Shown here piece by piece: positions 1 through 64,000 of a stretch of 64,000 nt of DNA (its first letter is position 1; every line of letters starts with the position of its first letter). The notes beneath the pieces are model-generated. The model did not search any database. It was not told the origin of the DNA and worked only from the letters and a program-made list of their open reading frames with translations. The DNA is from Acidobacteria bacterium Ga0077534 (GTDB taxonomy: Bacteria > Acidobacteriota > Blastocatellia > Pyrinomonadales > Pyrinomonadaceae): contig LNEI01000008.1 in assembly GCA_001464455.1 (NCBI GenBank), positions 1 through 64,000 on the forward strand. Direction: 5' to 3'. The position numbers and the translations under genes are program-made.

Positions 1-184
1 AATCTGATTTGTCAAAGAACTCGCTCAAACCAAAGCCTTTCTCAAAGGGCCCCTACGAGTGCGCCTTGACTCCACCGCCGTCTTTAGAGATGGCTATTAT
101 CTTCCGCCGCTTCACGGCGAAGAATTTCAAAATAACCCACTACCAACCTAAGACTTTGGATTCTGGACTTTGGACTCTATAAAA

Positions 185-628
185 CTAACTCGGCGCCTGG
201 CCTAAGGGAAACGCTAGTTTTTCTTCACCCCGAAGCAGATCCCGGTATAAGGTTGGCAGCTTTCGCACCTTTTGACCGCGATCTGTTACGACGTGCTGAG
301 TCTCGCCTTCGGCGATGAGGACGTTATCGGCTTTTCGATGCACTTCGTAAAAGAAGCGGACGCTGCGGCTGCGAACTTCCAGAACTTTGGTCCGGATCGT
401 CAGTATATCGTCGTAACGGGCTGGTGATTTGTAACGGCAATAAGCTTCGGCAACGACCATCAGAGCATTTTCCTGCTCCTCCATGTCCTTGTAGGCAAAA
501 CCTCGAGAGCGGCAAAACTCGCTTCGCCCCGCCTCAAACCAGACCAAAAAGTTGGCGTGATGGACAATGCCCATCGCGTCGGTCTCGGCGTATCGAACTC
601 TGATATCGGTATCGTGCCAGCCGTCCAT
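185..628 (-). CDS. acyl-CoA thioesterase, YbgC/FadM-type hotdog protein
   Basis: A 147-residue single-domain hotdog thioesterase that probably hydrolyses cytosolic acyl-CoA esters. The N-terminus carries the family signature YAETDAMGIVHHANF, with the expected catalytic Asp at about residue 17 and the following HHANF helix start. The reading frame stays open to 700, but those extra 24 codons come from a GGTCAGTGG repeat, so the ATG at 628 (MDGWHDTD) is the better start. Length matches the family. The substrate cannot be told from sequence. It stands alone, with a tRNA-Gln gene upstream on the same strand. Confidence 0.85.
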   Translation of the reverse strand: MDGWHDTDIRVRYAETDAMGIVHHANFLVWFEAGRSEFCRSRGFAYKDMEEQENALMVVAEAYCRYKSPARYDDILTIRTKVLEVRSRSVRFFYEVHRKADNVLIAEGETQHVVTDRGQKVRKLPTLYRDLLRGEEKLAFPLGQAPS

Positions 629-630
629 AG

Positions 631-702
631 GCAGTGGGCGGTGGTCAGTGGTCAGTGGTCGGGGAAAAACTCTGATCACTGACCACCGGCCACTGACCAC
701 TG
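631..702. repeat. intergenic palindromic repeat, GGTCAGTGG family, copy 1
   Basis: The left arm (about 631-661) is made of tandem GGTCAGTGGTCAGTGGTC units. The right arm (about 674-702) is the complement, GACCACTGACCAC. They are separated by a short AT-rich loop. The same arms recur between rplI and rpsR and between rpsR and rpsF. The element lies against the thioesterase start and creates a spurious N-terminal extension of that frame. Confidence 0.75.
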
Positions 703-710
703 AAAAGAAG

Positions 711-784
711 TGGCTGGGAGACAGGGATTCGAACCCCGATAGGCAGATCCAGAGACTGCAGTCCTACCATTAGACGATCTCCCA
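711..784 (-). tRNA. tRNA-Gln (anticodon CTG)
   Basis: A full cloverleaf can be drawn on the minus strand. It has a 7-bp acceptor TGGGAGA/TCTCCCA, a D arm GTCT/GGAC, anticodon loop CTCTGGA reading CTG, a T arm with TTCGAAT, and an encoded 3' CCA at 713-711. The last anticodon-stem pair (31-39) is a T-T mismatch. The U1-A72 acceptor pair is typical of glutamine tRNAs. Confidence 0.9.
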
Positions 785-835
785 ACGCAATCTAATAATT
801 TACGGGTGCAGGGGCATTATGTCAACCGCACCAGA

Positions 836-871
836 CAGGACTGATAGGCCGCATCCGTCCTATCAGTCCTG
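836..871. repeat. short palindrome upstream of smpB
   Basis: Perfect 13-bp arms CAGGACTGATAGG and CCTATCAGTCCTG surround a 10-base loop. There is no T-run, so it is not a standard terminator. It resembles the other intergenic palindromes of this window and ends 26 bases before the smpB start. Confidence 0.6.
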
Positions 872-897
872 TGCATAGTATGTCAGAATAGCAACTT

Positions 898-1356
898 ATG
901 TCTGCTGACAAGGAGATCTTAACCAACCGCCAGGCCTTTCATGAGTACACGATACTCGACAAGTATGAGGCCGGGGCGGTGCTGCTTGGGACCGAGGTGA
1001 AATCGATCATGCTCGGGCGCATTCAGCTAAAAGAATCGTACGTTTCGATCATCGATGGCGAGGTTTGGCTGCTTGGCGCTCACATCTCGCATTATTCGCA
1101 CGGCAATATCAATAATCACGACGTTCTGCGTACCCGAAAGCTGCTCTTAAACCGCCGTGAGATCGCTAAACTGCAGAAAGAAACGACTGTGAAAGGCATG
1201 ACGCTAGTCGTTACCCGGATCTATTGGAAAAATGGCAGGATAAAATTTGAGATCGGCGTCGCAAAAGGCAAAAAGCTCTATGACAAGCGCGAGACCGAAA
1301 TGCGGCGTACAGTCGAGAAAGAAACCCGTCAGGAGTTGAAACGAGCGTCCAGATAA
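898..1356 (+). CDS. smpB: SsrA-binding protein SmpB
   Basis: 152 residues, the normal SmpB length. The protein binds tmRNA and brings it to stalled ribosomes for trans-translation. Family features are the N-terminal beta barrel with EYTILDKYEAGAVLLGTEVK, the segment SYVSIIDGEVWLLGAHIS, the KGMTLVVTRIYWKNGRIKF strand pair and the basic tail KGKKLYDKRE. The ATG at 898 follows a palindrome and has no clear Shine-Dalgarno. pepA follows 56 bases later. No tmRNA gene was seen in the window. Confidence 0.95.
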   Translation: MSADKEILTNRQAFHEYTILDKYEAGAVLLGTEVKSIMLGRIQLKESYVSIIDGEVWLLGAHISHYSHGNINNHDVLRTRKLLLNRREIAKLQKETTVKGMTLVVTRIYWKNGRIKFEIGVAKGKKLYDKRETEMRRTVEKETRQELKRASR

Positions 1357-1412
1357 GTTATAGATATAACAACGTTTTTCACACATCACACTATTTTTTA
1401 ATCGAGGTATTA

Positions 1413-2912
1413 ATGAAATTCACGGGCATTACCGGAAATTTTACCGAGGCGACTGCCGATGCGATCGCCGTAGCAGTCTTTAAGGGCGAAAAGCCGACCG
1501 ACGCAACTCTCAAAGAATTGGACAAAATGACCGGCGGGATCATCTCCTCGCTCATAAAGGCCGAAGAGTTCAAGGGCGACGCTAACGAGACCGCTCTGAT
1601 CCGTTTCGTACCCAAGGGCACCGTCAAAGCGAGCCGTCTCCTGCTGGTAGGTGTCGGAACCAAAGCCGATTACCAAGCTCATGCGATCTGCAAGCTCGCG
1701 GGAACCGCCACGCGCTTCCTGAGAAAACGCAGCATAAAGAGCTTCGCCCTCATCCCGCGAAGTGAAGCAAGTGCCTCGGAAGTCGCGCAGCAATCGGTTC
1801 AGGGATTTATCACGAGCCAGTTCGAGCTTGATAAATACAAGACCAAGGACAAAGAGGATAAGCAGGTCACCGGGCTGATCATTTGCATTCCGGACGCAAA
1901 ACCCGCTGACCTGAAAGCAGGTATTGCCCGCGGCCAGTCGATAGGCGAGTCGATCAACTTCACCCGCGACCTTGCCAACGAACCGCCAAACGTTTTGACG
2001 CCAACCGAAATGGCAAAGCGTGCTCAGGCGATGGCAAAAGAGGTTGGCTTGAAATGCGAAGTTCTCGACGAGGCCCGCATGACCAAGATGGGCATGGGTT
2101 CGCTGATGAGCGTTTCGCACGGTTCGTCGCAGCCCGCGAAGATGATCGTCCTCCGCTACACGCCGGTGAAATCGACCGCCAAGAAAGGCGAACTCCTCGC
2201 TCTCGTCGGCAAAGGTATCACCTTCGACACCGGAGGCATCTCGATCAAACCGGCCGAAGGCATGGACGCGATGAAATACGACATGTCGGGCGGCGGAACG
2301 GTCCTCGGCACAATGCGTGCGATCGCTCTGCTGAAGCCTACGATACCCGTGATCGGCATCGTGGCGGCGGTCGAGAATATGCCCGACGGCAACGCGTCGC
2401 GTCCGAGCGACGTCGTGACCGCGATGAACGGCAAAACCATCGAGATCCTGAACACCGACGCCGAAGGCCGTCTCGTGCTTGCCGACGCCGTTGCGTACGC
2501 CGAAAAACAAGGTGCGACCCGCATCGTCGATATGGCGACGCTCACCGGTGCCGTCATCATCTCGCTCGGTTCGCACAATACCGGTATCATGGGCAACGAT
2601 CAGGCTTTGGTTGACGAGATCATCGCTTGCGGAAAAGACACGGGCGAGGGCTATTGGCAGCTGCCGTTGAGCGCCGAATACAGCAAGGATATTCGCTCGG
2701 ACATCGCTGACATAAAGAATATCGGCCCTAGAGGGAAGGCCGGTACGATCATGGGTGCGGTGTTCATTCAAGAGTTTGTCGACAAAGCCAAATGGGCACA
2801 TTTGGACATCGCCGGAACCGCATGGGCTGACAGCGTCCGTCCGCATCAGGCAAAAGGCCCGACCGGCGTCGCGATCCGAACTTTGCTCAATCTGGTCGAG
2901 CGTTCGCAGTAG
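1413..2912 (+). CDS. pepA: leucyl aminopeptidase (M17 family)
   Basis: A 499-residue cytosolic two-metal aminopeptidase that releases N-terminal residues from peptides. The C-terminal catalytic half shows the M17 signature NTDAEGRLVLADA, the lysine/metal segment VGKGITFDTGGISIKP and the MDAMKYDMSGGGTVLG motif. The N-terminal macro-like domain covers about residues 1-165. A GAGG Shine-Dalgarno at 1403 supports the ATG at 1413. Long reverse-strand frames over this gene are codon shadows. Confidence 0.95.
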   Translation: MKFTGITGNFTEATADAIAVAVFKGEKPTDATLKELDKMTGGIISSLIKAEEFKGDANETALIRFVPKGTVKASRLLLVGVGTKADYQAHAICKLAGTATRFLRKRSIKSFALIPRSEASASEVAQQSVQGFITSQFELDKYKTKDKEDKQVTGLIICIPDAKPADLKAGIARGQSIGESINFTRDLANEPPNVLTPTEMAKRAQAMAKEVGLKCEVLDEARMTKMGMGSLMSVSHGSSQPAKMIVLRYTPVKSTAKKGELLALVGKGITFDTGGISIKPAEGMDAMKYDMSGGGTVLGTMRAIALLKPTIPVIGIVAAVENMPDGNASRPSDVVTAMNGKTIEILNTDAEGRLVLADAVAYAEKQGATRIVDMATLTGAVIISLGSHNTGIMGNDQALVDEIIACGKDTGEGYWQLPLSAEYSKDIRSDIADIKNIGPRGKAGTIMGAVFIQEFVDKAKWAHLDIAGTAWADSVRPHQAKGPTGVAIRTLLNLVERSQ

Positions 2913-2924
2913 TGCGAAGCTCAC

Positions 2925-3013
2925 TTCTTGGCGTTTTTTGCGGCCTTTGCGTTCTTTGCGTTTGAACCTGATGTTAAACGCGACGGCCGCAAAGGTGTCA
3001 AAAAGGCGCAAAG
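2925..3013. repeat. intergenic palindromic repeat, CTTTGCG family
   Basis: The left arm (2925-2963) contains GCGGCCTTTGCGTTCTTTGC. The right arm (2974-3013) is its approximate complement with CCGCAAAGG and GGCGCAAAGG. It lies between pepA and the first lipoprotein gene and has no coding signal of its own. Confidence 0.6.
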
Positions 3014-3078
3014 GATCGGATGACCGTTTCGGCATCGAAGTTTCTAAAAACCAATAGCTCTTTAGCAACGGAGAAACT

Positions 3079-3648
3079 ATGAAAACTCTGGCCCGTTCCC
3101 TTTTCATCGGCTCAAACAATCTCGTCACCGGCGTTATCGCACTCGCGGTCGTACTTTCGATCGCGTTGGGTTGTAACTGCAACAAGGACCTCGCTAATCT
3201 GGGCAAGGAAGACACCCCGTCGAATTCGGTCTCTAATACGAGGACCGATACGACTTCCAGCAGCGACGTTCCGTCAAACTCGGTCGTCGAAGGGCTGGTC
3301 AAAGACACCATCTCGCAGTTTGCCGATGCTGTCGATTCAGGCAATTTCGCTGATCTGCACTCGAACGCTTCGTCTGATTTCCAGGCGACCTACACCGTCG
3401 ACCAGATGGCAACGGCGTTCAAATCGTACACCGACAAAAAACGGGTGGTCGTGCCGATTCTCGAAAAAGCCGACGACATGAGTGCGAAGTTCAAAAATGA
3501 TCCGTCGATCCGCACCGAAAAAGGCCTTAAAATACTAGTGGCCGAGGGAGAATTTCCTACCAAACCCTTCAAGACCAGATTCGATTTCGAGTATGTCAAT
3601 CGAGGCGGCGAATGGAAGCTGCTGAAGCTGATCGTCAATATCCCTTGA
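3079..3648 (+). CDS. predicted lipoprotein, first of three tandem paralogues
   Basis: 189 residues. A signal peptide with hydrophobic core ends in the lipobox IALGC near residue 31, so lipid anchoring in an envelope membrane is likely. After a Ser/Thr-rich linker, the C-terminal half (about 75-189) resembles the C-terminal halves of the next two genes. Shared patterns are an 'AxxSGNFADLH'-like segment, 'VAEGEFPTKPFKTRF' and a final 'GEWKLLKLIVN' strand. No named family is recognised. It is 24 bases upstream of the next paralogue and probably co-transcribed. Confidence 0.75.
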   Translation: MKTLARSLFIGSNNLVTGVIALAVVLSIALGCNCNKDLANLGKEDTPSNSVSNTRTDTTSSSDVPSNSVVEGLVKDTISQFADAVDSGNFADLHSNASSDFQATYTVDQMATAFKSYTDKKRVVVPILEKADDMSAKFKNDPSIRTEKGLKILVAEGEFPTKPFKTRFDFEYVNRGGEWKLLKLIVNIP

Positions 3649-3672
3649 TCACTTGTTCGGAGAACAATAATT

Positions 3673-4446
3673 ATGAAAGCCATCACAAATAAACTAAGCG
3701 CCTTCATCGCCATTGCGGCGATCATGATCGTCGCCCTTGCCTGCGGGTCAAGTACACCTCCGCCCCCGGCATATGTCGGGGTATGGACCGGTGCGGACGG
3801 AGCCCTGATAACGATAAGAGCTGACGGAGGCGCCGACTACAAATCGGGCGGCACAAGCGTAACCGGCGGCAGCGTAACGGTCGACGAAGCCGCGAAGACG
3901 CTCAAGATCAGCCTTGCCGGGCTTGGACCGACCTTCAAGATCGACAAACCGCCGACGGCCACCGAGATGACTCTAGATGGCAACGTCTTCAAGAAATCTG
4001 GCGGCGGTTCGACCAGTTCTTCGAATTCGTCATCCTCGACATCATCCGGTTCAAAACCAGAAATTCCGGCGAATGACAAGCTCCAAACGCTTGTAAAATC
4101 TACGTTTATGGACTTCGGCGATGCTATCCAGAACGAAGATTTCACCGATTTTCATAAGAAAGCCGCCAAAGTCTGGCGAGATTCCTCGTCACCCGAAGAA
4201 ATGGACAAGGCCTTCGCAGTTTTCATTGAAAATAAGGAAAGCTACGATTTCAAAAAGGCAGTTTCGTCCCTCGACGCCACGTTCACCCCGGCCCCCGCGA
4301 TTGAACAGGTATCCGGCCTTGACGCTCTCGTCGTTCGAGGTAACTATCCAACGAAACCCGAAGCGACGAACTTCGAGGTAAAATATACCCAGGAAGACGG
4401 CAACTGGAAACTTATAGGTATCAACGTGAAAACGACCAAGCAGTAG
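3673..4446 (+). CDS. predicted lipoprotein, second of three tandem paralogues
   Basis: 257 residues. The lipobox is in VALACGSS near residue 24. An all-beta segment of about 35-110 (GVWTGADGALITIRADG, then FKIDKPP) is shared with the third paralogue but absent from the first. It is followed by a Ser-rich low-complexity linker (about 112-132). The C-terminal domain carries VVRGNYPTKPEATNFEVKY and GNWKLIGINV, matching the first paralogue. Function unknown. The domain make-up suggests duplication with gain or loss of the middle domain. Confidence 0.75.
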   Translation: MKAITNKLSAFIAIAAIMIVALACGSSTPPPPAYVGVWTGADGALITIRADGGADYKSGGTSVTGGSVTVDEAAKTLKISLAGLGPTFKIDKPPTATEMTLDGNVFKKSGGGSTSSSNSSSSTSSGSKPEIPANDKLQTLVKSTFMDFGDAIQNEDFTDFHKKAAKVWRDSSSPEEMDKAFAVFIENKESYDFKKAVSSLDATFTPAPAIEQVSGLDALVVRGNYPTKPEATNFEVKYTQEDGNWKLIGINVKTTKQ

Positions 4447-4479
4447 GTTTTTACCCGGACACTCAAGGCGAAGGTAGTC

Positions 4480-5208
4480 ATGAAGATCGCTGACAACATC
4501 CTGTTTGGCTTCGTTGCAACGGGTCTGATCATCGCGTGTCTCGCCTGCGGCGGAGCACCTTACACAAAGCCGGGCCCTGAGTATTTTGGTGTGTGGCGAA
4601 CTGCCGATTCGGCTATTGCCTTCAATTCCGACGGCTCGGTTGTTTACGCGGCTCAGGACATGTTCGCTCAGGATAATGAGGTTCGTATCTACGACCGTTC
4701 GATCACACTCTTTCTCGGTGATATTCAGAGGGAGTTTAAGATCGACGAGCCGCCGGCAGGGGATAAGCTGAAGCTGAACGGCGTCGAATACCAGCGGAGT
4801 GGTGACACAACGCTCCCGGCACCTGGTACCTCAGTCAAGGTTCCTTCCGACGGCGAACTTGAGGCCTCAGTTAAAGCTCTGATCGCGGATTATGCCAAGG
4901 CACTCGACTCCGGTGATTTTGATTCATTCTCGGCGAACCGAGGCGGCGACGCGAGTAATACTCGGGAGATCCGCGAGCGTTTCGACAAGCAGGCCGGCAA
5001 CAAGGCCCAAAGCCTCGCGGCACTTCGAGATGTCGAGAACCGCAACTATAAGTTGGACAGTATTCCAAGTATTATCGTAACTCCCTCGCGTGGAGCATTT
5101 TACGTAGCTGGAAGCTTCCCTTCACAGCCTGTTGCGGTTAGGTTCGAGGGTAATTTCGAACTCAGGAGCGGAAAGTGGCGATCGAACAATTTCTTTTTGA
5201 CTCTCTAG
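4480..5208 (+). CDS. predicted lipoprotein, third of three tandem paralogues
   Basis: 242 residues. The lipobox is in IACLACGG near residue 24. The middle beta segment opens with GVWRTADSAIAFNSDG and has FKIDEPPAGDKLKLNGVEY, parallel to the second paralogue. The C-terminal domain ends with VAGSFPSQPVAVRF and GKWRSNNFFLTL. It is more diverged than the first two. It starts 33 bases after the second gene and closes the cluster before sucC. Confidence 0.72.
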   Translation: MKIADNILFGFVATGLIIACLACGGAPYTKPGPEYFGVWRTADSAIAFNSDGSVVYAAQDMFAQDNEVRIYDRSITLFLGDIQREFKIDEPPAGDKLKLNGVEYQRSGDTTLPAPGTSVKVPSDGELEASVKALIADYAKALDSGDFDSFSANRGGDASNTREIRERFDKQAGNKAQSLAALRDVENRNYKLDSIPSIIVTPSRGAFYVAGSFPSQPVAVRFEGNFELRSGKWRSNNFFLTL

Positions 5209-5314
5209 CTGAATGATTGCTTAGAGCGTGAACCAGTAGTTGGCCGATCGTCCACCTTTTGATATTTAGCTGTCCTAAAGCTAAACTCGTAGTTTCGCTC
5301 CAATTAGAAAATTT

Positions 5315-6475
5315 ATGAAGATCCACGAATATCAAGGCAAAGCCATTCTGAAAGGATACGGCGTTCCCGTTCCGCGCGGTATCGTTGCTCGAACCCCGGA
5401 AGAGGCTGAGGCTGCCGCGATAGAACTCGGCACCGATGTGTGCGTTGTAAAAGCCCAGATCCATGCCGGCGGTCGGGGAAAGGGCGGCGGCGTGAAGCTC
5501 GCCAAATCCCCCGCTGAAGCAAAACAGCTCGCGTCGGAAATCCTTGGGATGCAGCTAGTTACGCATCAGACGGGCCCCGAAGGCCAGAAGGTCCAGACGC
5601 TGCTCATCGAGGAAGGATTGCCGATCGACAAGGAGTTTTACCTCGGTATCACCCTCGACCGCGTAACAGGCCGCAACGTCTTCATGGCGTCATCAGCCGG
5701 CGGTATGGACATCGAAAAGGTCGCCGAGGAAACGCCCGAACTGATCCTGAAAGAGACGATCGATCCAGCGGTCGGTTTGCGTGGGTTTCAAGCGAGAAAA
5801 CTCGCCTTCGGCCTCGGCATTCCGAACGAACTCATCAACCAAGCTGCGTCGTTCATGCTCAAACTCTACGACGCTTACGAAAAGATCGACGCGTCGCTCG
5901 TCGAGATCAATCCGTTTTTGCTGACCAAGGACAACCGCCTCATCGCTCTCGACGCCAAGGTCACCTTTGACGACAACGCGATGTTTCGGCACAAGGATTT
6001 CCTTGAACTTCGCGACCTCGCCGAAGAAGAGCCGCTCGAGATCGAGGCTTCGAAATTCGACCTTAACTACATCAAGCTCGATGGCAACATCGGCTGTATG
6101 GTCAACGGGGCCGGGCTCGCAATGGCAACGATGGACATCATCAAGCTCCACGGCGGCGAACCTGCCAATTTCCTGGACGTCGGCGGAGGTGCCAGTCAGG
6201 AACGCGTCGAACAGGCGTTCCGCATCCTGCTTTCCGACAAGAACGTTAAAGCCGTGCTGGTCAACATCTTCGGCGGTATCGTCCGCACGGATATGGTCGC
6301 CCGCGGCGTGGTCGAAGCAGCCAAAAACCTCGGCGTCTCGATCCCGATCGTCGCCCGCCTTGAAGGCACAAACGTCGAAGAAGGCCGCCGCGTCCTCGCC
6401 GAATCCGGCATCGGCATCATCACCGCCCAAGGCATGACCGACGCCGCCCAAAAAGCCGTCGCCGCCGCGGGTTAA
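5315..6475 (+). CDS. sucC: succinate-CoA ligase (ADP-forming) beta subunit
   Basis: 386 residues, normal for SucC, the ATP-grasp subunit that forms succinyl-CoA in the TCA cycle together with SucD. Visible are the N-terminal [20 protein letters not shown], the ATP-grasp glycine-rich [44 protein letters not shown] and the C-terminal [15 protein letters not shown]. No sucD follows. An AAA-type ATPase gene with its own promoter does, so the partner must lie elsewhere in the genome. Confidence 0.95.
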
Positions 6476-6479
6476 ATCT

Positions 6480-6552
6480 TTTAGCCACGAATAACACAAA
6501 TGGCACGAATGGGGATCTTCCTATTCGTGCCTTTCGTGTAATTGGTGGCATA
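6480..6552. repeat. intergenic palindromic repeat, CACGAAT/CCACAGAT-like, copy 1
   Basis: The left arm contains GCCACGAATAACACAAATGG and GCACGAAT. The right arm contains ATTCGTGCCTTTCGTGTAAT and GGTGGC. It abuts the sucC stop codon. Similar elements at 10583-10666 and 12057-12133 share the pattern 'CCAC ... ACAC ... GG'. Confidence 0.6.
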
Positions 6553-6812
6553 AAAAGCTTCTTCCCCTTCGTTGCGAATCCGCAGAAAAGCTAACAGTCT
6601 GCCAGTATTTGTTTTTGTAAATCTCATAAGCCATCTCGAACGAGGCTCGAAACGCTTAGTTGTTTCGTGGCTCGCAGTTCAACTGTGAATGTCCAGATGG
6701 TGTTTCATTGTGTTTCACCTATGTTTCACTGCTGACGAAACACTCTAAACCGTTCATTTAACTAGCTTTATCGGCTATTGCCGTCCCTGTTTCAACGATT
6801 TGAAAAAAAGAA
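6553..6812. other. non-coding region with phased TGTTTCA repeats
   Basis: No reading frame is supported here. Three TGTTTCA copies start at 6701, 6711 and 6722, one helical turn apart, and an inverted GAAACA lies at 6737-6742. Weaker relatives are TGTTTCG at 6661 and TGTTTCA at 6789. They lie 70-110 bases upstream of the -35 element of the next gene, which fits operator or iteron-like sites for that gene's product or another DNA-binding protein. The role is inferred. Confidence 0.45.
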
Positions 6813-6842
6813 TTGACATTAACATCGTGTTGCGTTTATAAT
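6813..6842 (+). promoter_or_regulatory. near-consensus housekeeping promoter
   Basis: -35 TTGACA at 6813-6818 and -10 TATAAT at 6837-6842 are both perfect hexamers, separated by 18 bases. Transcription would begin near 6849 and give a leader of about 43 bases before the ATPase start at 6892. It is the strongest sigma-70-type match noticed in the window. Confidence 0.75.
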
Positions 6843-6891
6843 ACAGCTCCCTATACATAATACATATTTTTAGAAAATTGTCAACTACTAT

Positions 6892-8235
6892 ATGCGGAGC
6901 GTTTTACAGAATAAAAAAGAACCTACCGGTAGCAAATACCTCCGAGCCCCGAAAGTTAACGAGTGTATCGCGGAGCTTCCATATACGTCGCCACCGGCGC
7001 AGATATTCGACGATTTTTGGCGCGATGGCGAAGTTGCGCTTTTGTTCGGAGCGTCGGGAACGGGCAAGAGCATACTTGCCGTTCAACTTGCCGAATCTAT
7101 TGCCAGCGGCAGAAAGATCGGGATGTTTCGCATGTCCTCGTCCCGCCGAAAGGTGCTCTATGTCGACCTAAAGCTGTCTGGGCGGCAGTTTGGGGCCAGA
7201 TATTACACCCCACGAATGGAGAAAACCGGGGCCCGAATTCCCTATCGGTTTTCCGGCAATCTCTATCGATTCGCGCCTGCGTCGCCGGATGAGCTATGCG
7301 GATGGCTCCGCGAACAAATTCTAACTGATCATTACAGAACTATTGTGATCGACGATATTTCGTCGCTGCGCACATCCGCGGACGGCACACGCGAGACGCT
7401 CAAGGCGATGCGCGAGCTTCGGCGGATGGCGGGCGAATTCAATGTGTCGATCCTGGTTTTGGCCGACGCTCGAGAGCCGGGGCGACAGGTTGTTCCGACC
7501 GAACACGACCTGATGCGCTCACGTGTTCTTTGCGATGCGGCTGACAGCGTTTTCGCGTTGGCACGACACCCATCGTTTGCGGACAGGCGTTTTTTAGTTC
7601 AAATACGCTCTCAATACAAAACCGTCTGGAACGCAACAAACGCTCCGAACTGCTGGATCGGTTACTCTGATGACGGTCTGCTCTCGATGATGTTCGATGC
7701 CCGCTTTACGCCCCCACTTAGCGATGATCGGCGTCGCATGATATGCGAGATAAAGCGGCGGTACGAGGCGGGCGAAAAACTTCGGCCTCTGGCCTCTGCA
7801 ATTGGCATCTCGGCGGCCACAGCGAGCCGTCTCCTGAGAAAATGGACGCCCGACATGGAGCCGCCTCGCGAAACGCCGCCTGAGCAAAAGCCACGCGTAG
7901 TCGATCATTTCGAGGGTGAAATGAACGACTACATATCGGAAATTGGAATGGATGCGAATGGTAGTGCGGACCGCCTCGAAGAAGAAATGTTGCAGGAGTT
8001 GGCACATGAATCCGATCACATCCCTTCGACCGAGACTTCACAGCCCGATCCGTTCGCCGGCATGAAACGCTCCGTGGACCGTCGCGGTAGCCGTATTTTC
8101 ATTCAAAAGGAAGACGAGAACGGCAAACCAACCGTCTGGTACGGCTACAATAAAGCAGGCCGATTTAGCTGCTTCGAACGAACGCCGTTCGGGATCAGTA
8201 TCAAACCATACGACGGCCTCGCCCTACCGCCCTAG
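6892..8235 (+). CDS. RecA-like/AAA_25 ATPase with C-terminal helix-turn-helix
   Basis: 447 residues. A RecA/RepA-type P-loop GASGTGKS lies near residue 53 and a Walker B-like TIVIDDISS near 151, followed by LVLADAREPG, as in RepA-like hexameric ATPases. A short HTH (LRPLASAIGISAATASRLL, about 297-316) follows. The last 100 residues, including GSRIFIQKEDENGKPTVWYG, match no family I know. The ATG at 6892 has little Shine-Dalgarno. The upstream DNA is AT-rich with phased repeats and a near-consensus promoter, unlike its neighbours. It could be a plasmid- or phage-derived replication or regulatory ATPase that has become chromosomal. Function is uncertain. Confidence 0.7.
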   Translation: MRSVLQNKKEPTGSKYLRAPKVNECIAELPYTSPPAQIFDDFWRDGEVALLFGASGTGKSILAVQLAESIASGRKIGMFRMSSSRRKVLYVDLKLSGRQFGARYYTPRMEKTGARIPYRFSGNLYRFAPASPDELCGWLREQILTDHYRTIVIDDISSLRTSADGTRETLKAMRELRRMAGEFNVSILVLADAREPGRQVVPTEHDLMRSRVLCDAADSVFALARHPSFADRRFLVQIRSQYKTVWNATNAPNCWIGYSDDGLLSMMFDARFTPPLSDDRRRMICEIKRRYEAGEKLRPLASAIGISAATASRLLRKWTPDMEPPRETPPEQKPRVVDHFEGEMNDYISEIGMDANGSADRLEEEMLQELAHESDHIPSTETSQPDPFAGMKRSVDRRGSRIFIQKEDENGKPTVWYGYNKAGRFSCFERTPFGISIKPYDGLALPP

Positions 8236-8321
8236 ACCGGCAAAAGCAACCAATACCGTTTCCCAAGCCATCCTTAACCGTTAGTTAGTCAGATTTCTCA
8301 AATAAGGTAAGGATCAAGGAA

Positions 8322-10580
8322 ATGAAGAAAACAATAGTTCTCCTGTTAGTATTAGTGTGTCACGTTGGCGGTTTCTCGCAAACTGTTCGGAATAAATGGG
8401 TTACGGCAACTCCTGCTCCCGTTCTAGCAAGAGATGCGGTGAATCAACTGCCGATCCGGCGGGTTATTTTATATTCGAACGGCGTGGCTTATATCGAGCG
8501 TCGCGGGTTTGTCTCGGGAAACGCCGAGGTCAATCTGTCGTTCAAACAGTCGCAGGTCGATGACGTGCTGAAGTCAATGGTCGTACTCGACCTCGGCCAA
8601 GGCAAGATCGGCGCCGTCAGCTACAATTCGTCGGCGCCGATCTCTTCGCGAATGGCGGAGATACCGTTTTCGGTGAATCCGGTTTCGGGCGACGGCGGCG
8701 GCATCTCGTCGGTTCTGTCCCAATTGCAGGGTGCAAAGGTTGTCGTCACCTCGACCAAAGGCGCCGCCACCGGATCGATCCTGACAATCGAACGCAAAAC
8801 GATCAAAACCGAAAAGGAAACGCAGGTAACAAGTGTTCTGGTGATCGCGTCAGAAAGCGGCGAGATCTCTAGCTTTGATCTGGCTGACGTGAAAAGCGTG
8901 AAGCTGATCGAGGACGGTACGCGGCGAGACATTAACGAGTTTGCCAACGCCACGGCCTCGGCCCGGAGGCTCGACGCCAAAACGATCACGGTCACTTCGC
9001 AGGGCACGGGCCAACGCGAAATGGTCGTCTCATACACCATCGCCGCCCCTATCTGGAAAACCACCTACCGCGTCGTCCTCGATGCCGATGGAAAACCGTT
9101 CTTTCAGGGTTGGGCGATCGTCGACAACGTCAGCGAAGAGGATTGGGAAGGCGTGCAGATGTCTTTGGTATCGGGCTCGCCGATTTCGTTCATCCAGAAT
9201 CTGCAGAAGCCGTTTTATCGCTATCGGCCGATCATTCCAACGCCGAGTGATTTGCAGTTACAGCCTCAGATCTATGAGCCGCAAAGTGGGATGGGAAATG
9301 GTAGCGGAAGCGGAAGCGGCAGAGGAGCCGCGAATAGTGCAGACGCAAGCGTGGGCAACACCGTAACCGCTCGACAGATCCAGCAGCTGCCTTTAAGTGG
9401 CCGGACGTTGCAAAGTCAACTAATGATGACACCCGGAACGCAAAGCAATTTTGCTGTTGATGGAGCAAGCGGTTCGGAAAACAGCCTCTTAGTCGACGGT
9501 CAGGAAACAAACAATTTTCGATCCGGGAATTTGGCACTGAGTCAAACGAGGGTTAGTGACGCTCTGATCAGTGCAAATTCAGGCATCTCCGCCGCCGCAA
9601 GTGGTTCCGAGATCGGTGATCTATTCGAATACCGCATCGAGCAGCCCGTAACGGTGAACCGAAATCGCTCAGCTCTCATCCCGATCGTGCAGACAAAAAT
9701 GGACGGTGAGCGCGTCGCGGTTTATAACGAATCGGTTCGCACCGACCGGCCGTTCAGCGGCGTATTACTAAAAAACACAACGAATCTAACGCTCGAAAGC
9801 GGGGCTCTGACCGTCCTTGATGGCAACGCGTATGCGGGCGAAGCACTGATGGAGCGACTGAAGCCCAAAGAGCAGCGGCTGATCTCTTTCGCTCTCGATC
9901 TCGGCACGAACGTGGTCGTACGCAACACAGGAAATCGCGAACCCGCCAAATTGATCAAGGCGGTGAATGGCGTGCTGCAGGTTCACTATTTCCAGAGCGA
10001 GCAGAAAACCTATGAGATAACTAACCAAACCGACCGCAAGAAAACGGTTTATATCGAATACCCGATACGCAACGGATGGGAACTTTCCGAAGATTCGCCA
10101 AAGCCCGACTACTCTACGCAGCGATACTACCGTTTTCGTGTCGAGCTGGGTGCGTTTGAGGATAAGAAACTGAGTATTTCGTTGCGGCAGCCGCTGATGG
10201 AATCTTATCAGCTAACTTCCCTCTCAAAGGTTGATCTGGCCCTCTTCGTCGATCGGAAATATATCGACGAAGCGACACGAACCCGGCTTGAAAAGATAAT
10301 CGATATCCGCTCCCAGATAGCTGAGATCGAACGAAAACTCGCCACTTTCGACGACGAGGCCGGCAAGATCGAAACGGATCAAAAACGCCTTCGCGAAAAC
10401 ATCGAGGCACTGGCGAAAACACCTGAGGCCAAAACGTTGATCGCACGCTACATAGCCAAAGCCGGTGAACAGGAAACTCGTCTAGAGGAGATGGAAAAGG
10501 AACGAAAAGCTCTGGCGGCTCAGCGAGACCAGCTCGCGGCTCAACAGGCGGCGGAGATACGAAATTTCGAGATCAAGTAA
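8322..10580 (+). CDS. DUF4139-type secreted protein with a TonB-plug-like insert
   Basis: 752 residues with an N-terminal signal peptide (about 1-20, ending GGFSQ). Residues about 42-320 and 410-640 match the DUF4139 (MuiA-like) layout: RRVILYSNGVAYIERRG near the start, then WKTTYRVVLD and WEGVQMSLVSGSPISF. The C-terminus (about 665-745) is a charged coiled coil. Between the halves, residues about 325-405 hold a Gly/Ser-rich linker and text such as TARQIQQLPLSGRTLQSQL and FAVDGASGSENSLLVDG. That text closely resembles the plug region of acidobacterial TonB-dependent receptors. The AAGGA sequence just upstream supports the ATG. The molecular role of DUF4139 proteins is unknown. Confidence 0.75.
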   Translation: MKKTIVLLLVLVCHVGGFSQTVRNKWVTATPAPVLARDAVNQLPIRRVILYSNGVAYIERRGFVSGNAEVNLSFKQSQVDDVLKSMVVLDLGQGKIGAVSYNSSAPISSRMAEIPFSVNPVSGDGGGISSVLSQLQGAKVVVTSTKGAATGSILTIERKTIKTEKETQVTSVLVIASESGEISSFDLADVKSVKLIEDGTRRDINEFANATASARRLDAKTITVTSQGTGQREMVVSYTIAAPIWKTTYRVVLDADGKPFFQGWAIVDNVSEEDWEGVQMSLVSGSPISFIQNLQKPFYRYRPIIPTPSDLQLQPQIYEPQSGMGNGSGSGSGRGAANSADASVGNTVTARQIQQLPLSGRTLQSQLMMTPGTQSNFAVDGASGSENSLLVDGQETNNFRSGNLALSQTRVSDALISANSGISAAASGSEIGDLFEYRIEQPVTVNRNRSALIPIVQTKMDGERVAVYNESVRTDRPFSGVLLKNTTNLTLESGALTVLDGNAYAGEALMERLKPKEQRLISFALDLGTNVVVRNTGNREPAKLIKAVNGVLQVHYFQSEQKTYEITNQTDRKKTVYIEYPIRNGWELSEDSPKPDYSTQRYYRFRVELGAFEDKKLSISLRQPLMESYQLTSLSKVDLALFVDRKYIDEATRTRLEKIIDIRSQIAEIERKLATFDDEAGKIETDQKRLRENIEALAKTPEAKTLIARYIAKAGEQETRLEEMEKERKALAAQRDQLAAQQAAEIRNFEIK

Positions 10581-10582
10581 TT

Positions 10583-10666
10583 ACAGTAACCACTAAAATA
10601 CACGAAAAAAACACCAAAATAGAGAATTCTTATTTGGTGTTTTTTCGTGTTATTTCGTGGTTACTA
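10583..10666. repeat. intergenic palindromic repeat, CCAC...ACACGAA family, copy 2
   Basis: The left arm begins GTAACCACTAAAATACACGA and continues into AAAAAAACACCAAAATA. The right arm is TATTTGGTGTTTTTTCGTG followed by TTATTTCGTGGTTAC. The arms are about 35 bases with a 9-base loop. The element fills the gap between two converging genes and could act as a bidirectional terminator. Confidence 0.65.
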
Positions 10667-10668
10667 TC

Positions 10669-11142
10669 TTAGACCTTCACGTAGATCCGTTTGCGGTAGA
10701 GGAGCCACATCAGAAATAGCCAGAAAAGAATGAATGTGATCGCGTACATCAGCGAGGCGTCGACGGGTTGGGCTAACGACATGTAGATGTTATCAAAGAT
10801 CCATTTCTGGAGCGCGACGGGTTTGCCGTCGGGGCCGGATACGCGGTAGGCGGAGAGCATTCGGGCCATGATGCCCGAGAAGACAAAGAGCGGCAGGGCG
10901 TTGACGCCGAAGACAACGAACGGCCACGCCCAGCGTTTGTAGCCCTTGATGTCGATCAGCCAGTAACAAGCCGCGAGCACGAGCAGTGCAATGCCCGCCG
11001 TGACCAGCACATAACTGCTCGTCCACAGCGATTTGTTGAGCGGGAAATAACTCGACCAGATGTAGCCGACGGCGAGTAGGACGGTGCCGAAGAAGAACAT
11101 GCCGACGACCTTGTCAGTACCGCCTGCGTGAGCGGGCGGCAT
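10669..11142 (-). CDS. C-terminal part of an interrupted DUF5009/HGSNAT-like acyltransferase
   Basis: About 157 codons encode the last membrane helices of a heparan-alpha-glucosaminide N-acetyltransferase-like protein. FPLNKSLWTSSYVLVTAG is a hallmark segment, and helices follow to a cytoplasmic RKRIYVKV end. The apparent start MPPAHAGG is encoded by a CCGCCTGCG repeat, not by the family. The real protein should continue from the frame ending at 11156, but that frame is shifted by one base and stopped by the inserted repeat. This is probably a non-functional remnant unless the halves are translated separately. Confidence 0.7.
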   Translation of the reverse strand: MPPAHAGGTDKVVGMFFFGTVLLAVGYIWSSYFPLNKSLWTSSYVLVTAGIALLVLAACYWLIDIKGYKRWAWPFVVFGVNALPLFVFSGIMARMLSAYRVSGPDGKPVALQKWIFDNIYMSLAQPVDASLMYAITFILFWLFLMWLLYRKRIYVKV

Positions 11143-11175
11143 CCGGCTCCCCTCATTACGAAGGAGGGGAGCTAG
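11112..11175. repeat. composite palindromic element interrupting a coding sequence
   Basis: Two palindromes sit side by side. One contains CCGCCTGCGTGAGCGGGCGG (about 11120-11139) preceded by TGTCAGTA. The other contains CTCCCCTCATTACGAAGGAG and its closing bases (about 11148-11172). The first also occurs as an inverted pair at 26391-26544. The second recurs at 12770-12793. The flanking codons on both sides belong to one DUF5009 protein, so the element has entered a gene and brings a TAA stop and a frameshift. Confidence 0.7.
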
Positions 11176-12028
11176 AGCGTCTTAGCCACGTTCCCGTCAG
11201 CACGCCGGCGATGGTCGTGACGAGAGCAGGCAGCGTCGAAAGGATGCCTTCTGGGTCGAAGACCCGGCCGCCGCGCCAGATGTGGTTTTCGGTCAGTATC
11301 GTGCGGTCGAGCCAGGCGGCGAGGTTGCAGGCTTTGTCATCGACGGTCGTCACATCGCAGCCGGGCACGGGGATGAGCGTCATCAGAGCCCAATAGCCGA
11401 GCAGCAAAGCTCCGCTAATGCCGAGCTGCTGCTTCCAGTTTGTATGGAGGAAAATTATCGAAACTATCAGATAGCAAACGGCAATGCGCTGGAGCACTCC
11501 CGGGATCCGCATCGTGCCGACATTGTAGGGCACGACGTTGTAGCCCGCGAGGTTCATCGCGACAACACCAATGATACCGAGACCGATCGCTACGCCCGCG
11601 GCCTTAAAATTCCGGAGCAGGAGCAGGAAAAGCCCGGCGGTCATCGCCATCCAGATGAGCATTTTCAGCCAATCCGGAGCATCGGTGGCTGCGAACTGGA
11701 AAAACGGGATCGCCGACATCGTTATGCCGAGGGCGAAGATCAAGAGGGCTCGGGTGATGATCTTCTTGTAAACGCCGAGCGAAGGTCCCCGGTCGCTCTC
11801 GCTCCCGGTACTGACATGCTTGCCAAGAGCGATCGGTATCGCAATGCCGACGATGAAAAGAAAGAACGGAAATATCCAATCGGTCGGGGTCAGCCCGTGC
11901 CACGCGGCGTGCTCCAGCGGGTCGTAGATGTGAGCCCATGTGCCTGGGTTATTCACAAGCACCATCCCCGCGATCGTCATGCCGCGAAAGACATCGAGAG
12001 AAACTAAACGCTGCGAGGATTCGGACAT
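11156..12028 (-). CDS. N-terminal part of an interrupted DUF5009/HGSNAT-like acyltransferase
   Basis: 290 codons from the ATG at 12028 (MSESSQRLVSLDVFRGM); the longer frame to 12064 adds a less typical leader. Family hallmarks are the N-terminal RLVSLDVFRGMTIAGMVLVN, the following TPTDWIFPFFLFIVGIAIP helix and repeated membrane helices. Such proteins transfer acyl groups to sugars across a membrane. The frame ends TGTWLRRSSSPPS-stop, and the last residues come from an inserted repeat. The rest of the protein is encoded at 10669-11142 in another frame. A sequencing error is possible, but the repeat boundary makes a real insertion more likely. Confidence 0.75.
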   Translation of the reverse strand: MSESSQRLVSLDVFRGMTIAGMVLVNNPGTWAHIYDPLEHAAWHGLTPTDWIFPFFLFIVGIAIPIALGKHVSTGSESDRGPSLGVYKKIITRALLIFALGITMSAIPFFQFAATDAPDWLKMLIWMAMTAGLFLLLLRNFKAAGVAIGLGIIGVVAMNLAGYNVVPYNVGTMRIPGVLQRIAVCYLIVSIIFLHTNWKQQLGISGALLLGYWALMTLIPVPGCDVTTVDDKACNLAAWLDRTILTENHIWRGGRVFDPEGILSTLPALVTTIAGVLTGTWLRRSSSPPS

Positions 12029-12056
12029 TGAAGATGTTGTACCACAAAAACGGAAA

Positions 12057-12133
12057 TTAACCACAGATGGACACGGATAGAACGAAGATAAGAAGAGAAT
12101 TATTCAGCCTTATCTGCGTCCATCTGTGGTTAA
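12057..12133. repeat. intergenic palindromic repeat, CCACAGATGGACACGGAT family
   Basis: The left arm starts TTAACCACAGATGGACACGG. The right arm ends CGTCCATCTGTGGTTAA. They are separated by about 30 bases of AT-rich DNA. The element lies between the DUF5009 start and the YfiT-like stop. Confidence 0.7.
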
Positions 12134-12140
12134 TGCTTTC

Positions 12141-12656
12141 TTACCAACCCTCACGCTCACGCAGCCGCGTGATGTGGGCCGTATGGTGCAGAGAATGCCA
12201 GGCGTATAGGGCTAAAGCTCGCTCTAGCGTCCACGACCCGGTTTCGGGGTGGATGAATGATCTTTGAAAATCTAATTCCGACATCGATTCGAGCAGAGCC
12301 GTCCAGCGTGCGTGAATTGCGTCAATAAGGCCGAGCGAGACCTCGGCCGGCAAACGGCTATCGGCGAGTTCGGCCCAGCGCTCTTCGTGATACGGCCTGA
12401 TCGTCGGCGGTTCGTCTTCGGTCAGCGCGAGTTTGAAACGTATCTGCGAATTCATGTGGCTGTCGGCTATATGATGCACCGTCTGCCGCACCGTCCAACC
12501 GCCGGGGCGATAGGGTGTGTCGATCTGCGATTCGGTGAGACCAGCAATGGCTTCGCGCACCTTCGAAGGCAGTTCGGCGATGGTCCTGAGGTTTGCTTCG
12601 CGATCATTGAAGTTCGCGAGGTCGAATTTTCCGATTGGGTAGCTTAGGTCGTTCAT
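12141..12656 (-). CDS. YfiT/DinB-superfamily metal-dependent hydrolase or transferase
   Basis: 171 residues, the usual length for the YfiT branch of the DinB four-helix fold. The N-terminus YPIGKFDLANFNDREANLR, the metal-ligand helix TVRQTVHHIADSHMN and the C-terminal ALYAWHSLHHTAHITRL place the three expected His ligands. Family members include bacillithiol S-transferases (BstA), but thiol substrate use here is unproven. The gene is monocistronic, and a palindrome sits on each side. Confidence 0.85.
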   Translation of the reverse strand: MNDLSYPIGKFDLANFNDREANLRTIAELPSKVREAIAGLTESQIDTPYRPGGWTVRQTVHHIADSHMNSQIRFKLALTEDEPPTIRPYHEERWAELADSRLPAEVSLGLIDAIHARWTALLESMSELDFQRSFIHPETGSWTLERALALYAWHSLHHTAHITRLREREGW

Positions 12657-12735
12657 AAGGGTTCCTCAAGCGTGTGAATGTCTGTTTTGCTGCCCGCGTA
12701 TGGCATCGTTCGTTGTCTTCTCCGCGAGTAGAGAA

Positions 12736-12793
12736 CCACCCCGTCAGCGGATAAAAACATCCGCTGCCACCCCTCCTTCGTAAGGAGGGGAAC
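12736..12793. repeat. intergenic palindromic repeats at the dnaB 3' end
   Basis: Two hairpins are adjacent: CAGCGGAT...ATCCGCTG (about 12745-12766) and CCCCTCCTTCGTAAGGAGGGG (about 12771-12791). The second is the motif found inside the split DUF5009 gene. They lie just beyond the dnaB stop codon and may serve as its terminator. Confidence 0.6.
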
Positions 12794-12800
12794 TGCTTGG

Positions 12801-14168
12801 CTATCCGCTGTAATAATTCTCAAACCGCGTAAACTCTTTGAGAAAAGCGAGTTTGACGGTCCCGGTCGGGCCGTTTCTCTGTTTCGCGATGATCAGCTCC
12901 GCAAGTCCTTTGTTCTCCTCGGTTTCCTTGTAATAGTCTTCGCGGTAGATGAAACCGACAACGTCGGCGTCCTGCTCGATCGAGCCTGATTCGCGGAGGT
13001 CGGACATCAAGGGCTTTGGCGGATTTCGGGCTTCGGGGGCTCGCGAAAGCTGCGACAGGGCGACGACCGGAACATCGAGTTCTTTCGCCAGGCCTTTGAG
13101 TTCACGCGAGATCTGCGAGACTTCCTGCTGGCGATTCTCGTTGCGGCGGCCGGAGTTCCCGCCCATTAGCTGCAGATAGTCGACGACGATCAGGTCGATC
13201 TGCTTCTGTTCGGCGGCGAGACGGCGGCATTTGGCACGCATTTCAAGTACGGAAATACCGGGCGTGTCGTCGATGAACATTCGGGCTTCCGAAAGCGTGC
13301 CGATGGCATTAGCGAGGCGTTCCCATTCGTTACCCATCAGGTGGCCCGTGCGGAAACGGTGAGCGTTTATATGGGCCTCGCTCGCGAGCATACGAGTGAC
13401 CAGCTGCTCTTTCGACATTTCGAGCGAGAAAACGGCCACGACTGCTCTCGAATAAAGGCTCGCATTTTGGGCAAGCGTCAGACAAAACGCCGTTTTGCCC
13501 ATCGAGGGACGGCCGGCGATGATGACGAGGTCGGTCCGCTGCAGACCGGAAGTCATCTCGTCCAGCTCGCGAAATCCGGTGGAAAGGCCCGTAATGCCGG
13601 TGCCTTCGCCTTTTGCATATTCGCGAACTCTGGCGAGAACACGGTCAGCGACTGGAGCGATCCGCGAGAAGCTCTGATTCGTACGGGCCTCTGCCAGCGC
13701 AAATATCGCCTGCTCAGCACGATCGAGAATAACGTCGGCATCGTCCTCTTCTGCGAGAGCCTCACTGGTGATCGAGTTGCAGGTGCGGATGAGAGTCCGA
13801 ACGATGGATTTATCGTGAACGACCTTAATATACTCCGCCAGGTCGGAAAAATGCGGCAGGCCGAAGCTCAGATTTGTGATCGTCGAAATACCGCCGATCG
13901 AATCAAGCGAGCCTTCTTTCTTGAGCTCTTCGCCGATCAGGATCGGGTCGATCTGCTTCTGCTTTTCGAAAAGAGCGATCATCGCCGCAAAAACACGGCG
14001 GTTGAGAGGCGAATAGAAATCTTCGGGCTTCAAATGCTCGACCGTCTGAGCGATCAAAGAATTGTCGAGCAAGATCGCACCGAGGATCACGCGCTCACTG
14101 TCGTCGCTGCTCGGCAGCGGTTTTTCGAGATATTGCTCTCGTCTATTGTCTGGAAAAGCAGTGGCCAT
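12801..14168 (-). CDS. dnaB: replicative DNA helicase DnaB
   Basis: 455 residues, a normal length. The N-terminal DnaG-interaction domain begins LPSSDDSERVILGAILLDN. The RecA-like ATPase domain has Walker A GRPSMGKTAFCL, LFSLEMSKEQL, the Walker B region IDLIVVDYLQLMGG and the final DVVGFIYREDYY. It unwinds DNA at the replication fork as a hexamer. It lies downstream of the nhaA/SLC13 pair, with a terminator between, so it is probably transcribed separately. No intein is present. Confidence 0.95.
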   Translation of the reverse strand: MATAFPDNRREQYLEKPLPSSDDSERVILGAILLDNSLIAQTVEHLKPEDFYSPLNRRVFAAMIALFEKQKQIDPILIGEELKKEGSLDSIGGISTITNLSFGLPHFSDLAEYIKVVHDKSIVRTLIRTCNSITSEALAEEDDADVILDRAEQAIFALAEARTNQSFSRIAPVADRVLARVREYAKGEGTGITGLSTGFRELDEMTSGLQRTDLVIIAGRPSMGKTAFCLTLAQNASLYSRAVVAVFSLEMSKEQLVTRMLASEAHINAHRFRTGHLMGNEWERLANAIGTLSEARMFIDDTPGISVLEMRAKCRRLAAEQKQIDLIVVDYLQLMGGNSGRRNENRQQEVSQISRELKGLAKELDVPVVALSQLSRAPEARNPPKPLMSDLRESGSIEQDADVVGFIYREDYYKETEENKGLAELIIAKQRNGPTGTVKLAFLKEFTRFENYYSG

Positions 14169-14229
14169 TACGCAAAAAAGCTCCGGAGATCACGAAGTGC
14201 CGGGAAACATAAGGAATGTAAACTCCGGA

Positions 14230-14264
14230 GAAAAGAGACCGCAAAAAGTGAATTTGCAGTCTCT
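14230..14264 (-). terminator. intrinsic terminator between the SLC13 carrier and dnaB
   Basis: On the minus strand the stem AGAGACTGCAAA pairs with TTTGCGGTCTCT with one A/C mismatch and a short loop. It is followed directly by TTTTCT. It is placed to end the nhaA-SLC13 transcript before dnaB. Confidence 0.65.
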
Positions 14265-14376
14265 AATAATACCCCGTTCGACAGGCGGTGACAACGGATA
14301 AAGGAGGGTTTATTGGGAGGTTGTTTTTGGCCCTGAATTCTTAGATCGCTGCTCCTATCACGGCCTCTTTATGGGC

Positions 14377-16155
14377 TTAAAACTCCCAGAATACCGGAAT
14401 GAGGAACGTCGCTAACAACCAAAATATAATATTTAGAGGCGTGCCGACCTTCACAAAATCGATGAATTTATATTGCCCCGGCCCATAGATCATCGTGTTG
14501 GTTTGATAACCGACCGGCGTCATGAAACTCGCCGACGCGGCAAATGTCACAGCGACAAGAAGTGGCTGTGGATTGACACCCAAGGCCGCTGCGGTCGCGA
14601 TCGCTATTGGTGCCAGTAATGCGGCGGTCGCGTTGTTTGACATCATTTCGGTCAGCACTGACGTCAGAAGGTAAAAGGCCGACACGAGGGCGATGAGACC
14701 GATCGAACCGACTGTCGACACCAGATTGCTTGAGATCAATCTGGCCGCCCCGGAACTCTCGAGAGCAACGCCGAGCGAAAGAACGCCGGCGAGCAGAAAG
14801 ATGATCTTCCATTCGATGGCCCGATATGCTTCGTCAAGCGTTATGCACTTCGTCAGGATCAACAGGATGGCTCCGACCGCCGAACTGACCACGATCGGCG
14901 CCAGGTTCAGGCTCGCCGCCGCTATCACGCCCACAACTATGACCAGCGCGATGACAACCTTGTTTCGTCTAAACTCGACAGTACTCTGCTCTGATGTGAT
15001 TATCAGGTCGCGATTTCGCTTGAGAGCGTTAAGGCGGTCCGTATGGATCTCAAGCAAGAGCAGGTCGCCGCCGCTGAGCCACGTTTCAGAAAGCTTTTCA
15101 CGAAGCAATTCGCCGCGATGCCGAATAGCCAGCACCGTTGCACCGTAGTTCTCCCGAAAGTTCACCCTTTTCAGGGTGCTGCCGACAAGCGAGGAATTCG
15201 GCCCGACGACGGCCTCGACCAGACGAAAATCCTCTGAGGTTAGACTGTCGTCGCCCCATTTCACCTGCGGCCGAAACTGTACGCCCTCGTGCTCCTGCAT
15301 CTCACGGATCTTTTCGAGGTCGCATCGAACAACGAGCACATCGTTACCGCGAAGCAGGAACTCGCCGTTAGGCTGTTGAAACCTTTGCTCGTCGCGCCGA
15401 ACCTCGACGATCGTAATGTCAAGATCGCGCACCAAGGGAGCATTCTTAATGCGTTCACCGACTGATGCTGCTCCATGAAGCAGAACGATCTCGGTCAGGT
15501 ATTCATCGAGTTGAAATGACTCGGTGAGGTCGCCCTCGCCGCGACGATCAGGGATCAAGCGTATGCCGACAAGGAGAAGATACGCCGTCCCGACCGCAAA
15601 CATGATCAGCCCCAGCGGAGCGAACTCGAACATAGTGAACGGCCGAAGGCCGCGCTTTTCGGCAATTGAACTAACCAGGATGTTGGTTGACGTACCGATG
15701 AGTGTGCAGACTCCGCCGAACATCGAGGCAAAAGAGATCGGCATCAGGATCTTCGAGGCAGAAATCCGTGTTTCGCGAGCAACGCCGAGCAGGATGGGCA
15801 AGAAGATCGCGATGACCGGAGTGTTGTTTATGAACGCAGAGAGCACCGCAACCAGAAGCATCACGACAAACATCGCGATCCAAAAATTGCGTTTAAAAAG
15901 AACATTAACAAGATCGCCGAGGAAATTCACCGCGCCCGTCCTAAAAAGGCCGGCACTGAGAATAAACATCGAGGCGACGGTGATCGTTGCAGAATTGCTA
16001 AAACCGGCAAATCCCTCGGCAGGCGTGACACTACTGCTAACGAGCAGCAGTGCCATTACAAGAAGAGCTACAAGATCAACGGGAAGCTTCTCAGTAACAA
16101 ACAGATATACCGCGAGCAGCAAAACCGCGATGACAAATATCACTTCGGCGTTCAT
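14377..16155 (-). CDS. SLC13/DASS-type membrane transporter with two TrkA-C domains
   Basis: 592 residues with about 11 hydrophobic segments. The N-terminal transporter half (about 1-200) contains [20 protein letters not shown] and [14 protein letters not shown], and the C-terminal half contains [20 protein letters not shown], both SNT/NNT motifs of divalent-anion:sodium symporters. Between them (about 205-380) lie two cytosolic RCK_C/TrkA-C-like regulatory domains ([29 protein letters not shown]). The substrate may be sulfate, a dicarboxylate or another anion. It begins 22 bases after nhaA and is probably co-transcribed with it, which suggests shared use of the sodium gradient. Confidence 0.85.
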
Positions 16156-16177
16156 CGTAAGCTATCGGGTTATCAGG

Positions 16178-17389
16178 TCAGGCCCCATTCGCTTCGAAAT
16201 CCATCGTGTCCATATCGGCGTCCGTGGAGCGAGGCCGGCCAAAGAATTTCAACCAAAGGAACCCGATCGTTCCCGCGACAAGCGAAGCGAGCAAAATAGC
16301 CATCTTCGAACCGTTTATTTCAGCCGGATTTGTTGCGAAAGCCAGGTTGGTAATGAAGATCGACATAGTAAACCCGATTCCGCCCAGCATCCCCGCACCG
16401 AGAACATGCCGCCAGGCGAGATCGAGTGGAAGTCGGCATAGTCCGATGGTGACGACGACAAAACAGAACAGGGTAATGCCAATTGGCTTACCAAGTACGA
16501 GTCCGGCAATGATGCCGACCTCGTTGGGATTGAACAGAGTTTGTATAGCGTCCGCCCCAATAATGATGCCAGTGTTCGCAAGCGCAAAGATCGGCAGAAT
16601 GAGGAACGCAACAGGTTTGTGGAGAATGTGTTCGAGGATATGCGCGGGCGAATCTTCGTCGTCCTCTTTAGCAGAGAACGGTATCGCAAATGCGAGCAAC
16701 ACGCCCGCGATGGTTGCGTGAACGCCGGATTTGAGCATCAGGTACCACATCAATACCCCGCCGATCAGATATGGGATCAGGGAGATAACGCGGAAGTAGC
16801 GATTCAGTACTACGAGCATGGCCCAAACAGCCAACGAACCAATGAGGTACGCGATCGACAGCTTAGAGGTGTAGAAAACCGCGATCACAATGATCGCCAT
16901 AAGATCGTCGATGACTGCAAGTGCGGTCAGAAAGACCTTTAGCGACGCCGGTACGCGACTACCCAGAAGCGCAAGAGCGCCAAGAGCGAAGGCGATATCG
17001 GTAGCCATCGGGATACCAACGCCAGCCTGCGTATCGGTGCCTCCATTAAATGCGTAGTGAATGCCGGCGGGAAAGGCGACACCGCCAAGAGCGGCAAAGA
17101 TCGGCAGCATGGCGTTCTTCATGTTTGAAAGTTCGCCGTTGTAGATCTCACGTTGAAGTTCGAGGCCGATCAGCAGGAAGAAGATCGCCATCAGGGCATC
17201 ATTGATCCAATGCTCGATACTCAGGCCGCCAAGATACCTCTGCCAAAATGCGACATACGCATCGCCGAACACCAAATTGGCAAAGATCAATGAGATAACC
17301 GTGCAAATGATCAGCAGAATGCCGCTCGACTTCTCAGAGTCGAAGAACTCGGTAAAGGTCTTAGAAAGTCGTCGCTGAACTACGCCCAT
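16178..17389 (-). CDS. nhaA: Na+/H+ antiporter NhaA
   Basis: A 403-residue inner-membrane antiporter that exports sodium in exchange for protons. Family motifs are FFLLIGLELQREI, the helix GGVAFPAGIHYAFN, the discontinuous helix region GIPMATDIAFALGALALLGSRVP, which holds the Asp pair region, and FLTALAVIDDLMAIIVIAVFYT with adjacent Asp residues (ion-binding pair). The C-terminus has GAGMLGGIGFTMSIFITNLAF. It forms a likely operon with the SLC13 carrier. Confidence 0.95.
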   Translation of the reverse strand: MGVVQRRLSKTFTEFFDSEKSSGILLIICTVISLIFANLVFGDAYVAFWQRYLGGLSIEHWINDALMAIFFLLIGLELQREIYNGELSNMKNAMLPIFAALGGVAFPAGIHYAFNGGTDTQAGVGIPMATDIAFALGALALLGSRVPASLKVFLTALAVIDDLMAIIVIAVFYTSKLSIAYLIGSLAVWAMLVVLNRYFRVISLIPYLIGGVLMWYLMLKSGVHATIAGVLLAFAIPFSAKEDDEDSPAHILEHILHKPVAFLILPIFALANTGIIIGADAIQTLFNPNEVGIIAGLVLGKPIGITLFCFVVVTIGLCRLPLDLAWRHVLGAGMLGGIGFTMSIFITNLAFATNPAEINGSKMAILLASLVAGTIGFLWLKFFGRPRSTDADMDTMDFEANGA

Positions 17390-17461
17390 TTAGTAAATTT
17401 ACCACGACTGTTAACTCTGTTAATAATCGGCTTACCCGATTCTGAGCAAGCGATCACGCAC

Positions 17462-17500
17462 AAAGCCCGATGTCAGTTGAACCAACCAACATCGGGCTTA
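17462..17500 (-). terminator. intrinsic terminator after rplI
   Basis: On the minus strand AAGCCCGATGT pairs with ACATCGGGCTT across a 15-base loop and is followed by TGTG. The T-run is weak, but the position, 22 bases past rplI and before nhaA, fits the end of the ribosomal-protein transcript. Confidence 0.55.
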
Positions 17501-17521
17501 AAGAGGATCTTATGTGAAACG

Positions 17522-18094
17522 CTATTCCGCTTTCTCTTCAGTGGCGTCGGCCTCTTCCACTACCGGAGCAGTCGGTTCTTCAACCGCTGCTTCAGCTTTC
17601 GGAGCCGTGGCTTTCTTCTCTTCCTTGACCGTCTCCTCGCCGCCTTCGCCGACTACGGCCACAGGAACCGCAAGCGTCACCTCACGGTGAAGCTTCACGT
17701 TGACCGTGTATTCGCCGGTGTCCTTGATGGCGTCTTTAAGTACGATCTTGCGGCGGTCGATCTCATAACCTTTCGCCTTGAGGGCGTCGGCGATATCCAT
17801 CGAGGTTACCGAGCCGAACAGGTGGCCGTGCTCGCCGACCTTGCGTTCGAAGGTCAGGCTGATGCTTTCCATCTGCTCTTTCTGAGCCTCAGCAGTCGCT
17901 TTCTCGATCGCCGCTTTCTTGAGCAGCGAAGCACGCTCCTGCTCGATCTGCTTGATGTTTCCTTTCGTCGCGAGTGTCGCAAAACCCTGCGGCAGAAGGT
18001 AGTTGCGGGCGTAACCGGCCTTGACCTTGACGATCTCGCCGCGACCGCCGACATGCTCCATGTCCTCGCGTAACAATACTGTTGTGTTTGCCAT
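17522..18094 (-). CDS. rplI: 50S ribosomal protein L9 with acidic C-terminal extension
   Basis: 190 residues. Residues 1-150 are ordinary L9: VLLREDMEHVGGRGEIVKVK, the signature GYARNYLLPQGFA, the connecting helix and the C-terminal rRNA-binding domain with KLHREVTLAVPV. The last 40 residues are an extra Ala/Glu/Pro/Val-rich acidic tail that standard L9 lacks. It is the last gene of the rpsF-rpsR-rplI series. Confidence 0.95.
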   Translation of the reverse strand: MANTTVLLREDMEHVGGRGEIVKVKAGYARNYLLPQGFATLATKGNIKQIEQERASLLKKAAIEKATAEAQKEQMESISLTFERKVGEHGHLFGSVTSMDIADALKAKGYEIDRRKIVLKDAIKDTGEYTVNVKLHREVTLAVPVAVVGEGGEETVKEEKKATAPKAEAAVEEPTAPVVEEADATEEKAE

Positions 18095-18109
18095 ATATCT
18101 CCTGTCGAA

Positions 18110-18178
18110 GTGGTCAGCGGTCAGTGGTCAGTGGTCAGCTGTTATTCTGACCACTGGCCACCGACCACTGACGACTGT
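18110..18178. repeat. intergenic palindromic repeat, GGTCAGTGG family, copy 2
   Basis: The left arm has tandem GGTCAGYGG units (about 18112-18139). The right arm (about 18147-18175) is the complement with CTGACCACTGGCC and GACCACTGAC. It fills the whole rplI-rpsR spacer inside a ribosomal operon. Confidence 0.75.
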
Positions 18179-18179
18179 T

Positions 18180-18461
18180 CTAGTCCGCTACGAACGGCAA
18201 AATTGCCATTGCTCGAGCCCGTTTGATCGCCTTTGCCAATCGTCGCTGGTCTTTCGCCGTGATACCTGAGATGCGACGCGGCATGATCTTACCGCGCTCC
18301 GGGATGAACTGCCTGAGCAGATCGACATCCTTCCAATCAAGATAATCAGGAACGATCTGACGCGGACGGCGTCGCTGATAGCGTCGCGGACGATCGCCGA
18401 TGACGTCTTCGCCGACTCCCAGATCTCTGTCTACCAATATTTCTAATTCGTTATCTGCCAT
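18180..18461 (-). CDS. rpsR: 30S ribosomal protein S18
   Basis: 93 residues. The C-terminal S18 core is complete: [20 protein letters not shown], then [20 protein letters not shown] and AILPF. The N-terminus carries an Asp/Arg-rich extension common in this family. It sits between rpsF and rplI as in most bacteria, but no ssb gene lies between rpsF and rpsR. Confidence 0.95.
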
Positions 18462-18473
18462 ATACTTTTGTTA

Positions 18474-18520
18474 GTGGTCGGCGGTCAGTGGTCAAATTAC
18501 GACCGCGGACAACTGCCGAC
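18474..18520. repeat. partial palindromic repeat, GGTCAGTGG family, copy 3
   Basis: GTGGTCGGCGGTCAGTGGTC is followed by a degraded complementary arm GACCGCGGACAACTGCCGAC. It lies in the rpsR-rpsF spacer and is less perfect than copies 1 and 2. Confidence 0.55.
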
Positions 18521-18579
18521 ATCTACTCCATTTTCAAGACTTTCTTCAAGCCAGTGACCAGCTGGCCACAATCCGTTCT

Positions 18580-18978
18580 TTACGCTTCTACGGGAGCTTC
18601 TGCGGCTTCCGCGTTATTGCGGAACGACGCACGTTTTGCCGCCCGAGCTTCGCGCTTTGCACTTATCTTGTCTGCTTTCTTTCGATCTTCGTCGACGCGG
18701 ACCGTAATGTACCGCATGATCATATCGTTGACACGCATGCGGCGCTCAAGTTCCATGATCTCCTGGCCAGTGCCGTCGACCTCGAACAGGACGTAATGGC
18801 CCTGATTCTTTTTCTGGATCGGATAAGCAAGATTTCTAATGCCGATATCGTCCATTCGAACCACTGTACCGCCCTCTTTCTCGATCAGCTTGCCAACAGC
18901 GTCGTTGAGCTTTTCGATACGTTCGGCGTCCGTGTCCGGATTGATGATATACATTACTTCGTACGTTCTATTTGCCAT
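18580..18978 (-). CDS. rpsF: 30S ribosomal protein S6
   Basis: 132 residues from the ATG at 18978 (MANRTYEVMYIINPDTD). Another in-frame ATG at 19020 would add 14 atypical residues. S6 features are the N-terminal YEVMYIINPD strand, NLAYPIQKKNQGHYVLFEVDG and RMRVNDMIMRYITVRVDED. A basic-then-Ala/Glu tail follows. It is 16 bases downstream of pth and starts the rpsF-rpsR-rplI group. Confidence 0.95.
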   Translation of the reverse strand: MANRTYEVMYIINPDTDAERIEKLNDAVGKLIEKEGGTVVRMDDIGIRNLAYPIQKKNQGHYVLFEVDGTGQEIMELERRMRVNDMIMRYITVRVDEDRKKADKISAKREARAAKRASFRNNAEAAEAPVEA

Positions 18979-18994
18979 AGTATTTGACCTTTGA

Positions 18995-19558
18995 TCAATT
19001 GAATCTCGCCATCGCCGCATCTACTCCATCCGTAACGATGGTCTCGATCGCATCGGCCGATTCGTCTAAAATCTTTTCAAGCGTTTCGGTATCGCCTTTC
19101 GCGAAGCGATCCAAAACAAATCGTGTCACATCACCTACCGGATGTTCCGGCTGGATGCCTAACCGCAAACGGATAAAATCCTGCGTTTTCAAGCAATCGA
19201 TGATCGATCTCAAACCATTCTGACCGCCATGGCTTCCCTTAGGCCGGATCCGCATCGTTCCGAACGGAAGAGCGAGATCGTCCGAGATCACCACCAGCTT
19301 TTCGACCGAACGGTTATCTTTTGCGACCAAACAACTTACAGACTCACCGCTAAGGTTCATGTACGTCTGCGGCTTGGCAAGCTCGATCACCTGATTATCA
19401 ACTTCGCCTCGCCCTACAAGGCTCCGGCATTCCTCACGCTTGACCTGCGTCTGGAGCCGCGAAGCGAGCAGATCGATGAGCATGAAACCCATATTATGCC
19501 GCGTCTTCGCGTATTCCGGGCCGGGATTTCCGAGCCCGACGATCAGCCAGTTAGCCAT
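18995..19558 (-). CDS. pth: peptidyl-tRNA hydrolase
   Basis: 187 residues, the normal length for bacterial Pth, which frees tRNA from prematurely released peptidyl-tRNA. The catalytic signature is WLIVGLGNPGPEYAKTRHNMGF with the essential His. KPQTYMNLSGESV and the GSHGGQNGLRSII motif are also present. It sits between rplY and rpsF, the usual rplY-pth arrangement. Confidence 0.95.
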   Translation of the reverse strand: MANWLIVGLGNPGPEYAKTRHNMGFMLIDLLASRLQTQVKREECRSLVGRGEVDNQVIELAKPQTYMNLSGESVSCLVAKDNRSVEKLVVISDDLALPFGTMRIRPKGSHGGQNGLRSIIDCLKTQDFIRLRLGIQPEHPVGDVTRFVLDRFAKGDTETLEKILDESADAIETIVTDGVDAAMARFN

Positions 19559-19563
19559 AAAGG

Positions 19564-19617
19564 AACCGCAGGCTTATACCCGCAAGACACCTTAACGCAG
19601 GCTAGAAGCCTGCGGTC
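19564..19617. repeat. intergenic palindrome between pth and rplY
   Basis: Arms ACCGCAGGCTTATA and TAGAAGCCTGCGGT (10-11 paired bases) flank about 26 bases that themselves contain GCAGGC. It is another short palindrome family located in a housekeeping operon spacer. Confidence 0.55.
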
Positions 19618-19623
19618 CGGAAA

Positions 19624-20262
19624 CTACTCAGCTTCTTCCGCAGGAGCTTCACCAGCGACTTCCGGCTCAACTGTTTCGAGCTGCGGTTCGAGGTCGCTTT
19701 CGCTGATCGACACGATCGATGCGACTACTGCCTCGGCATCCTCGATGATCTCAAGTCCGGCTCCCACCTTAAGATCTGAAATGTGCAACGAGTGTCCGGC
19801 ATCGAGATCGCTAACGTCCACCTCGATCGAATCCGGTGTATTTGCCGGTTCGCACAAAACTTTGACCTCACGCATTGCCTGCGAGAGCACTGCACCTTCA
19901 ACCTCAAGGCCCTTTGCGGTACCAATCAGCACAACCGGAACCGTCATCTCGATCTTTTCGCCCTTTGAAAAGCGTCGAAGATCGGCGTGTATCAAACGGC
20001 CGGTGATAGGGTGGATCTGACGAGCCTGGAAGATCACGTCATTGATGCCGACACCGGGAATATCTAGCGAGAAGACCGAGTTAACACCGCTGTCCGTTCT
20101 AAGAACGGCTGCCAGTGCTCGCAGGTCCGCGGCTGCGGCGAGACTTTCCGATCCGCCGCCATAGACGACGACAGGGATCTTGCCGGCAACTCGAAGCCTG
20201 CGGTTCTCGTTCTTACCACGGGTGTCGCGAACTTCACCTTTTATAACAATTTTATCAGCCAT
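19624..20262 (-). CDS. rplY: 50S ribosomal protein L25/general stress protein Ctc
   Basis: 212 residues. It is the long Ctc/TL5-type L25 that binds 5S rRNA. The N-terminal domain has GEVRDTRGKNENRRLRVAGKIPVVVYG and FQARQIHPITGRLIHADLRRF. The C-terminal beta domain has VKVLCEPANTPDSIEVDVSDL and HISDLKVGAGLEI. An acidic tail EPEVAGEAPAEEAE follows. It is followed by pth and preceded by prs. Confidence 0.93.
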   Translation of the reverse strand: MADKIVIKGEVRDTRGKNENRRLRVAGKIPVVVYGGGSESLAAAADLRALAAVLRTDSGVNSVFSLDIPGVGINDVIFQARQIHPITGRLIHADLRRFSKGEKIEMTVPVVLIGTAKGLEVEGAVLSQAMREVKVLCEPANTPDSIEVDVSDLDAGHSLHISDLKVGAGLEIIEDAEAVVASIVSISESDLEPQLETVEPEVAGEAPAEEAE

Positions 20263-20275
20263 AATCTTTCGTTGA

Positions 20276-20319
20276 GTTCCAAGGTCAAACTTTACTCTCA
20301 GGCTTCCAACTTGGAACTT
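20276..20319. repeat. short palindrome between rplY and prs
   Basis: GTTCCAAG at 20276 is complementary to CTTGGAAC at 20312-20319, with further partial pairing around them. The style, with a restated TTCCAACTTGGAACTTG phrase, matches the intergenic repeats elsewhere in the window. Confidence 0.4.
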
Positions 20320-20331
20320 GAAACCAAAAAC

Positions 20332-21288
20332 TCAAATAAACAACGACGAAACACTGGTCTCGTCATGGATCGATCTGATCGCCGAAGCGAGCAGCCCGGC
20401 GACGCTCAAAACTTCTATTTGGCCCGTTTCGACGAGCCTCTGTGCGTCTGCACCAGTCGGGATCGTGTTTGTGACGATCACCTTTTTCAAGTGCGAGTTC
20501 GAGATATTCTCCACTGCGTTCCCGCTCAAAACCCCGTGTGTGAAACACGCCGAGATCTCATTCGCCCCTGCCTTATGAAGGGCCTCCGCGACTTTGCAGA
20601 TCGTTCCGCCCGTGTCGCACATGTCATCGATGATCAGGCAATTCTTGCCACGTACGTCGCCGACAATGTTCATTACATCCGCTTCATTCGCACGCTCTCG
20701 CCGTTTGTCGCAAAGCGCTAGGCCCGCGTCAAGACGTTTCGCGTATGCTCTTGCACGCTCGGCACCACCAGTATCGGGGGCGACGACGATCAGATTCTCG
20801 ATCGGGTTTCGGCGAAAATAATCGACCACGACCGGAGCGGCGTACAAATGATCGACCGGAATATCAAAGAACCCTTGTATCTGCGAAGCGTGCAGGTCAA
20901 CTGTCAAAACACGCTGTGCACCGGCTTTTGTGATGATGTTCGACACCATCTTTGCCGAGATCGGAACACGCGGCCGATCCTTCTTATCCGACCTCGCGTA
21001 ACCAAAATATGGTATAACAGCCGTTACTCGCTCTGCGGACGCTCGAATAAAAGCATCGAGCATTATGAGCAACTCCATCAAGTGGCGATCGCTCGGCGGA
21101 CACGTCGGCTGGACGATAAAAACATCATGTCCGCGGACGTTCTCGCCGATCTGGAAATTGAATTCCCCGTCCGAGAATCTATTTGCGACCGCTTTTCCGA
21201 TCTCGATCCCAAGATGACCGCAGATCTCGTCCGCCAATCCAGGATGAGCGCTGCCCGTAAAGACCTTAATTTTGCCGTTGACGCTCAT
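20332..21288 (-). CDS. prs: ribose-phosphate pyrophosphokinase
   Basis: 318 residues, the normal length. The enzyme makes PRPP from ribose 5-phosphate and ATP for purine, pyrimidine, histidine and NAD synthesis. Motifs are IKVFTGSAHPGLADEI near the start, DVFIVQPTCPP, YFGYARSDKKDRPR, the metal/ATP segment TVDLHASQIQGFFDIPVDHL and the PRPP loop LIIDDMCDTGGTI. tRNA-Gln(TTG) and ispE lie upstream on the same strand. Confidence 0.95.
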   Translation of the reverse strand: MSVNGKIKVFTGSAHPGLADEICGHLGIEIGKAVANRFSDGEFNFQIGENVRGHDVFIVQPTCPPSDRHLMELLIMLDAFIRASAERVTAVIPYFGYARSDKKDRPRVPISAKMVSNIITKAGAQRVLTVDLHASQIQGFFDIPVDHLYAAPVVVDYFRRNPIENLIVVAPDTGGAERARAYAKRLDAGLALCDKRRERANEADVMNIVGDVRGKNCLIIDDMCDTGGTICKVAEALHKAGANEISACFTHGVLSGNAVENISNSHLKKVIVTNTIPTGADAQRLVETGQIEVLSVAGLLASAIRSIHDETSVSSLFI

Positions 21289-21296
21289 ATTCCCGT

Positions 21297-21374
21297 TGCA
21301 AAAGCCCGCGCGTTAGCAAGGGCGAAACATTCAACGCTGCAAGTATGGCCATTGCTAACGCGTAAGCCCTTGCA
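21297..21374. repeat. intergenic palindromic repeat, AAGCCCGC...AAGGGC family, copy 1
   Basis: The left arm TGCAAAAGCCCGCGCGTTAG continues into CAAGGGC. The right arm contains GCCATTGCTAACGCG and AAGCCCTTGCA. It lies between prs and tRNA-Gln. A relative is at 22454-22526. Confidence 0.6.
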
Positions 21375-21438
21375 CCAATTCAAAATCAAAAACGGACTGA
21401 CTCCGTTTTCAGAGACAGCCCGCTTACAAAATCGAAAT

Positions 21439-21513
21439 TGGCTGGGGCGGGAGGACTCGAACCTACGAATGCCGGATCCAAAGACCGGTGCCTTACCACT
21501 TGGCTACGCCCCA
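21439..21513 (-). tRNA. tRNA-Gln (anticodon TTG)
   Basis: The cloverleaf on the minus strand has acceptor TGGGGCG/CGCCCCA, a D arm, anticodon stem CCGGT/ATCCGG, loop CTTTGGA reading TTG, T loop TTCGAGT and an encoded CCA at 21441-21439. With the CTG isoacceptor at 711-784, both glutamine tRNAs may be encoded in this window. Confidence 0.92.
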
Positions 21514-21546
21514 ATGCGAATTTTCTTTTTAAGACGCGGAAGCGAC

Positions 21547-22437
21547 CTAGAGCCCGAGGGCTTGGGCGTATTCATTTCGCCCGACGGTCGCTACGGCAAA
21601 CTTTCGCCAGGTCGATTGGTCATCGAGGGCTTTTATAGCAGATTGCCGTGTCTCTGTATTGTCAAATATTGCGAAGACCGAAGCCCCGCTGCCGCTCATC
21701 GCGGCATTAACTGCACCGAGTTCGAGCAAGGTCGTTTTCACCCACGCGATCTCAGGATGGGCGGCGAAAACCGTCCGCTCAAAATCATTTTTCAAAGCAG
21801 TACGTCGCGGATCGAGCGTCAACGCTTCGGTACGGCAAACAGGAAGAATATGATCTCGCTCCTCAAATGTCAAGGTGGGAGCGTTAAGGCTCTCAAACGC
21901 ATCTTTGGTTGAAACCGCGATCGCAGGCGTAACGATCGCCAAGTTCTCAGCCAAAACATCGTCGATCGGCTCGATAAACTCGCCCCGTCCCGTTCCGATG
22001 GCAGTGCCGCCGTGAAGGAAAAACGGCACGTCTGACCCGAGTTCGGCTGCAAGCGAATGCAGTTCGTACTGCGGCAGATCCAGTCCCCACAGGCGATTCA
22101 GAGCGATCAATGTGACAGCGGCATTCGAAGATCCGCCGCCTAAACCGCCCGGCGACGGAATCCGTTTCTCAAGAAATATCCGAGCCCCACCGTCCGCACG
22201 AGTCGCGTTCTTGAGCAAATACGCCGCCTTCACAACCAGATTGGTCTCATCCTCAGGAATTGCCGGGTCGTCGCAGTTAAACTCTATCGACTCACCAACC
22301 TCAAAATGAAGCGTGTCATGCAGCGAAACGGTCTGAAAAACCGTAAACAACTCATGAAATCCATCGTTGCGTCTCCCCAAAACACGAAGAGTCCAGTTGA
22401 TCTTTGCAAATGACGGCAACGCAAACGAAGGCGACAT
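21547..22437 (-). CDS. ispE: 4-diphosphocytidyl-2-C-methyl-D-erythritol kinase
   Basis: 296 residues, normal for IspE, the GHMP kinase of the MEP isoprenoid pathway. Motifs are the N-terminal FAKINWTLRVLGRRNDGFHEL, the ATP loop IPSPGGLGGGSSNAAVTLIALN, LGSDVPFFLHGGTAIG and the C-terminal MSGSGASVFAIF. The position upstream of prs and rplY/pth matches the common bacterial order. Confidence 0.95.
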   Translation of the reverse strand: MSPSFALPSFAKINWTLRVLGRRNDGFHELFTVFQTVSLHDTLHFEVGESIEFNCDDPAIPEDETNLVVKAAYLLKNATRADGGARIFLEKRIPSPGGLGGGSSNAAVTLIALNRLWGLDLPQYELHSLAAELGSDVPFFLHGGTAIGTGRGEFIEPIDDVLAENLAIVTPAIAVSTKDAFESLNAPTLTFEERDHILPVCRTEALTLDPRRTALKNDFERTVFAAHPEIAWVKTTLLELGAVNAAMSGSGASVFAIFDNTETRQSAIKALDDQSTWRKFAVATVGRNEYAQALGL

Positions 22438-22453
22438 AACTCTACAATAATCC

Positions 22454-22526
22454 AGAAGCCCGCACGAAGTAAGGGCTCCCTGACGGAAATATGCCGCCGC
22501 GGGAGCCCTGACTGAGTGCGGACTTC
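22454..22526. repeat. intergenic palindromic repeat, AAGCCCGC...AAGGGC family, copy 2
   Basis: The left arm is AAGCCCGCACGAAGTAAGGG plus CTCCC. The right arm is GGGAGCCCTGACTGAGTGCG plus GACTT. The loop is about 20 bases. It lies between the CAP-domain gene and ispE and shares the AAGCCCGC(A/G)CG...AAGGGC pattern with 21297-21374. Confidence 0.65.
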
Positions 22527-22532
22527 CGCAGT

Positions 22533-23144
22533 CTACTTCCTTATCAAGAACACCTGCGTAAAATAAACCGACCCGTCCGGAGCTTTCGCTACTCCGATGG
22601 CGGATTCTTTCCAGTTCGGGTCCATCATATTGCGTTTGTGAGTTGGCGAATCGAGCCAGAGTTCGACGGCCATGGCGACTGGGTCGGCGTAACCCCGGTT
22701 AAAGGCGATGTTTTCGCCAATCGAACGCCATTTGCCTAGTTTGAGCTGGTCGGCCCGGTCGCTGACGAGCTTATTATCGAGGCCGCGGTGCGAGAAGAAG
22801 CGAAATTCAGCCATGTTTTGCGAGTGCAGACGGGCCACCGCGGCGATCTCAGCATTCCAACTCAGCGGTTCGAGTCCTTTCTCGATGCGAATACGGTTGA
22901 TCAACTCAAACGCCGCCTGCTCGGCGGACGACATGTTCACGACGACCGAGGCCTTTACGCCTGCAGCCTTTTTCGCCTTTTCGTCATCTTCGTCGTCGAA
23001 CTCGAGCAAGCCGAGCGGGTCGGAAACGTCGTTACCGGATATAAGCTTCGTTGCGACAGGTGACGGGAATTTGTTGATCTGAGCGAATGAAACGCCCGCC
23101 ATAACAGCGAACATACCAATAAGCAGTAAGAATTTTTTTGACAT
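22533..23144 (-). CDS. secreted CAP (SCP/PR-1)-domain protein
   Basis: 203 residues from the ATG at 23144, where MSKKFLLLIGMFAVMAGVSF gives a clean signal peptide. The 44 upstream codons in frame overlap a riboswitch aptamer. The C-terminal CAP domain (about 80-203) shows AFELINRIRIEKGLEPLSW, ARLHSQNMAEFRFFSHRGLD, SIGENIAFNRGYADP, WLDSPTHKRNMMDP and the end GVAKAPDGSVYFTQVF. The His/Glu positions of the CAP cavity are conserved. The extracellular role is unknown. A GGGG Shine-Dalgarno abuts the GEMM aptamer, which suggests translational control by a cyclic dinucleotide. Confidence 0.85.
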   Translation of the reverse strand: MSKKFLLLIGMFAVMAGVSFAQINKFPSPVATKLISGNDVSDPLGLLEFDDEDDEKAKKAAGVKASVVVNMSSAEQAAFELINRIRIEKGLEPLSWNAEIAAVARLHSQNMAEFRFFSHRGLDNKLVSDRADQLKLGKWRSIGENIAFNRGYADPVAMAVELWLDSPTHKRNMMDPNWKESAIGVAKAPDGSVYFTQVFLIRK

Positions 23145-23149
23145 GTTTA

Positions 23150-23232
23150 CCCCACTTCGGCAGCCGGACGAGCCTTTAGTAATGGCTTCCAAGCTTTGCG
23201 TATGCCCTCGACGGACACTTGCCTTTTCGGTT
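23150..23232 (-). promoter_or_regulatory. GEMM-I-like cyclic dinucleotide riboswitch
   Basis: On the minus strand the leader shows GGCAAG (23223-23218), the invariant ACGCAAAGC, a P3-like hairpin GGAAGCC...GGCTCGTCC and the closing CCGGCTGCCGAAG. GGCA/TGCC gives the P1 closing pairs. This is the pattern of the GEMM class, which binds c-di-GMP or, in some variants, cGAMP. The P2 loop deviates from a clean GNRA tetraloop. The RBS GTGGGG lies at the 3' edge, so control of translation is likely. A GACAAAAC/GTTTTGTC hairpin precedes it. Confidence 0.6.
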
Positions 23233-23305
23233 AAGGTGACAAAACAAAAGAGTTTTGTCTGGTAAAACATATTCACAATTCCTCTGAGATTCCGGAAAAA
23301 TATCT

Positions 23306-23325
23306 CCTGATGCTATAAAATCAGG
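23306..23325 (+). promoter_or_regulatory. inverted repeat over the merR -10 region
   Basis: CCTGAT (23306-23311) and ATCAGG (23320-23325) flank TATAAA (23314-23319), the likely -10 hexamer of merR. The dyad could be an autoregulatory operator, though MerR proteins usually bind between -35 and -10. The RBS AGGTGG follows directly. Confidence 0.35.
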
Positions 23326-23331
23326 TGGTGT

Positions 23332-23754
23332 ATGCTGACCGCCTCGATTCTTGCCAAGCGGGCTAAGGTTCCGCTCTTTACGGTTCGTTACTACACCCGA
23401 ATCGGACTGCTTAAACCATCCCGAGATCTTCGAAACGGTTATAAGATATATAAGCCCGCCGACACCGAGCGTTTGCGTTTTATTTCCTCAGCGAAGGAGC
23501 TGGGTTTCACGCTCGCAGAGATCGAGACTATCCTCAGCCATGCCGCACATGGAGATTCCCCATGTCCAATGGTTCGCGACGTGGTTAGGAAACGGATCGA
23601 GGAAAACAGGGAGAAGATCCGTCAACTTGAGAGGCTTCAGAAAAGGCTGGAATCAGCAGCGGAAACGTGGAGCTCTATGAAAAATTCGCAGCCCGACGGC
23701 CACTCCGTTTGCCGCTTGATAGAAAGTTTTACAGATACGGAAGAAAGCCCTTGA
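23332..23754 (+). CDS. MerR-family metal-responsive regulator
   Basis: 140 residues. The N-terminal winged HTH (about 1-70) has FTVRYYTRIGLLKPSR, typical of MerR proteins that twist promoters with long spacers. The dimerisation helix spans about 80-120. Cys residues at SPCPM (about 83) and HSVCRLI (about 130) fit a metal site of the CueR/ZntR/HMR kind. The gene immediately precedes the copper ATPase, its probable target. The cognate metal is inferred as copper from that neighbour. Confidence 0.85.
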   Translation: MLTASILAKRAKVPLFTVRYYTRIGLLKPSRDLRNGYKIYKPADTERLRFISSAKELGFTLAEIETILSHAAHGDSPCPMVRDVVRKRIEENREKIRQLERLQKRLESAAETWSSMKNSQPDGHSVCRLIESFTDTEESP

Positions 23755-23782
23755 CTTGACACTTACTCACAGGTTGTAGACT
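23751..23782 (+). promoter_or_regulatory. MerR-type promoter with 20-bp spacer
   Basis: TTGACT (23751-23756) and TAGACT (23777-23782) are separated by 20 bases. That overlong spacing is the hallmark of MerR-activated promoters. The spacer has only a weak dyad (ACTTG...CAGGT). It overlaps the merR stop codon and lies just before the ATPase RBS (GGAGG, 23789). Confidence 0.45.
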
Positions 23783-23803
23783 TGTTTCGGAGGAAAGAAA
23801 TAC

Positions 23804-26410
23804 ATGAAAAACAACGAACCAACGAAACCTATGCCGGTTCAACTCGGGCGAAAAGCGGAACCATTGCCCGAAGTACACACCGATCCGGTATGCAAGATGC
23901 TGGTCACTCCGGAATCTGCCGCGGCGAGCCATCAGCACGACGGAACCACTTACTACTTTTGTAATATCGGCTGCAAGGATAAATTCAAAGCAGAGCCGGA
24001 AAAATATCTTTTTGGCTCGACCGAAACTGTCGCCGGATCGTGCTGCGATGCAGGGCATACGACGGCCGAGCACTACTTCATTTCACAACCAGAGATCGAA
24101 CTTCCATCGATAGATCCCGTGTGCGGAATGACGGTCGATCCCGCTCGCTCGGCCGGTTCGCACATTCACGGCGGCATCACATATCACTTCTGTTCACCAG
24201 GCTGCCTCGATAAATTCAAGGCGACACCTGAGAGATACCTCTCGGCGGCTGTCGCCGAAGACATGCCCCTTGATGTCGAGTACACCTGCCCGATGCATCC
24301 CGAGATCGTCCAGATCGGACCGGGGTCGTGTCCTATATGCGGAATGGCCCTTGAGCCAAAGGAGATATCGCTCGACGATAGGCCCGATCCGGAATACGTC
24401 GACATGAAACGCCGATTTGCAGTTTCGGCAGTGTTGACTCTGCCCATCTTCGTGCTGGCGATGGGGGAAATGTTCGTCGACCTCAATTCCCTTTTCCCTT
24501 CGTGGCCACATGGCAGGGCCTCGGCGATATCGATGTGGATCCAGTTCGTATTGGCGACGCCGGTCGTACTTTGGGGCGGCTGGCCATTTTTTGTCAGGGC
24601 CGTTCAGTCGGTTAGAAACCTGAGCCCGAACATGTTCACGCTGATCGCGATCGGTACCGGAGCGGCTTATTTACTAAGCATCGCCGCCTTATTCGCTCCC
24701 GGATGGTTTCCTGAAGCGATGCGCGACTCGCATACGGGCTTGATCCCGGGCTATTTCGAATCAGCCGCAGTCATCACGACGCTTGTGCTGCTCGGGCAGG
24801 TGCTCGAACTGCGTGCTCGGTCGCAAACGTCGTCGGCGATCAAGGAATTGCTCCGCCTAGCCCCGGAAACAGCGACCGTCATTCGCGATGACGGCACCGA
24901 TGAGGTCATCGATCTTCGACATGTTCATGTCGGACAACTCCTACGTGTAAAAGCAAACGAAAAGGTCCCAACCGACGGCGAGATAATCGACGGCGAGACC
25001 GCCATCGACGAATCGATGGTCACCGGCGAATCGATGCCGGTCGAAAAAAGCTCCGGGGCAAAGGTCATCGGCGGCACGATCAACGGAAACCGCTCGTTCA
25101 CCATGCGAGCGGAAAAGGTCGGCGGCGAAACGCTCCTGGCCCAGATCGTGAAGATGGTCGGTGAAGCGGCCCGCAGCCGAGCCCCGATCCAGCGGCTCGC
25201 TGATGTAGTCTCAGCATATTTCGTCCCGGCAGTGCTCGTGGTCGCGGTCGTAGCATTTGCGGTCTGGATGTTTGCATTTGGAAGTCTTGCCTACGCAATT
25301 GTTGCTGCGGTTTCGGTGCTGATCATCGCCTGCCCCTGCGCCCTCGGCCTGGCGACTCCGATGTCGATAATGGTGGGCACCGGCCACGGAGCAAAGAACG
25401 GCGTCCTTATCAAGAAAGCCGAGGCCCTCGAAACGCTCGAAAAGGTCAACGCTCTGGTCATCGACAAAACGGGCACGCTGACCGAAGGAAAGCCGTCAAT
25501 AACGGACATTCGCATCATCGGCAAGGTCGCCCGCGGAGCCGAAGGCAAAGCCGACGACCTCTCTACCGACAAAGTGCTGCAGCTAGCTGCTTCTCTCGAA
25601 CGCCACAGCGAGCATCCGCTTGCCGCCGCGATCGTCGCCGAGGCCGAAAAGCGCGGCATCGGATTACTTGAGGTCACCGATTTTGCGTCCGAAACGGGTA
25701 TCGGCGTCACCGGAACCGTAGACGGCGCAAAGATCTACGTCGGCCGGTCGGCACTCGCGGGCTTGTCGTCACTTCCGGCGGGCCGTTCGAACATCGAGCT
25801 TCGTATCGAGGGACTTCCCGCCGCTTCGATCCATATCTCCGACCCGATAAAGCCTTCGGCGAGGGCTGCGATCGAGAATATCCAGAAACGCGGCATCGAG
25901 GTGGTAATGATGACCGGCGACGCTCAGGCAACCGCCGAAGCCGTCGCCCGTGAACTCGGCATCACGCAGATATTCGCCGAGGTAATGCCAGAGCACAAAG
26001 CCGAAAAGGTCAAGGCCCTGCAAGCACGTGGCAAAGTCGTCGCAATGGCCGGTGACGGCGTAAACGACGCTCCGGCTCTCGCCCAGGCCAATGTCGGCAT
26101 CGCCTTTGCGAGCGGCACCGACGTCGCGATCGAATCGGCCGATATAACGCTGCTAAGGCCCGATCTCGACGGCATTATGAAGGCCCACACGCTGAGCCGG
26201 GCTACGATGAAGAACATCCGCCAAAACCTGTTCTTCGCCTTCATCTACAACATCATCGGGGTGCCGATCGCCGCCGGCGTACTGTTCCCGGTGCTCGGTC
26301 TGCTGCTCTCGCCAATGATCGCAAGCCTTGCGATGACGTTCAGTTCGGTCTCGGTGATCGCAAATGCTTTGAGGCTACGGAACGCAAAACTGTCAGAACC
26401 GCCTGCGTAA
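23804..26410 (+). CDS. copA: copper-translocating P1B-type ATPase with two YHS domains
   Basis: An 868-residue inner-membrane pump exporting Cu+. The N-terminus has two YHS/TRASH metal domains (about 25-70, DPVCKMLV...[12 protein letters not shown], and 103-150, DPVCGMTV...[12 protein letters not shown]). A heavy-metal-binding domain [20 protein letters not shown] (about 160-185) follows instead of the usual CXXC domains. The core has TGES, the membrane CPC motif in [13 protein letters not shown] (about 509), [11 protein letters not shown] with the phosphorylated Asp near 553, [26 protein letters not shown] and the Cu+-type [16 protein letters not shown]. The last codons and stop (LSEPPA) lie inside a CCGCCTGCG repeat. 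Confidence 0.93.
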
Positions 26411-26544
26411 GCGGGCGGCAAAGCACGCAGCGTCCTCGTACAATCACCAGAAATAAGAACGCAATGGTTGGAACATCGTATCAATAAAAGCACGCTGTTC
26501 TCCCATCGCGTCTATTGCCGCCCGCTTACGCAGGCGGTTCTGAC
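26391..26544. repeat. inverted pair of CCGCCTGCGTAAGCGGGCGG elements
   Basis: Copy 1 (26391-26419) starts TGTCAGAA and runs through CCGCCTGCGTAAGCGGGCGG. Copy 2 (26517-26544) is its reverse complement and ends TTCTGAC. They bracket about 97 bases without coding signal. Each is itself palindromic, and the pair can form a long stem, a MITE-like layout. A third copy interrupts the DUF5009 gene at 11112-11140. Copy 1 also encodes the end of the copper ATPase. Confidence 0.7.
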
Positions 26545-26567
26545 CGATTCTGCGGTAAACTCGTTTT

Positions 26568-27593
26568 ATGAACAAAATAGCGTTAGCAATTCACGGCGGA
26601 GCGGGTACGATCCTCAGATCGCAAATGACTCCGGAATTAGAACGCGAGTATCGCGGTGCTCTGGAAAATGCCCTGCGAGCGGGTTACTCGATCCTCGAAG
26701 ACGGTGGCTCGTCGCTCGACGCGGTCGAGGCGTCGGTGATCGTGCTCGAAGATTCCCCTCTCTTTAACGCCGGCCGCGGCTCGGTCTTTACCCACGAAGG
26801 CGAGCAGGAGATGGACGCTTCGATAATGGACGGCTCGACCCTGAAGGCCGGAGCGGTCGCCTTCGTTAAGAACATCCGGAACCCGATCCGGCTCGCCCGC
26901 CTCGTCATGGAGAAAACTGAGCACGTTCTCCTCGCCGGTGAAGGTGCCAACCAGTTTGCCGAACAGCTCGGCATCGAAACCGAACCCGACGAATACTTCT
27001 TCACCGAACACCGCTGGCTGCAGCTACAGGAAGCAATGGCCGCAGGCCGAGTTCAGCTCGATCACTCGGCGATCGCGGATCGTGGATCGCGGATTGCGGA
27101 TTCGAATAGTTCAGACAGAACTGCAGAGCAAGAAAGCGAAGACCTTGGACCGGATGAAAATCCGCGATCCGCGATCCGCAATCCGCAATTAGGGACCGTA
27201 GGGGCGGTCGCATGCGACTCGCGAGGCCGCCTGGCCGCCGCCACCTCGACCGGCGGCATGACCAACAAAAAATTCGGCCGCGTCGGCGACACGCCGATAA
27301 TCGGTGCCGGCAACTATGCCGACGAAACCGTCGCAGTCTCCTGCACCGGCCACGGCGAATACTTCATGCTCGCCTCCACCGCCTACGACGTCGCCGCTCG
27401 GATGAAGTACAAGGGATTATCACTCGAAGCCGCCGCCCGCGAAACGATCGAACACTTAACGTCAATCCAAGGCGAAGGCGGGCTGATCGCGGTCGATTCT
27501 CAGGGTAATGTGACTTTGCCGTTTAATTCGGAGGGGATGTACAGGGGATGGGCTACTTCGTCTTTGCCTATGTCTACAGAACTCTACCGCTGA
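26568..27593 (+). CDS. iaaA: isoaspartyl peptidase/L-asparaginase (Ntn hydrolase) with repeat-encoded linker
   Basis: 341 residues. The plant-type asparaginase precursor cleaves itself to expose a Thr nucleophile. The alpha part starts NKIALAIHGGAGTI and has SPLFNAGRGSVFTHEGEQEMDASIMDG. The beta part starts GTVGAVACDSRGRLAAATST with the nucleophile at about Thr210, then VGDTPIIGAGNYADE and TGHGEYFML. Residues about 168-208, just before the cleavage site, are encoded by a palindromic repeat. The enzyme could split beta-Asp-Arg dipeptides from cyanophycin, whose genes lie next door. Its last 20 bases overlap the convergent leucine-rich gene. Confidence 0.9.
   Translation: MNKIALAIHGGAGTILRSQMTPELEREYRGALENALRAGYSILEDGGSSLDAVEASVIVLEDSPLFNAGRGSVFTHEGEQEMDASIMDGSTLKAGAVAFVKNIRNPIRLARLVMEKTEHVLLAGEGANQFAEQLGIETEPDEYFFTEHRWLQLQEAMAAGRVQLDHSAIADRGSRIADSNSSDRTAEQESEDLGPDENPRSAIRNPQLGTVGAVACDSRGRLAAATSTGGMTNKKFGRVGDTPIIGAGNYADETVAVSCTGHGEYFMLASTAYDVAARMKYKGLSLEAAARETIEHLTSIQGEGGLIAVDSQGNVTLPFNSEGMYRGWATSSLPMSTELYR
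27069..27190. repeat. palindromic repeat translated inside the isoaspartyl peptidase
   Basis: The left arm (about 27069-27102) reads GCGGATCGTGGATCGCGGAT and so on. The right arm (about 27159-27190) reads AATCCGCGATCCGCGATCCG and so on. They are near-complements, with about 28 bases each and few mismatches, around 56 bases of loop. The insert stays in frame and encodes a Ser/Arg/Asp/Glu-rich segment in the autocleavage linker. The repeat style matches the intergenic palindromes of the window. Confidence 0.75.
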
Positions 27594-28530
27594 TATCAAG
27601 CGCGTAAGACCACGTAAAATCGTCTGTTTGATACGGGCCGTTTTCGATCGATTTCCCGCTCGCACTTATCTTTACATCAGACAATTTTTGCAATTCTGAA
27701 ATGTCGGAAAGTCTGTTGCATGTGTAAGCGATGATTAGCTTCAGATTAGTTAGGTGATCGCACTTCGGGAATTTGGTGAGCTTCGACACAAAGAACAATT
27801 CAATTCGCTCTAATTTCGACAAAGGTTCAACAAACTCAATACCCTCAAGCTTTGTATTTGTTTTAACCCAAAGTCGTTTTAAACCTTTAAGGTAGCGCAC
27901 AGAATCAAAACTCTTAACTCTGCTTCCGTAATTCCCAAGTATCTCGATTGGCAGACCTTCAAGAAATTGGAAATCATCTAGTTTGGTCGACACAAACCAG
28001 GCGGATCTAAGCCCGCCTAACTGTGGTATCACTTTAGAGGCGTTCTTGAAATCACCCGCAAGACTCAGACTTTCAAGTGTGCCGCCAAAGTCTGGTAGAA
28101 ACTGTAAATCGATCTTGGGTTTTGGTTGGGTTAAACCTAGGCCGAGATGCCTGAGCGTTTTAAACGATCTTAGAGGCTCGATGGAGCCAAAGGTATCGGA
28201 CTCCCAATCAAAACGTTCCACTTCGGGAAGATAGCGTAGAAAGGTAATGTCGGCCCACAAATCTGAGTCCGAGTAAACTCGGAGTGCTATGTCTTTACGT
28301 TTCGCAAAAACCTCGCTGTTAAGACACTCAAGGCTCTTACCGTCGGGTTTAGCAGATCCGAACTGAATAATACGTAGAGACGGCAACTCACATAGAAGTC
28401 GAGCAACTTTGCCATTTATCGACTGCCGGTATTGAAAAAGGGAATCATTTAGAAGGCCAGCGTCGGCAAGACATCGGGCGTTTGATTCCCCGATCTTCTT
28501 GCTAAGCAGTTCTACCATTCTGTCCGACAT
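27574..28530 (-). CDS. leucine-rich-repeat-like protein of unknown function
   Basis: 318 residues without signal peptide or membrane segment. Irregular leucine-rich units recur every 20-25 residues, such as LRSFKTLRHLGLGL, LESLSLAGDF, LKGLKRLWVKTNTKL, LSKLERIELFFVS and LTNLKLIIAYTCNRL, giving an internalin-like solenoid. Its start codon overlaps the cphA stop (TAATG), so translation is probably coupled to cyanophycin synthetase. Base composition is more AT-rich than the neighbours, which may mean recent acquisition. No function is assigned. Confidence 0.75.
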   Translation of the reverse strand: MSDRMVELLSKKIGESNARCLADAGLLNDSLFQYRQSINGKVARLLCELPSLRIIQFGSAKPDGKSLECLNSEVFAKRKDIALRVYSDSDLWADITFLRYLPEVERFDWESDTFGSIEPLRSFKTLRHLGLGLTQPKPKIDLQFLPDFGGTLESLSLAGDFKNASKVIPQLGGLRSAWFVSTKLDDFQFLEGLPIEILGNYGSRVKSFDSVRYLKGLKRLWVKTNTKLEGIEFVEPLSKLERIELFFVSKLTKFPKCDHLTNLKLIIAYTCNRLSDISELQKLSDVKISASGKSIENGPYQTDDFTWSYALDISGRVL

Positions 28531-31157
28531 TACTGCTGAATCATGTCACGATATTCCTGAACATATTTAATATCGTCAGGCACGCGATCGGCAAGGGTAA
28601 CAACGAGTTCGCCCTTACGTCCATATTTGATTGCGTGATGGATGGCGGCTCTGCCATCAGAGATGATCCGGACCGTAGGATTATTTGAGCTTTGTGCAAT
28701 TCCTTCCTGTAGTAGCGCGTGCAGCTCGTCGGGAGTGCGACCGCGGAGGTAGTTGCCGGTACGTATGACTACACGGTCGAAATTGTCCGCTGCGATCTTG
28801 CCGAATTCGCGGATGTCATCGTCGCGACGGTCGCCGGTTCCGTTCAAAACTACCGTCCGATATTTGTTAGGCAGTTTAGAGATAAAGTTTGTTAAACCTC
28901 TGAGTCCGGCTGGGTTATGGGCGTAATCCATGAGTACGGTTACGTCACCTATCTCCACAAAATTGAGACGGCCCGGCGTTTGAGCTGTACCGGCATTGAA
29001 CGTCGTTAAGCCGACGCGGAGGTCTTCAAGAGAGACGCCGTGAACGAAACAAGCGAGCGTCGCAGCAAGCACATTCTGCACCATAAATTCGGCTCTGCCG
29101 CCATAGGTGAGTGGAATATTGGTGACCTTTTCAACACGCACTTTCCACTTACCTTTTAGGATCGTGACGTAGCCATTCTCATACACGCACGAAACGCGGC
29201 CGCGTTCGGCTCTTCGCTTTATGACCGGGTTGTTCTCGTCCATCGAAAAGCAGACAACTTTACCGTCTACCTTCTCTTTCATGGCGTAAACTAATGGATC
29301 TTCAGCATTTAGCACAGCGTAGCCTTTCTTAGAAACGGCTCGCGGAACTACCGATTTGACCCTCGCGAGGTCTTCTAGAGTGTTTACGTCTTTCAGCCCG
29401 AGATGATCCGCAGCGACGTTCATCACGACGCCGATATCGCAATAGTCGAAGCCGAGACCGGACCGAATGATCCCGCCACGTGCGGTTTCAAGCACCGCGA
29501 CATCGACCGTTGGGTCTTTGAGCACGAGTTGAGCCGAAACCGGGCCGGTATTGTCGCCCGCAACAATTTGCTGGTTGCCGATGTAGGTACCGTCGGTAGT
29601 CGTAAAACCGACCGTACGACCACTATTTTTTAGAATGTGCGCGATCAACCGAGTCGTGGTCGTCTTCCCATTCGTTCCGGTGATCGCAAAGATCGGGATA
29701 CGAGCCGGGGTCCCCGGGGGAAAGAGCATGTCGATCACGTGTTCGGCAACGTTGCGGCCTATCCCCTCACTCGGACTCAGGTGCATACGGAATCCCGGAG
29801 CAGCGTTTACCTCGATGATGCCGCCGCCGTTCTCACGAAGCGGCTCACTCACGTTCGGAGCGATAACGTCAACGCCTGCAACATCAAGCCCTATGATCTT
29901 CGCGATCCGCTCGAACAGGAAAACGTTCTCGGGATGCACCTCATCGGTGCGATCTATCGCGGTGCCGCCGGTCGAAATATTGGCAGTGGTTTTTAGGTAA
30001 AGTTTTTCACCCTTCTTGAGAACGGACTCCAGCGTGTAGCCAGCTTTCTTGATACACCGGAGAGTCTGATTATCGATGTCGATCTGCGTCAGCACATTCT
30101 CATGCCCGTAACCGCGACGCGGATCCTCATTGGTTTTCTCAATGAGTTTCTGGATCGAACTTTTCCCGTCACCTATCACATGAGCGGGCACACGTTCGGC
30201 AACTGCAATAAGCCGATTGTTGACCACCAATGCTCGAAAGTCTTCGCCGATAAGCTGCTTTTCTACAATGACGTATCGCGAATATTCCTTGGCCTTTTCA
30301 AAAGCAATTTTCGCATCTTCCAGCGACTTGATACCGACCGTCGCACCTTTCCCATGATTGCCATCAAGTGGTTTAATTACAATAGGATACCCTACGTCAC
30401 TTATAGTGTCTTCGAGGTCTTCGACATCGCGAATACGGAAGCCCTTTGGTACGGGAACGCCCATGTCACCAAGGAGCTTTTTCGTTGCGTGTTTATTGCC
30501 GGCGATGTCGACCGAGATCATATTGGTATTGACCGTCGTCGTCGCCTGGATCCGCTTCTGATACACGCCATAACCAAGCTGAACGAGCGATTGGTCATTC
30601 AAACGAATGAATGGGATGTCCCGATGATCGGCCTCCTCTACCAGCGATCCGGTCGAAGGTCCAAAGCGGACATTCTCACGTATCTCCCGCATTTCCTGAA
30701 TATTATTTGCAATGCCTTCCTTGATCTCATTGAGATCTCTGCCTTCCGCCAGATCGAGCCACAATTTGACTGCCACCCGACCGGCAAAACGCCCAACTTC
30801 TTCCTCGAGATAACTGTAAACGACGTTGTAGATTCCCTTTTCACCAGTCTCGCGGGTACGGCCATAACCAGTGTCCATACCGGCGAGCGTCTGCAGTTCG
30901 AGGGCAAAATGCTCGATCGCGTGCCCCGCCCAGGTGCCTTCTTTAACGCGCTTGAGAAATCCGCCTTCCTCTCCGTAGCTGCAGCCATGAGAATTGAGCG
31001 ATGGCATGACGTCGATCATCCGGTCGAAAAAGCCCTTGATCTTATTCGTCGGCTTTTGCTCATAGTCGCCGATGTCGAGCCGCATGATAATGAGCTTTTT
31101 CCAGTAACCGCTCCAATAGTTGGGGCCGCGTAGAGTACGGATTTCGAGAATTTCCAT
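28530..31157 (-). CDS. cphA: cyanophycin synthetase
   Basis: 875 residues, the full CphA length. It builds cyanophycin, a poly-aspartate backbone with arginine side chains, using ATP. The order is the N-terminal domain (about 1-160, MEILEIRTLRGPNYWSG), an ATP-grasp domain (about 220-475, VIKPLDGNHGKGATVGIKS and GIIEVNAAPGFRMH) that adds Asp, and a Mur-ligase-like domain (about 490-875, ITGTNGKTTTTRLIAHIL, TARGGIIRSGLGFDYCDIGV and MDYAHNPAG) that adds Arg. It lies 101 bases downstream of cphB and is translationally coupled to the leucine-rich protein. Confidence 0.95.
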   Translation of the reverse strand: MEILEIRTLRGPNYWSGYWKKLIIMRLDIGDYEQKPTNKIKGFFDRMIDVMPSLNSHGCSYGEEGGFLKRVKEGTWAGHAIEHFALELQTLAGMDTGYGRTRETGEKGIYNVVYSYLEEEVGRFAGRVAVKLWLDLAEGRDLNEIKEGIANNIQEMREIRENVRFGPSTGSLVEEADHRDIPFIRLNDQSLVQLGYGVYQKRIQATTTVNTNMISVDIAGNKHATKKLLGDMGVPVPKGFRIRDVEDLEDTISDVGYPIVIKPLDGNHGKGATVGIKSLEDAKIAFEKAKEYSRYVIVEKQLIGEDFRALVVNNRLIAVAERVPAHVIGDGKSSIQKLIEKTNEDPRRGYGHENVLTQIDIDNQTLRCIKKAGYTLESVLKKGEKLYLKTTANISTGGTAIDRTDEVHPENVFLFERIAKIIGLDVAGVDVIAPNVSEPLRENGGGIIEVNAAPGFRMHLSPSEGIGRNVAEHVIDMLFPPGTPARIPIFAITGTNGKTTTTRLIAHILKNSGRTVGFTTTDGTYIGNQQIVAGDNTGPVSAQLVLKDPTVDVAVLETARGGIIRSGLGFDYCDIGVVMNVAADHLGLKDVNTLEDLARVKSVVPRAVSKKGYAVLNAEDPLVYAMKEKVDGKVVCFSMDENNPVIKRRAERGRVSCVYENGYVTILKGKWKVRVEKVTNIPLTYGGRAEFMVQNVLAATLACFVHGVSLEDLRVGLTTFNAGTAQTPGRLNFVEIGDVTVLMDYAHNPAGLRGLTNFISKLPNKYRTVVLNGTGDRRDDDIREFGKIAADNFDRVVIRTGNYLRGRTPDELHALLQEGIAQSSNNPTVRIISDGRAAIHHAIKYGRKGELVVTLADRVPDDIKYVQEYRDMIQQ

Positions 31158-31258
31158 AGAGATTTACTAAGAGTCGAGGACAAAAAGTACAGATTGAAAA
31201 GGAACAAATGGATTTTACCATCTATTCCTTCCATTTCAATTCGCGATCAAGGTATGAG

Positions 31259-32116
31259 CTATCCAAGGTCGGGCAGGAGAAACTCGTTCGGCGGCTGGAT
31301 CGGATGGCGGTCAAGGTAGTTATAGACGAGCCCGTCTCGCAGCACATGAAACTGAACCCCGCAAACACTAAACGCTTCATGATCAGCAACTTCCGCTATC
31401 TCGTTAAAACTGATCTGTGAACCATCTACGATGGTCGTAGTACCCTGGCCGTAGACCTCGAGTATTCCCTTACCATCGAGAATTATCGCGGTATTTTCAT
31501 CGATGCCGATGCCAAGATTGTAGGGATTGAACGAGACGGCCGTTATCAATCGGCTGATGCGGCCGCGTTCGGAGAAGTGCTGGTCGATGATAATATTCTT
31601 GAGAAAACCGAGGCCCGGCGATAATCGAACTGCGTTTTTGTGCGGATGTGAGGTTGGCTCGCCGCGGACGATCATCGAGGTACTCATTGCGGCGGCTCCA
31701 GCACTGGTTCCTGCGAGAACAACGTTGGTTTCACGAACAAGCGCACGTATCCGCTCAGCGAGCTTGGTTCCACCAAGGATCGAGACCAGTCTCATCTGAT
31801 CGCCGCCGGTCATGATGATGCCGGTCACCCCATCCAGCAGCTTTTCTACGTCTGCCCCGACCACATCCTGTCGCGACGTAGCCCGCAGCACGCGGGGATT
31901 CGCGACGCCGAGATTCCGGAAAGCCTGCGTATAGACGTCAGCAGCAAACTCTGGATAGTCCGACGCTACCGGAACGATCAAGATCTCTGCTTTTTCCGGG
32001 CCGCCGGCGAGTTCAAGAAATTTTCTAAGGATTCGCCGCTCGTTATATTTGTCTTCCGCCCCGCCAATAACGAGCAGATGCCCGCCAATGATCTCGCGGT
32101 CGTGCGATTCAGTCAT
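31259..32116 (-). CDS. cphB: cyanophycinase
   Basis: 285 residues, normal for CphB, the serine-type S51 exopeptidase that degrades cyanophycin to beta-Asp-Arg dipeptides. Motifs are GGHLLVIGGAEDKYNERRIL, GVTGIIMTGGDQMRLV, the nucleophile elbow VLAGTSAGAAAMS (Ser near 138), IIDQHFSERGRISRLI and GIGIDENTAIIL. No signal peptide is present, so it is an intracellular form. It is the first gene of the cphB-cphA-LRR transcript. Confidence 0.95.
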   Translation of the reverse strand: MTESHDREIIGGHLLVIGGAEDKYNERRILRKFLELAGGPEKAEILIVPVASDYPEFAADVYTQAFRNLGVANPRVLRATSRQDVVGADVEKLLDGVTGIIMTGGDQMRLVSILGGTKLAERIRALVRETNVVLAGTSAGAAAMSTSMIVRGEPTSHPHKNAVRLSPGLGFLKNIIIDQHFSERGRISRLITAVSFNPYNLGIGIDENTAIILDGKGILEVYGQGTTTIVDGSQISFNEIAEVADHEAFSVCGVQFHVLRDGLVYNYLDRHPIQPPNEFLLPDLG

Positions 32117-32152
32117 TAAATGTTATCGAAGTATTAAATTTCAGAACGTTTA

Positions 32153-32165
32153 CACTAAGTTAGTG
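32153..32165. promoter_or_regulatory. small palindrome upstream of cphB
   Basis: CACTAAGTTAGTG is a perfect 6-bp dyad around one base. It lies 37 bases upstream of the cphB start and 30 bases before the carB end. It is a possible operator for the cyanophycin genes; no regulator is identified. Confidence 0.3.
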
Positions 32166-32194
32166 CAAAGTCGCCGAGGGGTCAAATATGACTA

Positions 32195-35100
32195 CTAAGA
32201 GGCGATTACTCCATCCTCGGCTTTCTCATGAATTTCCTGAAGGCTGCGGACAACAACACCTTTCTCGTTCATCTTGGTTGCGATCGCCTCGACGAGAGCT
32301 TCGGCCCCGGTGATCGTCGTCACACAAGGTACATTGAATTGCAGGGCGGCTTTGCGAATCGCTTGTTCATCGTAGAAGGATGTTTTCCCGAGTGGCGTGT
32401 TTATAATGAGGGCGATCTCGCCTTGTTTTATCAGGTCGGCGATGTTGGGGCGGCCTTCGTTCACCTTAAATACCGTTTCGCAGTCGAGCCCAACTTCCTG
32501 CAAGCGTTTGGTCGTACCGTAGGTGGCAACTAGGTCAAACCCAAGCTTGTTGAGACGACGAGCAAGGACAACTGCTTGGCCTTTATCAGTATTGTTGACC
32601 GATATAAAGGCTTTACCCTTGAGAGGCAGTACCAAACCAGCGCCTTCCATGGCTTTTCCGTACGCTTCGCCAAAGGTCTCGCCAACGCCCATCACTTCGC
32701 CAGTGGAATGCATTTCGGGACCAAGGATAGGATCAACTCCGGCAAATTTCTTAAACGGGAAAACCGGTGACTTTACAAAGATCTTGGGCACCGCAAGTAT
32801 CGCGGGAAGGTTAAAGTCCGCGAGTTTCTTGTGGCCCGCCATAACGAGCGATGCGATCTTTGCGATCGGAACACCGGTTGCCTTTGCCACAAATGGTACC
32901 GTTCGCGACGCGCGCGGGTTGACCTCGATCACGTAGACCCGATCGTCCTGAATCGCGAACTGAATGTTCATCAACCCCTTGACCTTAAGTCCGCGTGCTA
33001 GCAGATGAGTGTAATGCTCGATGGTCTCAAGGTGCTCAGGGGCGATCTTTTGCGCTGGGAGAACGCTGGACGAATCGCCCGAATGAATTCCCGCCTCCTC
33101 GATGTGACCCTGAATTCCTGCTATCACAACCGTATCCTCATCGGCCAACGCGTCAACATCGATCTCAGACGCACGCTCCAAAAACTTATCGATCAAGATC
33201 GGCTTTTCAGGAGAGGCGTCGACTGCGGAACGCATATATTCGTCGAGCGACTGTTCATCATAAACGATCGCCATCGCTCGCCCACCAAGCACGAAACTTG
33301 GACGAACGACGATGGGATAACCAATTTTGTTTGCAATAGTTTTCGCCTCATTTGCTGACGTAACGCTGGAGTTTTCAGGACAAGGTATTTTTAACTCATC
33401 AAGCAATGCCCCAAACCGTTTACGGTCCTCGGCGAGATCAATGGAATCAGGCGAAGTTCCTATGATCGGAACACCCGCTCCGTGAAGACGACCGGCGAGA
33501 TTCAGCGGTGTCTGGCCGCCAAACTGGACTATCACGCCCTCCGGTTTCTCAACATCGACGATGTTCATCACGTCCTCGAACGTCAACGGCTCAAAATAAA
33601 GACGATCTGAGGTGTCGTAGTCGGTCGAGACCGTTTCCGGATTGCAGTTGACCATTATGGTCTCGAAATCCGCGTCGCGTAGTGCGAACGAAGCGTGACA
33701 GCAGCAATAGTCGAATTCGATCCCCTGACCGATCCGGTTCGGCCCGGAGCCTAGGATCATTATCTTGCGACGGTCAGTCGGAGCGGATTCGCATTCATCT
33801 TCGTAACTCGAATATAGGTACGGGGTGAACGATTCGAACTCGGCCCCACAAGTATCGACCCGCTTGTAAACCGGAGTAATGCCTAATTCTTTCCTGCGAT
33901 CTCGCACTTCGGTCTCCAGTGAACCAGTTAGAAAAAACAGTCTTCGATCTGACAGCCCAAATTCCTTGGCGGTTCTTAATTCATCAGATGTGTAATTAAG
34001 CAACGGCTTAGATTGAAGAGTGGCCTGAAATTCCATCACCTGAGCCAGCTGATCAAGGAACCACGGATCGATCTTCGTAAGCCTATGGATCTCCTCAAGT
34101 GAATATCCGATCTGCAATGCGTAGGTCACATAAGAAAAACGCTGAGAGTTTGGGCGAGCCAACTTTCGCTGCAACTCAGCATCAGGAACATCTAATAAAC
34201 GCAAAGGTTTAACAGCTTCTAGTGAACGTAACCCCTTAAATAAAGACTCCTTGAACGTTCGCCCTATTGCCATCACCTCACCAACCGATTTCATCTGGGT
34301 TCCGAGCACATCTTCGGCTCCGGGAAACTTCTCGAACGCCCACTTTGGTATTTTAGTGACGACGTAATCAATCGTTGGCTCAAAAGACGCGGGGGTCTTT
34401 TTAGTGATGTCGTTTGGTATTTCGTCGAGCGTATATCCGACCGCAAGCTTGGCGGCGATCTTTGCGATGGGGAAACCTGTCGCTTTCGACGCGAGGGCTG
34501 AGGAACGAGAAACCCTGGGATTCATCTCGATGATGCGTACATCGCCATTGGCAGGGTTAACTGCAAACTGAATATTCGATCCACCAGTCTCTACGCCTAC
34601 CCGGCGAATACAGGCTTTCGACATGTCGCGCAGCTTTTGATACTCGACGTCGGTCAATGTCTGGGCAGGTGCGACAGTGATGGAATCGCCGGTATGGACG
34701 CCCATCGGGTCAAAATTTTCGATCGAACAGATGATGACGACGTTGTCGTTGAGGTCGCGCATGACCTCTAGTTCGTATTCCTTCCAGCCGAGGATAGATT
34801 CTTCAATGAGTATCTGAGAATTTGGCGAGGCGGCCAGCCCACTCTTCGCGATCGTTTCAAATTCGTCCGGATTAAATGCGGTGCCGCCGCCCGTTCCGCC
34901 GAGCGTAAACGACGGGCGAATGATCGCCGGATACCCAACTTCTTCGACGATCTTTTCGGCCTCTTCCCACGTGTGTGCAAATCCGCCTCTCGGGCTCTGG
35001 ATACCGATCTCGTCCATCGCAGCCTTGAAAAGCTCACGGTCCTCGCCAACCTTGATCGCATCGATGTTCGCACCGATAAGCTTCACGCCGAATTTATCCA

Positions 35101-35422
35101 GAATTCCCTGCTCGTAGAGTTCGACCGACAGGTTGAGTCCGGTCTGTCCGCCGACGGTCGGCAACAGAGCGTCGGGACGTTCTTTTTCGATGATCGCCGT
35201 CGCGGTTTCAACAGTCAGCGGCTCGATATACGTTCTATCGGCGATCTCGGGGTCGGTCATGATCGTGGCCGGGTTGGAGTTGATCAAAACGACCTCGTAC
35301 CCTTCCTGTTTCAAGGCCCGGCATGCCTGTGTTCCCGAATAGTCGAATTCGCACGCTTGCCCGATGACGATCGGGCCCGAGCCGATGATCAGTATTTTGT
35401 GTATATCGTCGCGTCTTGGCAT
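32195..35422 (-). CDS. carB: carbamoyl-phosphate synthase large subunit
   Basis: 1075 residues from the ATG at 35422 ([30 protein letters not shown]). The frame is open to 35473 but has no better start. Two ATP-grasp halves are visible, the first with [13 protein letters not shown] and the second with [21 protein letters not shown] and [14 protein letters not shown]. The MGS-like allosteric domain is at the end. It makes carbamoyl phosphate for arginine and pyrimidines. No carA is adjacent. Its place next to cphB/cphA may matter because cyanophycin needs arginine. Confidence 0.96.
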
Positions 35423-35497
35423 CTGTTTAAACTCGCAATTATACAAAAAAAGTGCGGCTCTCTCGAACCGCACTTCAAATTAGCTAGTCTGCGATGA

Positions 35498-37324
35498 CTA
35501 CGGAAACCTTGGGAGCCGAGGAATGGACGGAATTTTCTGATTGATCTGCCTCGTAACCCCGTCGAGAACCACCTTACCCGAAATCACATCGTCGAGCCTC
35601 GATGCCGCCGCCGGATTGATCTTTCTGAGCTGGTCATTGATCTTTTTGGCTTCCTTGGCATTGCCGCTGATCTGATAGGTCGCTCCGAGATTGAACAATC
35701 CCGTAACACTATTCTTGTCGAGATCTACAACCCGTTTGAAGGTAGCGATCGCGTTTTTCATGTCTCCGAGTCCGCGATACCCGAGTCCGAGCTGATTCGC
35801 TGCGATCGCCCAATCTCTTCGAAAGCCAAGAACCGTTTTAAGAACGTTGACCGCAAGCTGAAATTCTCCGAGCCCATTGTGGGTCGATCCGAGATTGAGG
35901 TAAGCAGCGTCGAGCCGTGGGTCGAGCTGAACCGCAACCTCAAGTGCAGCTTTTGCAAGCGCATAGCTGGCCTTAGCCTTTTCAGGTTCCTTGGCCACTG
36001 TCTGAGCCTGACCCGCGTTGTAGTGGGCCCAGCCAACGTTCGAGTTATCTATGGCGGTCGGGCTTATTTCTTTCGCAGTTGCTAACCGCGCCGACGCCTT
36101 CTCCCACTCACCCACCTTGCCTAGGCAGTAACCCCATTCACTATAGAGATCCGCAGTCTTTATCCCGGCAGATGCCAGAGCGTACTGCGCATTTGCATCA
36201 GCGAATCGCTCCAACTGCCGATAGGAACTGGCAAGATTTGCGTGGGCCTGGTAATTATCCTTCTCAGTCTTTACGACTTGTTCATAGGCGGCAGCGGCCC
36301 CAGCGTAGTCGCCGGCATTGTACGATGCTACGCCGATCTCGAAAGACGCCGGAGTAAACGCGGGTTCCCATTCGAGGGTCTTTTTATAGGAGGCGAGTGC
36401 TTCGGCCGACTTCCCCGTCCGATCGAGTATCTGGCCCTTAAAGTATTGAGCCTCGACAAAACGCCCGTCGAGTTCGAGTACTCTGTTGAATGCTGTGAGA
36501 GCTTCTGCATCGTTGTTCTGCTTAAAAAGCAGCACGCCCTTTAGAAATCGTGAATCAACATTGTCCACGCCGGCTGTCTCTGCCTTTCGCATGAACTCTT
36601 CCGCTTTCGCGACCTCGCCCTTATCAAGGTGGGCGATGCCGATCGGGGCATAAAGGGTCGAATACTCGGGATTGATAGCAAGAGCCTTTTCGTAATTAAG
36701 CAGAGCCTTATCTTTGCGCCCATAGGCGTCGTGGATAGCACCTAGCTTGGCATATGCAACGTCGTTCTTACTGTCGAATTTGACGGCTTCTTCAAAATGT
36801 ATCGCCGCCGCCTCATTGTTTGTATCTCCCGCAACCACAATCCCTTTGGCCGTCAGTGCGTTGCTAAGTCCTTCTTTCGCCCGCGCATTATTCGCATTCT
36901 GGACAAGAGCGTCCCTATAGCTTTTGATCGCCAGGTCAGTTTGGTCAGTGTCTAGAAAACCTTCGGCTTTGACCGTCAATGTGTTTGATAACGCGAGTCT
37001 GCGATTCGCTTCTGCCCTAGCGGCCTGTTTTCGGGCGGCGATCGCCGCTGCCCGTCGTTTTTTGGCCGCGGTTGCGATCTGTGCCGACGTCTGAGCCGCG
37101 CTCCTCGGAGCCTTGGAACGGCCAGATCCAGAAGAGCTCACACTGCCGCCGCCGGCTCGCGACTGAGGCTGTTTTCGCGATTGGCGAAAAACGAAAACAC
37201 TTGATCCACCGGCAAATTCCTCACTAGGAACAAGGTCCTGTGCCGCGACTGACCGCGGTGCAGGCAGGCCAGTCGAAAAGATAGCGAACATTAGAAAGAC
37301 TGTGAATTCTTTTAGCTTGAACAT
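35498..37324 (-). CDS. secreted TPR-repeat protein with GGSSVFVFR motif (A)
   Basis: 608 residues. A signal peptide ends near SVAAQ at residue 28. Directly after it comes DLVPSEEFAGGSSVFVFRQS, a motif shared with the protein at 38462-40285. A basic Ser/Arg/Ala-rich segment (about 45-110) precedes roughly a dozen TPR units (about 115-570), e.g. AAIHFEEAVKFDSKNDVAYA and ALLNYEKALAINPEYSTLYA. It is probably a periplasmic or outer-membrane scaffold. Partner unknown. It follows murB on the same strand. Confidence 0.8.
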   Translation of the reverse strand: MFKLKEFTVFLMFAIFSTGLPAPRSVAAQDLVPSEEFAGGSSVFVFRQSRKQPQSRAGGGSVSSSGSGRSKAPRSAAQTSAQIATAAKKRRAAAIAARKQAARAEANRRLALSNTLTVKAEGFLDTDQTDLAIKSYRDALVQNANNARAKEGLSNALTAKGIVVAGDTNNEAAAIHFEEAVKFDSKNDVAYAKLGAIHDAYGRKDKALLNYEKALAINPEYSTLYAPIGIAHLDKGEVAKAEEFMRKAETAGVDNVDSRFLKGVLLFKQNNDAEALTAFNRVLELDGRFVEAQYFKGQILDRTGKSAEALASYKKTLEWEPAFTPASFEIGVASYNAGDYAGAAAAYEQVVKTEKDNYQAHANLASSYRQLERFADANAQYALASAGIKTADLYSEWGYCLGKVGEWEKASARLATAKEISPTAIDNSNVGWAHYNAGQAQTVAKEPEKAKASYALAKAALEVAVQLDPRLDAAYLNLGSTHNGLGEFQLAVNVLKTVLGFRRDWAIAANQLGLGYRGLGDMKNAIATFKRVVDLDKNSVTGLFNLGATYQISGNAKEAKKINDQLRKINPAAASRLDDVISGKVVLDGVTRQINQKIPSIPRLPRFP

Positions 37325-37389
37325 GGCGTGTTAGTGAACCCTCTGAATTATATAATAATTATCAGATCGGGCGATAGAATTTTTAATTC

Positions 37390-38508
37390 TCAAAACCCAA
37401 CAAATACGGGCTCGGGAATCAGATCAATGCCAAATTTTTTTGCAACGGCATCGCGTATCTTCTCTTTGAGAACGAGAATTTCGCCAGCACTTGCACCGCC
37501 GCGATTAATTAACGCAAGCGTGTGCCTAGACGATATGCCGGCATTGCCAAGCGAATAACCTTTGGTGAAGCCCGCATTTTCGATCAGCCACGCGGCCGGG
37601 ATCTTTACGAGATCGCCTGCATCAAAGTTCGGGATCCCGGGAAAATCGATCGCAAGGTTGTCGAACCGCGCCTTTTCTATGGTTGGGTTTTTGAAGAAAG
37701 ATCCGGCACTCTTACAATTCGGATCGTCCGCGTCGATCACCATCGACTTTGCCCGCCGGATACTAAGCACCGCTTCGCGAGTGTCGGCGATGGAGGGCGA
37801 TGTGCCGGCGAAGTATTCTACGAGGTCGCGATAGACGATTTGCGGCTCCCCGGATCGTTTCAGCTCAAATACGACGCCTAAAACAACATATCGATCGCGA
37901 TCGGTGGAATTAAAGATGCTTTTTCTGTAGCTGAACTCGCAGTCGGCGTTTGAGAGCGTGACAAAACTATGGGCCCGACGATCGAAACACCTAACTTCCC
38001 GTATCGTTTCCGACACTTCCTGGCCATACGCCCCAACATTCTGAACCGGTGTCCCGCCGACAAGGCCGGGTATGCCGCTTAAACATTCAATGCCGGCGAG
38101 ATCTCGTTCGACACACCACGCGACAGTTTCGTCCCAGTCCTCACCAGCGGCCGCTTCGACGCACACCATACCTGAATCTTCGGTATCAATCTCGCGTCTT
38201 CCCTTTATACCAATTTGAAGTACAAGCCCCTTGAAGCCAGTGTCAGCTATCAAAACGTTACTCCCCCCGCCGAGAACGAACAATGGCAGAGAATTCGCCG
38301 TTGCGAAACCAATTGCCGACTCAACTTCTGCCTCGGTATTGGCCTTTACAAAATAGCGGGCCGCACCGCCGACTCCGAGTGTTGTCAACGGTGCGAGCGG
38401 GATGTTTTCCAGGATCTTTAGGTCAACATTCAAACCGGGCTTAAAGAGGAGGTCGCTTCGATCACATGCGGAACTGCTGTCGCTTACGGTCGAGTTCGTC
38501 AGCGGCAC
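37390..38508 (-). CDS. murB: UDP-N-acetylenolpyruvoylglucosamine reductase MurB
   Basis: A flavoenzyme completing UDP-N-acetylmuramate for peptidoglycan. Motifs are PLTTLGVGGAARYFVKA, the FAD loop LGGGSNVLIADTGFKGLVLQ, SGIPGLVGGTPVQNVGAYGQ and the catalytic-region AGSFFKNP. The ATG at 38508 gives 372 residues but overlaps the preceding TPR gene by 47 bases, and the first 25 residues look unlike MurB. A TTG within GLNVDL (near 38430) is another possible start. It is sandwiched between two related TPR genes. Confidence 0.93.
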   Translation of the reverse strand: MPLTNSTVSDSSSACDRSDLLFKPGLNVDLKILENIPLAPLTTLGVGGAARYFVKANTEAEVESAIGFATANSLPLFVLGGGSNVLIADTGFKGLVLQIGIKGRREIDTEDSGMVCVEAAAGEDWDETVAWCVERDLAGIECLSGIPGLVGGTPVQNVGAYGQEVSETIREVRCFDRRAHSFVTLSNADCEFSYRKSIFNSTDRDRYVVLGVVFELKRSGEPQIVYRDLVEYFAGTSPSIADTREAVLSIRRAKSMVIDADDPNCKSAGSFFKNPTIEKARFDNLAIDFPGIPNFDAGDLVKIPAAWLIENAGFTKGYSLGNAGISSRHTLALINRGGASAGEILVLKEKIRDAVAKKFGIDLIPEPVFVGF

Positions 38509-40285
38509 TGGCGTCGATACCTTTCAGAGTCTCGATAAGAGCTTTTAGTCCCTTGCTGTCTTTTCTGCTTATCAGGGCATTGCCTAGGGCCATGTGGTAA
38601 ACGACGTTCTTCGGCTCTTTGCTTATCGCGTCGCGGAACCATTTCTCTGCGTTGACAAAATCATTACTTCTGAAATAGGCAACCCCTATCGCGTACCGGG
38701 CAAAATCGGTCTCAGGTTTTCGCTGCAGAAGCCGAGTAAGGGTTTCGATCGCCATCTTATTGTCGCCGAGATCGATATAAACTGAGGCAAGATTCTGCAG
38801 AGCGAAATCCTCCGCCGGTGGTCCAGCCTTTACCGCCGTTTCGAGAGCTCCCCTGGCCTTCTCGAGATACGGACGCGCGACCGGAAGGTTTTTGTTCTCT
38901 GCTTCAAAATGGCCAACGCGAAAATAGGCCCACCCGAGGTTTACGTAATCGATCGGGTCCTGCGAGATATCAACCGTTTTCTGAAGAGCATCGATCGCAC
39001 CGCTCCAATCGCAAGCAAGTCGCTGCTGCTGTTTGATATCACAAGCCTGCCCGATGACGAGGCCGATCTTGCTGTTAAATTCGGCGATCTTCATCTTGTC
39101 GTAGTCCTTTACCCGCGTAAGGAAAAGTCCAGCGAGGCGATAATTCGCTTCAGCCTTCTCGTACTGATTCGTTATGCGGTAACTCTCGGCAAGACCTGAA
39201 AAAACCTCCCATTCGGTATTCTTTAGCCTCGACGCCGCCTGGTATGCTTTGATCGCGTTCGGATGATCGCCAAGGGCGAAGTACACCTCTCCGAGCCCGA
39301 ACCACGCGTCAAACAGCGACGGTTTCAACGTAGTCGCTTTTTCATATTCTGGAACGGCGTCGTTCAAGCGTTTGAGCCTCACGAGAGCCTCTGCAGCGTT
39401 GAAGAAGGCGTCAGCATTTGTAGGATCGAGAGTCTTCGCCTTTACAAATGCGACAAGTGCATCCTCATCGCGATTCTGAGAGACGCGAACGAGACCGAGG
39501 AAGAAATTGGCCTCAGACGAATTAGGATCCTTGGACGCCGCTTTGGTTAAAAGTTCGTCGGCCTTATCGATCTGTCCGCTCTGGTAGTAAAGAATGCCGA
39601 GAGGTATATGGATCTCGGTCAGATCCTTATCGTTTTCGAGAGCTTTTTCGTAATTAGCGATCGCCTGATCAACTTCATTAAGTTCGGTATATGCCTCCGC
39701 AAGCCCGAAGTAGGCGGCGGAATTCTTTGCGTCAAACTTCAGAGCTTCGAGGAACATCGCCTTTGCCGGGCCAGCTTGATCTTTCAAAAGCAGATCGTTT
39801 CCCTTGGCGGCGAGAGCTTCGCTGTATCCGGTTTTCGCTAAAACGCTTTCGGGATCAAGTTCGAGCGCGTCACGAAATGCGGCAAATGATAACTCAAAAT
39901 CACCTTTTTCGAGGTAGAACTCACCAACGCCCGCAAACCGGATCGCTCCCTGAGCTGGCGGAAGCGATTTGGAAACTGGACTCTTAACGGGATCAACAGG
40001 AACTGCTTTCTGACGTCTCGGGACAACGCGGGCGATGGTTTCATACTGTCTCTTGATCTTTTTGACGGTCTCTATCCGCTGTACCTTGGTTCGCGTTGGC
40101 TTGACCGGCGATATCGTTCGACGAATGGCCCGTGCGTTATTCCGAAAAACAAAAACGCTCGATCCGCCCGTGATGCTGCTGACCGCGACCAAGTCCTGCG
40201 CCAACGCAACCAGCGGCTGCAAGCACACGACCGCAGCAAGCACGGATGAAATGACAAAGCGGATCCGAAACGTTTCTCTAGACAT
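38462..40285 (-). CDS. secreted TPR-repeat protein with GGSSVFVFR motif (B)
   Basis: 607 residues from the ATG at 40285 (MSRETFRIRFVISS). An in-frame ATG at 40366 would add an unlikely charged leader. The signal peptide ends LVALAQ and is followed by DLVAVSSITGGSSVFVFRNN, as in the paralogue downstream. A basic linker precedes about 12 TPR units (about 115-590), e.g. AIANYEKALENDKDLTEIHI and ALVAFVKAKTLDPTNADAFF. It overlaps the murB frame, which suggests one transcript TPR-murB-TPR and perhaps a cell-wall role. Confidence 0.8.
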   Translation of the reverse strand: MSRETFRIRFVISSVLAAVVCLQPLVALAQDLVAVSSITGGSSVFVFRNNARAIRRTISPVKPTRTKVQRIETVKKIKRQYETIARVVPRRQKAVPVDPVKSPVSKSLPPAQGAIRFAGVGEFYLEKGDFELSFAAFRDALELDPESVLAKTGYSEALAAKGNDLLLKDQAGPAKAMFLEALKFDAKNSAAYFGLAEAYTELNEVDQAIANYEKALENDKDLTEIHIPLGILYYQSGQIDKADELLTKAASKDPNSSEANFFLGLVRVSQNRDEDALVAFVKAKTLDPTNADAFFNAAEALVRLKRLNDAVPEYEKATTLKPSLFDAWFGLGEVYFALGDHPNAIKAYQAASRLKNTEWEVFSGLAESYRITNQYEKAEANYRLAGLFLTRVKDYDKMKIAEFNSKIGLVIGQACDIKQQQRLACDWSGAIDALQKTVDISQDPIDYVNLGWAYFRVGHFEAENKNLPVARPYLEKARGALETAVKAGPPAEDFALQNLASVYIDLGDNKMAIETLTRLLQRKPETDFARYAIGVAYFRSNDFVNAEKWFRDAISKEPKNVVYHMALGNALISRKDSKGLKALIETLKGIDASAADELDRKRQQFRM

Positions 40286-40369
40286 TAGTTTTCTCCAAAC
40301 AGCGCTGTCGATCAAAGGCTTTAGCCCTTCGCATATGATGCGTTTCTCTCGTTTTCGGGTTTCCACCTA

Positions 40370-41152
40370 TCATTTACTGACATTCCCGGCACGAACTTTC
40401 GTAATAAGCCGCCGCATCAGCCCAAATGGGAATCGATTGGCGAAACGGCGAAATTGGTCGTTGTCGCGCAACGCGAAAAGGTAGCTATGGCTATTGTCGG
40501 CCGCCAATCTTGCGACGTGATGATTCTCTCTCACCGGAAAATCGCCGATCTCAACGACAAAAACCGTATGTGGCAAAACGTAGGCATTGAAGCTCTTTCC
40601 CGCGTCCCTCAGCATGGTCAGCACGTCAGCGATGCCATTATATACGATATGTGCATCGTGGAAGACGATCGCGCCATTATCTTCTAGAATGTCCAGACAA
40701 AATTTGAAATCCGCGATCGCCGCAATATCGGTATGTTCGCCGTCAATGAAGCAAAGGTCGACTGGTTCAGAAACGTTCTCGACCGCGACATCCCTCGTAT
40801 CGCCATCGATCGTCACGATCTTCGAGAGGTCTTCAGCTACATCGCGTAATTTAGCCAGCATTCTCTCTGTCGAGTTATTTTCGTATCGCCAGTCGTACCC
40901 GCGAGCATCGGGTTGCTGAGGAGGGCGTTTATCGATCGAATAGATCCGCCTGCATCTAGGGTCGAGCAAATGGGGCTGAATGCTTCCGCCGAGGTAAGAC
41001 CCGATCTCGAGATACCTGTACTTAGGAACCAACTCCCGAACCGCGGCTTGAATAGCAAGAAGCGATGCCTTGTCCATTTCGGTTGACTGGCTCGGGATCC
41101 GTTGAAAAAGGCCAAGGTCAAGTGAATTTATCGAGGTCTCGAAATCAGACAT
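40370..41152 (-). CDS. class I SAM-dependent methyltransferase (Methyltransf_24-like)
   Basis: 260 residues. The Rossmann SAM site is visible as YLEIGSYLGGSIQPHLL (motif I) and RIYSIDKRPP. VDLCFIDGEHTDIAAIADF and GAIVFHDAHIVYNGIADVL are typical of the Methyltransf_24 branch, which often acts on sugars, lipids or small metabolites. The substrate is unknown. It is divergent from the EF-G paralogue with a 278-base spacer, and 84 bases upstream of the TPR-murB series. Confidence 0.75.
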   Translation of the reverse strand: MSDFETSINSLDLGLFQRIPSQSTEMDKASLLAIQAAVRELVPKYRYLEIGSYLGGSIQPHLLDPRCRRIYSIDKRPPQQPDARGYDWRYENNSTERMLAKLRDVAEDLSKIVTIDGDTRDVAVENVSEPVDLCFIDGEHTDIAAIADFKFCLDILEDNGAIVFHDAHIVYNGIADVLTMLRDAGKSFNAYVLPHTVFVVEIGDFPVRENHHVARLAADNSHSYLFALRDNDQFRRFANRFPFGLMRRLITKVRAGNVSK

Positions 41153-41430
41153 TTCTTTTTGAGCGAAAGTTCAACAATAATCCCCAAGCCCTCGCGGAAG
41201 CAAGAGATGCGGCCAGATTCTCGCGGCATCGAACGCGAGGCACACATAATTGACGAGTAATTGCAGTTGCCCTTTCATTTATAGTGATATAAATTTGTTG
41301 ATTACCAACAACCCGGTGGTTTCGCGGCCAGAATGGTTCTAGCTTATTTAGCTGTTTTGGACGTTCGTGGCGGTGTTGTACGCGAAATCTTTGAAATTCG
41401 AAACCCTCAATAAAGGAGAGATTGCCGAAC

Positions 41431-43533
41431 ATGAAAGCATTCACAACTGAGAACATCAGGAATATGGCTGTCATTGGACACGGCGACGCGGGTAAAACCC
41501 AGCTCGTCAGTTCGCTGCTCTATGTGGCCGGAGCACCCCGCTGGGGCAAAGTCGACGAAGGTACGACCGTAACCGACTACGAAGAAGATTCGATAGCCCG
41601 CAAAGTCTCACTTAACAACAATTTCGCCCACCTCGAATACAAAGACACAAAAGTAAACTTTATCGATACGCCGGGCTATGCCGCGTTTGTGTCGCACGCT
41701 CGTCCGGCTCTTCGCGTTGCTGACTGTGCACTAGTCGTCGTCGACGGCGTCCACGGCATCGAGGTACAGACGGAAAAGACGTGGCAGTACGCCAATGAAT
41801 TCATGCTTCCGCGGTTCATGGTCGTGAATAAGATCGACAAAGAACACGCGGATTTCGGCCATGCTCTCGAGACGGCAACGTCTAGTTTTGCCCGCTCGAT
41901 CGTGCCTTTTACTTTGCCTTTAGGAGCGGAGGGCGATTTCAAAGGCGTCGTCGACGTGGTACATCAAAAAGCCTACGAGTTCGATGCCAACGGGAAAGCT
42001 AAGGAGATTCCGATGCCCGAATCCGGGCGTGATGTCTTCGACCGAACACGCGAGCGTCTGATCGAGATCGTTGCCGAATCGGACGACGCTCTGATGGAAA
42101 AATACTTCGAGAGCGGCACGCTCGACGAGGAAGATATTTACCCAAATCTCGCAAAGGCTATCGCGAGCAGTAAGCTATGTCCGGTTTACGCGGTTTCGGC
42201 CACTACGCTCGTCGGCTTGCAGATACTGCTGGATCACATCGTCGAATTCGCGCCAAACCCGGCGACGCACGAAGCTGAATATGGATTCGCGGACAACGAT
42301 ATGGCCGGCGACAGGATCACACGCAAATACTCGGCCGACGAACCATTTTCCGCTTACGTTTTCCGCACCATTGCCGACCCTTTCGCTGGCCGCATCAACG
42401 TGATGAAGGTCGTCAGTGGAAAGGTCTCTTCCGACGCAACGGTCCAGAACACCAGTCGCGATACCGCCGAACGGGTAGGAGCATTGCACGTCATTTCCGG
42501 TAAAACGCTCGACAAGGTCCCAGAGGCTTCGACCGGCGACATCATCGCCGTCGTGAAGCTTAAGGATACCCAAACCGGAGATACGCTTTCAGAAAAGGCA
42601 CATCCGATAGTCTATCCACCAGTCGAATATCCCGAAGCCGCTATCGCATTTGCCATCGAACCGAAGTCGCGTGCTGACGAGGACAAGATCTCAGTCGCCC
42701 TGCACAAGATACTCGAAGAAGACCCGTCGCTGCATTTTGACCGCGACGCTCAAACAAAAGAATTTATTCTTTCGGGGTCTGGCCAGCTTCATATCGAAAC
42801 GGTTGTCAAAAAACTCGCGGACCGCTATCACGTCGAGGTCGCCCTGCATCCGCCTAAAGTGCCCTACAAGGAAACGATCACCGCATCGGCTGAAGTTCAA
42901 GGCCGACATAAGAAGCAGTCCGGCGGACGCGGGCAGTTTGGTGATTGTAAAGTCATTTTCGAACCGCTCGAACGCGGTGCCGGCTTCGAATGGGTAGACA
43001 AGATCTTCGGCGGGTCAGTTCCGCAGAACTTTCGTCCCGCGATCGAGAAAGGCATTATCGAGGCCGCTGCAAACGGTTCGGTCGCAGGATATCCGCTGGT
43101 CGATTTCCGGGTGACGCTTATCGACGGGAGCTACCACTCGGTTGATAGCGACGAACATTCGTTCCGAGCCGCCGGTCGAAAGGCTTTTCGTGCGGCAATG
43201 GAAAAAGCGCGCCCGACTTTGCTCGAACCGATAATGGACGTCGAGGTCTTCACCCCGCAGGAGGTCTCAGGTGATATCATGGGCGACCTCAATTCCCGTC
43301 GTGGCCGCGTTGCCGGTATGGAAATGCGTGGAAAGCAGCAGGTGATCAAAGCGAAAGTTCCTCTTTCGGAGATGCTCGATTACCAGTCAAAACTAAATTC
43401 CGTCACGCAGGCGCGGGGCAGCTATCATATGCAGTTCTCCCATTACGATCCGCTTCCCGGCAATCTTTCGCAAAAGGTCGTCGACGAGGCAGTCGCTGCG
43501 GGACGCGTTCGGCCACATGAGGATGACGAATAA
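41431..43533 (+). CDS. elongation factor G-like GTPase (second-type EF-G)
   Basis: 700 residues from the ATG at 41431. AAGGAGAG at 41413 has the right spacing; a TTG at 41422 is too close. The GTPase domain has GHGDAGKTQLVSSLL, DTPGYAAF and VNKIDKEHADF. Domains II-V follow, with HLDIV-type FSHYDPLPGN at the end and GRGQFGDCKVIFEPL in domain IV. The changed P-loop and low match to classic FusA place it with EF-G2-like paralogues, whose role in translation is not settled. It is not next to rpsL/rpsG/tuf, as a main fusA would be. Confidence 0.88.
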   Translation: MKAFTTENIRNMAVIGHGDAGKTQLVSSLLYVAGAPRWGKVDEGTTVTDYEEDSIARKVSLNNNFAHLEYKDTKVNFIDTPGYAAFVSHARPALRVADCALVVVDGVHGIEVQTEKTWQYANEFMLPRFMVVNKIDKEHADFGHALETATSSFARSIVPFTLPLGAEGDFKGVVDVVHQKAYEFDANGKAKEIPMPESGRDVFDRTRERLIEIVAESDDALMEKYFESGTLDEEDIYPNLAKAIASSKLCPVYAVSATTLVGLQILLDHIVEFAPNPATHEAEYGFADNDMAGDRITRKYSADEPFSAYVFRTIADPFAGRINVMKVVSGKVSSDATVQNTSRDTAERVGALHVISGKTLDKVPEASTGDIIAVVKLKDTQTGDTLSEKAHPIVYPPVEYPEAAIAFAIEPKSRADEDKISVALHKILEEDPSLHFDRDAQTKEFILSGSGQLHIETVVKKLADRYHVEVALHPPKVPYKETITASAEVQGRHKKQSGGRGQFGDCKVIFEPLERGAGFEWVDKIFGGSVPQNFRPAIEKGIIEAAANGSVAGYPLVDFRVTLIDGSYHSVDSDEHSFRAAGRKAFRAAMEKARPTLLEPIMDVEVFTPQEVSGDIMGDLNSRRGRVAGMEMRGKQQVIKAKVPLSEMLDYQSKLNSVTQARGSYHMQFSHYDPLPGNLSQKVVDEAVAAGRVRPHEDDE

Positions 43534-43546
43534 TTAAGTCTTGAGA

Positions 43547-43849
43547 ATGATAACCGCCGTCTTCGTGTTCTTTTTCGTTTTGAGTGCGGTTGGAATTGCG
43601 CTAAGCGTTGCGACCGCAATTAATCGAACAAAGAACCGTGGTTGGGAACCTCCAGCCGCCTTCCTTCTGAGGGAAGTGTTGTGTTTGGCAGCAACACTGC
43701 TAATATTTTGGGGATTCCAGCGTGAATATCTAAGTGAATTTGCGTCGTTGATCATGCTCGGGTTTGTTGGGGGAACCCTTGGCGGATACCTCGTATGGAA
43801 TGATCGAAAATACGCCCTCCAAAACGGGAAAAACTGGCGCTTTCTCTAG
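43547..43849 (+). CDS. small membrane protein of unknown function
   Basis: About 100 residues with three hydrophobic segments: AVFVFFFVLSAVGIALSVA, FLLREVLCLAATLLIFWGF and a final ASLIMLGFVGGTLGGYLVW. It begins 13 bases after the EF-G-like gene (ATG at 43547, or TTG at 43541). No family recognised. Confidence 0.5.
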   Translation: MITAVFVFFFVLSAVGIALSVATAINRTKNRGWEPPAAFLLREVLCLAATLLIFWGFQREYLSEFASLIMLGFVGGTLGGYLVWNDRKYALQNGKNWRFL

Positions 43850-43988
43850 CCCGCCTGTAAGTTTATTGTTTTTATTATTCACACGAGGATACGGCTTTAC
43901 GATCAATTCTCGATTCACCAACCTGATGTTTCCGGAATACTCACCTCCTCGTGGCGGCAAAAAGTGGTCAGTGTATCGACATTAGTTA

Positions 43989-43994
43989 TATAAT
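43989..43994 (+). promoter_or_regulatory. -10 element of a possible leaderless promoter
   Basis: A perfect TATAAT ends 7 bases before the Uma2 ATG at 44002, with TGGTCA 18 bases upstream as a 4/6 -35. If used, transcription would start at or next to the start codon. No Shine-Dalgarno is present in front of the gene, which agrees. Confidence 0.45.
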
Positions 43995-44001
43995 CACCGT
44001 T

Positions 44002-44562
44002 ATGGACGCCGCCAGAAAACATTATCCGATCTCCGTCGAGATGTACCACATCATGGCCGAACATGGCGCGTTCGCTCCCGACAAACGCGTGGAGCTCATT
44101 GATGGAGAGATAATAGAAATGTCACCAATTGGAAGCAGGCATGCCCGCGTTGTTGATTTGTTGAATGAGTTTCTAGTAAAGCATTTGAGCACCGACTTCA
44201 TCGTTCGAATCCAGAGTCCTATCATTGCGGGCGACTCGAGCGAGCCCCAGCCTGATGTATCGGTGCTTCATCGAAGAAACGATTTTTATCGCGAACAACA
44301 TCCTTTGGGCCGCGACGTTGCTCTCGTCGTTGAGGTTTCCGACTCAACAGTGGCGTTCGACCGTTTACGAAAGATTCCCAAATATGCAGCCGCCGGCATT
44401 CCGGAAACCTGGCTGATCGACCTTGAATCGGAACATGTTGAAGTTCACACCGTCCCAAAGGAATCAGCCTATGGACTGGTAAAAATTTATCTTCGAGGAG
44501 AGCGGGCCCAATCGGAAACGATTGCTGAAATGACCCTCTCGGTCGATGAATTGCTTGGCTAA
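44002..44562 (+). CDS. Uma2-family PD-(D/E)XK-like protein (DUF820)
   Basis: 186 residues from the ATG at 44002. The restriction-endonuclease-like core is visible as VELIDGEIIEMSPIGSRHAR, PQPDVSVLH and ALVVEVSDSTVAFDR, then K in KIPKYAAAGIPETWLID. Uma2 proteins are abundant in cyanobacteria and acidobacteria. A nuclease role is predicted from the fold but not established. An upstream frame to 43951 has poor codons. It is monocistronic or read into the DUF2911 gene. Confidence 0.85.
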   Translation: MDAARKHYPISVEMYHIMAEHGAFAPDKRVELIDGEIIEMSPIGSRHARVVDLLNEFLVKHLSTDFIVRIQSPIIAGDSSEPQPDVSVLHRRNDFYREQHPLGRDVALVVEVSDSTVAFDRLRKIPKYAAAGIPETWLIDLESEHVEVHTVPKESAYGLVKIYLRGERAQSETIAEMTLSVDELLG

Positions 44563-44587
44563 ATTTTTAAAGCAGGAGTTGTTTAGT

Positions 44588-45556
44588 ATGAAATCTAATA
44601 TGAAAAGGAATTTATTTTCGTACGTCGCGGTTCTTACGTTTCTCGCGACATTAACCACGGTCGCCATCGGCCAGGCACGGCCGCCGATTCCACGTGAAAG
44701 CCAAAAGGCGGGCATAATGCAGACCGTTGGAGCTACCGATCTGAGCATAGTTTACAGCCGCCCGGCAGTTAAGGGACGCACCGTTTTTGGTGATGCACCG
44801 GCAGGAAAAACCGGCGAGGGTACGCTGGACGACGGTCGGGCCCGGCCCGCAGGACAAGCATTGGTCCCATTTGGCCACGTATGGCGAACCGGAGCTAATG
44901 AAGCAACATTGTTCTCAACAACCGACGACGTTTTGGTCAATGGACAGCCTTTGCCGGCTGGCAAATACAGCCTTCACACGATTCCGGGTAAAGATGAGTG
45001 GACCATCATCTTCAACAAGGAAGACGGCCAGTGGGGAAGCTTCGCCTACGATGCGAAAAAAGATGCTCTTCGGGTTAAAGCCAAACCCGAGTGGCTGGCT
45101 GACAGCAAAGAGTTTATGTATTTTCGTTTCGATACCGTTACCGCTAACTCTACCAATGCATATCTTCGTTGGGAAAAGGTAAAGGTTCCTTTCACGATCG
45201 AAGTTAAGGATGTTGTGGGGGCCACTATGGCGCGGCTTAAGGATTACGTTGCCGCAGCTAAATCGGACGATCCAATGCCGGCGTTGAATGCCGCGAGCTA
45301 TGCCAAAGCCAACAAGCAGACAGAAGCTGCGACCAAATGGTTTGAAATGGCTCTGAAAGCGTCGGACGAACAGCTCAAGGGCAGCTCTAACTTTGCCAAC
45401 CTCCTCCGCCGAGTCAACATCCTCGCCGGTGCAGGAAAAACTGACGAAGCCATAGCGACAGGCGAACGAGCAGTAACAGTTGGAAAAGCCGAGAAAGCGA
45501 ACACCGCAGCACTGGAAAAGAGGATCGCGGATTGGAAGGCTGGAAAAGTAAACTAA
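44588..45556 (+). CDS. secreted DUF2911-family protein
   Basis: 322 residues from the ATG at 44588, supported by AGGAG at about 44573. The signal peptide ends VAIGQ. The DUF2911 domain (about 35-200) has SIVYSRPAVKGRTVFG, PFGHVWRTGANEATLFSTT, LPAGKYSLHTIPGKDEWTII and WTIIFNKEDGQWGSFAYD. A helical C-terminal part (about 215-320) with TPR-like pairs (AASYAKANKQTEAATKWFEM) follows. The biochemical role is unknown. A strong terminator follows. Confidence 0.85.
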   Translation: MKSNMKRNLFSYVAVLTFLATLTTVAIGQARPPIPRESQKAGIMQTVGATDLSIVYSRPAVKGRTVFGDAPAGKTGEGTLDDGRARPAGQALVPFGHVWRTGANEATLFSTTDDVLVNGQPLPAGKYSLHTIPGKDEWTIIFNKEDGQWGSFAYDAKKDALRVKAKPEWLADSKEFMYFRFDTVTANSTNAYLRWEKVKVPFTIEVKDVVGATMARLKDYVAAAKSDDPMPALNAASYAKANKQTEAATKWFEMALKASDEQLKGSSNFANLLRRVNILAGAGKTDEAIATGERAVTVGKAEKANTAALEKRIADWKAGKVN

Positions 45557-45615
45557 TTGCTTCAGTCAGCGAGGCCAACTCGCAAAATCCAGTAGTTTTT
45601 AACAGTGTTTTGCGT

Positions 45616-45655
45616 AAAAAAAGGCGGTTCGGTTTTTCCGAGCCGCCTTTATTCT
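45616..45655. terminator. bidirectional intrinsic terminator
   Basis: The stem AAGGCGGTTCGG pairs with CCGAGCCGCCTT with a TTTTT loop. It is flanked by an A-run (45616-45622) and TTTATTCTTT, so it works in both directions. It separates the DUF2911 gene from the convergent DUF937 gene. Confidence 0.85.
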
Positions 45656-45677
45656 TTCCTCACAACCGCTCTACGTC

Positions 45678-46322
45678 TTACTTGCCGGTCATATACTTAA
45701 ACGCCATCGACGCGATGTCGTCCATCGCACTTCCATCGCGGTCGCTGTCGAGCATGTTGGAGGCCATATCGATCATCGCATTCCCGGACGATTGCGGAGC
45801 AGCCGCCTGTGACTGGCCGCCGCCGAGCAGGCCGCCGAGCAATCCGCCCAGGCCATCGGGGCCGACATTTTCCTGCTGCTTTTTCTGCCCGAGATAGCTC
45901 ATCACGATCGGGGCCAGAAACATCAATATCTGGGCGACCTGCCCCATATTCAGACCGGATTTCTCACTTACCTGCTGAGCAACCTGACCCTGGCTTCCAC
46001 CGAGAATATGACCCAGAATGCCTCCGGCATTAGCCTGCGGTGGGGGCGGAGCAGCTTCCTGCCGACCACCGAAGATCATCCCGGCGAGCCCACCAAGATT
46101 GTTCAAAATGCTGCCGTCGCTGTGGTCGTTATCGAGTGCGGCGTTGAGGCTTTCGGCTCCCTGCGGCGTGGCCGCGTTGTTTGCGAGCCCGCTGATTAGA
46201 GCAGGCAAAGCCAATTGAATGGCGGTGTTGACCATTGAATTATCGGCACCTACCGTGCTGCTGATCTCGTTGATAGCCTGCTCGCCTTGCTGCTGGCCAA
46301 GCAGATCTTGTAATGAAAACAT
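45678..46322 (-). CDS. DUF937 (YidB-like) protein
   Basis: 214 residues. The N-terminal DUF937 repeat reads AINEISSTVGADNSMVNTAI and PALISGLANNAATPQGAESL. The second half has VSEKSGLNMGQVAQILMFLAPIV and Gly/Gln-rich linkers (GGLLGGLLGGG). No signal peptide. AGGAGA at the start supports the ATG at 46322. Function unknown. Confidence 0.8.
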   Translation of the reverse strand: MFSLQDLLGQQQGEQAINEISSTVGADNSMVNTAIQLALPALISGLANNAATPQGAESLNAALDNDHSDGSILNNLGGLAGMIFGGRQEAAPPPPQANAGGILGHILGGSQGQVAQQVSEKSGLNMGQVAQILMFLAPIVMSYLGQKKQQENVGPDGLGGLLGGLLGGGQSQAAAPQSSGNAMIDMASNMLDSDRDGSAMDDIASMAFKYMTGK

Positions 46323-46395
46323 AAACCTTTCTCCTTGTTTTTAAATTGTCTGGCTAGCCGTTAATATTAGCATACAAGCTCCCGCTTTCCACCAA

Positions 46396-48435
46396 ATGAA
46401 TATTCCACGCGGAAGGAAACAACTTACTGTAAAGAACACGGTTCTGGCTGCCTCCATCGCACTGATGCTGGTAGCAGCCTTAGGACTTATTCTCTGGTAC
46501 GCGTTACCCGCTTCGAACACTGACCGAACGCTGCGGTACGCCTCAACCATTTCCGTCACGGATAATTCAATAGGCGAACCTTTTGGGCTTGTCGCCGTCG
46601 GAAACGAGATCTTCGTTTCTGACGGGCTCAACGGTAAGGTCGTTCGATTTAAAAATGGCGAAAAGATATCCGAAGAAGGCGGGATGGAAACCCCTTCGGG
46701 AATAGCGTTTGGTAGCGGTGAATATGCATTTCCACTGGTGGTTGATACGGCTAGGAACACTATCTACAAACTCGACCCGAGCCCGACAAAGATAGCTGGC
46801 TCGGACGAGGTCGGAAACCTTGACGGGGCAGCCATTTCAACCGCGAGGTTCAACGGTCCTACCGGAATTGCGGCCAGTGCCGACGGCAAGATATACATCT
46901 CGGACACATACAATGATCGGATCAAAGTCTTGCATCAAAATATCGTTACAACAGTTGCGGGCAGTAGCCGCGGGTTCTCCGACGGTATAGGTGTAAACGC
47001 TCAATTTGATACGCCAACCGGCCTCGCGATCTGGAAGGATAAACTGCTGGTGGCCGACAGCGGAAACCGAAGAATTCGTGTTGTCGAACCGGACGGCAGG
47101 GTTTGGACCCTCGCTGGAAATGGTGAGGCTGATCTGACGGATGGGACGCTGCTGACCTCTTCGTTTGTCCAGCCTACTGCTCTCGCGGTTGATAAAGACG
47201 GTGCGATCTTCGTGGCGGACGGCAACGCGATACGGCGGATCGGCGGGACGACGATCCCGGTCGTTACGACGATATCAAGCAGATCAAGAGGGGATAGTGA
47301 CGGCCCAACGGCGAAGGCGAGTTTCAACCGGCCTTCGGGATTGGCTTTTGCACCGAATGGCGACCTGATCGTCGCGGACAGCGAGAATCAGCTTATTCGA
47401 CGGATATCTTCGCAACCTCCTGATCGCCAAGCCATAAATTCCGGGCGAAGTCGTCAAACTATCGAGGAGTTTCGCAACGCTGCTCCGCCGCGTTGGCCGT
47501 TCGACCCGCCAACCGCAAAGCGGGATATCGCGGGAACGCTCGGGGAAATTCGCGGCGAGATGACCCCGACGGCCGAAAATGTCTGGTTCCACAATGGACT
47601 CGACATCGCCGGTGCATACGGCGAAACGGCCCGGTTTATTCGCGATGAAAAGGTCCTGAGGCCGATCGCCGCCGAGAATTTTGGGACGCTCCGCGAGCTA
47701 ATTCGAATGCCAACACTTGGTTATATTCACATCCGGCTCGGAAGAAGTGCTGACGGAAAGCCTTTCGGCGATCCGCGATTTCAGTTTCAGACTGACACGA
47801 GCGGAACACTCATCGACGTTCGCATTCGGCGCGGAACAAAATTCAAAGCCGGCGAACCTATCGGCACGCTAAACCCGATGAATCACGTCCATCTTGTCGC
47901 CGGTCGGAGCGGCAGCGAGATGAATGCACTGGACGCTCTGATCTTGCCCGGCATCAGCGATTCCCGGCCACCCGTGATCGAAAAAGTCACCTTTTATGAC
48001 CAGAATTGGACTCCGGTCGAAACCTCCGCTGCTAATTCGCGTATTAAACTCACAGGAAATATCCGCATCGTTGCAAAGGCTTACGATCAAATGGATGGAA
48101 ACCCGGAACGCCGTCGCCTCGGGGTTTACAAGCTCGGGTATTCCTTTACGCGAAAAGGCGAGCCGCCAACCGAACCGAAATGGACGATCGTATTCGATAA
48201 AATGCCGTCGAACGACGCCGTAAAGATCGCGTACGCCAACGAAAGCCATTCCGGAGCGACCGGCGAGACGATATTCAATTATATCGTCACGAATGAGGTT
48301 GGAGGCGACGCGACCAAAGAAGGCTACATGGACGTCGCGCCGCTTGCGTCCGGCATTTACACCTTGCAGGTGTTTGCGGCGGACTATTTCGGCAACATTG
48401 CAAAGCAGGAATTTGAGTTTGAGGTAATAAAATGA
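46396..48435 (+). CDS. membrane-anchored NHL-propeller protein fused to an M23-like domain
   Basis: 679 residues. One N-terminal membrane helix (about 16-38) is followed by six or so NHL-type blades (about 50-335), e.g. FNGPTGIAASADGKIYISDT, FDTPTGLAIWKDKLLVADSG and FNRPSGLAFAPNGDLIVADS. The next domain (about 385-520) keeps LytM/M23 landmarks: HNGLDIAG with His near 399 and Asp near 403, and NHVHLVAG with HxH near 497-499. The intervening His context is poor, so catalysis is uncertain. A beta C-terminus follows. The gene overlaps the aminopeptidase start by ATGA, so the two are coupled. Confidence 0.72.
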   Translation: MNIPRGRKQLTVKNTVLAASIALMLVAALGLILWYALPASNTDRTLRYASTISVTDNSIGEPFGLVAVGNEIFVSDGLNGKVVRFKNGEKISEEGGMETPSGIAFGSGEYAFPLVVDTARNTIYKLDPSPTKIAGSDEVGNLDGAAISTARFNGPTGIAASADGKIYISDTYNDRIKVLHQNIVTTVAGSSRGFSDGIGVNAQFDTPTGLAIWKDKLLVADSGNRRIRVVEPDGRVWTLAGNGEADLTDGTLLTSSFVQPTALAVDKDGAIFVADGNAIRRIGGTTIPVVTTISSRSRGDSDGPTAKASFNRPSGLAFAPNGDLIVADSENQLIRRISSQPPDRQAINSGRSRQTIEEFRNAAPPRWPFDPPTAKRDIAGTLGEIRGEMTPTAENVWFHNGLDIAGAYGETARFIRDEKVLRPIAAENFGTLRELIRMPTLGYIHIRLGRSADGKPFGDPRFQFQTDTSGTLIDVRIRRGTKFKAGEPIGTLNPMNHVHLVAGRSGSEMNALDALILPGISDSRPPVIEKVTFYDQNWTPVETSAANSRIKLTGNIRIVAKAYDQMDGNPERRRLGVYKLGYSFTRKGEPPTEPKWTIVFDKMPSNDAVKIAYANESHSGATGETIFNYIVTNEVGGDATKEGYMDVAPLASGIYTLQVFAADYFGNIAKQEFEFEVIK

Positions 48436-50018
48436 GAACTATCACAGCGTTTTTTCTTTTGACCGCATTTGCCCTACCGGCATTTCCATACGCGGCTGCC
48501 AAGCCGGGACCTACGTCAATTCTCGTGGCCCCAAAAGCTCCAAAATTTACGGATGCAGAGCGTCAAACTGAACTGGCACGACGTCGCGCGGCGGTCGCGG
48601 CGAAAATGGTCGACAAAAGCATTCTTGTGATGTTCAGTGCGGAGCCGCGGCTCTATACAAACGACGTCGACTACGTGTATCGACAGGAGAACAATCTTTA
48701 TTACCTGACCGCTTTGAAGCAAAAAGGGGCGACCCTCGTGATAACAAAAGACGGCGGAGCGGTCACGGAAACGCTATTTCTTCCAAGACGCGATCCTCGC
48801 ACTGAGGCTTGGGAAGGAAAGATGTATTCGCGCGATCAGGCGAAAAATGTCTCCGGGGTTAAAAACGTTATCGAAAGTTCGGAATTGCCTTCTTTTCTCG
48901 CGGCTCTAAAAGAAAAGAAGCCCTTTGCATCGAAAGAGGGTTCGGTCTCGATCGCAACCGGGGGCGAAACGATTTACTTGAATCTCCCAAGCGGCGAGCG
49001 TGACAGAAACGGTGAACGCGAGTTCCGCGTGGAAAAGGAATTTTCTAAGTCCCTCGCGGGCGTAAAGGTCGAAAATGCCCAACCGATCTTCGCGGAGCTT
49101 CGTCACATCAAATCTCCGTACGAACTCAAACTGATGCAGCACGCCATCGACATCTCGAACGAAGCTCACATGCGGGCGATGGCAACAGTTGGGCGGGCCG
49201 AATGGGAGTACGAGGTTCACGCCGAACTCGAGTACACCTTCCGCCGCCGTAACGCCGATTATTGGGGCTATCCGTCGATAGTCGGCTGCGGTCCTAACGC
49301 GACGACTCTTCACTACGTCGAGTCGCAAAGCCCGGTGAAAAAAGGTGACCTGATGCTCATCGACGCCGGTGCCGAATACGAACACTACACTGCTGATATC
49401 ACCCGAACTTATCCCGTAAACGGAAAGTTTTCCAAAGAGCAAGCAGAGATCTATCAGATAGTTTTTGACGCTCAGGAAGCCGTTGCCAAAGCCACAAAAC
49501 CCGGCGTCACGTTCGGCCAGTTGAGTGCGATCGCCCGCAATACGATCAATGAAGGACTGTTTAAGCTAGGATTGGTGACCGACAAGGATTCGCGTCAGGT
49601 TTCCTATTGGTTCATCCACGGCCTCGGCCACTGGCTGGGAATGAACGTTCATGATGTAGGTAATTACCAGACACCACTCAAGCCCGGAATGATCTATACC
49701 AACGAACCGGGCATCTACATCCGCGAAGATGCACTCGACAATCTGCCCGATACGCCTGAAAACCGTGCGTTCAAAGAAAAGATTCGTCCGGCGTTCGAAA
49801 AATACAAGAACATCGGCGTCCGCATCGAGGACGATATGCTCGTCACCGAAACCGGTGTCGAATGGATGAGCGGCAAACTTCCCCGCACCATAGCCGACAT
49901 CGAAGCCTTCATGGCGGTCGCCCCTAAACAGGTTCCGCTGAGCAAGCGTTTGCCATCGAGTATTTTGCTTAATAACTCGTTCGCCTACGCAGCTCCGAAG
50001 CATTCTCATTCTCATTGA
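48432..50018 (+). CDS. secreted Xaa-Pro aminopeptidase (M24B)
   Basis: 528 residues. A signal peptide (about 1-22) precedes the N-terminal creatinase-like domain (about 40-215; NNLYYLTALKQKGATLVITK). The pita-bread catalytic domain (about 225-500) has all metal ligands: DAGAEYEHYTADITRTYPV (two Asp), HGLGHWLGMNVHDVG (His), TNEPGIYI (Glu) and GVRIEDDMLVTE (Glu). A His/Ser-rich tail HSHSH ends the protein. Family members remove residues before proline. It is translationally coupled to the NHL/M23 gene, suggesting joint action outside the cytoplasm. Confidence 0.9.
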   Translation: MRTITAFFLLTAFALPAFPYAAAKPGPTSILVAPKAPKFTDAERQTELARRRAAVAAKMVDKSILVMFSAEPRLYTNDVDYVYRQENNLYYLTALKQKGATLVITKDGGAVTETLFLPRRDPRTEAWEGKMYSRDQAKNVSGVKNVIESSELPSFLAALKEKKPFASKEGSVSIATGGETIYLNLPSGERDRNGEREFRVEKEFSKSLAGVKVENAQPIFAELRHIKSPYELKLMQHAIDISNEAHMRAMATVGRAEWEYEVHAELEYTFRRRNADYWGYPSIVGCGPNATTLHYVESQSPVKKGDLMLIDAGAEYEHYTADITRTYPVNGKFSKEQAEIYQIVFDAQEAVAKATKPGVTFGQLSAIARNTINEGLFKLGLVTDKDSRQVSYWFIHGLGHWLGMNVHDVGNYQTPLKPGMIYTNEPGIYIREDALDNLPDTPENRAFKEKIRPAFEKYKNIGVRIEDDMLVTETGVEWMSGKLPRTIADIEAFMAVAPKQVPLSKRLPSSILLNNSFAYAAPKHSHSH

Positions 50019-50040
50019 TGTGTATCCGTCGCAACACTTT

Positions 50041-50080
50041 AGGGCGAAATTCGCACCCTGCGAATTTTGCCCTCTTTCGC
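50041..50080 (+). terminator. hairpin after the aminopeptidase gene
   Basis: AGGGCGAAATTCGCA pairs with TGCGAATTTTGCCCT around a CCC loop (50041-50073), followed by CTCTTTC. It is a very stable stem with a modest T-rich tail. Confidence 0.6.
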
Positions 50081-50160
50081 GAGTGTGGTTCACATCTTTA
50101 CATCAAGGAGTTCCCTAACAAGACAAATTTCCCCTCCGCTTGTAATCTAGTGTTCGAGGT

Positions 50161-51135
50161 TTGCCAATAGATAACACAAGATCAGACACCAAACTGCCGC
50201 TGGTCATCGTAAATCCGAGATCGGCTTCCGGTTCGACGCGTGAAAAATGGTCGCGAACGGCGAGCGAACTGCGTTCGCACTTTGGGCCGTTCTCCGCCGC
50301 GTTCACCAAATCGCAGGGCGATGGGATGATGCTAGCGGAAAGGGCGGCCCGTGCCGGTCGCAGTTTTATCATCGCTTGCGGCGGTGACGGTACGATCAAC
50401 GAGGTCGCAAACGGGATAATCCGCTCCGGTGTAGACGTCGAACTCGGGATCGTGCCATCGGGCACCGGAGGCGATTTTCGCCGTGCTCTCGGATTACCGC
50501 TTTCAATTCGCGAAGCCGCCATCGCTCTACGCGACGGAAGGACGGAAACGATTGACGCGGGTAAAGTAACATTTTTGGGTCACGACGGCGAAACAGCGAG
50601 CCGATTTTTCTTGAACATCTCGTCTGTCGGCCTTGCGGCCTCTGTAATAAAGCGTGTTAAAGCCGCAAAATTGTTCGATTGGCTGCCGCTCGAGGGCGTG
50701 CGAGGAAAGGCGAATTTTGCTTTTTCCGCTTTACAGGAGGTCATCGATATTGACCCAGTAACGGTACGTGTGAGCATTGATGGCGGACCGGAAAAAACCC
50801 TCCAAACGATCTGCCTGTGCGTCGCGAATTCCCGCTACTTCGGCGGTGGGATGATGATAGCACCGGACGCAAAGATCAACGACGGCTTTCTCGACCTAGT
50901 AAACGTCGGCGACATGACGACTGCCAAGATACTGCTCAATTCTCTTTCTTTATACCGTGGAACACACCTCGGACTCAGCGAAGTTCAAAGCAAAAGTATA
51001 CGCACGATCGAGGTCAAAGCCGCGTCACCGAACGATGAGATCCTTCTAGAGACCGACGGCGAACTTCCGGGGCGGCTTCCGGCAAAATTCGAGATCGTAC
51101 AAAACGCCATTCGTATCCGTGCTCCACGTTCTTAG
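50161..51135 (+). CDS. YegS/BmrU-type lipid kinase (diacylglycerol kinase family)
   Basis: About 324 residues. LVIVNPRSASGSTREKW starts the nucleotide-binding domain. The DAGK signature ACGGDGTINEVANGI and GIVPSGTGGDFRRALGLP follow. The C-terminal beta domain ends LLETDGELPGRLPAKFEI. The substrate may be diacylglycerol or another lipid. The start is unsure: TTG at 50161 sits only one base after GAGG, and no ATG or GTG lies in frame nearby. Confidence 0.85.
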   Translation: MPIDNTRSDTKLPLVIVNPRSASGSTREKWSRTASELRSHFGPFSAAFTKSQGDGMMLAERAARAGRSFIIACGGDGTINEVANGIIRSGVDVELGIVPSGTGGDFRRALGLPLSIREAAIALRDGRTETIDAGKVTFLGHDGETASRFFLNISSVGLAASVIKRVKAAKLFDWLPLEGVRGKANFAFSALQEVIDIDPVTVRVSIDGGPEKTLQTICLCVANSRYFGGGMMIAPDAKINDGFLDLVNVGDMTTAKILLNSLSLYRGTHLGLSEVQSKSIRTIEVKAASPNDEILLETDGELPGRLPAKFEIVQNAIRIRAPRS

Positions 51136-51198
51136 TGGAAAATGGCACTTACATGGTGCAAGCCTGTAACATTTTCGTTACACTGATGTAACATAGCG
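51136..51198. promoter_or_regulatory. TGTAAC repeats upstream of the DUF2490 gene
   Basis: TGTAAC, GTTACA and TGTAACA occur within about 30 bases (51166-51194), alternating in orientation. This looks like a set of half-sites for a transcription factor. No regulator is known and no promoter hexamers were fixed. Confidence 0.3.
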
Positions 51199-51867
51199 AT
51201 GCTCCGACTTTTACTTTTACTGATCATTGTTCCGGGTTGCATTGCCGTGGCGGCTCAGTCGCCGACACCATCGCCTTCCGACGAGACGGACGTCCAATCC
51301 TGGCACGATATATCTATCTCTCGGGCCATCAATAAAAAAGTCGATGTCGTCATACCTTTCACTTTTCGCTTCGGTAAAAACGTGACGCGCCTGAATGAGG
51401 GCCGCGCTGGCATCGGCCTGGCACTGAAGCCGCATAGCCGCATCACGATCAGCCCAACATATCAGTTTATTCGTGCGCGAAACACTGCTGGTGGATTCGC
51501 GCGAGAAAACCGGATCTCTATCGGAGCGACGTTCAAATTACCTGTTCAGAAAGTGGGCCTATCGCACCGCAGCCTTTTCGAATATCGAATACGACAAACC
51601 TCAAGATCGTGGCGCTACCGCCCATCGATCACCATAGACAAGGAACTCCCCGAACGCTGGATAAAAGGAGCTAAGGTCTACGTAACCGAAGACCCTTTTT
51701 ACGACTCCGCAGCAGGCCGGCTTTCTCGAAACCGCTTAAGCTTCGGGATAAACAAGGTTATCTCAGACAACCTCTCACTCGACCTTTATTACCTGCGTCA
51801 AGATGATCGCAATTCGACAACGTCACTTATCCACGTGATCGGCACGCACTGGCGGATCAGGCTTTGA
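51199..51867 (+). CDS. secreted DUF2490-family beta-barrel-like protein
   Basis: 222 residues. A signal peptide (about 1-20, ending VAAQS) precedes alternating beta strands as in small outer-membrane barrels: ISPTYQFIRARNT, SLFEYRIRQTSRSWRYRPSI, RLSFGINKVISDNLSLDLYY and the final VIGTHWRIRL ending in an aromatic/basic/Leu pattern. Motif spacing matches DUF2490. Function unknown. The c-di-AMP riboswitch begins 60 bases after its stop and belongs to the next transcript. Confidence 0.78.
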   Translation: MLRLLLLLIIVPGCIAVAAQSPTPSPSDETDVQSWHDISISRAINKKVDVVIPFTFRFGKNVTRLNEGRAGIGLALKPHSRITISPTYQFIRARNTAGGFARENRISIGATFKLPVQKVGLSHRSLFEYRIRQTSRSWRYRPSITIDKELPERWIKGAKVYVTEDPFYDSAAGRLSRNRLSFGINKVISDNLSLDLYYLRQDDRNSTTSLIHVIGTHWRIRL

Positions 51868-51911
51868 GCCCCAAAAGATTTTTCTTGCCCTTCTCGTTAC
51901 ATTTTCGGTAA

Positions 51912-51917
51912 TATAAT
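51912..51917 (+). promoter_or_regulatory. -10 element for the riboswitch transcript
   Basis: A perfect TATAAT puts the transcription start near 51924, just before the aptamer. The only -35-like match (TTGCCC, 51885) has a 21-base spacer, so the -35 is weak or absent. Confidence 0.5.
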
Positions 51918-51926
51918 CAAAATTAA

Positions 51927-52070
51927 CTTGCCGAAGTCACCACAAATATGGGGACACGGGGGAACCAAACTTCCGTCAGTTTTCTGACGGATCGGGGCGA
52001 ATCTGAATTTCAGATGAAGACTTCTTCACTTCAAGCCCGGCAGCTAACCTCGTAGGCATTGAAGGAGAGG
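51927..52070 (+). promoter_or_regulatory. c-di-AMP riboswitch (ydaO/yuaA class)
   Basis: Conserved blocks appear in class order: TTGCCGAA, CGGGGGAACCAAA (51957-51969), a CCGTCAG/CTGACGG hairpin, GGGGCGAATC, a variable helix, then the hallmark CAGCTAACCTCGTAGGCA (52041-52058). TGCC and GGCA can close the structure. An intrinsic terminator follows 15-30 bases later. Such aptamers normally switch genes off when c-di-AMP is high. AACCTC (52046-52051) in the aptamer core can alternatively pair with GAGGTT, the 5' arm of the terminator, giving a plausible antiterminator. Confidence 0.85.
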
Positions 52071-52084
52071 GACACGTATATCGC

Positions 52085-52119
52085 AGAGGTTGTGAAGTGT
52101 GCTTCGCAACCTCTTTTTG
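52085..52119 (+). terminator. riboswitch-controlled intrinsic terminator
   Basis: The 13-bp stem AGAGGTTGTGAAG/CTTCGCAACCTCT has one G-T pair and a TGTG loop and is followed by TTTTT. It lies directly after the c-di-AMP aptamer and about 160 bases before the first gene of the operon. Confidence 0.9.
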
Positions 52120-52142
52120 TATTTAAACGTTGTAAAGCAAAT

Positions 52143-52273
52143 GCTTTAAACAACCAAAGCAAGGCGAAACTAGCGTGCGCTTTAAACGCTTTAAACAAGT
52201 AAACGCTTTAAACAGCTACTTGCTTTAAAAACAACACATGCTTTAAACGACCGATCGCTTTAAACAGACGAAC
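52143..52273 (+). repeat. GCTTTAAAC repeat array with 17-bp period
   Basis: Perfect GCTTTAAAC occurs at 52143, 52179, 52188, 52205, 52240 and 52257, and GCTTTAAAA at 52222. The last five starts are 17, 17, 18 and 17 bases apart; the intervening 8-9 bases vary. The final unit ends six bases before the ATG at 52280, leaving no Shine-Dalgarno. The core TTTAAA is palindromic, so the sites could bind a dimeric protein on DNA or act in the mRNA. No match to a known element is recognised. Confidence 0.8.
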
Positions 52274-52279
52274 AGAAAT

Positions 52280-53638
52280 ATGAAAAGAATCACAATAATC
52301 GGTGGCGGAGCAAGCGGAACACTGCTCGCAGTTAATCTGGCAGCCAACGCATTGGAGAAAGAGATCGAGATCAATCTGGTCGAGAACCGGTCGAGGATCG
52401 GTCGCGGCGTCGCGTTCGGCACGACCATCGACTCGCACCTCCTTAATGTCCCGGCCGGCCGGATGGGAGCGTTTCCCGAAAAGCCCGCGCATTTTCACGA
52501 GTGGCTGATCGCAAAGGGCTATCCATACGGCGACCATGACTTTGTACCAAGGGTCAGGTACGGCGAGTATTTGCGAGAGCTTCTCTCAGAGGCGACCGGC
52601 ATCTCAAAGCCGAATCTGCGCGTGAATCTCGTCGATGACGAAGCCATTGATCTTTCCGTAAATGATGATTCTGCTGAAGTCATGCTTCGCTCGGGCGAGG
52701 TACTTCCGTCGCACGCGGTGGTGCTGGCGTTGGGCAATCACAAGCCGCCGCACCCTAGTGTCCGTGACTTAGCGTTCACATCGTCTGAGAGGTACTTTCA
52801 GGATCCGTGGAGCTCGCAGCTATACGAAACCATTCAGCCGGATGATCCTATTTTCATAGTTGGAACGGGACTGTCGATGGTGGACGTTGCTCTCCATCTT
52901 CATCGACGGGGCCATCGGGGCAAGATCTCTGCCATATCCACACGCGGATTGCTTCCCGCAGTTCACAAGCTCGGCTACTCCTATCCACCTTTTGCTACAG
53001 AGCTTAATGGTTTAGATCGAATAACGGATGTTTTGAAGGTCGTCCGTAAGCACATGAAACTTGCCGATTCGACCGGCTCCAATTGGCGAGCCGTGATCGA
53101 CAGCCTTCGGCCTGTAACGCAGGATATATGGCGTGACCTGCCCATCCCCGAAAAAAGATATTTTAAGCAGCATCTCAGCCGCTACTGGAATGTGGCACGG
53201 CACCGCATGCCACCCGAAGCAGCGGAAATCCTTAAGGAAATGCAGTCCGCCGGAACTCTTGACATCCTTAAGGGCCGTCTGAAAACGATCGAACTTAACG
53301 ACGGCGGCGAGTTCGTGATCGGCTTTCGATCTAATGGTTCGACGAATAGTGCGACGGCAAATGTCCTCGTCAATTGCATCGGTTCAGAGTCAGATTTCTC
53401 AAAGATCGATTCGCTCTTTGTTAAGAATCTGATCGCTCGCGATGTTATAAGGTGCGATGAGCTTTCTCTCGGCATCAATGCGACGCCAGATGGGAGAGTG
53501 ATAAATGGGAGCGGAACGCCCTCAAGTATCGTTTTTACCTTGGGAACGGCACTAAAAGGAATTCTATGGGAGTCCACAGCCATACCTGAGATCCGCGTTC
53601 AAGCCCAGAATTTAGCAAGGGGGTTACTAAATGACTAA
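52280..53638 (+). CDS. FAD/NAD(P)-binding protein, COG4529/YdhS-like
   Basis: 452 residues. The dinucleotide-binding motif RITIIGGGASGTLLAVNLA opens the protein. HLLNVPAGRMGAFPEKPAHF is typical of the FAD-NAD(P)-binding YdhS-like group. A second Rossmann motif DDPIFIVGTGLSMVDVALHL lies near residue 195. It is probably a flavin-dependent oxidoreductase or monooxygenase-like enzyme; the substrate is unknown. It starts the four-gene operon behind the riboswitch and repeat array and overlaps the TIM-barrel gene by 8 bases. Confidence 0.8.
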   Translation: MKRITIIGGGASGTLLAVNLAANALEKEIEINLVENRSRIGRGVAFGTTIDSHLLNVPAGRMGAFPEKPAHFHEWLIAKGYPYGDHDFVPRVRYGEYLRELLSEATGISKPNLRVNLVDDEAIDLSVNDDSAEVMLRSGEVLPSHAVVLALGNHKPPHPSVRDLAFTSSERYFQDPWSSQLYETIQPDDPIFIVGTGLSMVDVALHLHRRGHRGKISAISTRGLLPAVHKLGYSYPPFATELNGLDRITDVLKVVRKHMKLADSTGSNWRAVIDSLRPVTQDIWRDLPIPEKRYFKQHLSRYWNVARHRMPPEAAEILKEMQSAGTLDILKGRLKTIELNDGGEFVIGFRSNGSTNSATANVLVNCIGSESDFSKIDSLFVKNLIARDVIRCDELSLGINATPDGRVINGSGTPSSIVFTLGTALKGILWESTAIPEIRVQAQNLARGLLND

Positions 53639-54314
53639 GGAAACACTGACTCCGATATTCGATGGAAATTTACGCGAGCACATTGTCCGGGTTCCGGAAG
53701 TGATCGACGAATGTTCCGGAATAAGGATCTTAGGCCGGACCCTTAAATCATTTATCTTCTCGACAGATGTCGCGATAATTCGCAACTGCAATGCCGACGC
53801 GGTCATGGCAGTTTACCCCTTCACACCACAGCCCATCATCAGCCACGCCCTAATACTCGCCGCAGACAAACCCGTTTTCTGCGGAGTCGGTGGTGGAACG
53901 ACCGCTGGCCAGCGATGTGTCGAGATCGCTATCGACGCTGAATTCCAAGGCGGCCTGGGTGTCGTTCTTAACCAACCCACTAAAAATGATCTAGTCACCG
54001 CTATAAAAAAGGTGGTTGAGATACCTGTGATCGTAACGGTCGTTTCTCCTACTGAAGATTTTGGGTCACGAATCGATGCGGGCGTTGACATTTTCAATGT
54101 TTCCGGCGGACTGGAAACGCCGGATATCGTCAGAAATATACGAAGCATCGCTCCAAACTTCCCCATCATCGCCACAGGCGGACGAAAAGATGAGACAATT
54201 AGAGAAATAATCGATGCAGGCGCGAATGCTGTCTCATACACGCCGCCAAGCACGGGTGAGCTCTTTAAGCCACTGATGGAAAAGTACAGGGGTCTTGCGC
54301 GAATGGCCGTTTGA
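53631..54314 (+). CDS. TIM-barrel protein of uncertain function
   Basis: 227 residues. (beta-alpha)8-type strands are AVMAVYPFTPQPIISHALIL, KPVFCGVGGGTTAGQRCVEI, GLGVVLNQPT, IPVIVTVVS, GVDIFNVSGGLETPDIVRNI and FPIIATGGRKDETIREII, ending with a phosphate-binding-like ANAVSYTPP. Similar proteins in Firmicutes are loosely called 'hydrolase'. It overlaps the preceding flavoprotein gene by 8 bases, so joint synthesis and action are likely. Confidence 0.65.
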   Translation: MTKETLTPIFDGNLREHIVRVPEVIDECSGIRILGRTLKSFIFSTDVAIIRNCNADAVMAVYPFTPQPIISHALILAADKPVFCGVGGGTTAGQRCVEIAIDAEFQGGLGVVLNQPTKNDLVTAIKKVVEIPVIVTVVSPTEDFGSRIDAGVDIFNVSGGLETPDIVRNIRSIAPNFPIIATGGRKDETIREIIDAGANAVSYTPPSTGELFKPLMEKYRGLARMAV

Positions 54315-54346
54315 GAATTAGTATTACGGTGCACGGGCAAAATTCT

Positions 54347-57133
54347 ATGTCACAGTCATTTCTCAAAATGCTGATCGACTCCTTCGGCCAGCGGCCGGAT
54401 AAGGTTGCGATGAGGGTCGTTGGCAACGACGACGAGGTTTACACCTTTGCCGATATGCTGCAGAGGGTTCGATCGATCGCCTACCGGCTTGGGCAGGAGA
54501 ATGTCGGCTTTGGTGATCGTGTAGCCTTGATCGGTGAAAATCACCCGTCCTGGGCGATCGCTTATCTCGGGACTCTTTATCACGGAGCCGTCTGCGTACC
54601 CATGGACCCGCATGGAGAGATCGAGACCATTACGAATTTCCTCGAAAACTCCGAGGCCAAGATCGCCTTCCTTTCGCCCGATCAAACCCAGAAATTCTCG
54701 CAGATCGAGGAAAAGCTGGGACGTCATATTCCCGCGGTCGTATGGAATCTCGAAAACTCGTCAAACGGCTTCAAGAAATTCGAAGAATGGTCAGCGACCG
54801 AATTCCCCGAGAGTTTTGCGAACGAGATACCTAAAGCCGCGGGTGACGACACTGCCCTGTTGATCTACACGAGCGGAACCACCGGAAAACCTAAGGGAGT
54901 ACCGCTAACGCACGGCAACATCGTCGGCGAACTCGCAGGTGTAAACGACGTTCTTAAACTGACCGACAAAGAACGCATCCTCAGCCTTCTGCCGCTCTTC
55001 CATGCTTATCTTCAGATCGTAAACCTTTGGGTTGCGACTACCTTCGGGCCGCAGGTCGGATACCTGAAGGAGCTGACACCTGCGGAACTCAGCGAGTCGA
55101 TGAAAAAGTTCAAGCCGACGATCCTCACAACGGTTCCACGGCTTTGGTACATATTTCACAAGAAGATCTTTGACGCGGTGGAGGCAAAGCCAAAGCCTGT
55201 TCAGAGGCTGTTTCGTACGATGCTCGCGACGAACGGACTGCTTCGTGACACTTTCAAGATCAATCTCGGCCCAAAAATGTTTGGCCAGGTACACGAATCA
55301 TTTGGAGGAAACCTGCGCATCGCGATCTCGGCCGGATCGAGATTTGACGAAGCGGTGGCCGAGGATTTTCATCGGCTTGGCTTTACGATCATTCAGGGTT
55401 ACGGTCTGACCGAAACAAGCGGGGCGGCGACCGCAACTCCTGAGGACGATAACCGGGTCGGTTCAGTGGGTAAACCCATGAAGGGTGCCGAGATAAAGAT
55501 CGATAATCCAGACAAGGAAGGCGTTGGCGAGGTCTTGATCCGCGGGACGATGGTCTTCAACGGTTATTATCAAAATCCGACGGCGACGGCTGAGGCATTC
55601 ACTGAAGACGGCTGGTTTCGCTCGGGAGATCTCGGAAAGATCGACAAGGACGGTTTTTTATACATTGTCGGTCGAGGCAAAGATATCATCGTCCTGCCAT
55701 CAGGCAAGAATGTGCACCCTGAAGACCTCGAGGTCCATTATCTTAAATCGCCGATGGTCGAAGAAATGGCGGTCATCGGCCTGGCCGATGAATCGGAGGC
55801 GAGAGCCGGTGCAGAAAAGCTCGCCGCCGTTGTCGTCCCGGATTTTGCGTATCTCAAGGCCAACGGCATCGCAAACTCAAAAGAAGCCATTCGGCACAAC
55901 CTCGACAGCATAGGGCGTGAACTTCCTGAATACCAGCGCGTTCGCGACTACATCATCCGCGTTGAGCCGCTTCCCCGCACCGCGACGAATAAGATCAAGC
56001 GCTTTCAACTCAAGAAAGAGGTCGAGAGCGGCGTGATCGCAACCGAAGCAAAAGAGATAAAGGCTTGGAACTTTTCGGCCGAAGAGCAGCTCTTGGTCGA
56101 GTCGAATATCGGCCGTGCCGTAGCAGATGCCATTCGGGCGAACTCGAAAGACGTCGAGGTCGTGCATCCGAACATGAATCTCGAGATCGATCTTGGGCTC
56201 GATAGTCTCGCCCGAGCCGAGGCTTTCGCGGCTCTCGAACAGGCCTTTTCGACCGAGTTTGATGGCGAAGAAGCCGCTCAGGCACTAACCGTCGGCAATA
56301 TCATAGACCTTATCAAGAAGAACGCGGGCGAAGACGCTAGTGCAGCCTCTCTCGATCTAAACTGGGGGGAGATCGTCCGCTCAGCCGACGACGATTTTCC
56401 TGAGGTTCGTGCAGTCCTCAAGCGGCGACCGATATTCTCCGCGTTCGCATTCCTCGTCTACAAGCTCTTTAACTTGTTTTGCCGCGTTTTCATGCAGCTT
56501 GAGGTTCGGGGTGTCGACAACCTTAAGCCTCAGCTTAATTTAGCCGAGGACGGAAGTATCGCAAAGCCATTCCTGATCTGCCCGAATCACCAGAGTTTCC
56601 TTGACCCATTCGTGATCTGTTCGAACTACCCTTACCGGCTTTTCAAGAATATATTCCACGTCGGGGCAAGCGAATTCTTCGAAAGCTCGCTGATGCGGAA
56701 TATCGCAAAAATGATGAACGTCGTTCCGGTCAATCCGGACACGGAGCTGATGCGGGCGATGAAAGCCGGAGCGATCGGATTGAAGAACGGCCGTGTGCTT
56801 AATATCTATCCGGAGGGCGAACGAGCGTTTGACGGCGAACTCCACGGCTTCAAGAAGGGAGCCGCGATCCTCGCGACCGAGTTGGATATGCCGATCATCC
56901 CTGTAGCCATTGATGGTTTATATAAGGTTTGGCCGCGAAACTCGTGGCGGATCAGGCCGGCTAAGGTAAAAATAGCATTCGGCAAACCAATTTACGCCAG
57001 GGAGTTTCTCGAGATTGCTCCAGCAGGGGCGAATACGTCTCTTGAAGCGGCGTCAAATGATGTGGCCTATGAACGCGTAACGGCCCATCTCAAGCAGACG
57101 ATTGCCGACATGATCGAGGAAATGCGAAAATAA
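54347..57133 (+). CDS. acyl-CoA/ACP ligase-ACP-PlsC acyltransferase fusion
   Basis: 928 residues from the ATG at 54347; a TTG frame to 54311 overlaps the previous gene. Domain 1 (about 1-545) is an adenylate-forming fatty-acid ligase: LLIYTSGTTGKPKGVPLTHG near 172, QGYGLTETSGAATATP and SGDLGKIDKDGFLYIVGRGK. Domain 2 (about 570-665) is an acyl carrier protein with DLGLDSLARA and the phosphopantetheine Ser near 620. Domain 3 (about 700-928) is a PlsC-type acyltransferase with NHQSFLDPF (HX4D, near 746) and YPEGERAFDG. It could activate a fatty acid, load it on its own ACP and transfer it to a lysophospholipid. Confidence 0.88.
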   Translation: MSQSFLKMLIDSFGQRPDKVAMRVVGNDDEVYTFADMLQRVRSIAYRLGQENVGFGDRVALIGENHPSWAIAYLGTLYHGAVCVPMDPHGEIETITNFLENSEAKIAFLSPDQTQKFSQIEEKLGRHIPAVVWNLENSSNGFKKFEEWSATEFPESFANEIPKAAGDDTALLIYTSGTTGKPKGVPLTHGNIVGELAGVNDVLKLTDKERILSLLPLFHAYLQIVNLWVATTFGPQVGYLKELTPAELSESMKKFKPTILTTVPRLWYIFHKKIFDAVEAKPKPVQRLFRTMLATNGLLRDTFKINLGPKMFGQVHESFGGNLRIAISAGSRFDEAVAEDFHRLGFTIIQGYGLTETSGAATATPEDDNRVGSVGKPMKGAEIKIDNPDKEGVGEVLIRGTMVFNGYYQNPTATAEAFTEDGWFRSGDLGKIDKDGFLYIVGRGKDIIVLPSGKNVHPEDLEVHYLKSPMVEEMAVIGLADESEARAGAEKLAAVVVPDFAYLKANGIANSKEAIRHNLDSIGRELPEYQRVRDYIIRVEPLPRTATNKIKRFQLKKEVESGVIATEAKEIKAWNFSAEEQLLVESNIGRAVADAIRANSKDVEVVHPNMNLEIDLGLDSLARAEAFAALEQAFSTEFDGEEAAQALTVGNIIDLIKKNAGEDASAASLDLNWGEIVRSADDDFPEVRAVLKRRPIFSAFAFLVYKLFNLFCRVFMQLEVRGVDNLKPQLNLAEDGSIAKPFLICPNHQSFLDPFVICSNYPYRLFKNIFHVGASEFFESSLMRNIAKMMNVVPVNPDTELMRAMKAGAIGLKNGRVLNIYPEGERAFDGELHGFKKGAAILATELDMPIIPVAIDGLYKVWPRNSWRIRPAKVKIAFGKPIYAREFLEIAPAGANTSLEAASNDVAYERVTAHLKQTIADMIEEMRK

Positions 57134-57137
57134 ATTT

Positions 57138-57500
57138 ATGCCAAATACTGCTATTGTTTGTGGGATATTGTTGTCGCTTATCGGGCTTGGGGGTTACGCC
57201 TACGGGCTCATGAATAACACCGCGAGTGTTACAGCGTTGATACCACTGTTCTTTGGGACCGTTCTTGAAGCTCTTGGATTCGTCGCAAAGGCCAGCGAGA
57301 AGCTTCGCAAGCACCTGATGCACGTGGCCGTTTTGGTGGCCTTGCTTGGCTTTATCGCGCCACTCGGGAGGCTTTTGCCAAACCTTGGTAATCTGACGAT
57401 GTCGCCGGCCGTTTTGTCGCAGATCGCCATGTCGGCTATCTGCCTGATATTTGTGATACTTGCGGTGCGATCGTTTATTGCCGCCCGAAAAAACGCCTAA
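57138..57500 (+). CDS. small four-helix membrane protein
   Basis: 120 residues with four hydrophobic segments: IVCGILLSLIGLGGYAYGLM, ALIPLFFGTVLEALGFVA, MHVAVLVALLGFIAPLG and IAMSAICLIFVILAVRSFIA. It starts four bases after the acyltransferase fusion and so belongs to its operon. Its end overlaps the convergent sensor kinase by four bases. No family is assigned. Confidence 0.6.
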   Translation: MPNTAIVCGILLSLIGLGGYAYGLMNNTASVTALIPLFFGTVLEALGFVAKASEKLRKHLMHVAVLVALLGFIAPLGRLLPNLGNLTMSPAVLSQIAMSAICLIFVILAVRSFIAARKNA

Positions 57501-58876
57501 CCTTCGTTTTTCTTGATCGTATCCAGCCCGATCTCGATCAATAATCCGCCATTGTAATTTGTGGCCGTGATCGTTCCTTTGTGAGCTTTCACGGCACGCT
57601 CGGCGATCGCAAGGCCGAGACCGGTGCCGCCGGTCCTACGTTCTCTCGCTTCCCCGACCCGATAAAAGGGACGGAAAAGGTTAGCCAGTTCGTCCTCGGG
57701 AACACCGCCGCCGTGATCTGATATCTTCAGAATGGCGTGACCATTCTCGCGTTTAAGAGAAACATCAACTGCGGTCCTTTCTTTCGTGTACTTGACAGCG
57801 TTCCGCAGCACGTTCTCGACAGCGCTTCTCAGCAGCGGTTCGCTTCCCATTACGGGACAGCTGTCGACGATCGAAATCTCGACAAACTTTCCTTTCGCCT
57901 GCGCCTCGAAATCAGCATCGGCAGCCACATCTTTGACGATCTCGGCGAGATCGAGACGAACGCGTTCTACCTCCTCAGCTCCGCTTTCCAACCTGGCTAA
58001 CGTCAGGAGCCGCCCGATCATCTCATTGAGCCGATTCGATTCGTTTTCGATCCGGTCAAGTATCGGCAAAGTTTCGGGATTAGCTTTCTTCTTTGCGATC
58101 TCGAGCGCTACGTTCATGCGTGCAAGCGGTGAACGGAGCTCATGCGAAATATCACTATTCAGCCGTTGCTGCGAGCTTATGAGGTCCTCGATCCGTCCGG
58201 CCATCACGTCAAAATCACGAGCCAGGTCGCCTATCTCGTCTCGGCGCCGCCCAAGCCCCGGATCAACTCGAGTTTGGAGATCGCCGTCTGCAAGTTCGTT
58301 GGTTGCCTCACGTAGTTTACGGATCGGCGAAGTCAGGTAGAGGGCAAGGAGATAGCAAAGGACCACTCCAGTCAATAGGACGCCCAATAGGCGAAAATAC
58401 GCCGTTGTCGATCCCCAGAAAAGCGTTGGCGGAGCTGATCGTTCCCACTTGAACATCAACGCTAGACGCCGGCCGTCAGGAAAATCGACTGGAGCAGCTC
58501 CAATAGTTCGCTCTTCATTGGAAAAGTCCGTTTCTACCTGCCCACTCGCCATCGTTCTCGCGATCACGTCGGCGGCGGCCTGTTCATCGATAGGGTCGCC
58601 CGACCAGACAGAATTATCCGGAGCGACAAGGCTGACCTGACGAGGCGGTTCAAGGTTCTTTAGGCGGTTAAGAAATGTTCTAAGTCCCGGCTCGCCTTCC
58701 GCAGTTACTATCTGTGTGGCGGTCCCGCCATAAATGGTCAGCTGATTACGGGTGTTCCGCTCGAAACGGCTCACCATCGGCTCGGTTTGAAAGGTTCGCG
58801 TGACGAACATCATCACGCCGACCATCAATCCGAGTGCGGCCAAAAACCACAAAAATATCTTTAGAAACAGCTTCAT
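57497..58876 (-). CDS. cpxA: CpxA-like sensor histidine kinase
   Basis: 459 residues. Membrane helix 1 (about 1-27), a periplasmic sensor region (about 28-155), helix 2 (about 158-180), then HAMP (TSPIRKLREATNELADGDLQ). The H-box SHELRSPLARMNVALEIAKK has its His near 245. The ATPase part has NAVKYTKERTAV, SDHGGGVPEDELANLFRPFY and GGTGLGLAIAERAVKAHKGT. Its start overlaps the regulator stop (ATGA). Context with a Spy/CpxP gene and a GTAAA box supports a Cpx-like envelope-stress role. Confidence 0.85.
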   Translation of the reverse strand: MKLFLKIFLWFLAALGLMVGVMMFVTRTFQTEPMVSRFERNTRNQLTIYGGTATQIVTAEGEPGLRTFLNRLKNLEPPRQVSLVAPDNSVWSGDPIDEQAAADVIARTMASGQVETDFSNEERTIGAAPVDFPDGRRLALMFKWERSAPPTLFWGSTTAYFRLLGVLLTGVVLCYLLALYLTSPIRKLREATNELADGDLQTRVDPGLGRRRDEIGDLARDFDVMAGRIEDLISSQQRLNSDISHELRSPLARMNVALEIAKKKANPETLPILDRIENESNRLNEMIGRLLTLARLESGAEEVERVRLDLAEIVKDVAADADFEAQAKGKFVEISIVDSCPVMGSEPLLRSAVENVLRNAVKYTKERTAVDVSLKRENGHAILKISDHGGGVPEDELANLFRPFYRVGEARERRTGGTGLGLAIAERAVKAHKGTITATNYNGGLLIEIGLDTIKKNEG

Positions 58877-59562
58877 ACCAAAGTATAAATGTATCCGACC
58901 GAGCGTATGGTCTTGATCCGTTCTGTACCATCAGCTCGATCGCCAAGTTTCTTCCGGAGATTGCTTATATGCATGTCCAGACTTCGATCGTAGGGCGAGA
59001 GTTTTCTCTCAAGTACGTTTTCGCTCAGGTCTTCTTTCTTAACAATTCTTCCCGCCTCTTTCAACAGCTCGAACAGCAACCCAAACTCGACCGACGTTAG
59101 ATTCAGCTCGGTCCCATCGAGCGTCGCAATACGGGACGCCGGCGAGATCTGAATTCCGTCAACATCGAGCTTTTCATTCCCTTCCGCGTCGGCATCGCCT
59201 GTTACGGTGCGTCTTAGGATCGCTCGCAAACGGGCGGCGAGTTCGCGCGGATTGAACGGCTTTGGCAAATAATCATCCGCACCGATCTCAAGGCCGACGA
59301 TGCGTTCCATGTCGTCGCCGCGGGCGGTCAGCATTATAACGGGAAGTTTCGATTGCTCGCGAAGATTTCTTAGCACGTCAAATCCATTCATCTTAGGCAG
59401 CATCACGTCGAGGATCGCCATGTCATAGTCACCGGACAACGCACGCTGGAGCCCCGAAGCCCCGTCGTTTACGCATTCGATCTCAAAACCTTCGACTGTC
59501 AGGTATTCGGAAACCAGTTCGCAAAGTTCTTCGTCGTCATCGATGATTAGGATCTTATCCAT
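58873..59562 (-). CDS. cpxR: CpxR-like OmpR-family response regulator
   Basis: 229 residues. The receiver domain (1-120) has IDDDEELCELVSEYL, the phospho-accepting Asp52 in MAILDVMLPKMNG, MLTARGDD and YLPKPFNPRELAARL. The winged-helix domain (about 130-229) has LDGTELNLTSVEFGLLFELL and YDRSLDMHISNLRKKLGD, ending IRSVGYIYTLV. It is first in the regulator-kinase operon. A perfect GTAAA-N5-GTAAA box lies 44 bases upstream of its start. Confidence 0.88.
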   Translation of the reverse strand: MDKILIIDDDEELCELVSEYLTVEGFEIECVNDGASGLQRALSGDYDMAILDVMLPKMNGFDVLRNLREQSKLPVIMLTARGDDMERIVGLEIGADDYLPKPFNPRELAARLRAILRRTVTGDADAEGNEKLDVDGIQISPASRIATLDGTELNLTSVEFGLLFELLKEAGRIVKKEDLSENVLERKLSPYDRSLDMHISNLRKKLGDRADGTERIKTIRSVGYIYTLV

Positions 59563-59605
59563 GCCGAGACCATTCTACGCTAAAGTCCTTCGGTTTTGGC
59601 GACGT

Positions 59606-59620
59606 TTTACAATTCTTTAC
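59606..59620 (-). promoter_or_regulatory. CpxR-like box
   Basis: The minus strand reads GTAAAGAATTGTAAA, an exact match to the CpxR consensus GTAAA-N5-GTAAA. It is 44 bases upstream of the regulator and about 107 bases upstream of the divergent Spy/CpxP gene, so it could serve both. Confidence 0.65.
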
Positions 59621-59726
59621 ACATCCTCACACTTTGCCTACATTCGGCGGGGCCTTCGCGTCGTTTATCTGTATGGCGGGGAAACCCGTACGGATTTTAA
59701 TTCGGATTGATACATAGGAGTTCATA

Positions 59727-60212
59727 ATGAAAAAAGTAATAGTTGGTGTCGTCGCGGCGGCACTTCTCGTGACAGGGACGATTTTCGTTTTCGCACAGCG
59801 GTCTCGAGACCATGACCGGGGAGGGGCTGGGCATGGACACTTCGGTAAAGCGGGGATGTTCATGCGCGGTCTAGATCTGACCGAAGAGCAAAAGACAAAG
59901 GTCAAGGAAATATTCGACGCGAGCAAGGTAACCGTCGAACCGCTCATGGAACAGAGCCGCTCAAACCGGGCTAAGCTAAAGGCTCTTGGGGTTGACGGCA
60001 ACTTTGATCAGGCTCAGGTAGAGGCGATCGCAGCCGAACAGAGCACTATCGGAGCGAAAATGATCGTTGAAAAAGAGCGGGCTAAGGCGCAGATCTTCGC
60101 GATCCTGAACGACGAACAAAAAGCCAAAGCGGCTGAGAAACTTTCAGGAGAAGGAGGAAAGTTCAAGCACCGCGGGCAGAAAGGCAAGCGATCAGCCGGC
60201 GAAGACCTCTAA
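59727..60212 (+). CDS. Spy/CpxP-family periplasmic LTXXQ protein
   Basis: 161 residues. A signal peptide (about 1-24, ending VFAQR) precedes a His/Gly-rich segment and two LTXXQ-type repeats: LDLTEEQKTKVKEIFDASKV (about 50-70) and ILNDEQKAKAAEKLSG (about 128-143). The long helices between match the cradle fold of Spy/CpxP chaperones. The AGGAG RBS at 59716 supports the ATG. It is divergent from the cpxRA-like pair, as cpxP is in Escherichia coli, and is probably its target and feedback partner. Confidence 0.88.
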   Translation: MKKVIVGVVAAALLVTGTIFVFAQRSRDHDRGGAGHGHFGKAGMFMRGLDLTEEQKTKVKEIFDASKVTVEPLMEQSRSNRAKLKALGVDGNFDQAQVEAIAAEQSTIGAKMIVEKERAKAQIFAILNDEQKAKAAEKLSGEGGKFKHRGQKGKRSAGEDL

Positions 60213-60227
60213 CTGTCGTCGATCAAA

Positions 60228-60273
60228 ATAAAAAAGGGCCGTCCGGACATTCTCGTTCGGACGGCCCCTTTAA
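60228..60273. terminator. bidirectional intrinsic terminator
   Basis: Stem GGGCCGTCCG/CGGACGGCCC with a 12-base loop, A-run on the left (AAAATAAAAAA) and CTTTAAT on the right. It separates the Spy-like gene from the convergent unknown gene. Confidence 0.85.
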
Positions 60274-60288
60274 TATGGTTGTTGGCTT

Positions 60289-61935
60289 CTATTTTTGGAA
60301 GATCTCAAGGCGATTAGCAGATGCAAAACCTGCCGGTTTGCCGTCTGCACCAATGAGATTTACCTGAACAAAGCCATTTTCCTTTCCGCTTGTATATATC
60401 TTTGTCAGGATCTCGGTCTTCTTCTCTTTAGGAAGCGTGTCCCATGTCGGCATAAGAAGGCCGTAGAAGGTCTGATCCGTAATGCGGCCGGTCGTGACGA
60501 AATCCTTATAAAGCGGATCGCTGATGGTCATTTGTCGGACATCGTCTTTTTTGGTGGTTTCAACCACAAAGTAGTTCGCGTAAATGTATATTCCGAATGA
60601 GGCGGCGATCAGGAGCAACGATGCCCCTACCAGCCACTTGTTCATACCGAAGACGCTTTGCAGAACCCTCTCGACGAATGGATGGCGTTCTTTCGCCGCC
60701 GCCAATGCATTGGCTTTCGCCGTTGCATCAGGTACGGATCCGTTAGTTTGCTCGCCCGTTTCTTCCTCTTCGACCGGCTGAGAACGCTCGAGCGGCATCC
60801 TGAGAAGATCGACGAGTTCAAGGGTTCTCCCGATTCCCTCAGAAACGGAATCATCGTACAGATCGCCGTACTTGGCGTGTATCGATTCTGAGTCCTGCTT
60901 TCGCCGCTCCATTTCGATCAGCCTGACATACGCATTCCCGATCCGAACATTGGCATCGATCGCGGCCGCCAAAACGCTCGGCGCGTAGAACAATTCACCG
61001 ATGCTTTCCTTGAATGTACGCACCCGCCCGAAGAAATCTTTCTCGACCAATGCGTCAAAACCACCGGCGTTCTCTGCCTCGATCGCAAGGTCTTCGAAAC
61101 TCAGTGCTGCGAGCGAGATGTTCGAGTCGTCTTCTTCGGCGCCGTAAAGTGCGATACTCGACCAGTCCCGATAGAGCGTATGAATATGTACCAGCATCTC
61201 TTCGCGATTGAAGAGAGCGATCCGAAGCTCGTTCTCGGTGGCCCTTGAGAAGAGTCTGGTTATAACAAAATCAAATTTTGAACGGACGGACTCCGAATAC
61301 GGCAGATTTCGATAGAATCGTCCCAGGGCAACCAGGGCCTGCGACGATAAGGGCGGTCTCGAACTCTCGCAATACTGCCGCAGATTCGCAACAGAAATAT
61401 CCTTGTCTCGATCCGAGAGCCCCGTGCACCAGGCTTCAGTTTCAGTCATCAGACGAAATTCGGCCTCTTTATGTTCGTTCGAATTCTCGTTCTCTGTAAC
61501 CTGCAGAAAAGTATTTAGTGCCTTTTTCGCCTCAAAATCGTCGAAGATCTTCGGCACGACCTTCATATACTCGCGTTCAACGCCAGTAAGCACGTGCTCG
61601 ACCATCTGCAGATTCGAAACCTCGGCCATTGCCCGTTTTCGGTAGAAATCCTGGCCGTTGCGGGGTTTTTTGTGGGTCTGTGATTCTAAGGGTTTAAGCG
61701 GTGGAGCGACGGTGTCTTCGAGATGGGAATCATAACCGTCGAGTTCAATAGTATTGATCTCAAGGGTCGTGTCTGAGCCATCGAACCGCTCAAAATCCAT
61801 ACTTTCAGCAGCGTTTGGAACTGCCGTATCCTCAAGATGGGTCGTATCGAGGACCGAAAGATGGTCGTCGATCACCGAATCCTCGAGAAGGTTCTCCTGT
61901 TTTAGTTCAACGATCAGATCTTCGAAAACATTCAT
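60289..61935 (-). CDS. large single-pass membrane protein of unknown function
   Basis: 548 residues, no recognised family. The N-terminal 90 residues are acidic with repeated LEDT-like phrases (THLEDTAV, SHLEDTVAPP). Residues about 95-420 are helical and charged. One membrane helix (about 436-455, LVGASLLLIAASFGIYIYAN) follows, then an extracytoplasmic C-terminal domain of about 90 residues (YKDFVTTGRITDQTFYGLLM...NGFVQVNLIGADGKPAGFAS). That gives a cytosolic sensor-like part and a small outside domain. It starts 36 bases after the pilin gene and so probably shares its sigma-54 promoter. Confidence 0.65.
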   Translation of the reverse strand: MNVFEDLIVELKQENLLEDSVIDDHLSVLDTTHLEDTAVPNAAESMDFERFDGSDTTLEINTIELDGYDSHLEDTVAPPLKPLESQTHKKPRNGQDFYRKRAMAEVSNLQMVEHVLTGVEREYMKVVPKIFDDFEAKKALNTFLQVTENENSNEHKEAEFRLMTETEAWCTGLSDRDKDISVANLRQYCESSRPPLSSQALVALGRFYRNLPYSESVRSKFDFVITRLFSRATENELRIALFNREEMLVHIHTLYRDWSSIALYGAEEDDSNISLAALSFEDLAIEAENAGGFDALVEKDFFGRVRTFKESIGELFYAPSVLAAAIDANVRIGNAYVRLIEMERRKQDSESIHAKYGDLYDDSVSEGIGRTLELVDLLRMPLERSQPVEEEETGEQTNGSVPDATAKANALAAAKERHPFVERVLQSVFGMNKWLVGASLLLIAASFGIYIYANYFVVETTKKDDVRQMTISDPLYKDFVTTGRITDQTFYGLLMPTWDTLPKEKKTEILTKIYTSGKENGFVQVNLIGADGKPAGFASANRLEIFQK

Positions 61936-61971
61936 GGCGGGTACTTATCGGGGCAGGATAGTATCGGAGAC

Positions 61972-62412
61972 CTATTCGCAGTCCATCGTGCAGGCAGGCA
62001 AGACCTGTCGCACGCGGCCGGTTTCGGTCAGTTCATAGACATATAACCCTTCACCTGGAACGGTTCGGGTCGCATTGATGACGTAGCCATCGCGGAGTTC
62101 GCCGTCCGTTGGTGTTGGCGGCACCATCGAGACAGTAAATTGACCGCGGTTGACCTCAACTCCGGCTGTGGTACCGATGGCACCGGCCATCAGGTTGTTT
62201 ACCTCGTTGAGCCGTCCGTAGCGGTTGTTGGTGGTAGCAAAACTAAGCTGGGTCGAAGCGACGGACTTTAGGGTTGCCTGCATGCTTCGATTTTCACTTG
62301 CGTGGACTGCTTTTTGAAGATATGGGATGGCGATGGTCGCAATGATCGCCACAACAACGCAAACCAGCAGCAATTCGATCAGCGAAAAGCCGCTTTCTCC
62401 TTTTCCTTTCAT
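61972..62412 (-). CDS. type IV pilin-like/prepilin protein
   Basis: 146 residues from the ATG at 62412, with AGAGGTG as RBS. A further 39 in-frame codons to 62529 are leader RNA. The prepilin signature is a short basic leader KGKGESG cut before FSLIELLLVCVVVAIIATIA, with Glu at position 5 of the mature protein. The C-terminal domain is small (about 105 residues) with two Cys at the end (PACTMDCE) that could form a disulfide loop. It may be a major or minor pilin or a type II secretion pseudopilin. No pilus assembly genes are adjacent. Confidence 0.85.
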   Translation of the reverse strand: MKGKGESGFSLIELLLVCVVVAIIATIAIPYLQKAVHASENRSMQATLKSVASTQLSFATTNNRYGRLNEVNNLMAGAIGTTAGVEVNRGQFTVSMVPPTPTDGELRDGYVINATRTVPGEGLYVYELTETGRVRQVLPACTMDCE

Positions 62413-62440
62413 TGTCTGCACCTCTCTACATTGGGAATTG

Positions 62441-62528
62441 TGAGAAAAGGTGACATTTTTTGGCACTCGATTTTTGACAAGATTCGGCATCTCGCGAAGC
62501 ATTCTCGTCGTGTCACCCTGTTTTCTCA
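62441..62528 (-). promoter_or_regulatory. structured leader of the pilin transcript
   Basis: On the minus strand, TGAGAAAA plus GGTGACA near the 5' end can pair with TGTCACC plus TTTTCTCA near the 3' end, with only a CAG bulge. This encloses about 55 bases and leaves the RBS 25 bases further on. It may protect or regulate the mRNA; no known riboswitch class is recognised. Confidence 0.4.
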
Positions 62529-62578
62529 TTGGTTTCCCCGTATTTCAGGCGTTTAAGCCTCTCTGAGTCAAATCAAAG

Positions 62579-62594
62579 TGCAAGCCACGTGCCA
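62579..62594 (-). promoter_or_regulatory. sigma-54 promoter of the pilin gene
   Basis: The minus strand reads TGGCACGTGGCTTGCA, an exact -24/-12 consensus with GG-N10-GC spacing. Transcription would start near 62568, giving a leader of about 155 bases. Sigma-54 control of pilins is known in several bacteria. Confidence 0.8.
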
Positions 62595-62622
62595 TTGCGA
62601 GGTTGACGTCGAAGCTTGAAAG

Positions 62623-62646
62623 TTTAAGGTGAAAACACACCTTAAA
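62623..62646. promoter_or_regulatory. 9-bp inverted repeat between pilin and speA
   Basis: TTTAAGGTG and CACCTTAAA are perfect complements around AAAACA. It lies 29 bases upstream of the -24 element of the sigma-54 promoter and 95 bases upstream of speA. It could be the binding site of the enhancer-binding activator or an operator for speA. No T-run follows, so a terminator is unlikely. Confidence 0.45.
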
Positions 62647-62740
62647 AAATGCCTGTTGGTTTTTTTTGGTTTTTCTAATAAGCTATTCGTTTTTGTCAGG
62701 AAACTTCTGCGAAAGCGAGATCATAGGGAGAACAAGAGAT

Positions 62741-64000
62741 TTGAGCACCGTAATTGAACAAAGCATCGAGACTTACGGCATCGATAATTGGGGAGCAGAC
62801 TATTTTGGTGTCAACCGTAAAGGCAATCTTATTGTAAAAGCTCCTGAGAACGAGAACCTGACAGCTGATGTTAAAGAGATCATTGACGATCTTAGGAAAC
62901 GAGGGGTCAACACTCCGGTACTGCTTCGCTTTCCGCAGCTGCTTTTCGGCCAGATCCGCAAGCTGCAGACGGCGTTTCGTAAATCGATCAAAGAATTTGA
63001 GTATGAGGGCGGGCACCTTTGCGTGTTCCCGATGAAGGTCAACTCCAACCGAGCGGTCATTGAGGAATACCTTCGCGAAGGCACGCGTTACAATTTCGGC
63101 CTCGAAGCTGGTTCGAAGGCAGAACTTTACGCTGCACTCGGGCTTGAACAGGCAAAGGATAGCCTGCTTGTGCTGAATGGCTTCAAAGACCGTGAATTTA
63201 TTGAACTTGCTTTCGCCGGTGCGGCTGCCGGAAAAAATGTAGTGATAGTGATCGAAAAGCTCAGTGAACTCGATCACACGCTAGACCTCGCCGAAAAGAT
63301 CCACGCCGAAAATCCCGACGCAGATCTCCCGATAATTGGTGTCCGCGTCAAACTTTATTCAAAGGGCTCGGGAAAATGGGAAAAATCCGGAGGCGAAGCA
63401 GCGAAGTTTGGGCTTACTACCACTGAGATACTCGAAGTGATCCGTCGCCTTCAGGAAGCGGGCCGGATAGACATGTTCAAGCTGCTTCATTTCCATATCG
63501 GATCGCAGCTGACCGATATCAAACGCATCAAGAATGCAATGAAAGAGGCGGCGAGGACTTACGCTAAGATCCGTCAGATGAAGATCCCGATCGAGTATCT
63601 TGACGTTGGCGGCGGTATGGCCGTCGATTACGATGGGTCGCGAACATCGTTCGAATCGTCCGCAAACTATAACGCTCGAGAGTTCGCAAACGACGTAATT
63701 TATGTGATCAAAACGGTTTGTGACGACGAGAATGTTCCGCATCCTACGATCATCCAGGAATCGGGCCGCTACCTGTCTGCTTATCACGCGATTCTGGTCA
63801 CGAATGTTCAGGACGAGATCGAAACTGTCGTTGAACCCCACGATGCCGAAATGAAGCTCGACGCGAACGATCCGCAGATCGTCCACGAACTTCACGACCT
63901 TCGCGATACCATCAACGCAAAAAACTACCGGGAGTATTATCACGACGCTCTGGAAAATCGAGATGAGCTGTTCACGATGTTCAACCTCGGGCTCATATCT
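62741..64000 (+). CDS. speA: biosynthetic arginine decarboxylase, 5' part
   Basis: 420 codons are open from TTG at 62741 to the end of the window; the gene continues beyond. GGGAG at 62726 supports the start, and no ATG or GTG lies in frame nearby. The PLP enzyme converts arginine to agmatine for polyamines. Visible are the N-terminal TYGIDNWGADYFGVNRKGNL, the PLP-lysine segment VFPMKVNSNRAVIEE (Lys near 99), FGLEAGSKAELYAAL, LLHFHIGSQLTDIKRIKNAM near 250, YLDVGGGMAVDYDGS and IIQESGRYLSAYHAIL. Full-length SpeA is about 630 residues, so a third is missing here. Confidence 0.93.
   Translation, partial: MSTVIEQSIETYGIDNWGADYFGVNRKGNLIVKAPENENLTADVKEIIDDLRKRGVNTPVLLRFPQLLFGQIRKLQTAFRKSIKEFEYEGGHLCVFPMKVNSNRAVIEEYLREGTRYNFGLEAGSKAELYAALGLEQAKDSLLVLNGFKDREFIELAFAGAAAGKNVVIVIEKLSELDHTLDLAEKIHAENPDADLPIIGVRVKLYSKGSGKWEKSGGEAAKFGLTTTEILEVIRRLQEAGRIDMFKLLHFHIGSQLTDIKRIKNAMKEAARTYAKIRQMKIPIEYLDVGGGMAVDYDGSRTSFESSANYNAREFANDVIYVIKTVCDDENVPHPTIIQESGRYLSAYHAILVTNVQDEIETVVEPHDAEMKLDANDPQIVHELHDLRDTINAKNYREYYHDALENRDELFTMFNLGLIS

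Follow-up and report, generated by a model that had tools for sequence, protein, structure and literature searches.

An array of seven short direct repeats upstream of an oxidoreductase gene in an acidobacterial genome: candidate binding sites for a TTTAAA-recognizing protein

In the 64,000-nucleotide stretch of DNA analyzed here (the window), seven units of nine bases lie in the same direction just upstream of a gene for an FAD/NAD(P)-binding oxidoreductase. What keeps so many copies of one short word in front of a start codon? They could be a fixed part of the operon, a substitute for its ribosome-binding site, a tandem repeat, or a row of sites for a protein.

The array and its surroundings

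All seven units lie on the + strand within 52143-52265, six of them perfect copies of GCTTTAAAC and one reading GCTTTAAAA. In the window's own genome (G000), their start-to-start distances are 36, 9, 17, 17, 18, and 17 bases. The sequence bears out the initial annotation, which had described six perfect and one near-perfect unit with the last five spaced by 17, 17, 18, and 17 bases and had noted the lack of a Shine-Dalgarno motif; none is found within 20 bases 5' of the ATG at 52280. Its statement that the array ends six bases before the ATG needs correction, as the last unit ends at 52265 and the actual distance is 14 bases. The features of the region are as follows.

51199..51867, + strand: DUF2490 gene, the upstream neighbor in G000, also found by alignment in genome G034 (61.9% amino acid identity)
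51919..52074, + strand: c-di-AMP riboswitch aptamer (RF00379; 79 bits), upstream of the array
~52085..52118, + strand: terminator-like hairpin with a T run, recognized by inspection, between the riboswitch and the array
52143..52151, + strand: unit 1, GCTTTAAAC, with GCAAAT directly 5' of it, giving the full extended motif
52179..52187, + strand: unit 2, GCTTTAAAC
52188..52196, + strand: unit 3, GCTTTAAAC, abutting unit 2, likewise in G034
52205..52213, + strand: unit 4, GCTTTAAAC
52222..52230, + strand: unit 5, GCTTTAAAA, in which the octamer is perfect and the ninth base differs
52240..52248, + strand: unit 6, GCTTTAAAC
52257..52265, + strand: unit 7, GCTTTAAAC, with 14 bases between its end and the ATG at 52280
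52280..53638, + strand: FAD/NAD(P)-binding oxidoreductase gene (NAD_binding_9; the FAD gene), the first gene downstream, without a match in G034
54347..57133, + strand: acyl ligase-acyltransferase gene (AMP-binding, Acyltransferase), which adjoins the array in G034

The product of the second downstream gene has a weak, below-cut-off likeness to KDPG aldolases, and the c-di-AMP riboswitch with the terminator-like hairpin leads an operon of FAD, aldolase-like, and acyl ligase genes. A c-di-GMP-I riboswitch match is also present in the window (23156-23233, - strand; score 38.5 against a gathering score of 35). It overlaps the 5' end of the ORF at 22533-23276, by eye that of a secreted CAP-domain-like protein.

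Outside the array, the octamer occurs 13 times in 863.8 kb of G000, both strands counted. At this rate ~4e-20 clusters like the G000 array are expected per genome, which excludes a chance origin. A genome-wide count of the 9-mer, proposed in the initial annotation as a check, gives 16 copies in G000, six of them inside the array, and nowhere else in the 4.2 Mb assembly do two octamers occur at a gap of ≤30 bases. Tandem Repeats Finder reports only a weak 9-bp stretch at 52178-52213, and the identity between spacers is 0.34 in the G000 array and 0.39 in that of G034.

The FAD operon in relatives and the array of the sister genome

A search for the FAD gene in 60 genomes, run without the genus members G060-G063, matched 17 of them: G000 itself, 14 relatives in the genus, and two in the class. 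The start of the gene is readable in 12 genus relatives (G035 among them) and cut off in G016 and G030. All 12 have the riboswitch core 88-164 bases 5' of the start of the FAD gene, and Rfam confirmed the riboswitch in each of the four relatives' loci submitted. In the window the corresponding distance is 238, a surplus of approximately the length of the array. GCTTTAAA is absent from the 400 bases 5' of the FAD gene in all 12, and the two class relatives have neither the riboswitch core nor the array upstream of it. With the riboswitch in 12 of 12 readable relatives and the array in none, the array is no constant component of the FAD operon. Relatives with the operon and without the array, which the initial annotation had named as evidence against its proposal, are what the FAD operon presents in all 12. 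The recurrence of the array upstream of orthologous operons, which it had suggested looking for, is not seen at the FAD gene (0 of 12) and is seen in G034 at the acyl ligase gene.

G034 is the sister of G000 in the acyl ligase tree (support 100/99). Its genome (97% complete) contains no match to the FAD gene, and the 19 kb around its array no match to the riboswitch. A seven-unit array is nevertheless located between DUF2490 and the acyl ligase gene, with distances of 27, 9, 19, 17, 18, and 17 bases; 101 bases separate its end from the acyl ligase ATG. The 12 relatives without an array and the G034 array without an FAD gene rule out the array as a part of the FAD operon: it belongs to the place, not to the operon. 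In the near relatives G033 and G061, the region between an upstream kinase-like gene and the acyl ligase gene holds neither DUF2490, riboswitch, FAD gene, nor array.

The initial annotation had also proposed that the array replaces the ribosome-binding site. A Shine-Dalgarno-like motif precedes the FAD gene in nine of the 12 readable relatives. The other three, G025, G001, and G035, have neither the motif nor an array at this gene, which shows that a missing Shine-Dalgarno motif does not require the array. With the G034 array so far from the next ATG, we reject this proposal.

Between G000 and G034, 62 of the 63 bases of the units are identical. The four comparable spacers match at 11 of 33 bases and mismatched spacer pairs at 35 of 97. 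Identity at the 375 fourfold-degenerate sites of the acyl ligase gene is 35.5%, which means that neutral sequence between these genomes is saturated. The words have been kept while their surroundings changed, as would be expected of a multi-site operator. The spacing match between the arrays is only moderately improbable, with 12 of the 720 orderings of the G034 distances fitting the G000 distances equally well. The two first spacers have the stretch AAGGCG(A/G)AAC in common. Position, order, spacing, and this stretch suggest that both arrays descend from a common ancestor, the alternative being independent gain.

Distribution of the arrays and of their word

Three octamers with gaps of ≤30 bases occur in seven of 119 family genomes, G000 included, and in two of 29 genera. 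The seven genomes (G000, G034, G008, G001, G430, G431, and G432) hold ten arrays altogether. Under a stricter definition (gaps of ≤20 bases and a pyrimidine after the first two octamers), G000 is the only match in a phylum sample of 396 genomes, a sample without the other array-bearing genomes. A search for pairs within the genus matches 5 of 41 genomes; the fifth, G018, has just two octamers, hairpin-like and between convergent ORFs, and is excluded from the array counts. The near relatives G033 and G061 have no array.

The ten arrays occupy different intergenic locations. By mechanically called ORFs, six of them share the strand of the genes on either side (G000, G034, G008, G001, G430A, and G431), G430B and G430C are antisense to both neighbors, and G432 has one array between convergent and one between divergent ORFs. 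The G431 array departs from the others in being a partly inverted cluster, its octamers lying on both strands, and by eye the gene preceding it resembles a peptide deformylase gene. The genes that follow the array resemble, again by eye, rplM in G008, DUF72 in G001, and an aldehyde dehydrogenase gene in G431. The same array does not recur before orthologous genes, the place upstream of the acyl ligase gene being shared with G034 only. Distances also vary, from 11-34 bases in G008 to 20-23 bases plus larger gaps in G432, and differ in G430 as well; a geometry of 17-18 bp is therefore not a common feature of the arrays. The three G430 arrays lie within 3.4 kb and have some spacers in common, which indicates that arrays do get copied. 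Among the individual loci, L288 and L289 (G432) are related arrays with a period of 20-23 instead of 17-18 bp, and L133 and L287 (G430) are GCTTTAAA arrays next to heptamer tandem repeats of the GAAACCT and AGAAGTC types.

Across the ten family arrays, we count 58 perfect octamers and four one-mismatch copies, a census in which about three units per array are preselected, as the arrays were found via exact octamers. Spacer identity is 0.25-0.44 in 11 of 11 family rows (the second G432 array being split into two). These values and the near-miss census rule out a plain minisatellite. Together with the order kept in G034 and its spacers at the level of mismatched pairs, the census also agrees with the initial annotation's suggestion of selection on the word rather than slippage.

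For comparison, we used 77 public loci, drawn from at least 80 loci (at least 118 stretches) after exclusion of L056, L107, and L133 as family members represented elsewhere. Among the matches listed, spacer identity is below 0.5 in seven of the 79 rows from these loci, all with three or four units (L085, L080, L119, L058, L065, L074, and L091; locus G+C 0.30-0.51). The 16 public rows with at least five units have a lowest spacer identity of 0.64, again among the matches listed, and none of the eight viral rows falls below 0.75. All 19 non-family arrays with at least five units, among the matches listed, are tandem repeats.

In a word-blind scan of 1.7 Mb, at least five copies in 130 bp were reached by 24 words in G000 (864 kb), 1 in G061 (418 kb), and 96 in G430 (400 kb). 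Only GCTTTAAA, its overlap CTTTAAAC, and its reverse complement TTTAAAGC have a spacer identity below 0.6. In a control with the reversed word CAAATTTCG, the arrays of G012 and one pair in G025 are heptamer tandem repeats.

The flanks of 61 units show a preference for GCAARY at positions -6 to -1 and C at +9; these units, which include the two of G018 and an outlying one of G432, are not independent, and p-values are only a guide. The extended motif has 14 matches in 11 of the 119 family genomes, of which six belong to arrays or to G018; its reversed control has 25. Of the ten isolated 9-mers in G000, eight are inside open frames of at least 150 codons. We see no sign of a single-site regulon, the extended motif being no commoner than its reversed control and the isolated 9-mers lying mostly in ORFs.

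The core of the word, TTTAAA, is itself avoided in these genomes. By an order-4 Markov model, it ranks first for avoidance among 4096 hexamers both in the sampled 863.8 kb of G000 (166 occurrences vs 293.5 expected) and in the G061 sample (48 vs 127.2), and it ranks 16 in G430 (42 vs 67.4). For G026, an array-free member of the genus of which 200 kb were sampled, the rank is 6 of 3987. The counts in the class relative G046 are too small for a comparison. A non-acidobacterial pool, made up of loci chosen for holding the array word and with the array surroundings masked, has TTTAAA at 0.93-0.95 of expectation. Judging from the four genomes sampled, the avoidance seems to extend across the lineage without tracking the arrays; since G061 and G026 avoid TTTAAA just as strongly and have no array, avoidance and array are not tied one to one. 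Counts of the 9-mer are near the order-5 Markov expectation (3 vs 2.7 in G000, 0 vs 0.8 in G061), which shows that the avoided word is TTTAAA and not the 9-mer. A specific avoidance of the 9-mer is accordingly rejected, the contrast with the reversed word overstating it.

Candidate roles and comparison with known systems

The reading that we favor, with about even confidence, is that of a cis-acting multi-site array of candidate cooperative binding sites for a TTTAAA-recognizing protein. Each GCTTTAAAC, set in the weaker 15-base frame GCAA(R)(Y)GCTTTAAAC, would be a single docking site, recognized at its TTTAAA core by a sequence-specific protein of the bacterial family. Adjacent sites would allow cooperative assembly, and the protein would act at arrays only. 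Stray TTTAAA would be costly and would have been purged from the rest of the genome. In G000, the complex would assemble downstream of the riboswitch terminator, within the leader of the FAD, aldolase-like, and acyl ligase operon, and could block or redirect transcription into the operon; in G034, the same action would fall on the acyl ligase gene alone. All steps beyond the keeping of the array, namely protein binding, cooperativity, a shared cause of the avoidance, and an effect on transcription, are ones that we infer. The initial annotation had offered a cooperative operator or a nucleoid-protein site, which on the sequence evidence would still be the best reading; its tie to the start codon, like the ribosome-binding-site substitute, finds no support.

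If binding of this kind takes place, the array would be a cis-element kept through saturated divergence and made of the most avoided word of its host. It would imply a not-yet-described sequence-specific protein in a poorly studied phylum, and would offer a clean test of how multiplicity can confer specificity in place of motif length. To find the candidate protein, the array itself can readily serve as bait.

The strongest rival, given that the arrays are sporadic and in G430 clearly copied, is a family-specific intergenic repeat without a regulatory role, related to the heptamer minisatellites, in which a mutational or conversion-like process regenerates the octamer while the spacers drift. 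We consider it somewhat unlikely. Sporadic presence, shifting positions, the spacers shared among the G430 arrays, and the heptamer tandem repeats held by the same genomes all speak for it. The tandem repeats of the comparison set, however, keep their spacers, the same octamer is found in two genera with no other word so arrayed in 1.7 Mb, and seven units, with nearly the same spacing in both genomes, persist through saturation between G000 and G034. A family-specific chromosome-organizing or silencing system is unlikely: here, a TTTAAA-core protein, its word purged from the genome, would nucleate on relocatable arrays, of which each genome has one or a few. Such a system would be comparable to a centromere or a titration locus, with a word of its own and without a known counterpart.

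An RNA element, in which GCUUUAAAC units of the transcript bind an RNA-binding protein or a small RNA or replace the ribosome-binding site, seems to us quite unlikely. The six arrays that share the strand of both flanking ORFs and the location of the G000 array in a leader just 5' of an ATG would fit it; the two antisense G430 arrays, the two G432 arrays between convergent or divergent ORFs, and the three relatives with neither Shine-Dalgarno-like motif nor array do not. Some units of G000, G034, G001, G018, and G430 show, by eye, a hairpin with AAGC/GCTT arms and a loop of four bases, a feature that is not general. The eight of ten arrays that were folded (the two of G432 in part) are not more stable than shuffled sequence, seven having z between -1.3 and +0.1. 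The eighth, G430B, is a borderline point in favor (z -2.09, with 6 of 200 shuffles as good), though an antisense array. A cluster of methylation or restriction targets, with TTTAAA as a lineage-wide methyltransferase or restriction site and the array as an epigenetic switch, is very improbable. It would account for the avoidance of a palindrome, TTTAAA being the most avoided hexamer in the sampled stretches of G000 and G061, and Type II restriction sites are often avoided in genomes as a general phenomenon, according to one study (PMC4687349). The kept unit is, however, non-palindromic and eight to nine bases long, with a fixed G and C before TTTAAA. Equally improbable is the relic of a mobile element or integration site whose units were arm-type sites of a recombinase or transposase. 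It would agree with the sporadic distribution and with the start of four arrays (G008, G431, G432b, and G001) at an upstream stop codon or no more than tens of bases from one; yet the cores are intact where a relic should have decayed, the array region has no match in a plasmid collection, and in the viral contigs the array word forms plain tandem repeats in eight of eight cases.

The candidate binding sites can be set beside several described systems. The datA and DnaA-box clusters of Escherichia coli are chromosomal loci binding or titrating an initiator. The array resembles them as an intergenic cluster of a short word that is not a classical promoter operator and is present once or a few times per chromosome. 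The DnaA box is TTATNCACA. By direct comparison GCTTTAAAC is unrelated to it, and, unlike datA, the array differs in location between species. We found no link to replication: GC skew is weak both across the window and in 20 samples taken from G430 contig 1, and it does not place an origin or terminus. On that contig, the weak skew possibly changes sign near 1.5-1.65 Mb, and the arrays are at 1.43 Mb.

Plasmid iterons, the direct-repeat sites of initiators, repeat about every 17-22 bp and preserve a core. The array is similar in its direct repeats, period, and core, and differs in that the sequence between the cores is free and the distances vary between species; unlike for plasmid iterons, no replication gene is present among the eight neighboring proteins scanned. 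In CRISPR loci, repeats of ~21 bases or more alternate with spacers of similar length, in contrast to the 9-base units and 0-27-base spacers of G000 and G034, and no cas genes are found among the same eight proteins. SARP regulators bind heptameric direct repeats as operators, according to one report (PMC5930380). The array shares with SARP-type operators several direct copies of a short word before a gene, and differs in that a single array can have as many as nine perfect octamers, that a regulon of single sites is not seen, and that arrays occur in non-promoter places as well. Among the matches listed from the open-access literature, none describes such an element, which leaves uncontradicted the remark of the initial annotation that no element like it was known.

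Bacterial intergenic minisatellites, heptameric and others, also consist of a repeated intergenic word. In these the whole unit is repeated, whereas the array combines perfect cores with spacers at background identity. Heptamer repeats of AGTGGTC/CTGACCA are present in the window at 632-703 and 18109-18177, in facing orientation, and could form hairpins; one such pair is close to the tRNA gene at 714-784. On contig 18 of G000, GGGAGTTT is repeated 15 times at an exact 21-bp period (L349:17277 onwards), perhaps as coding repeats.
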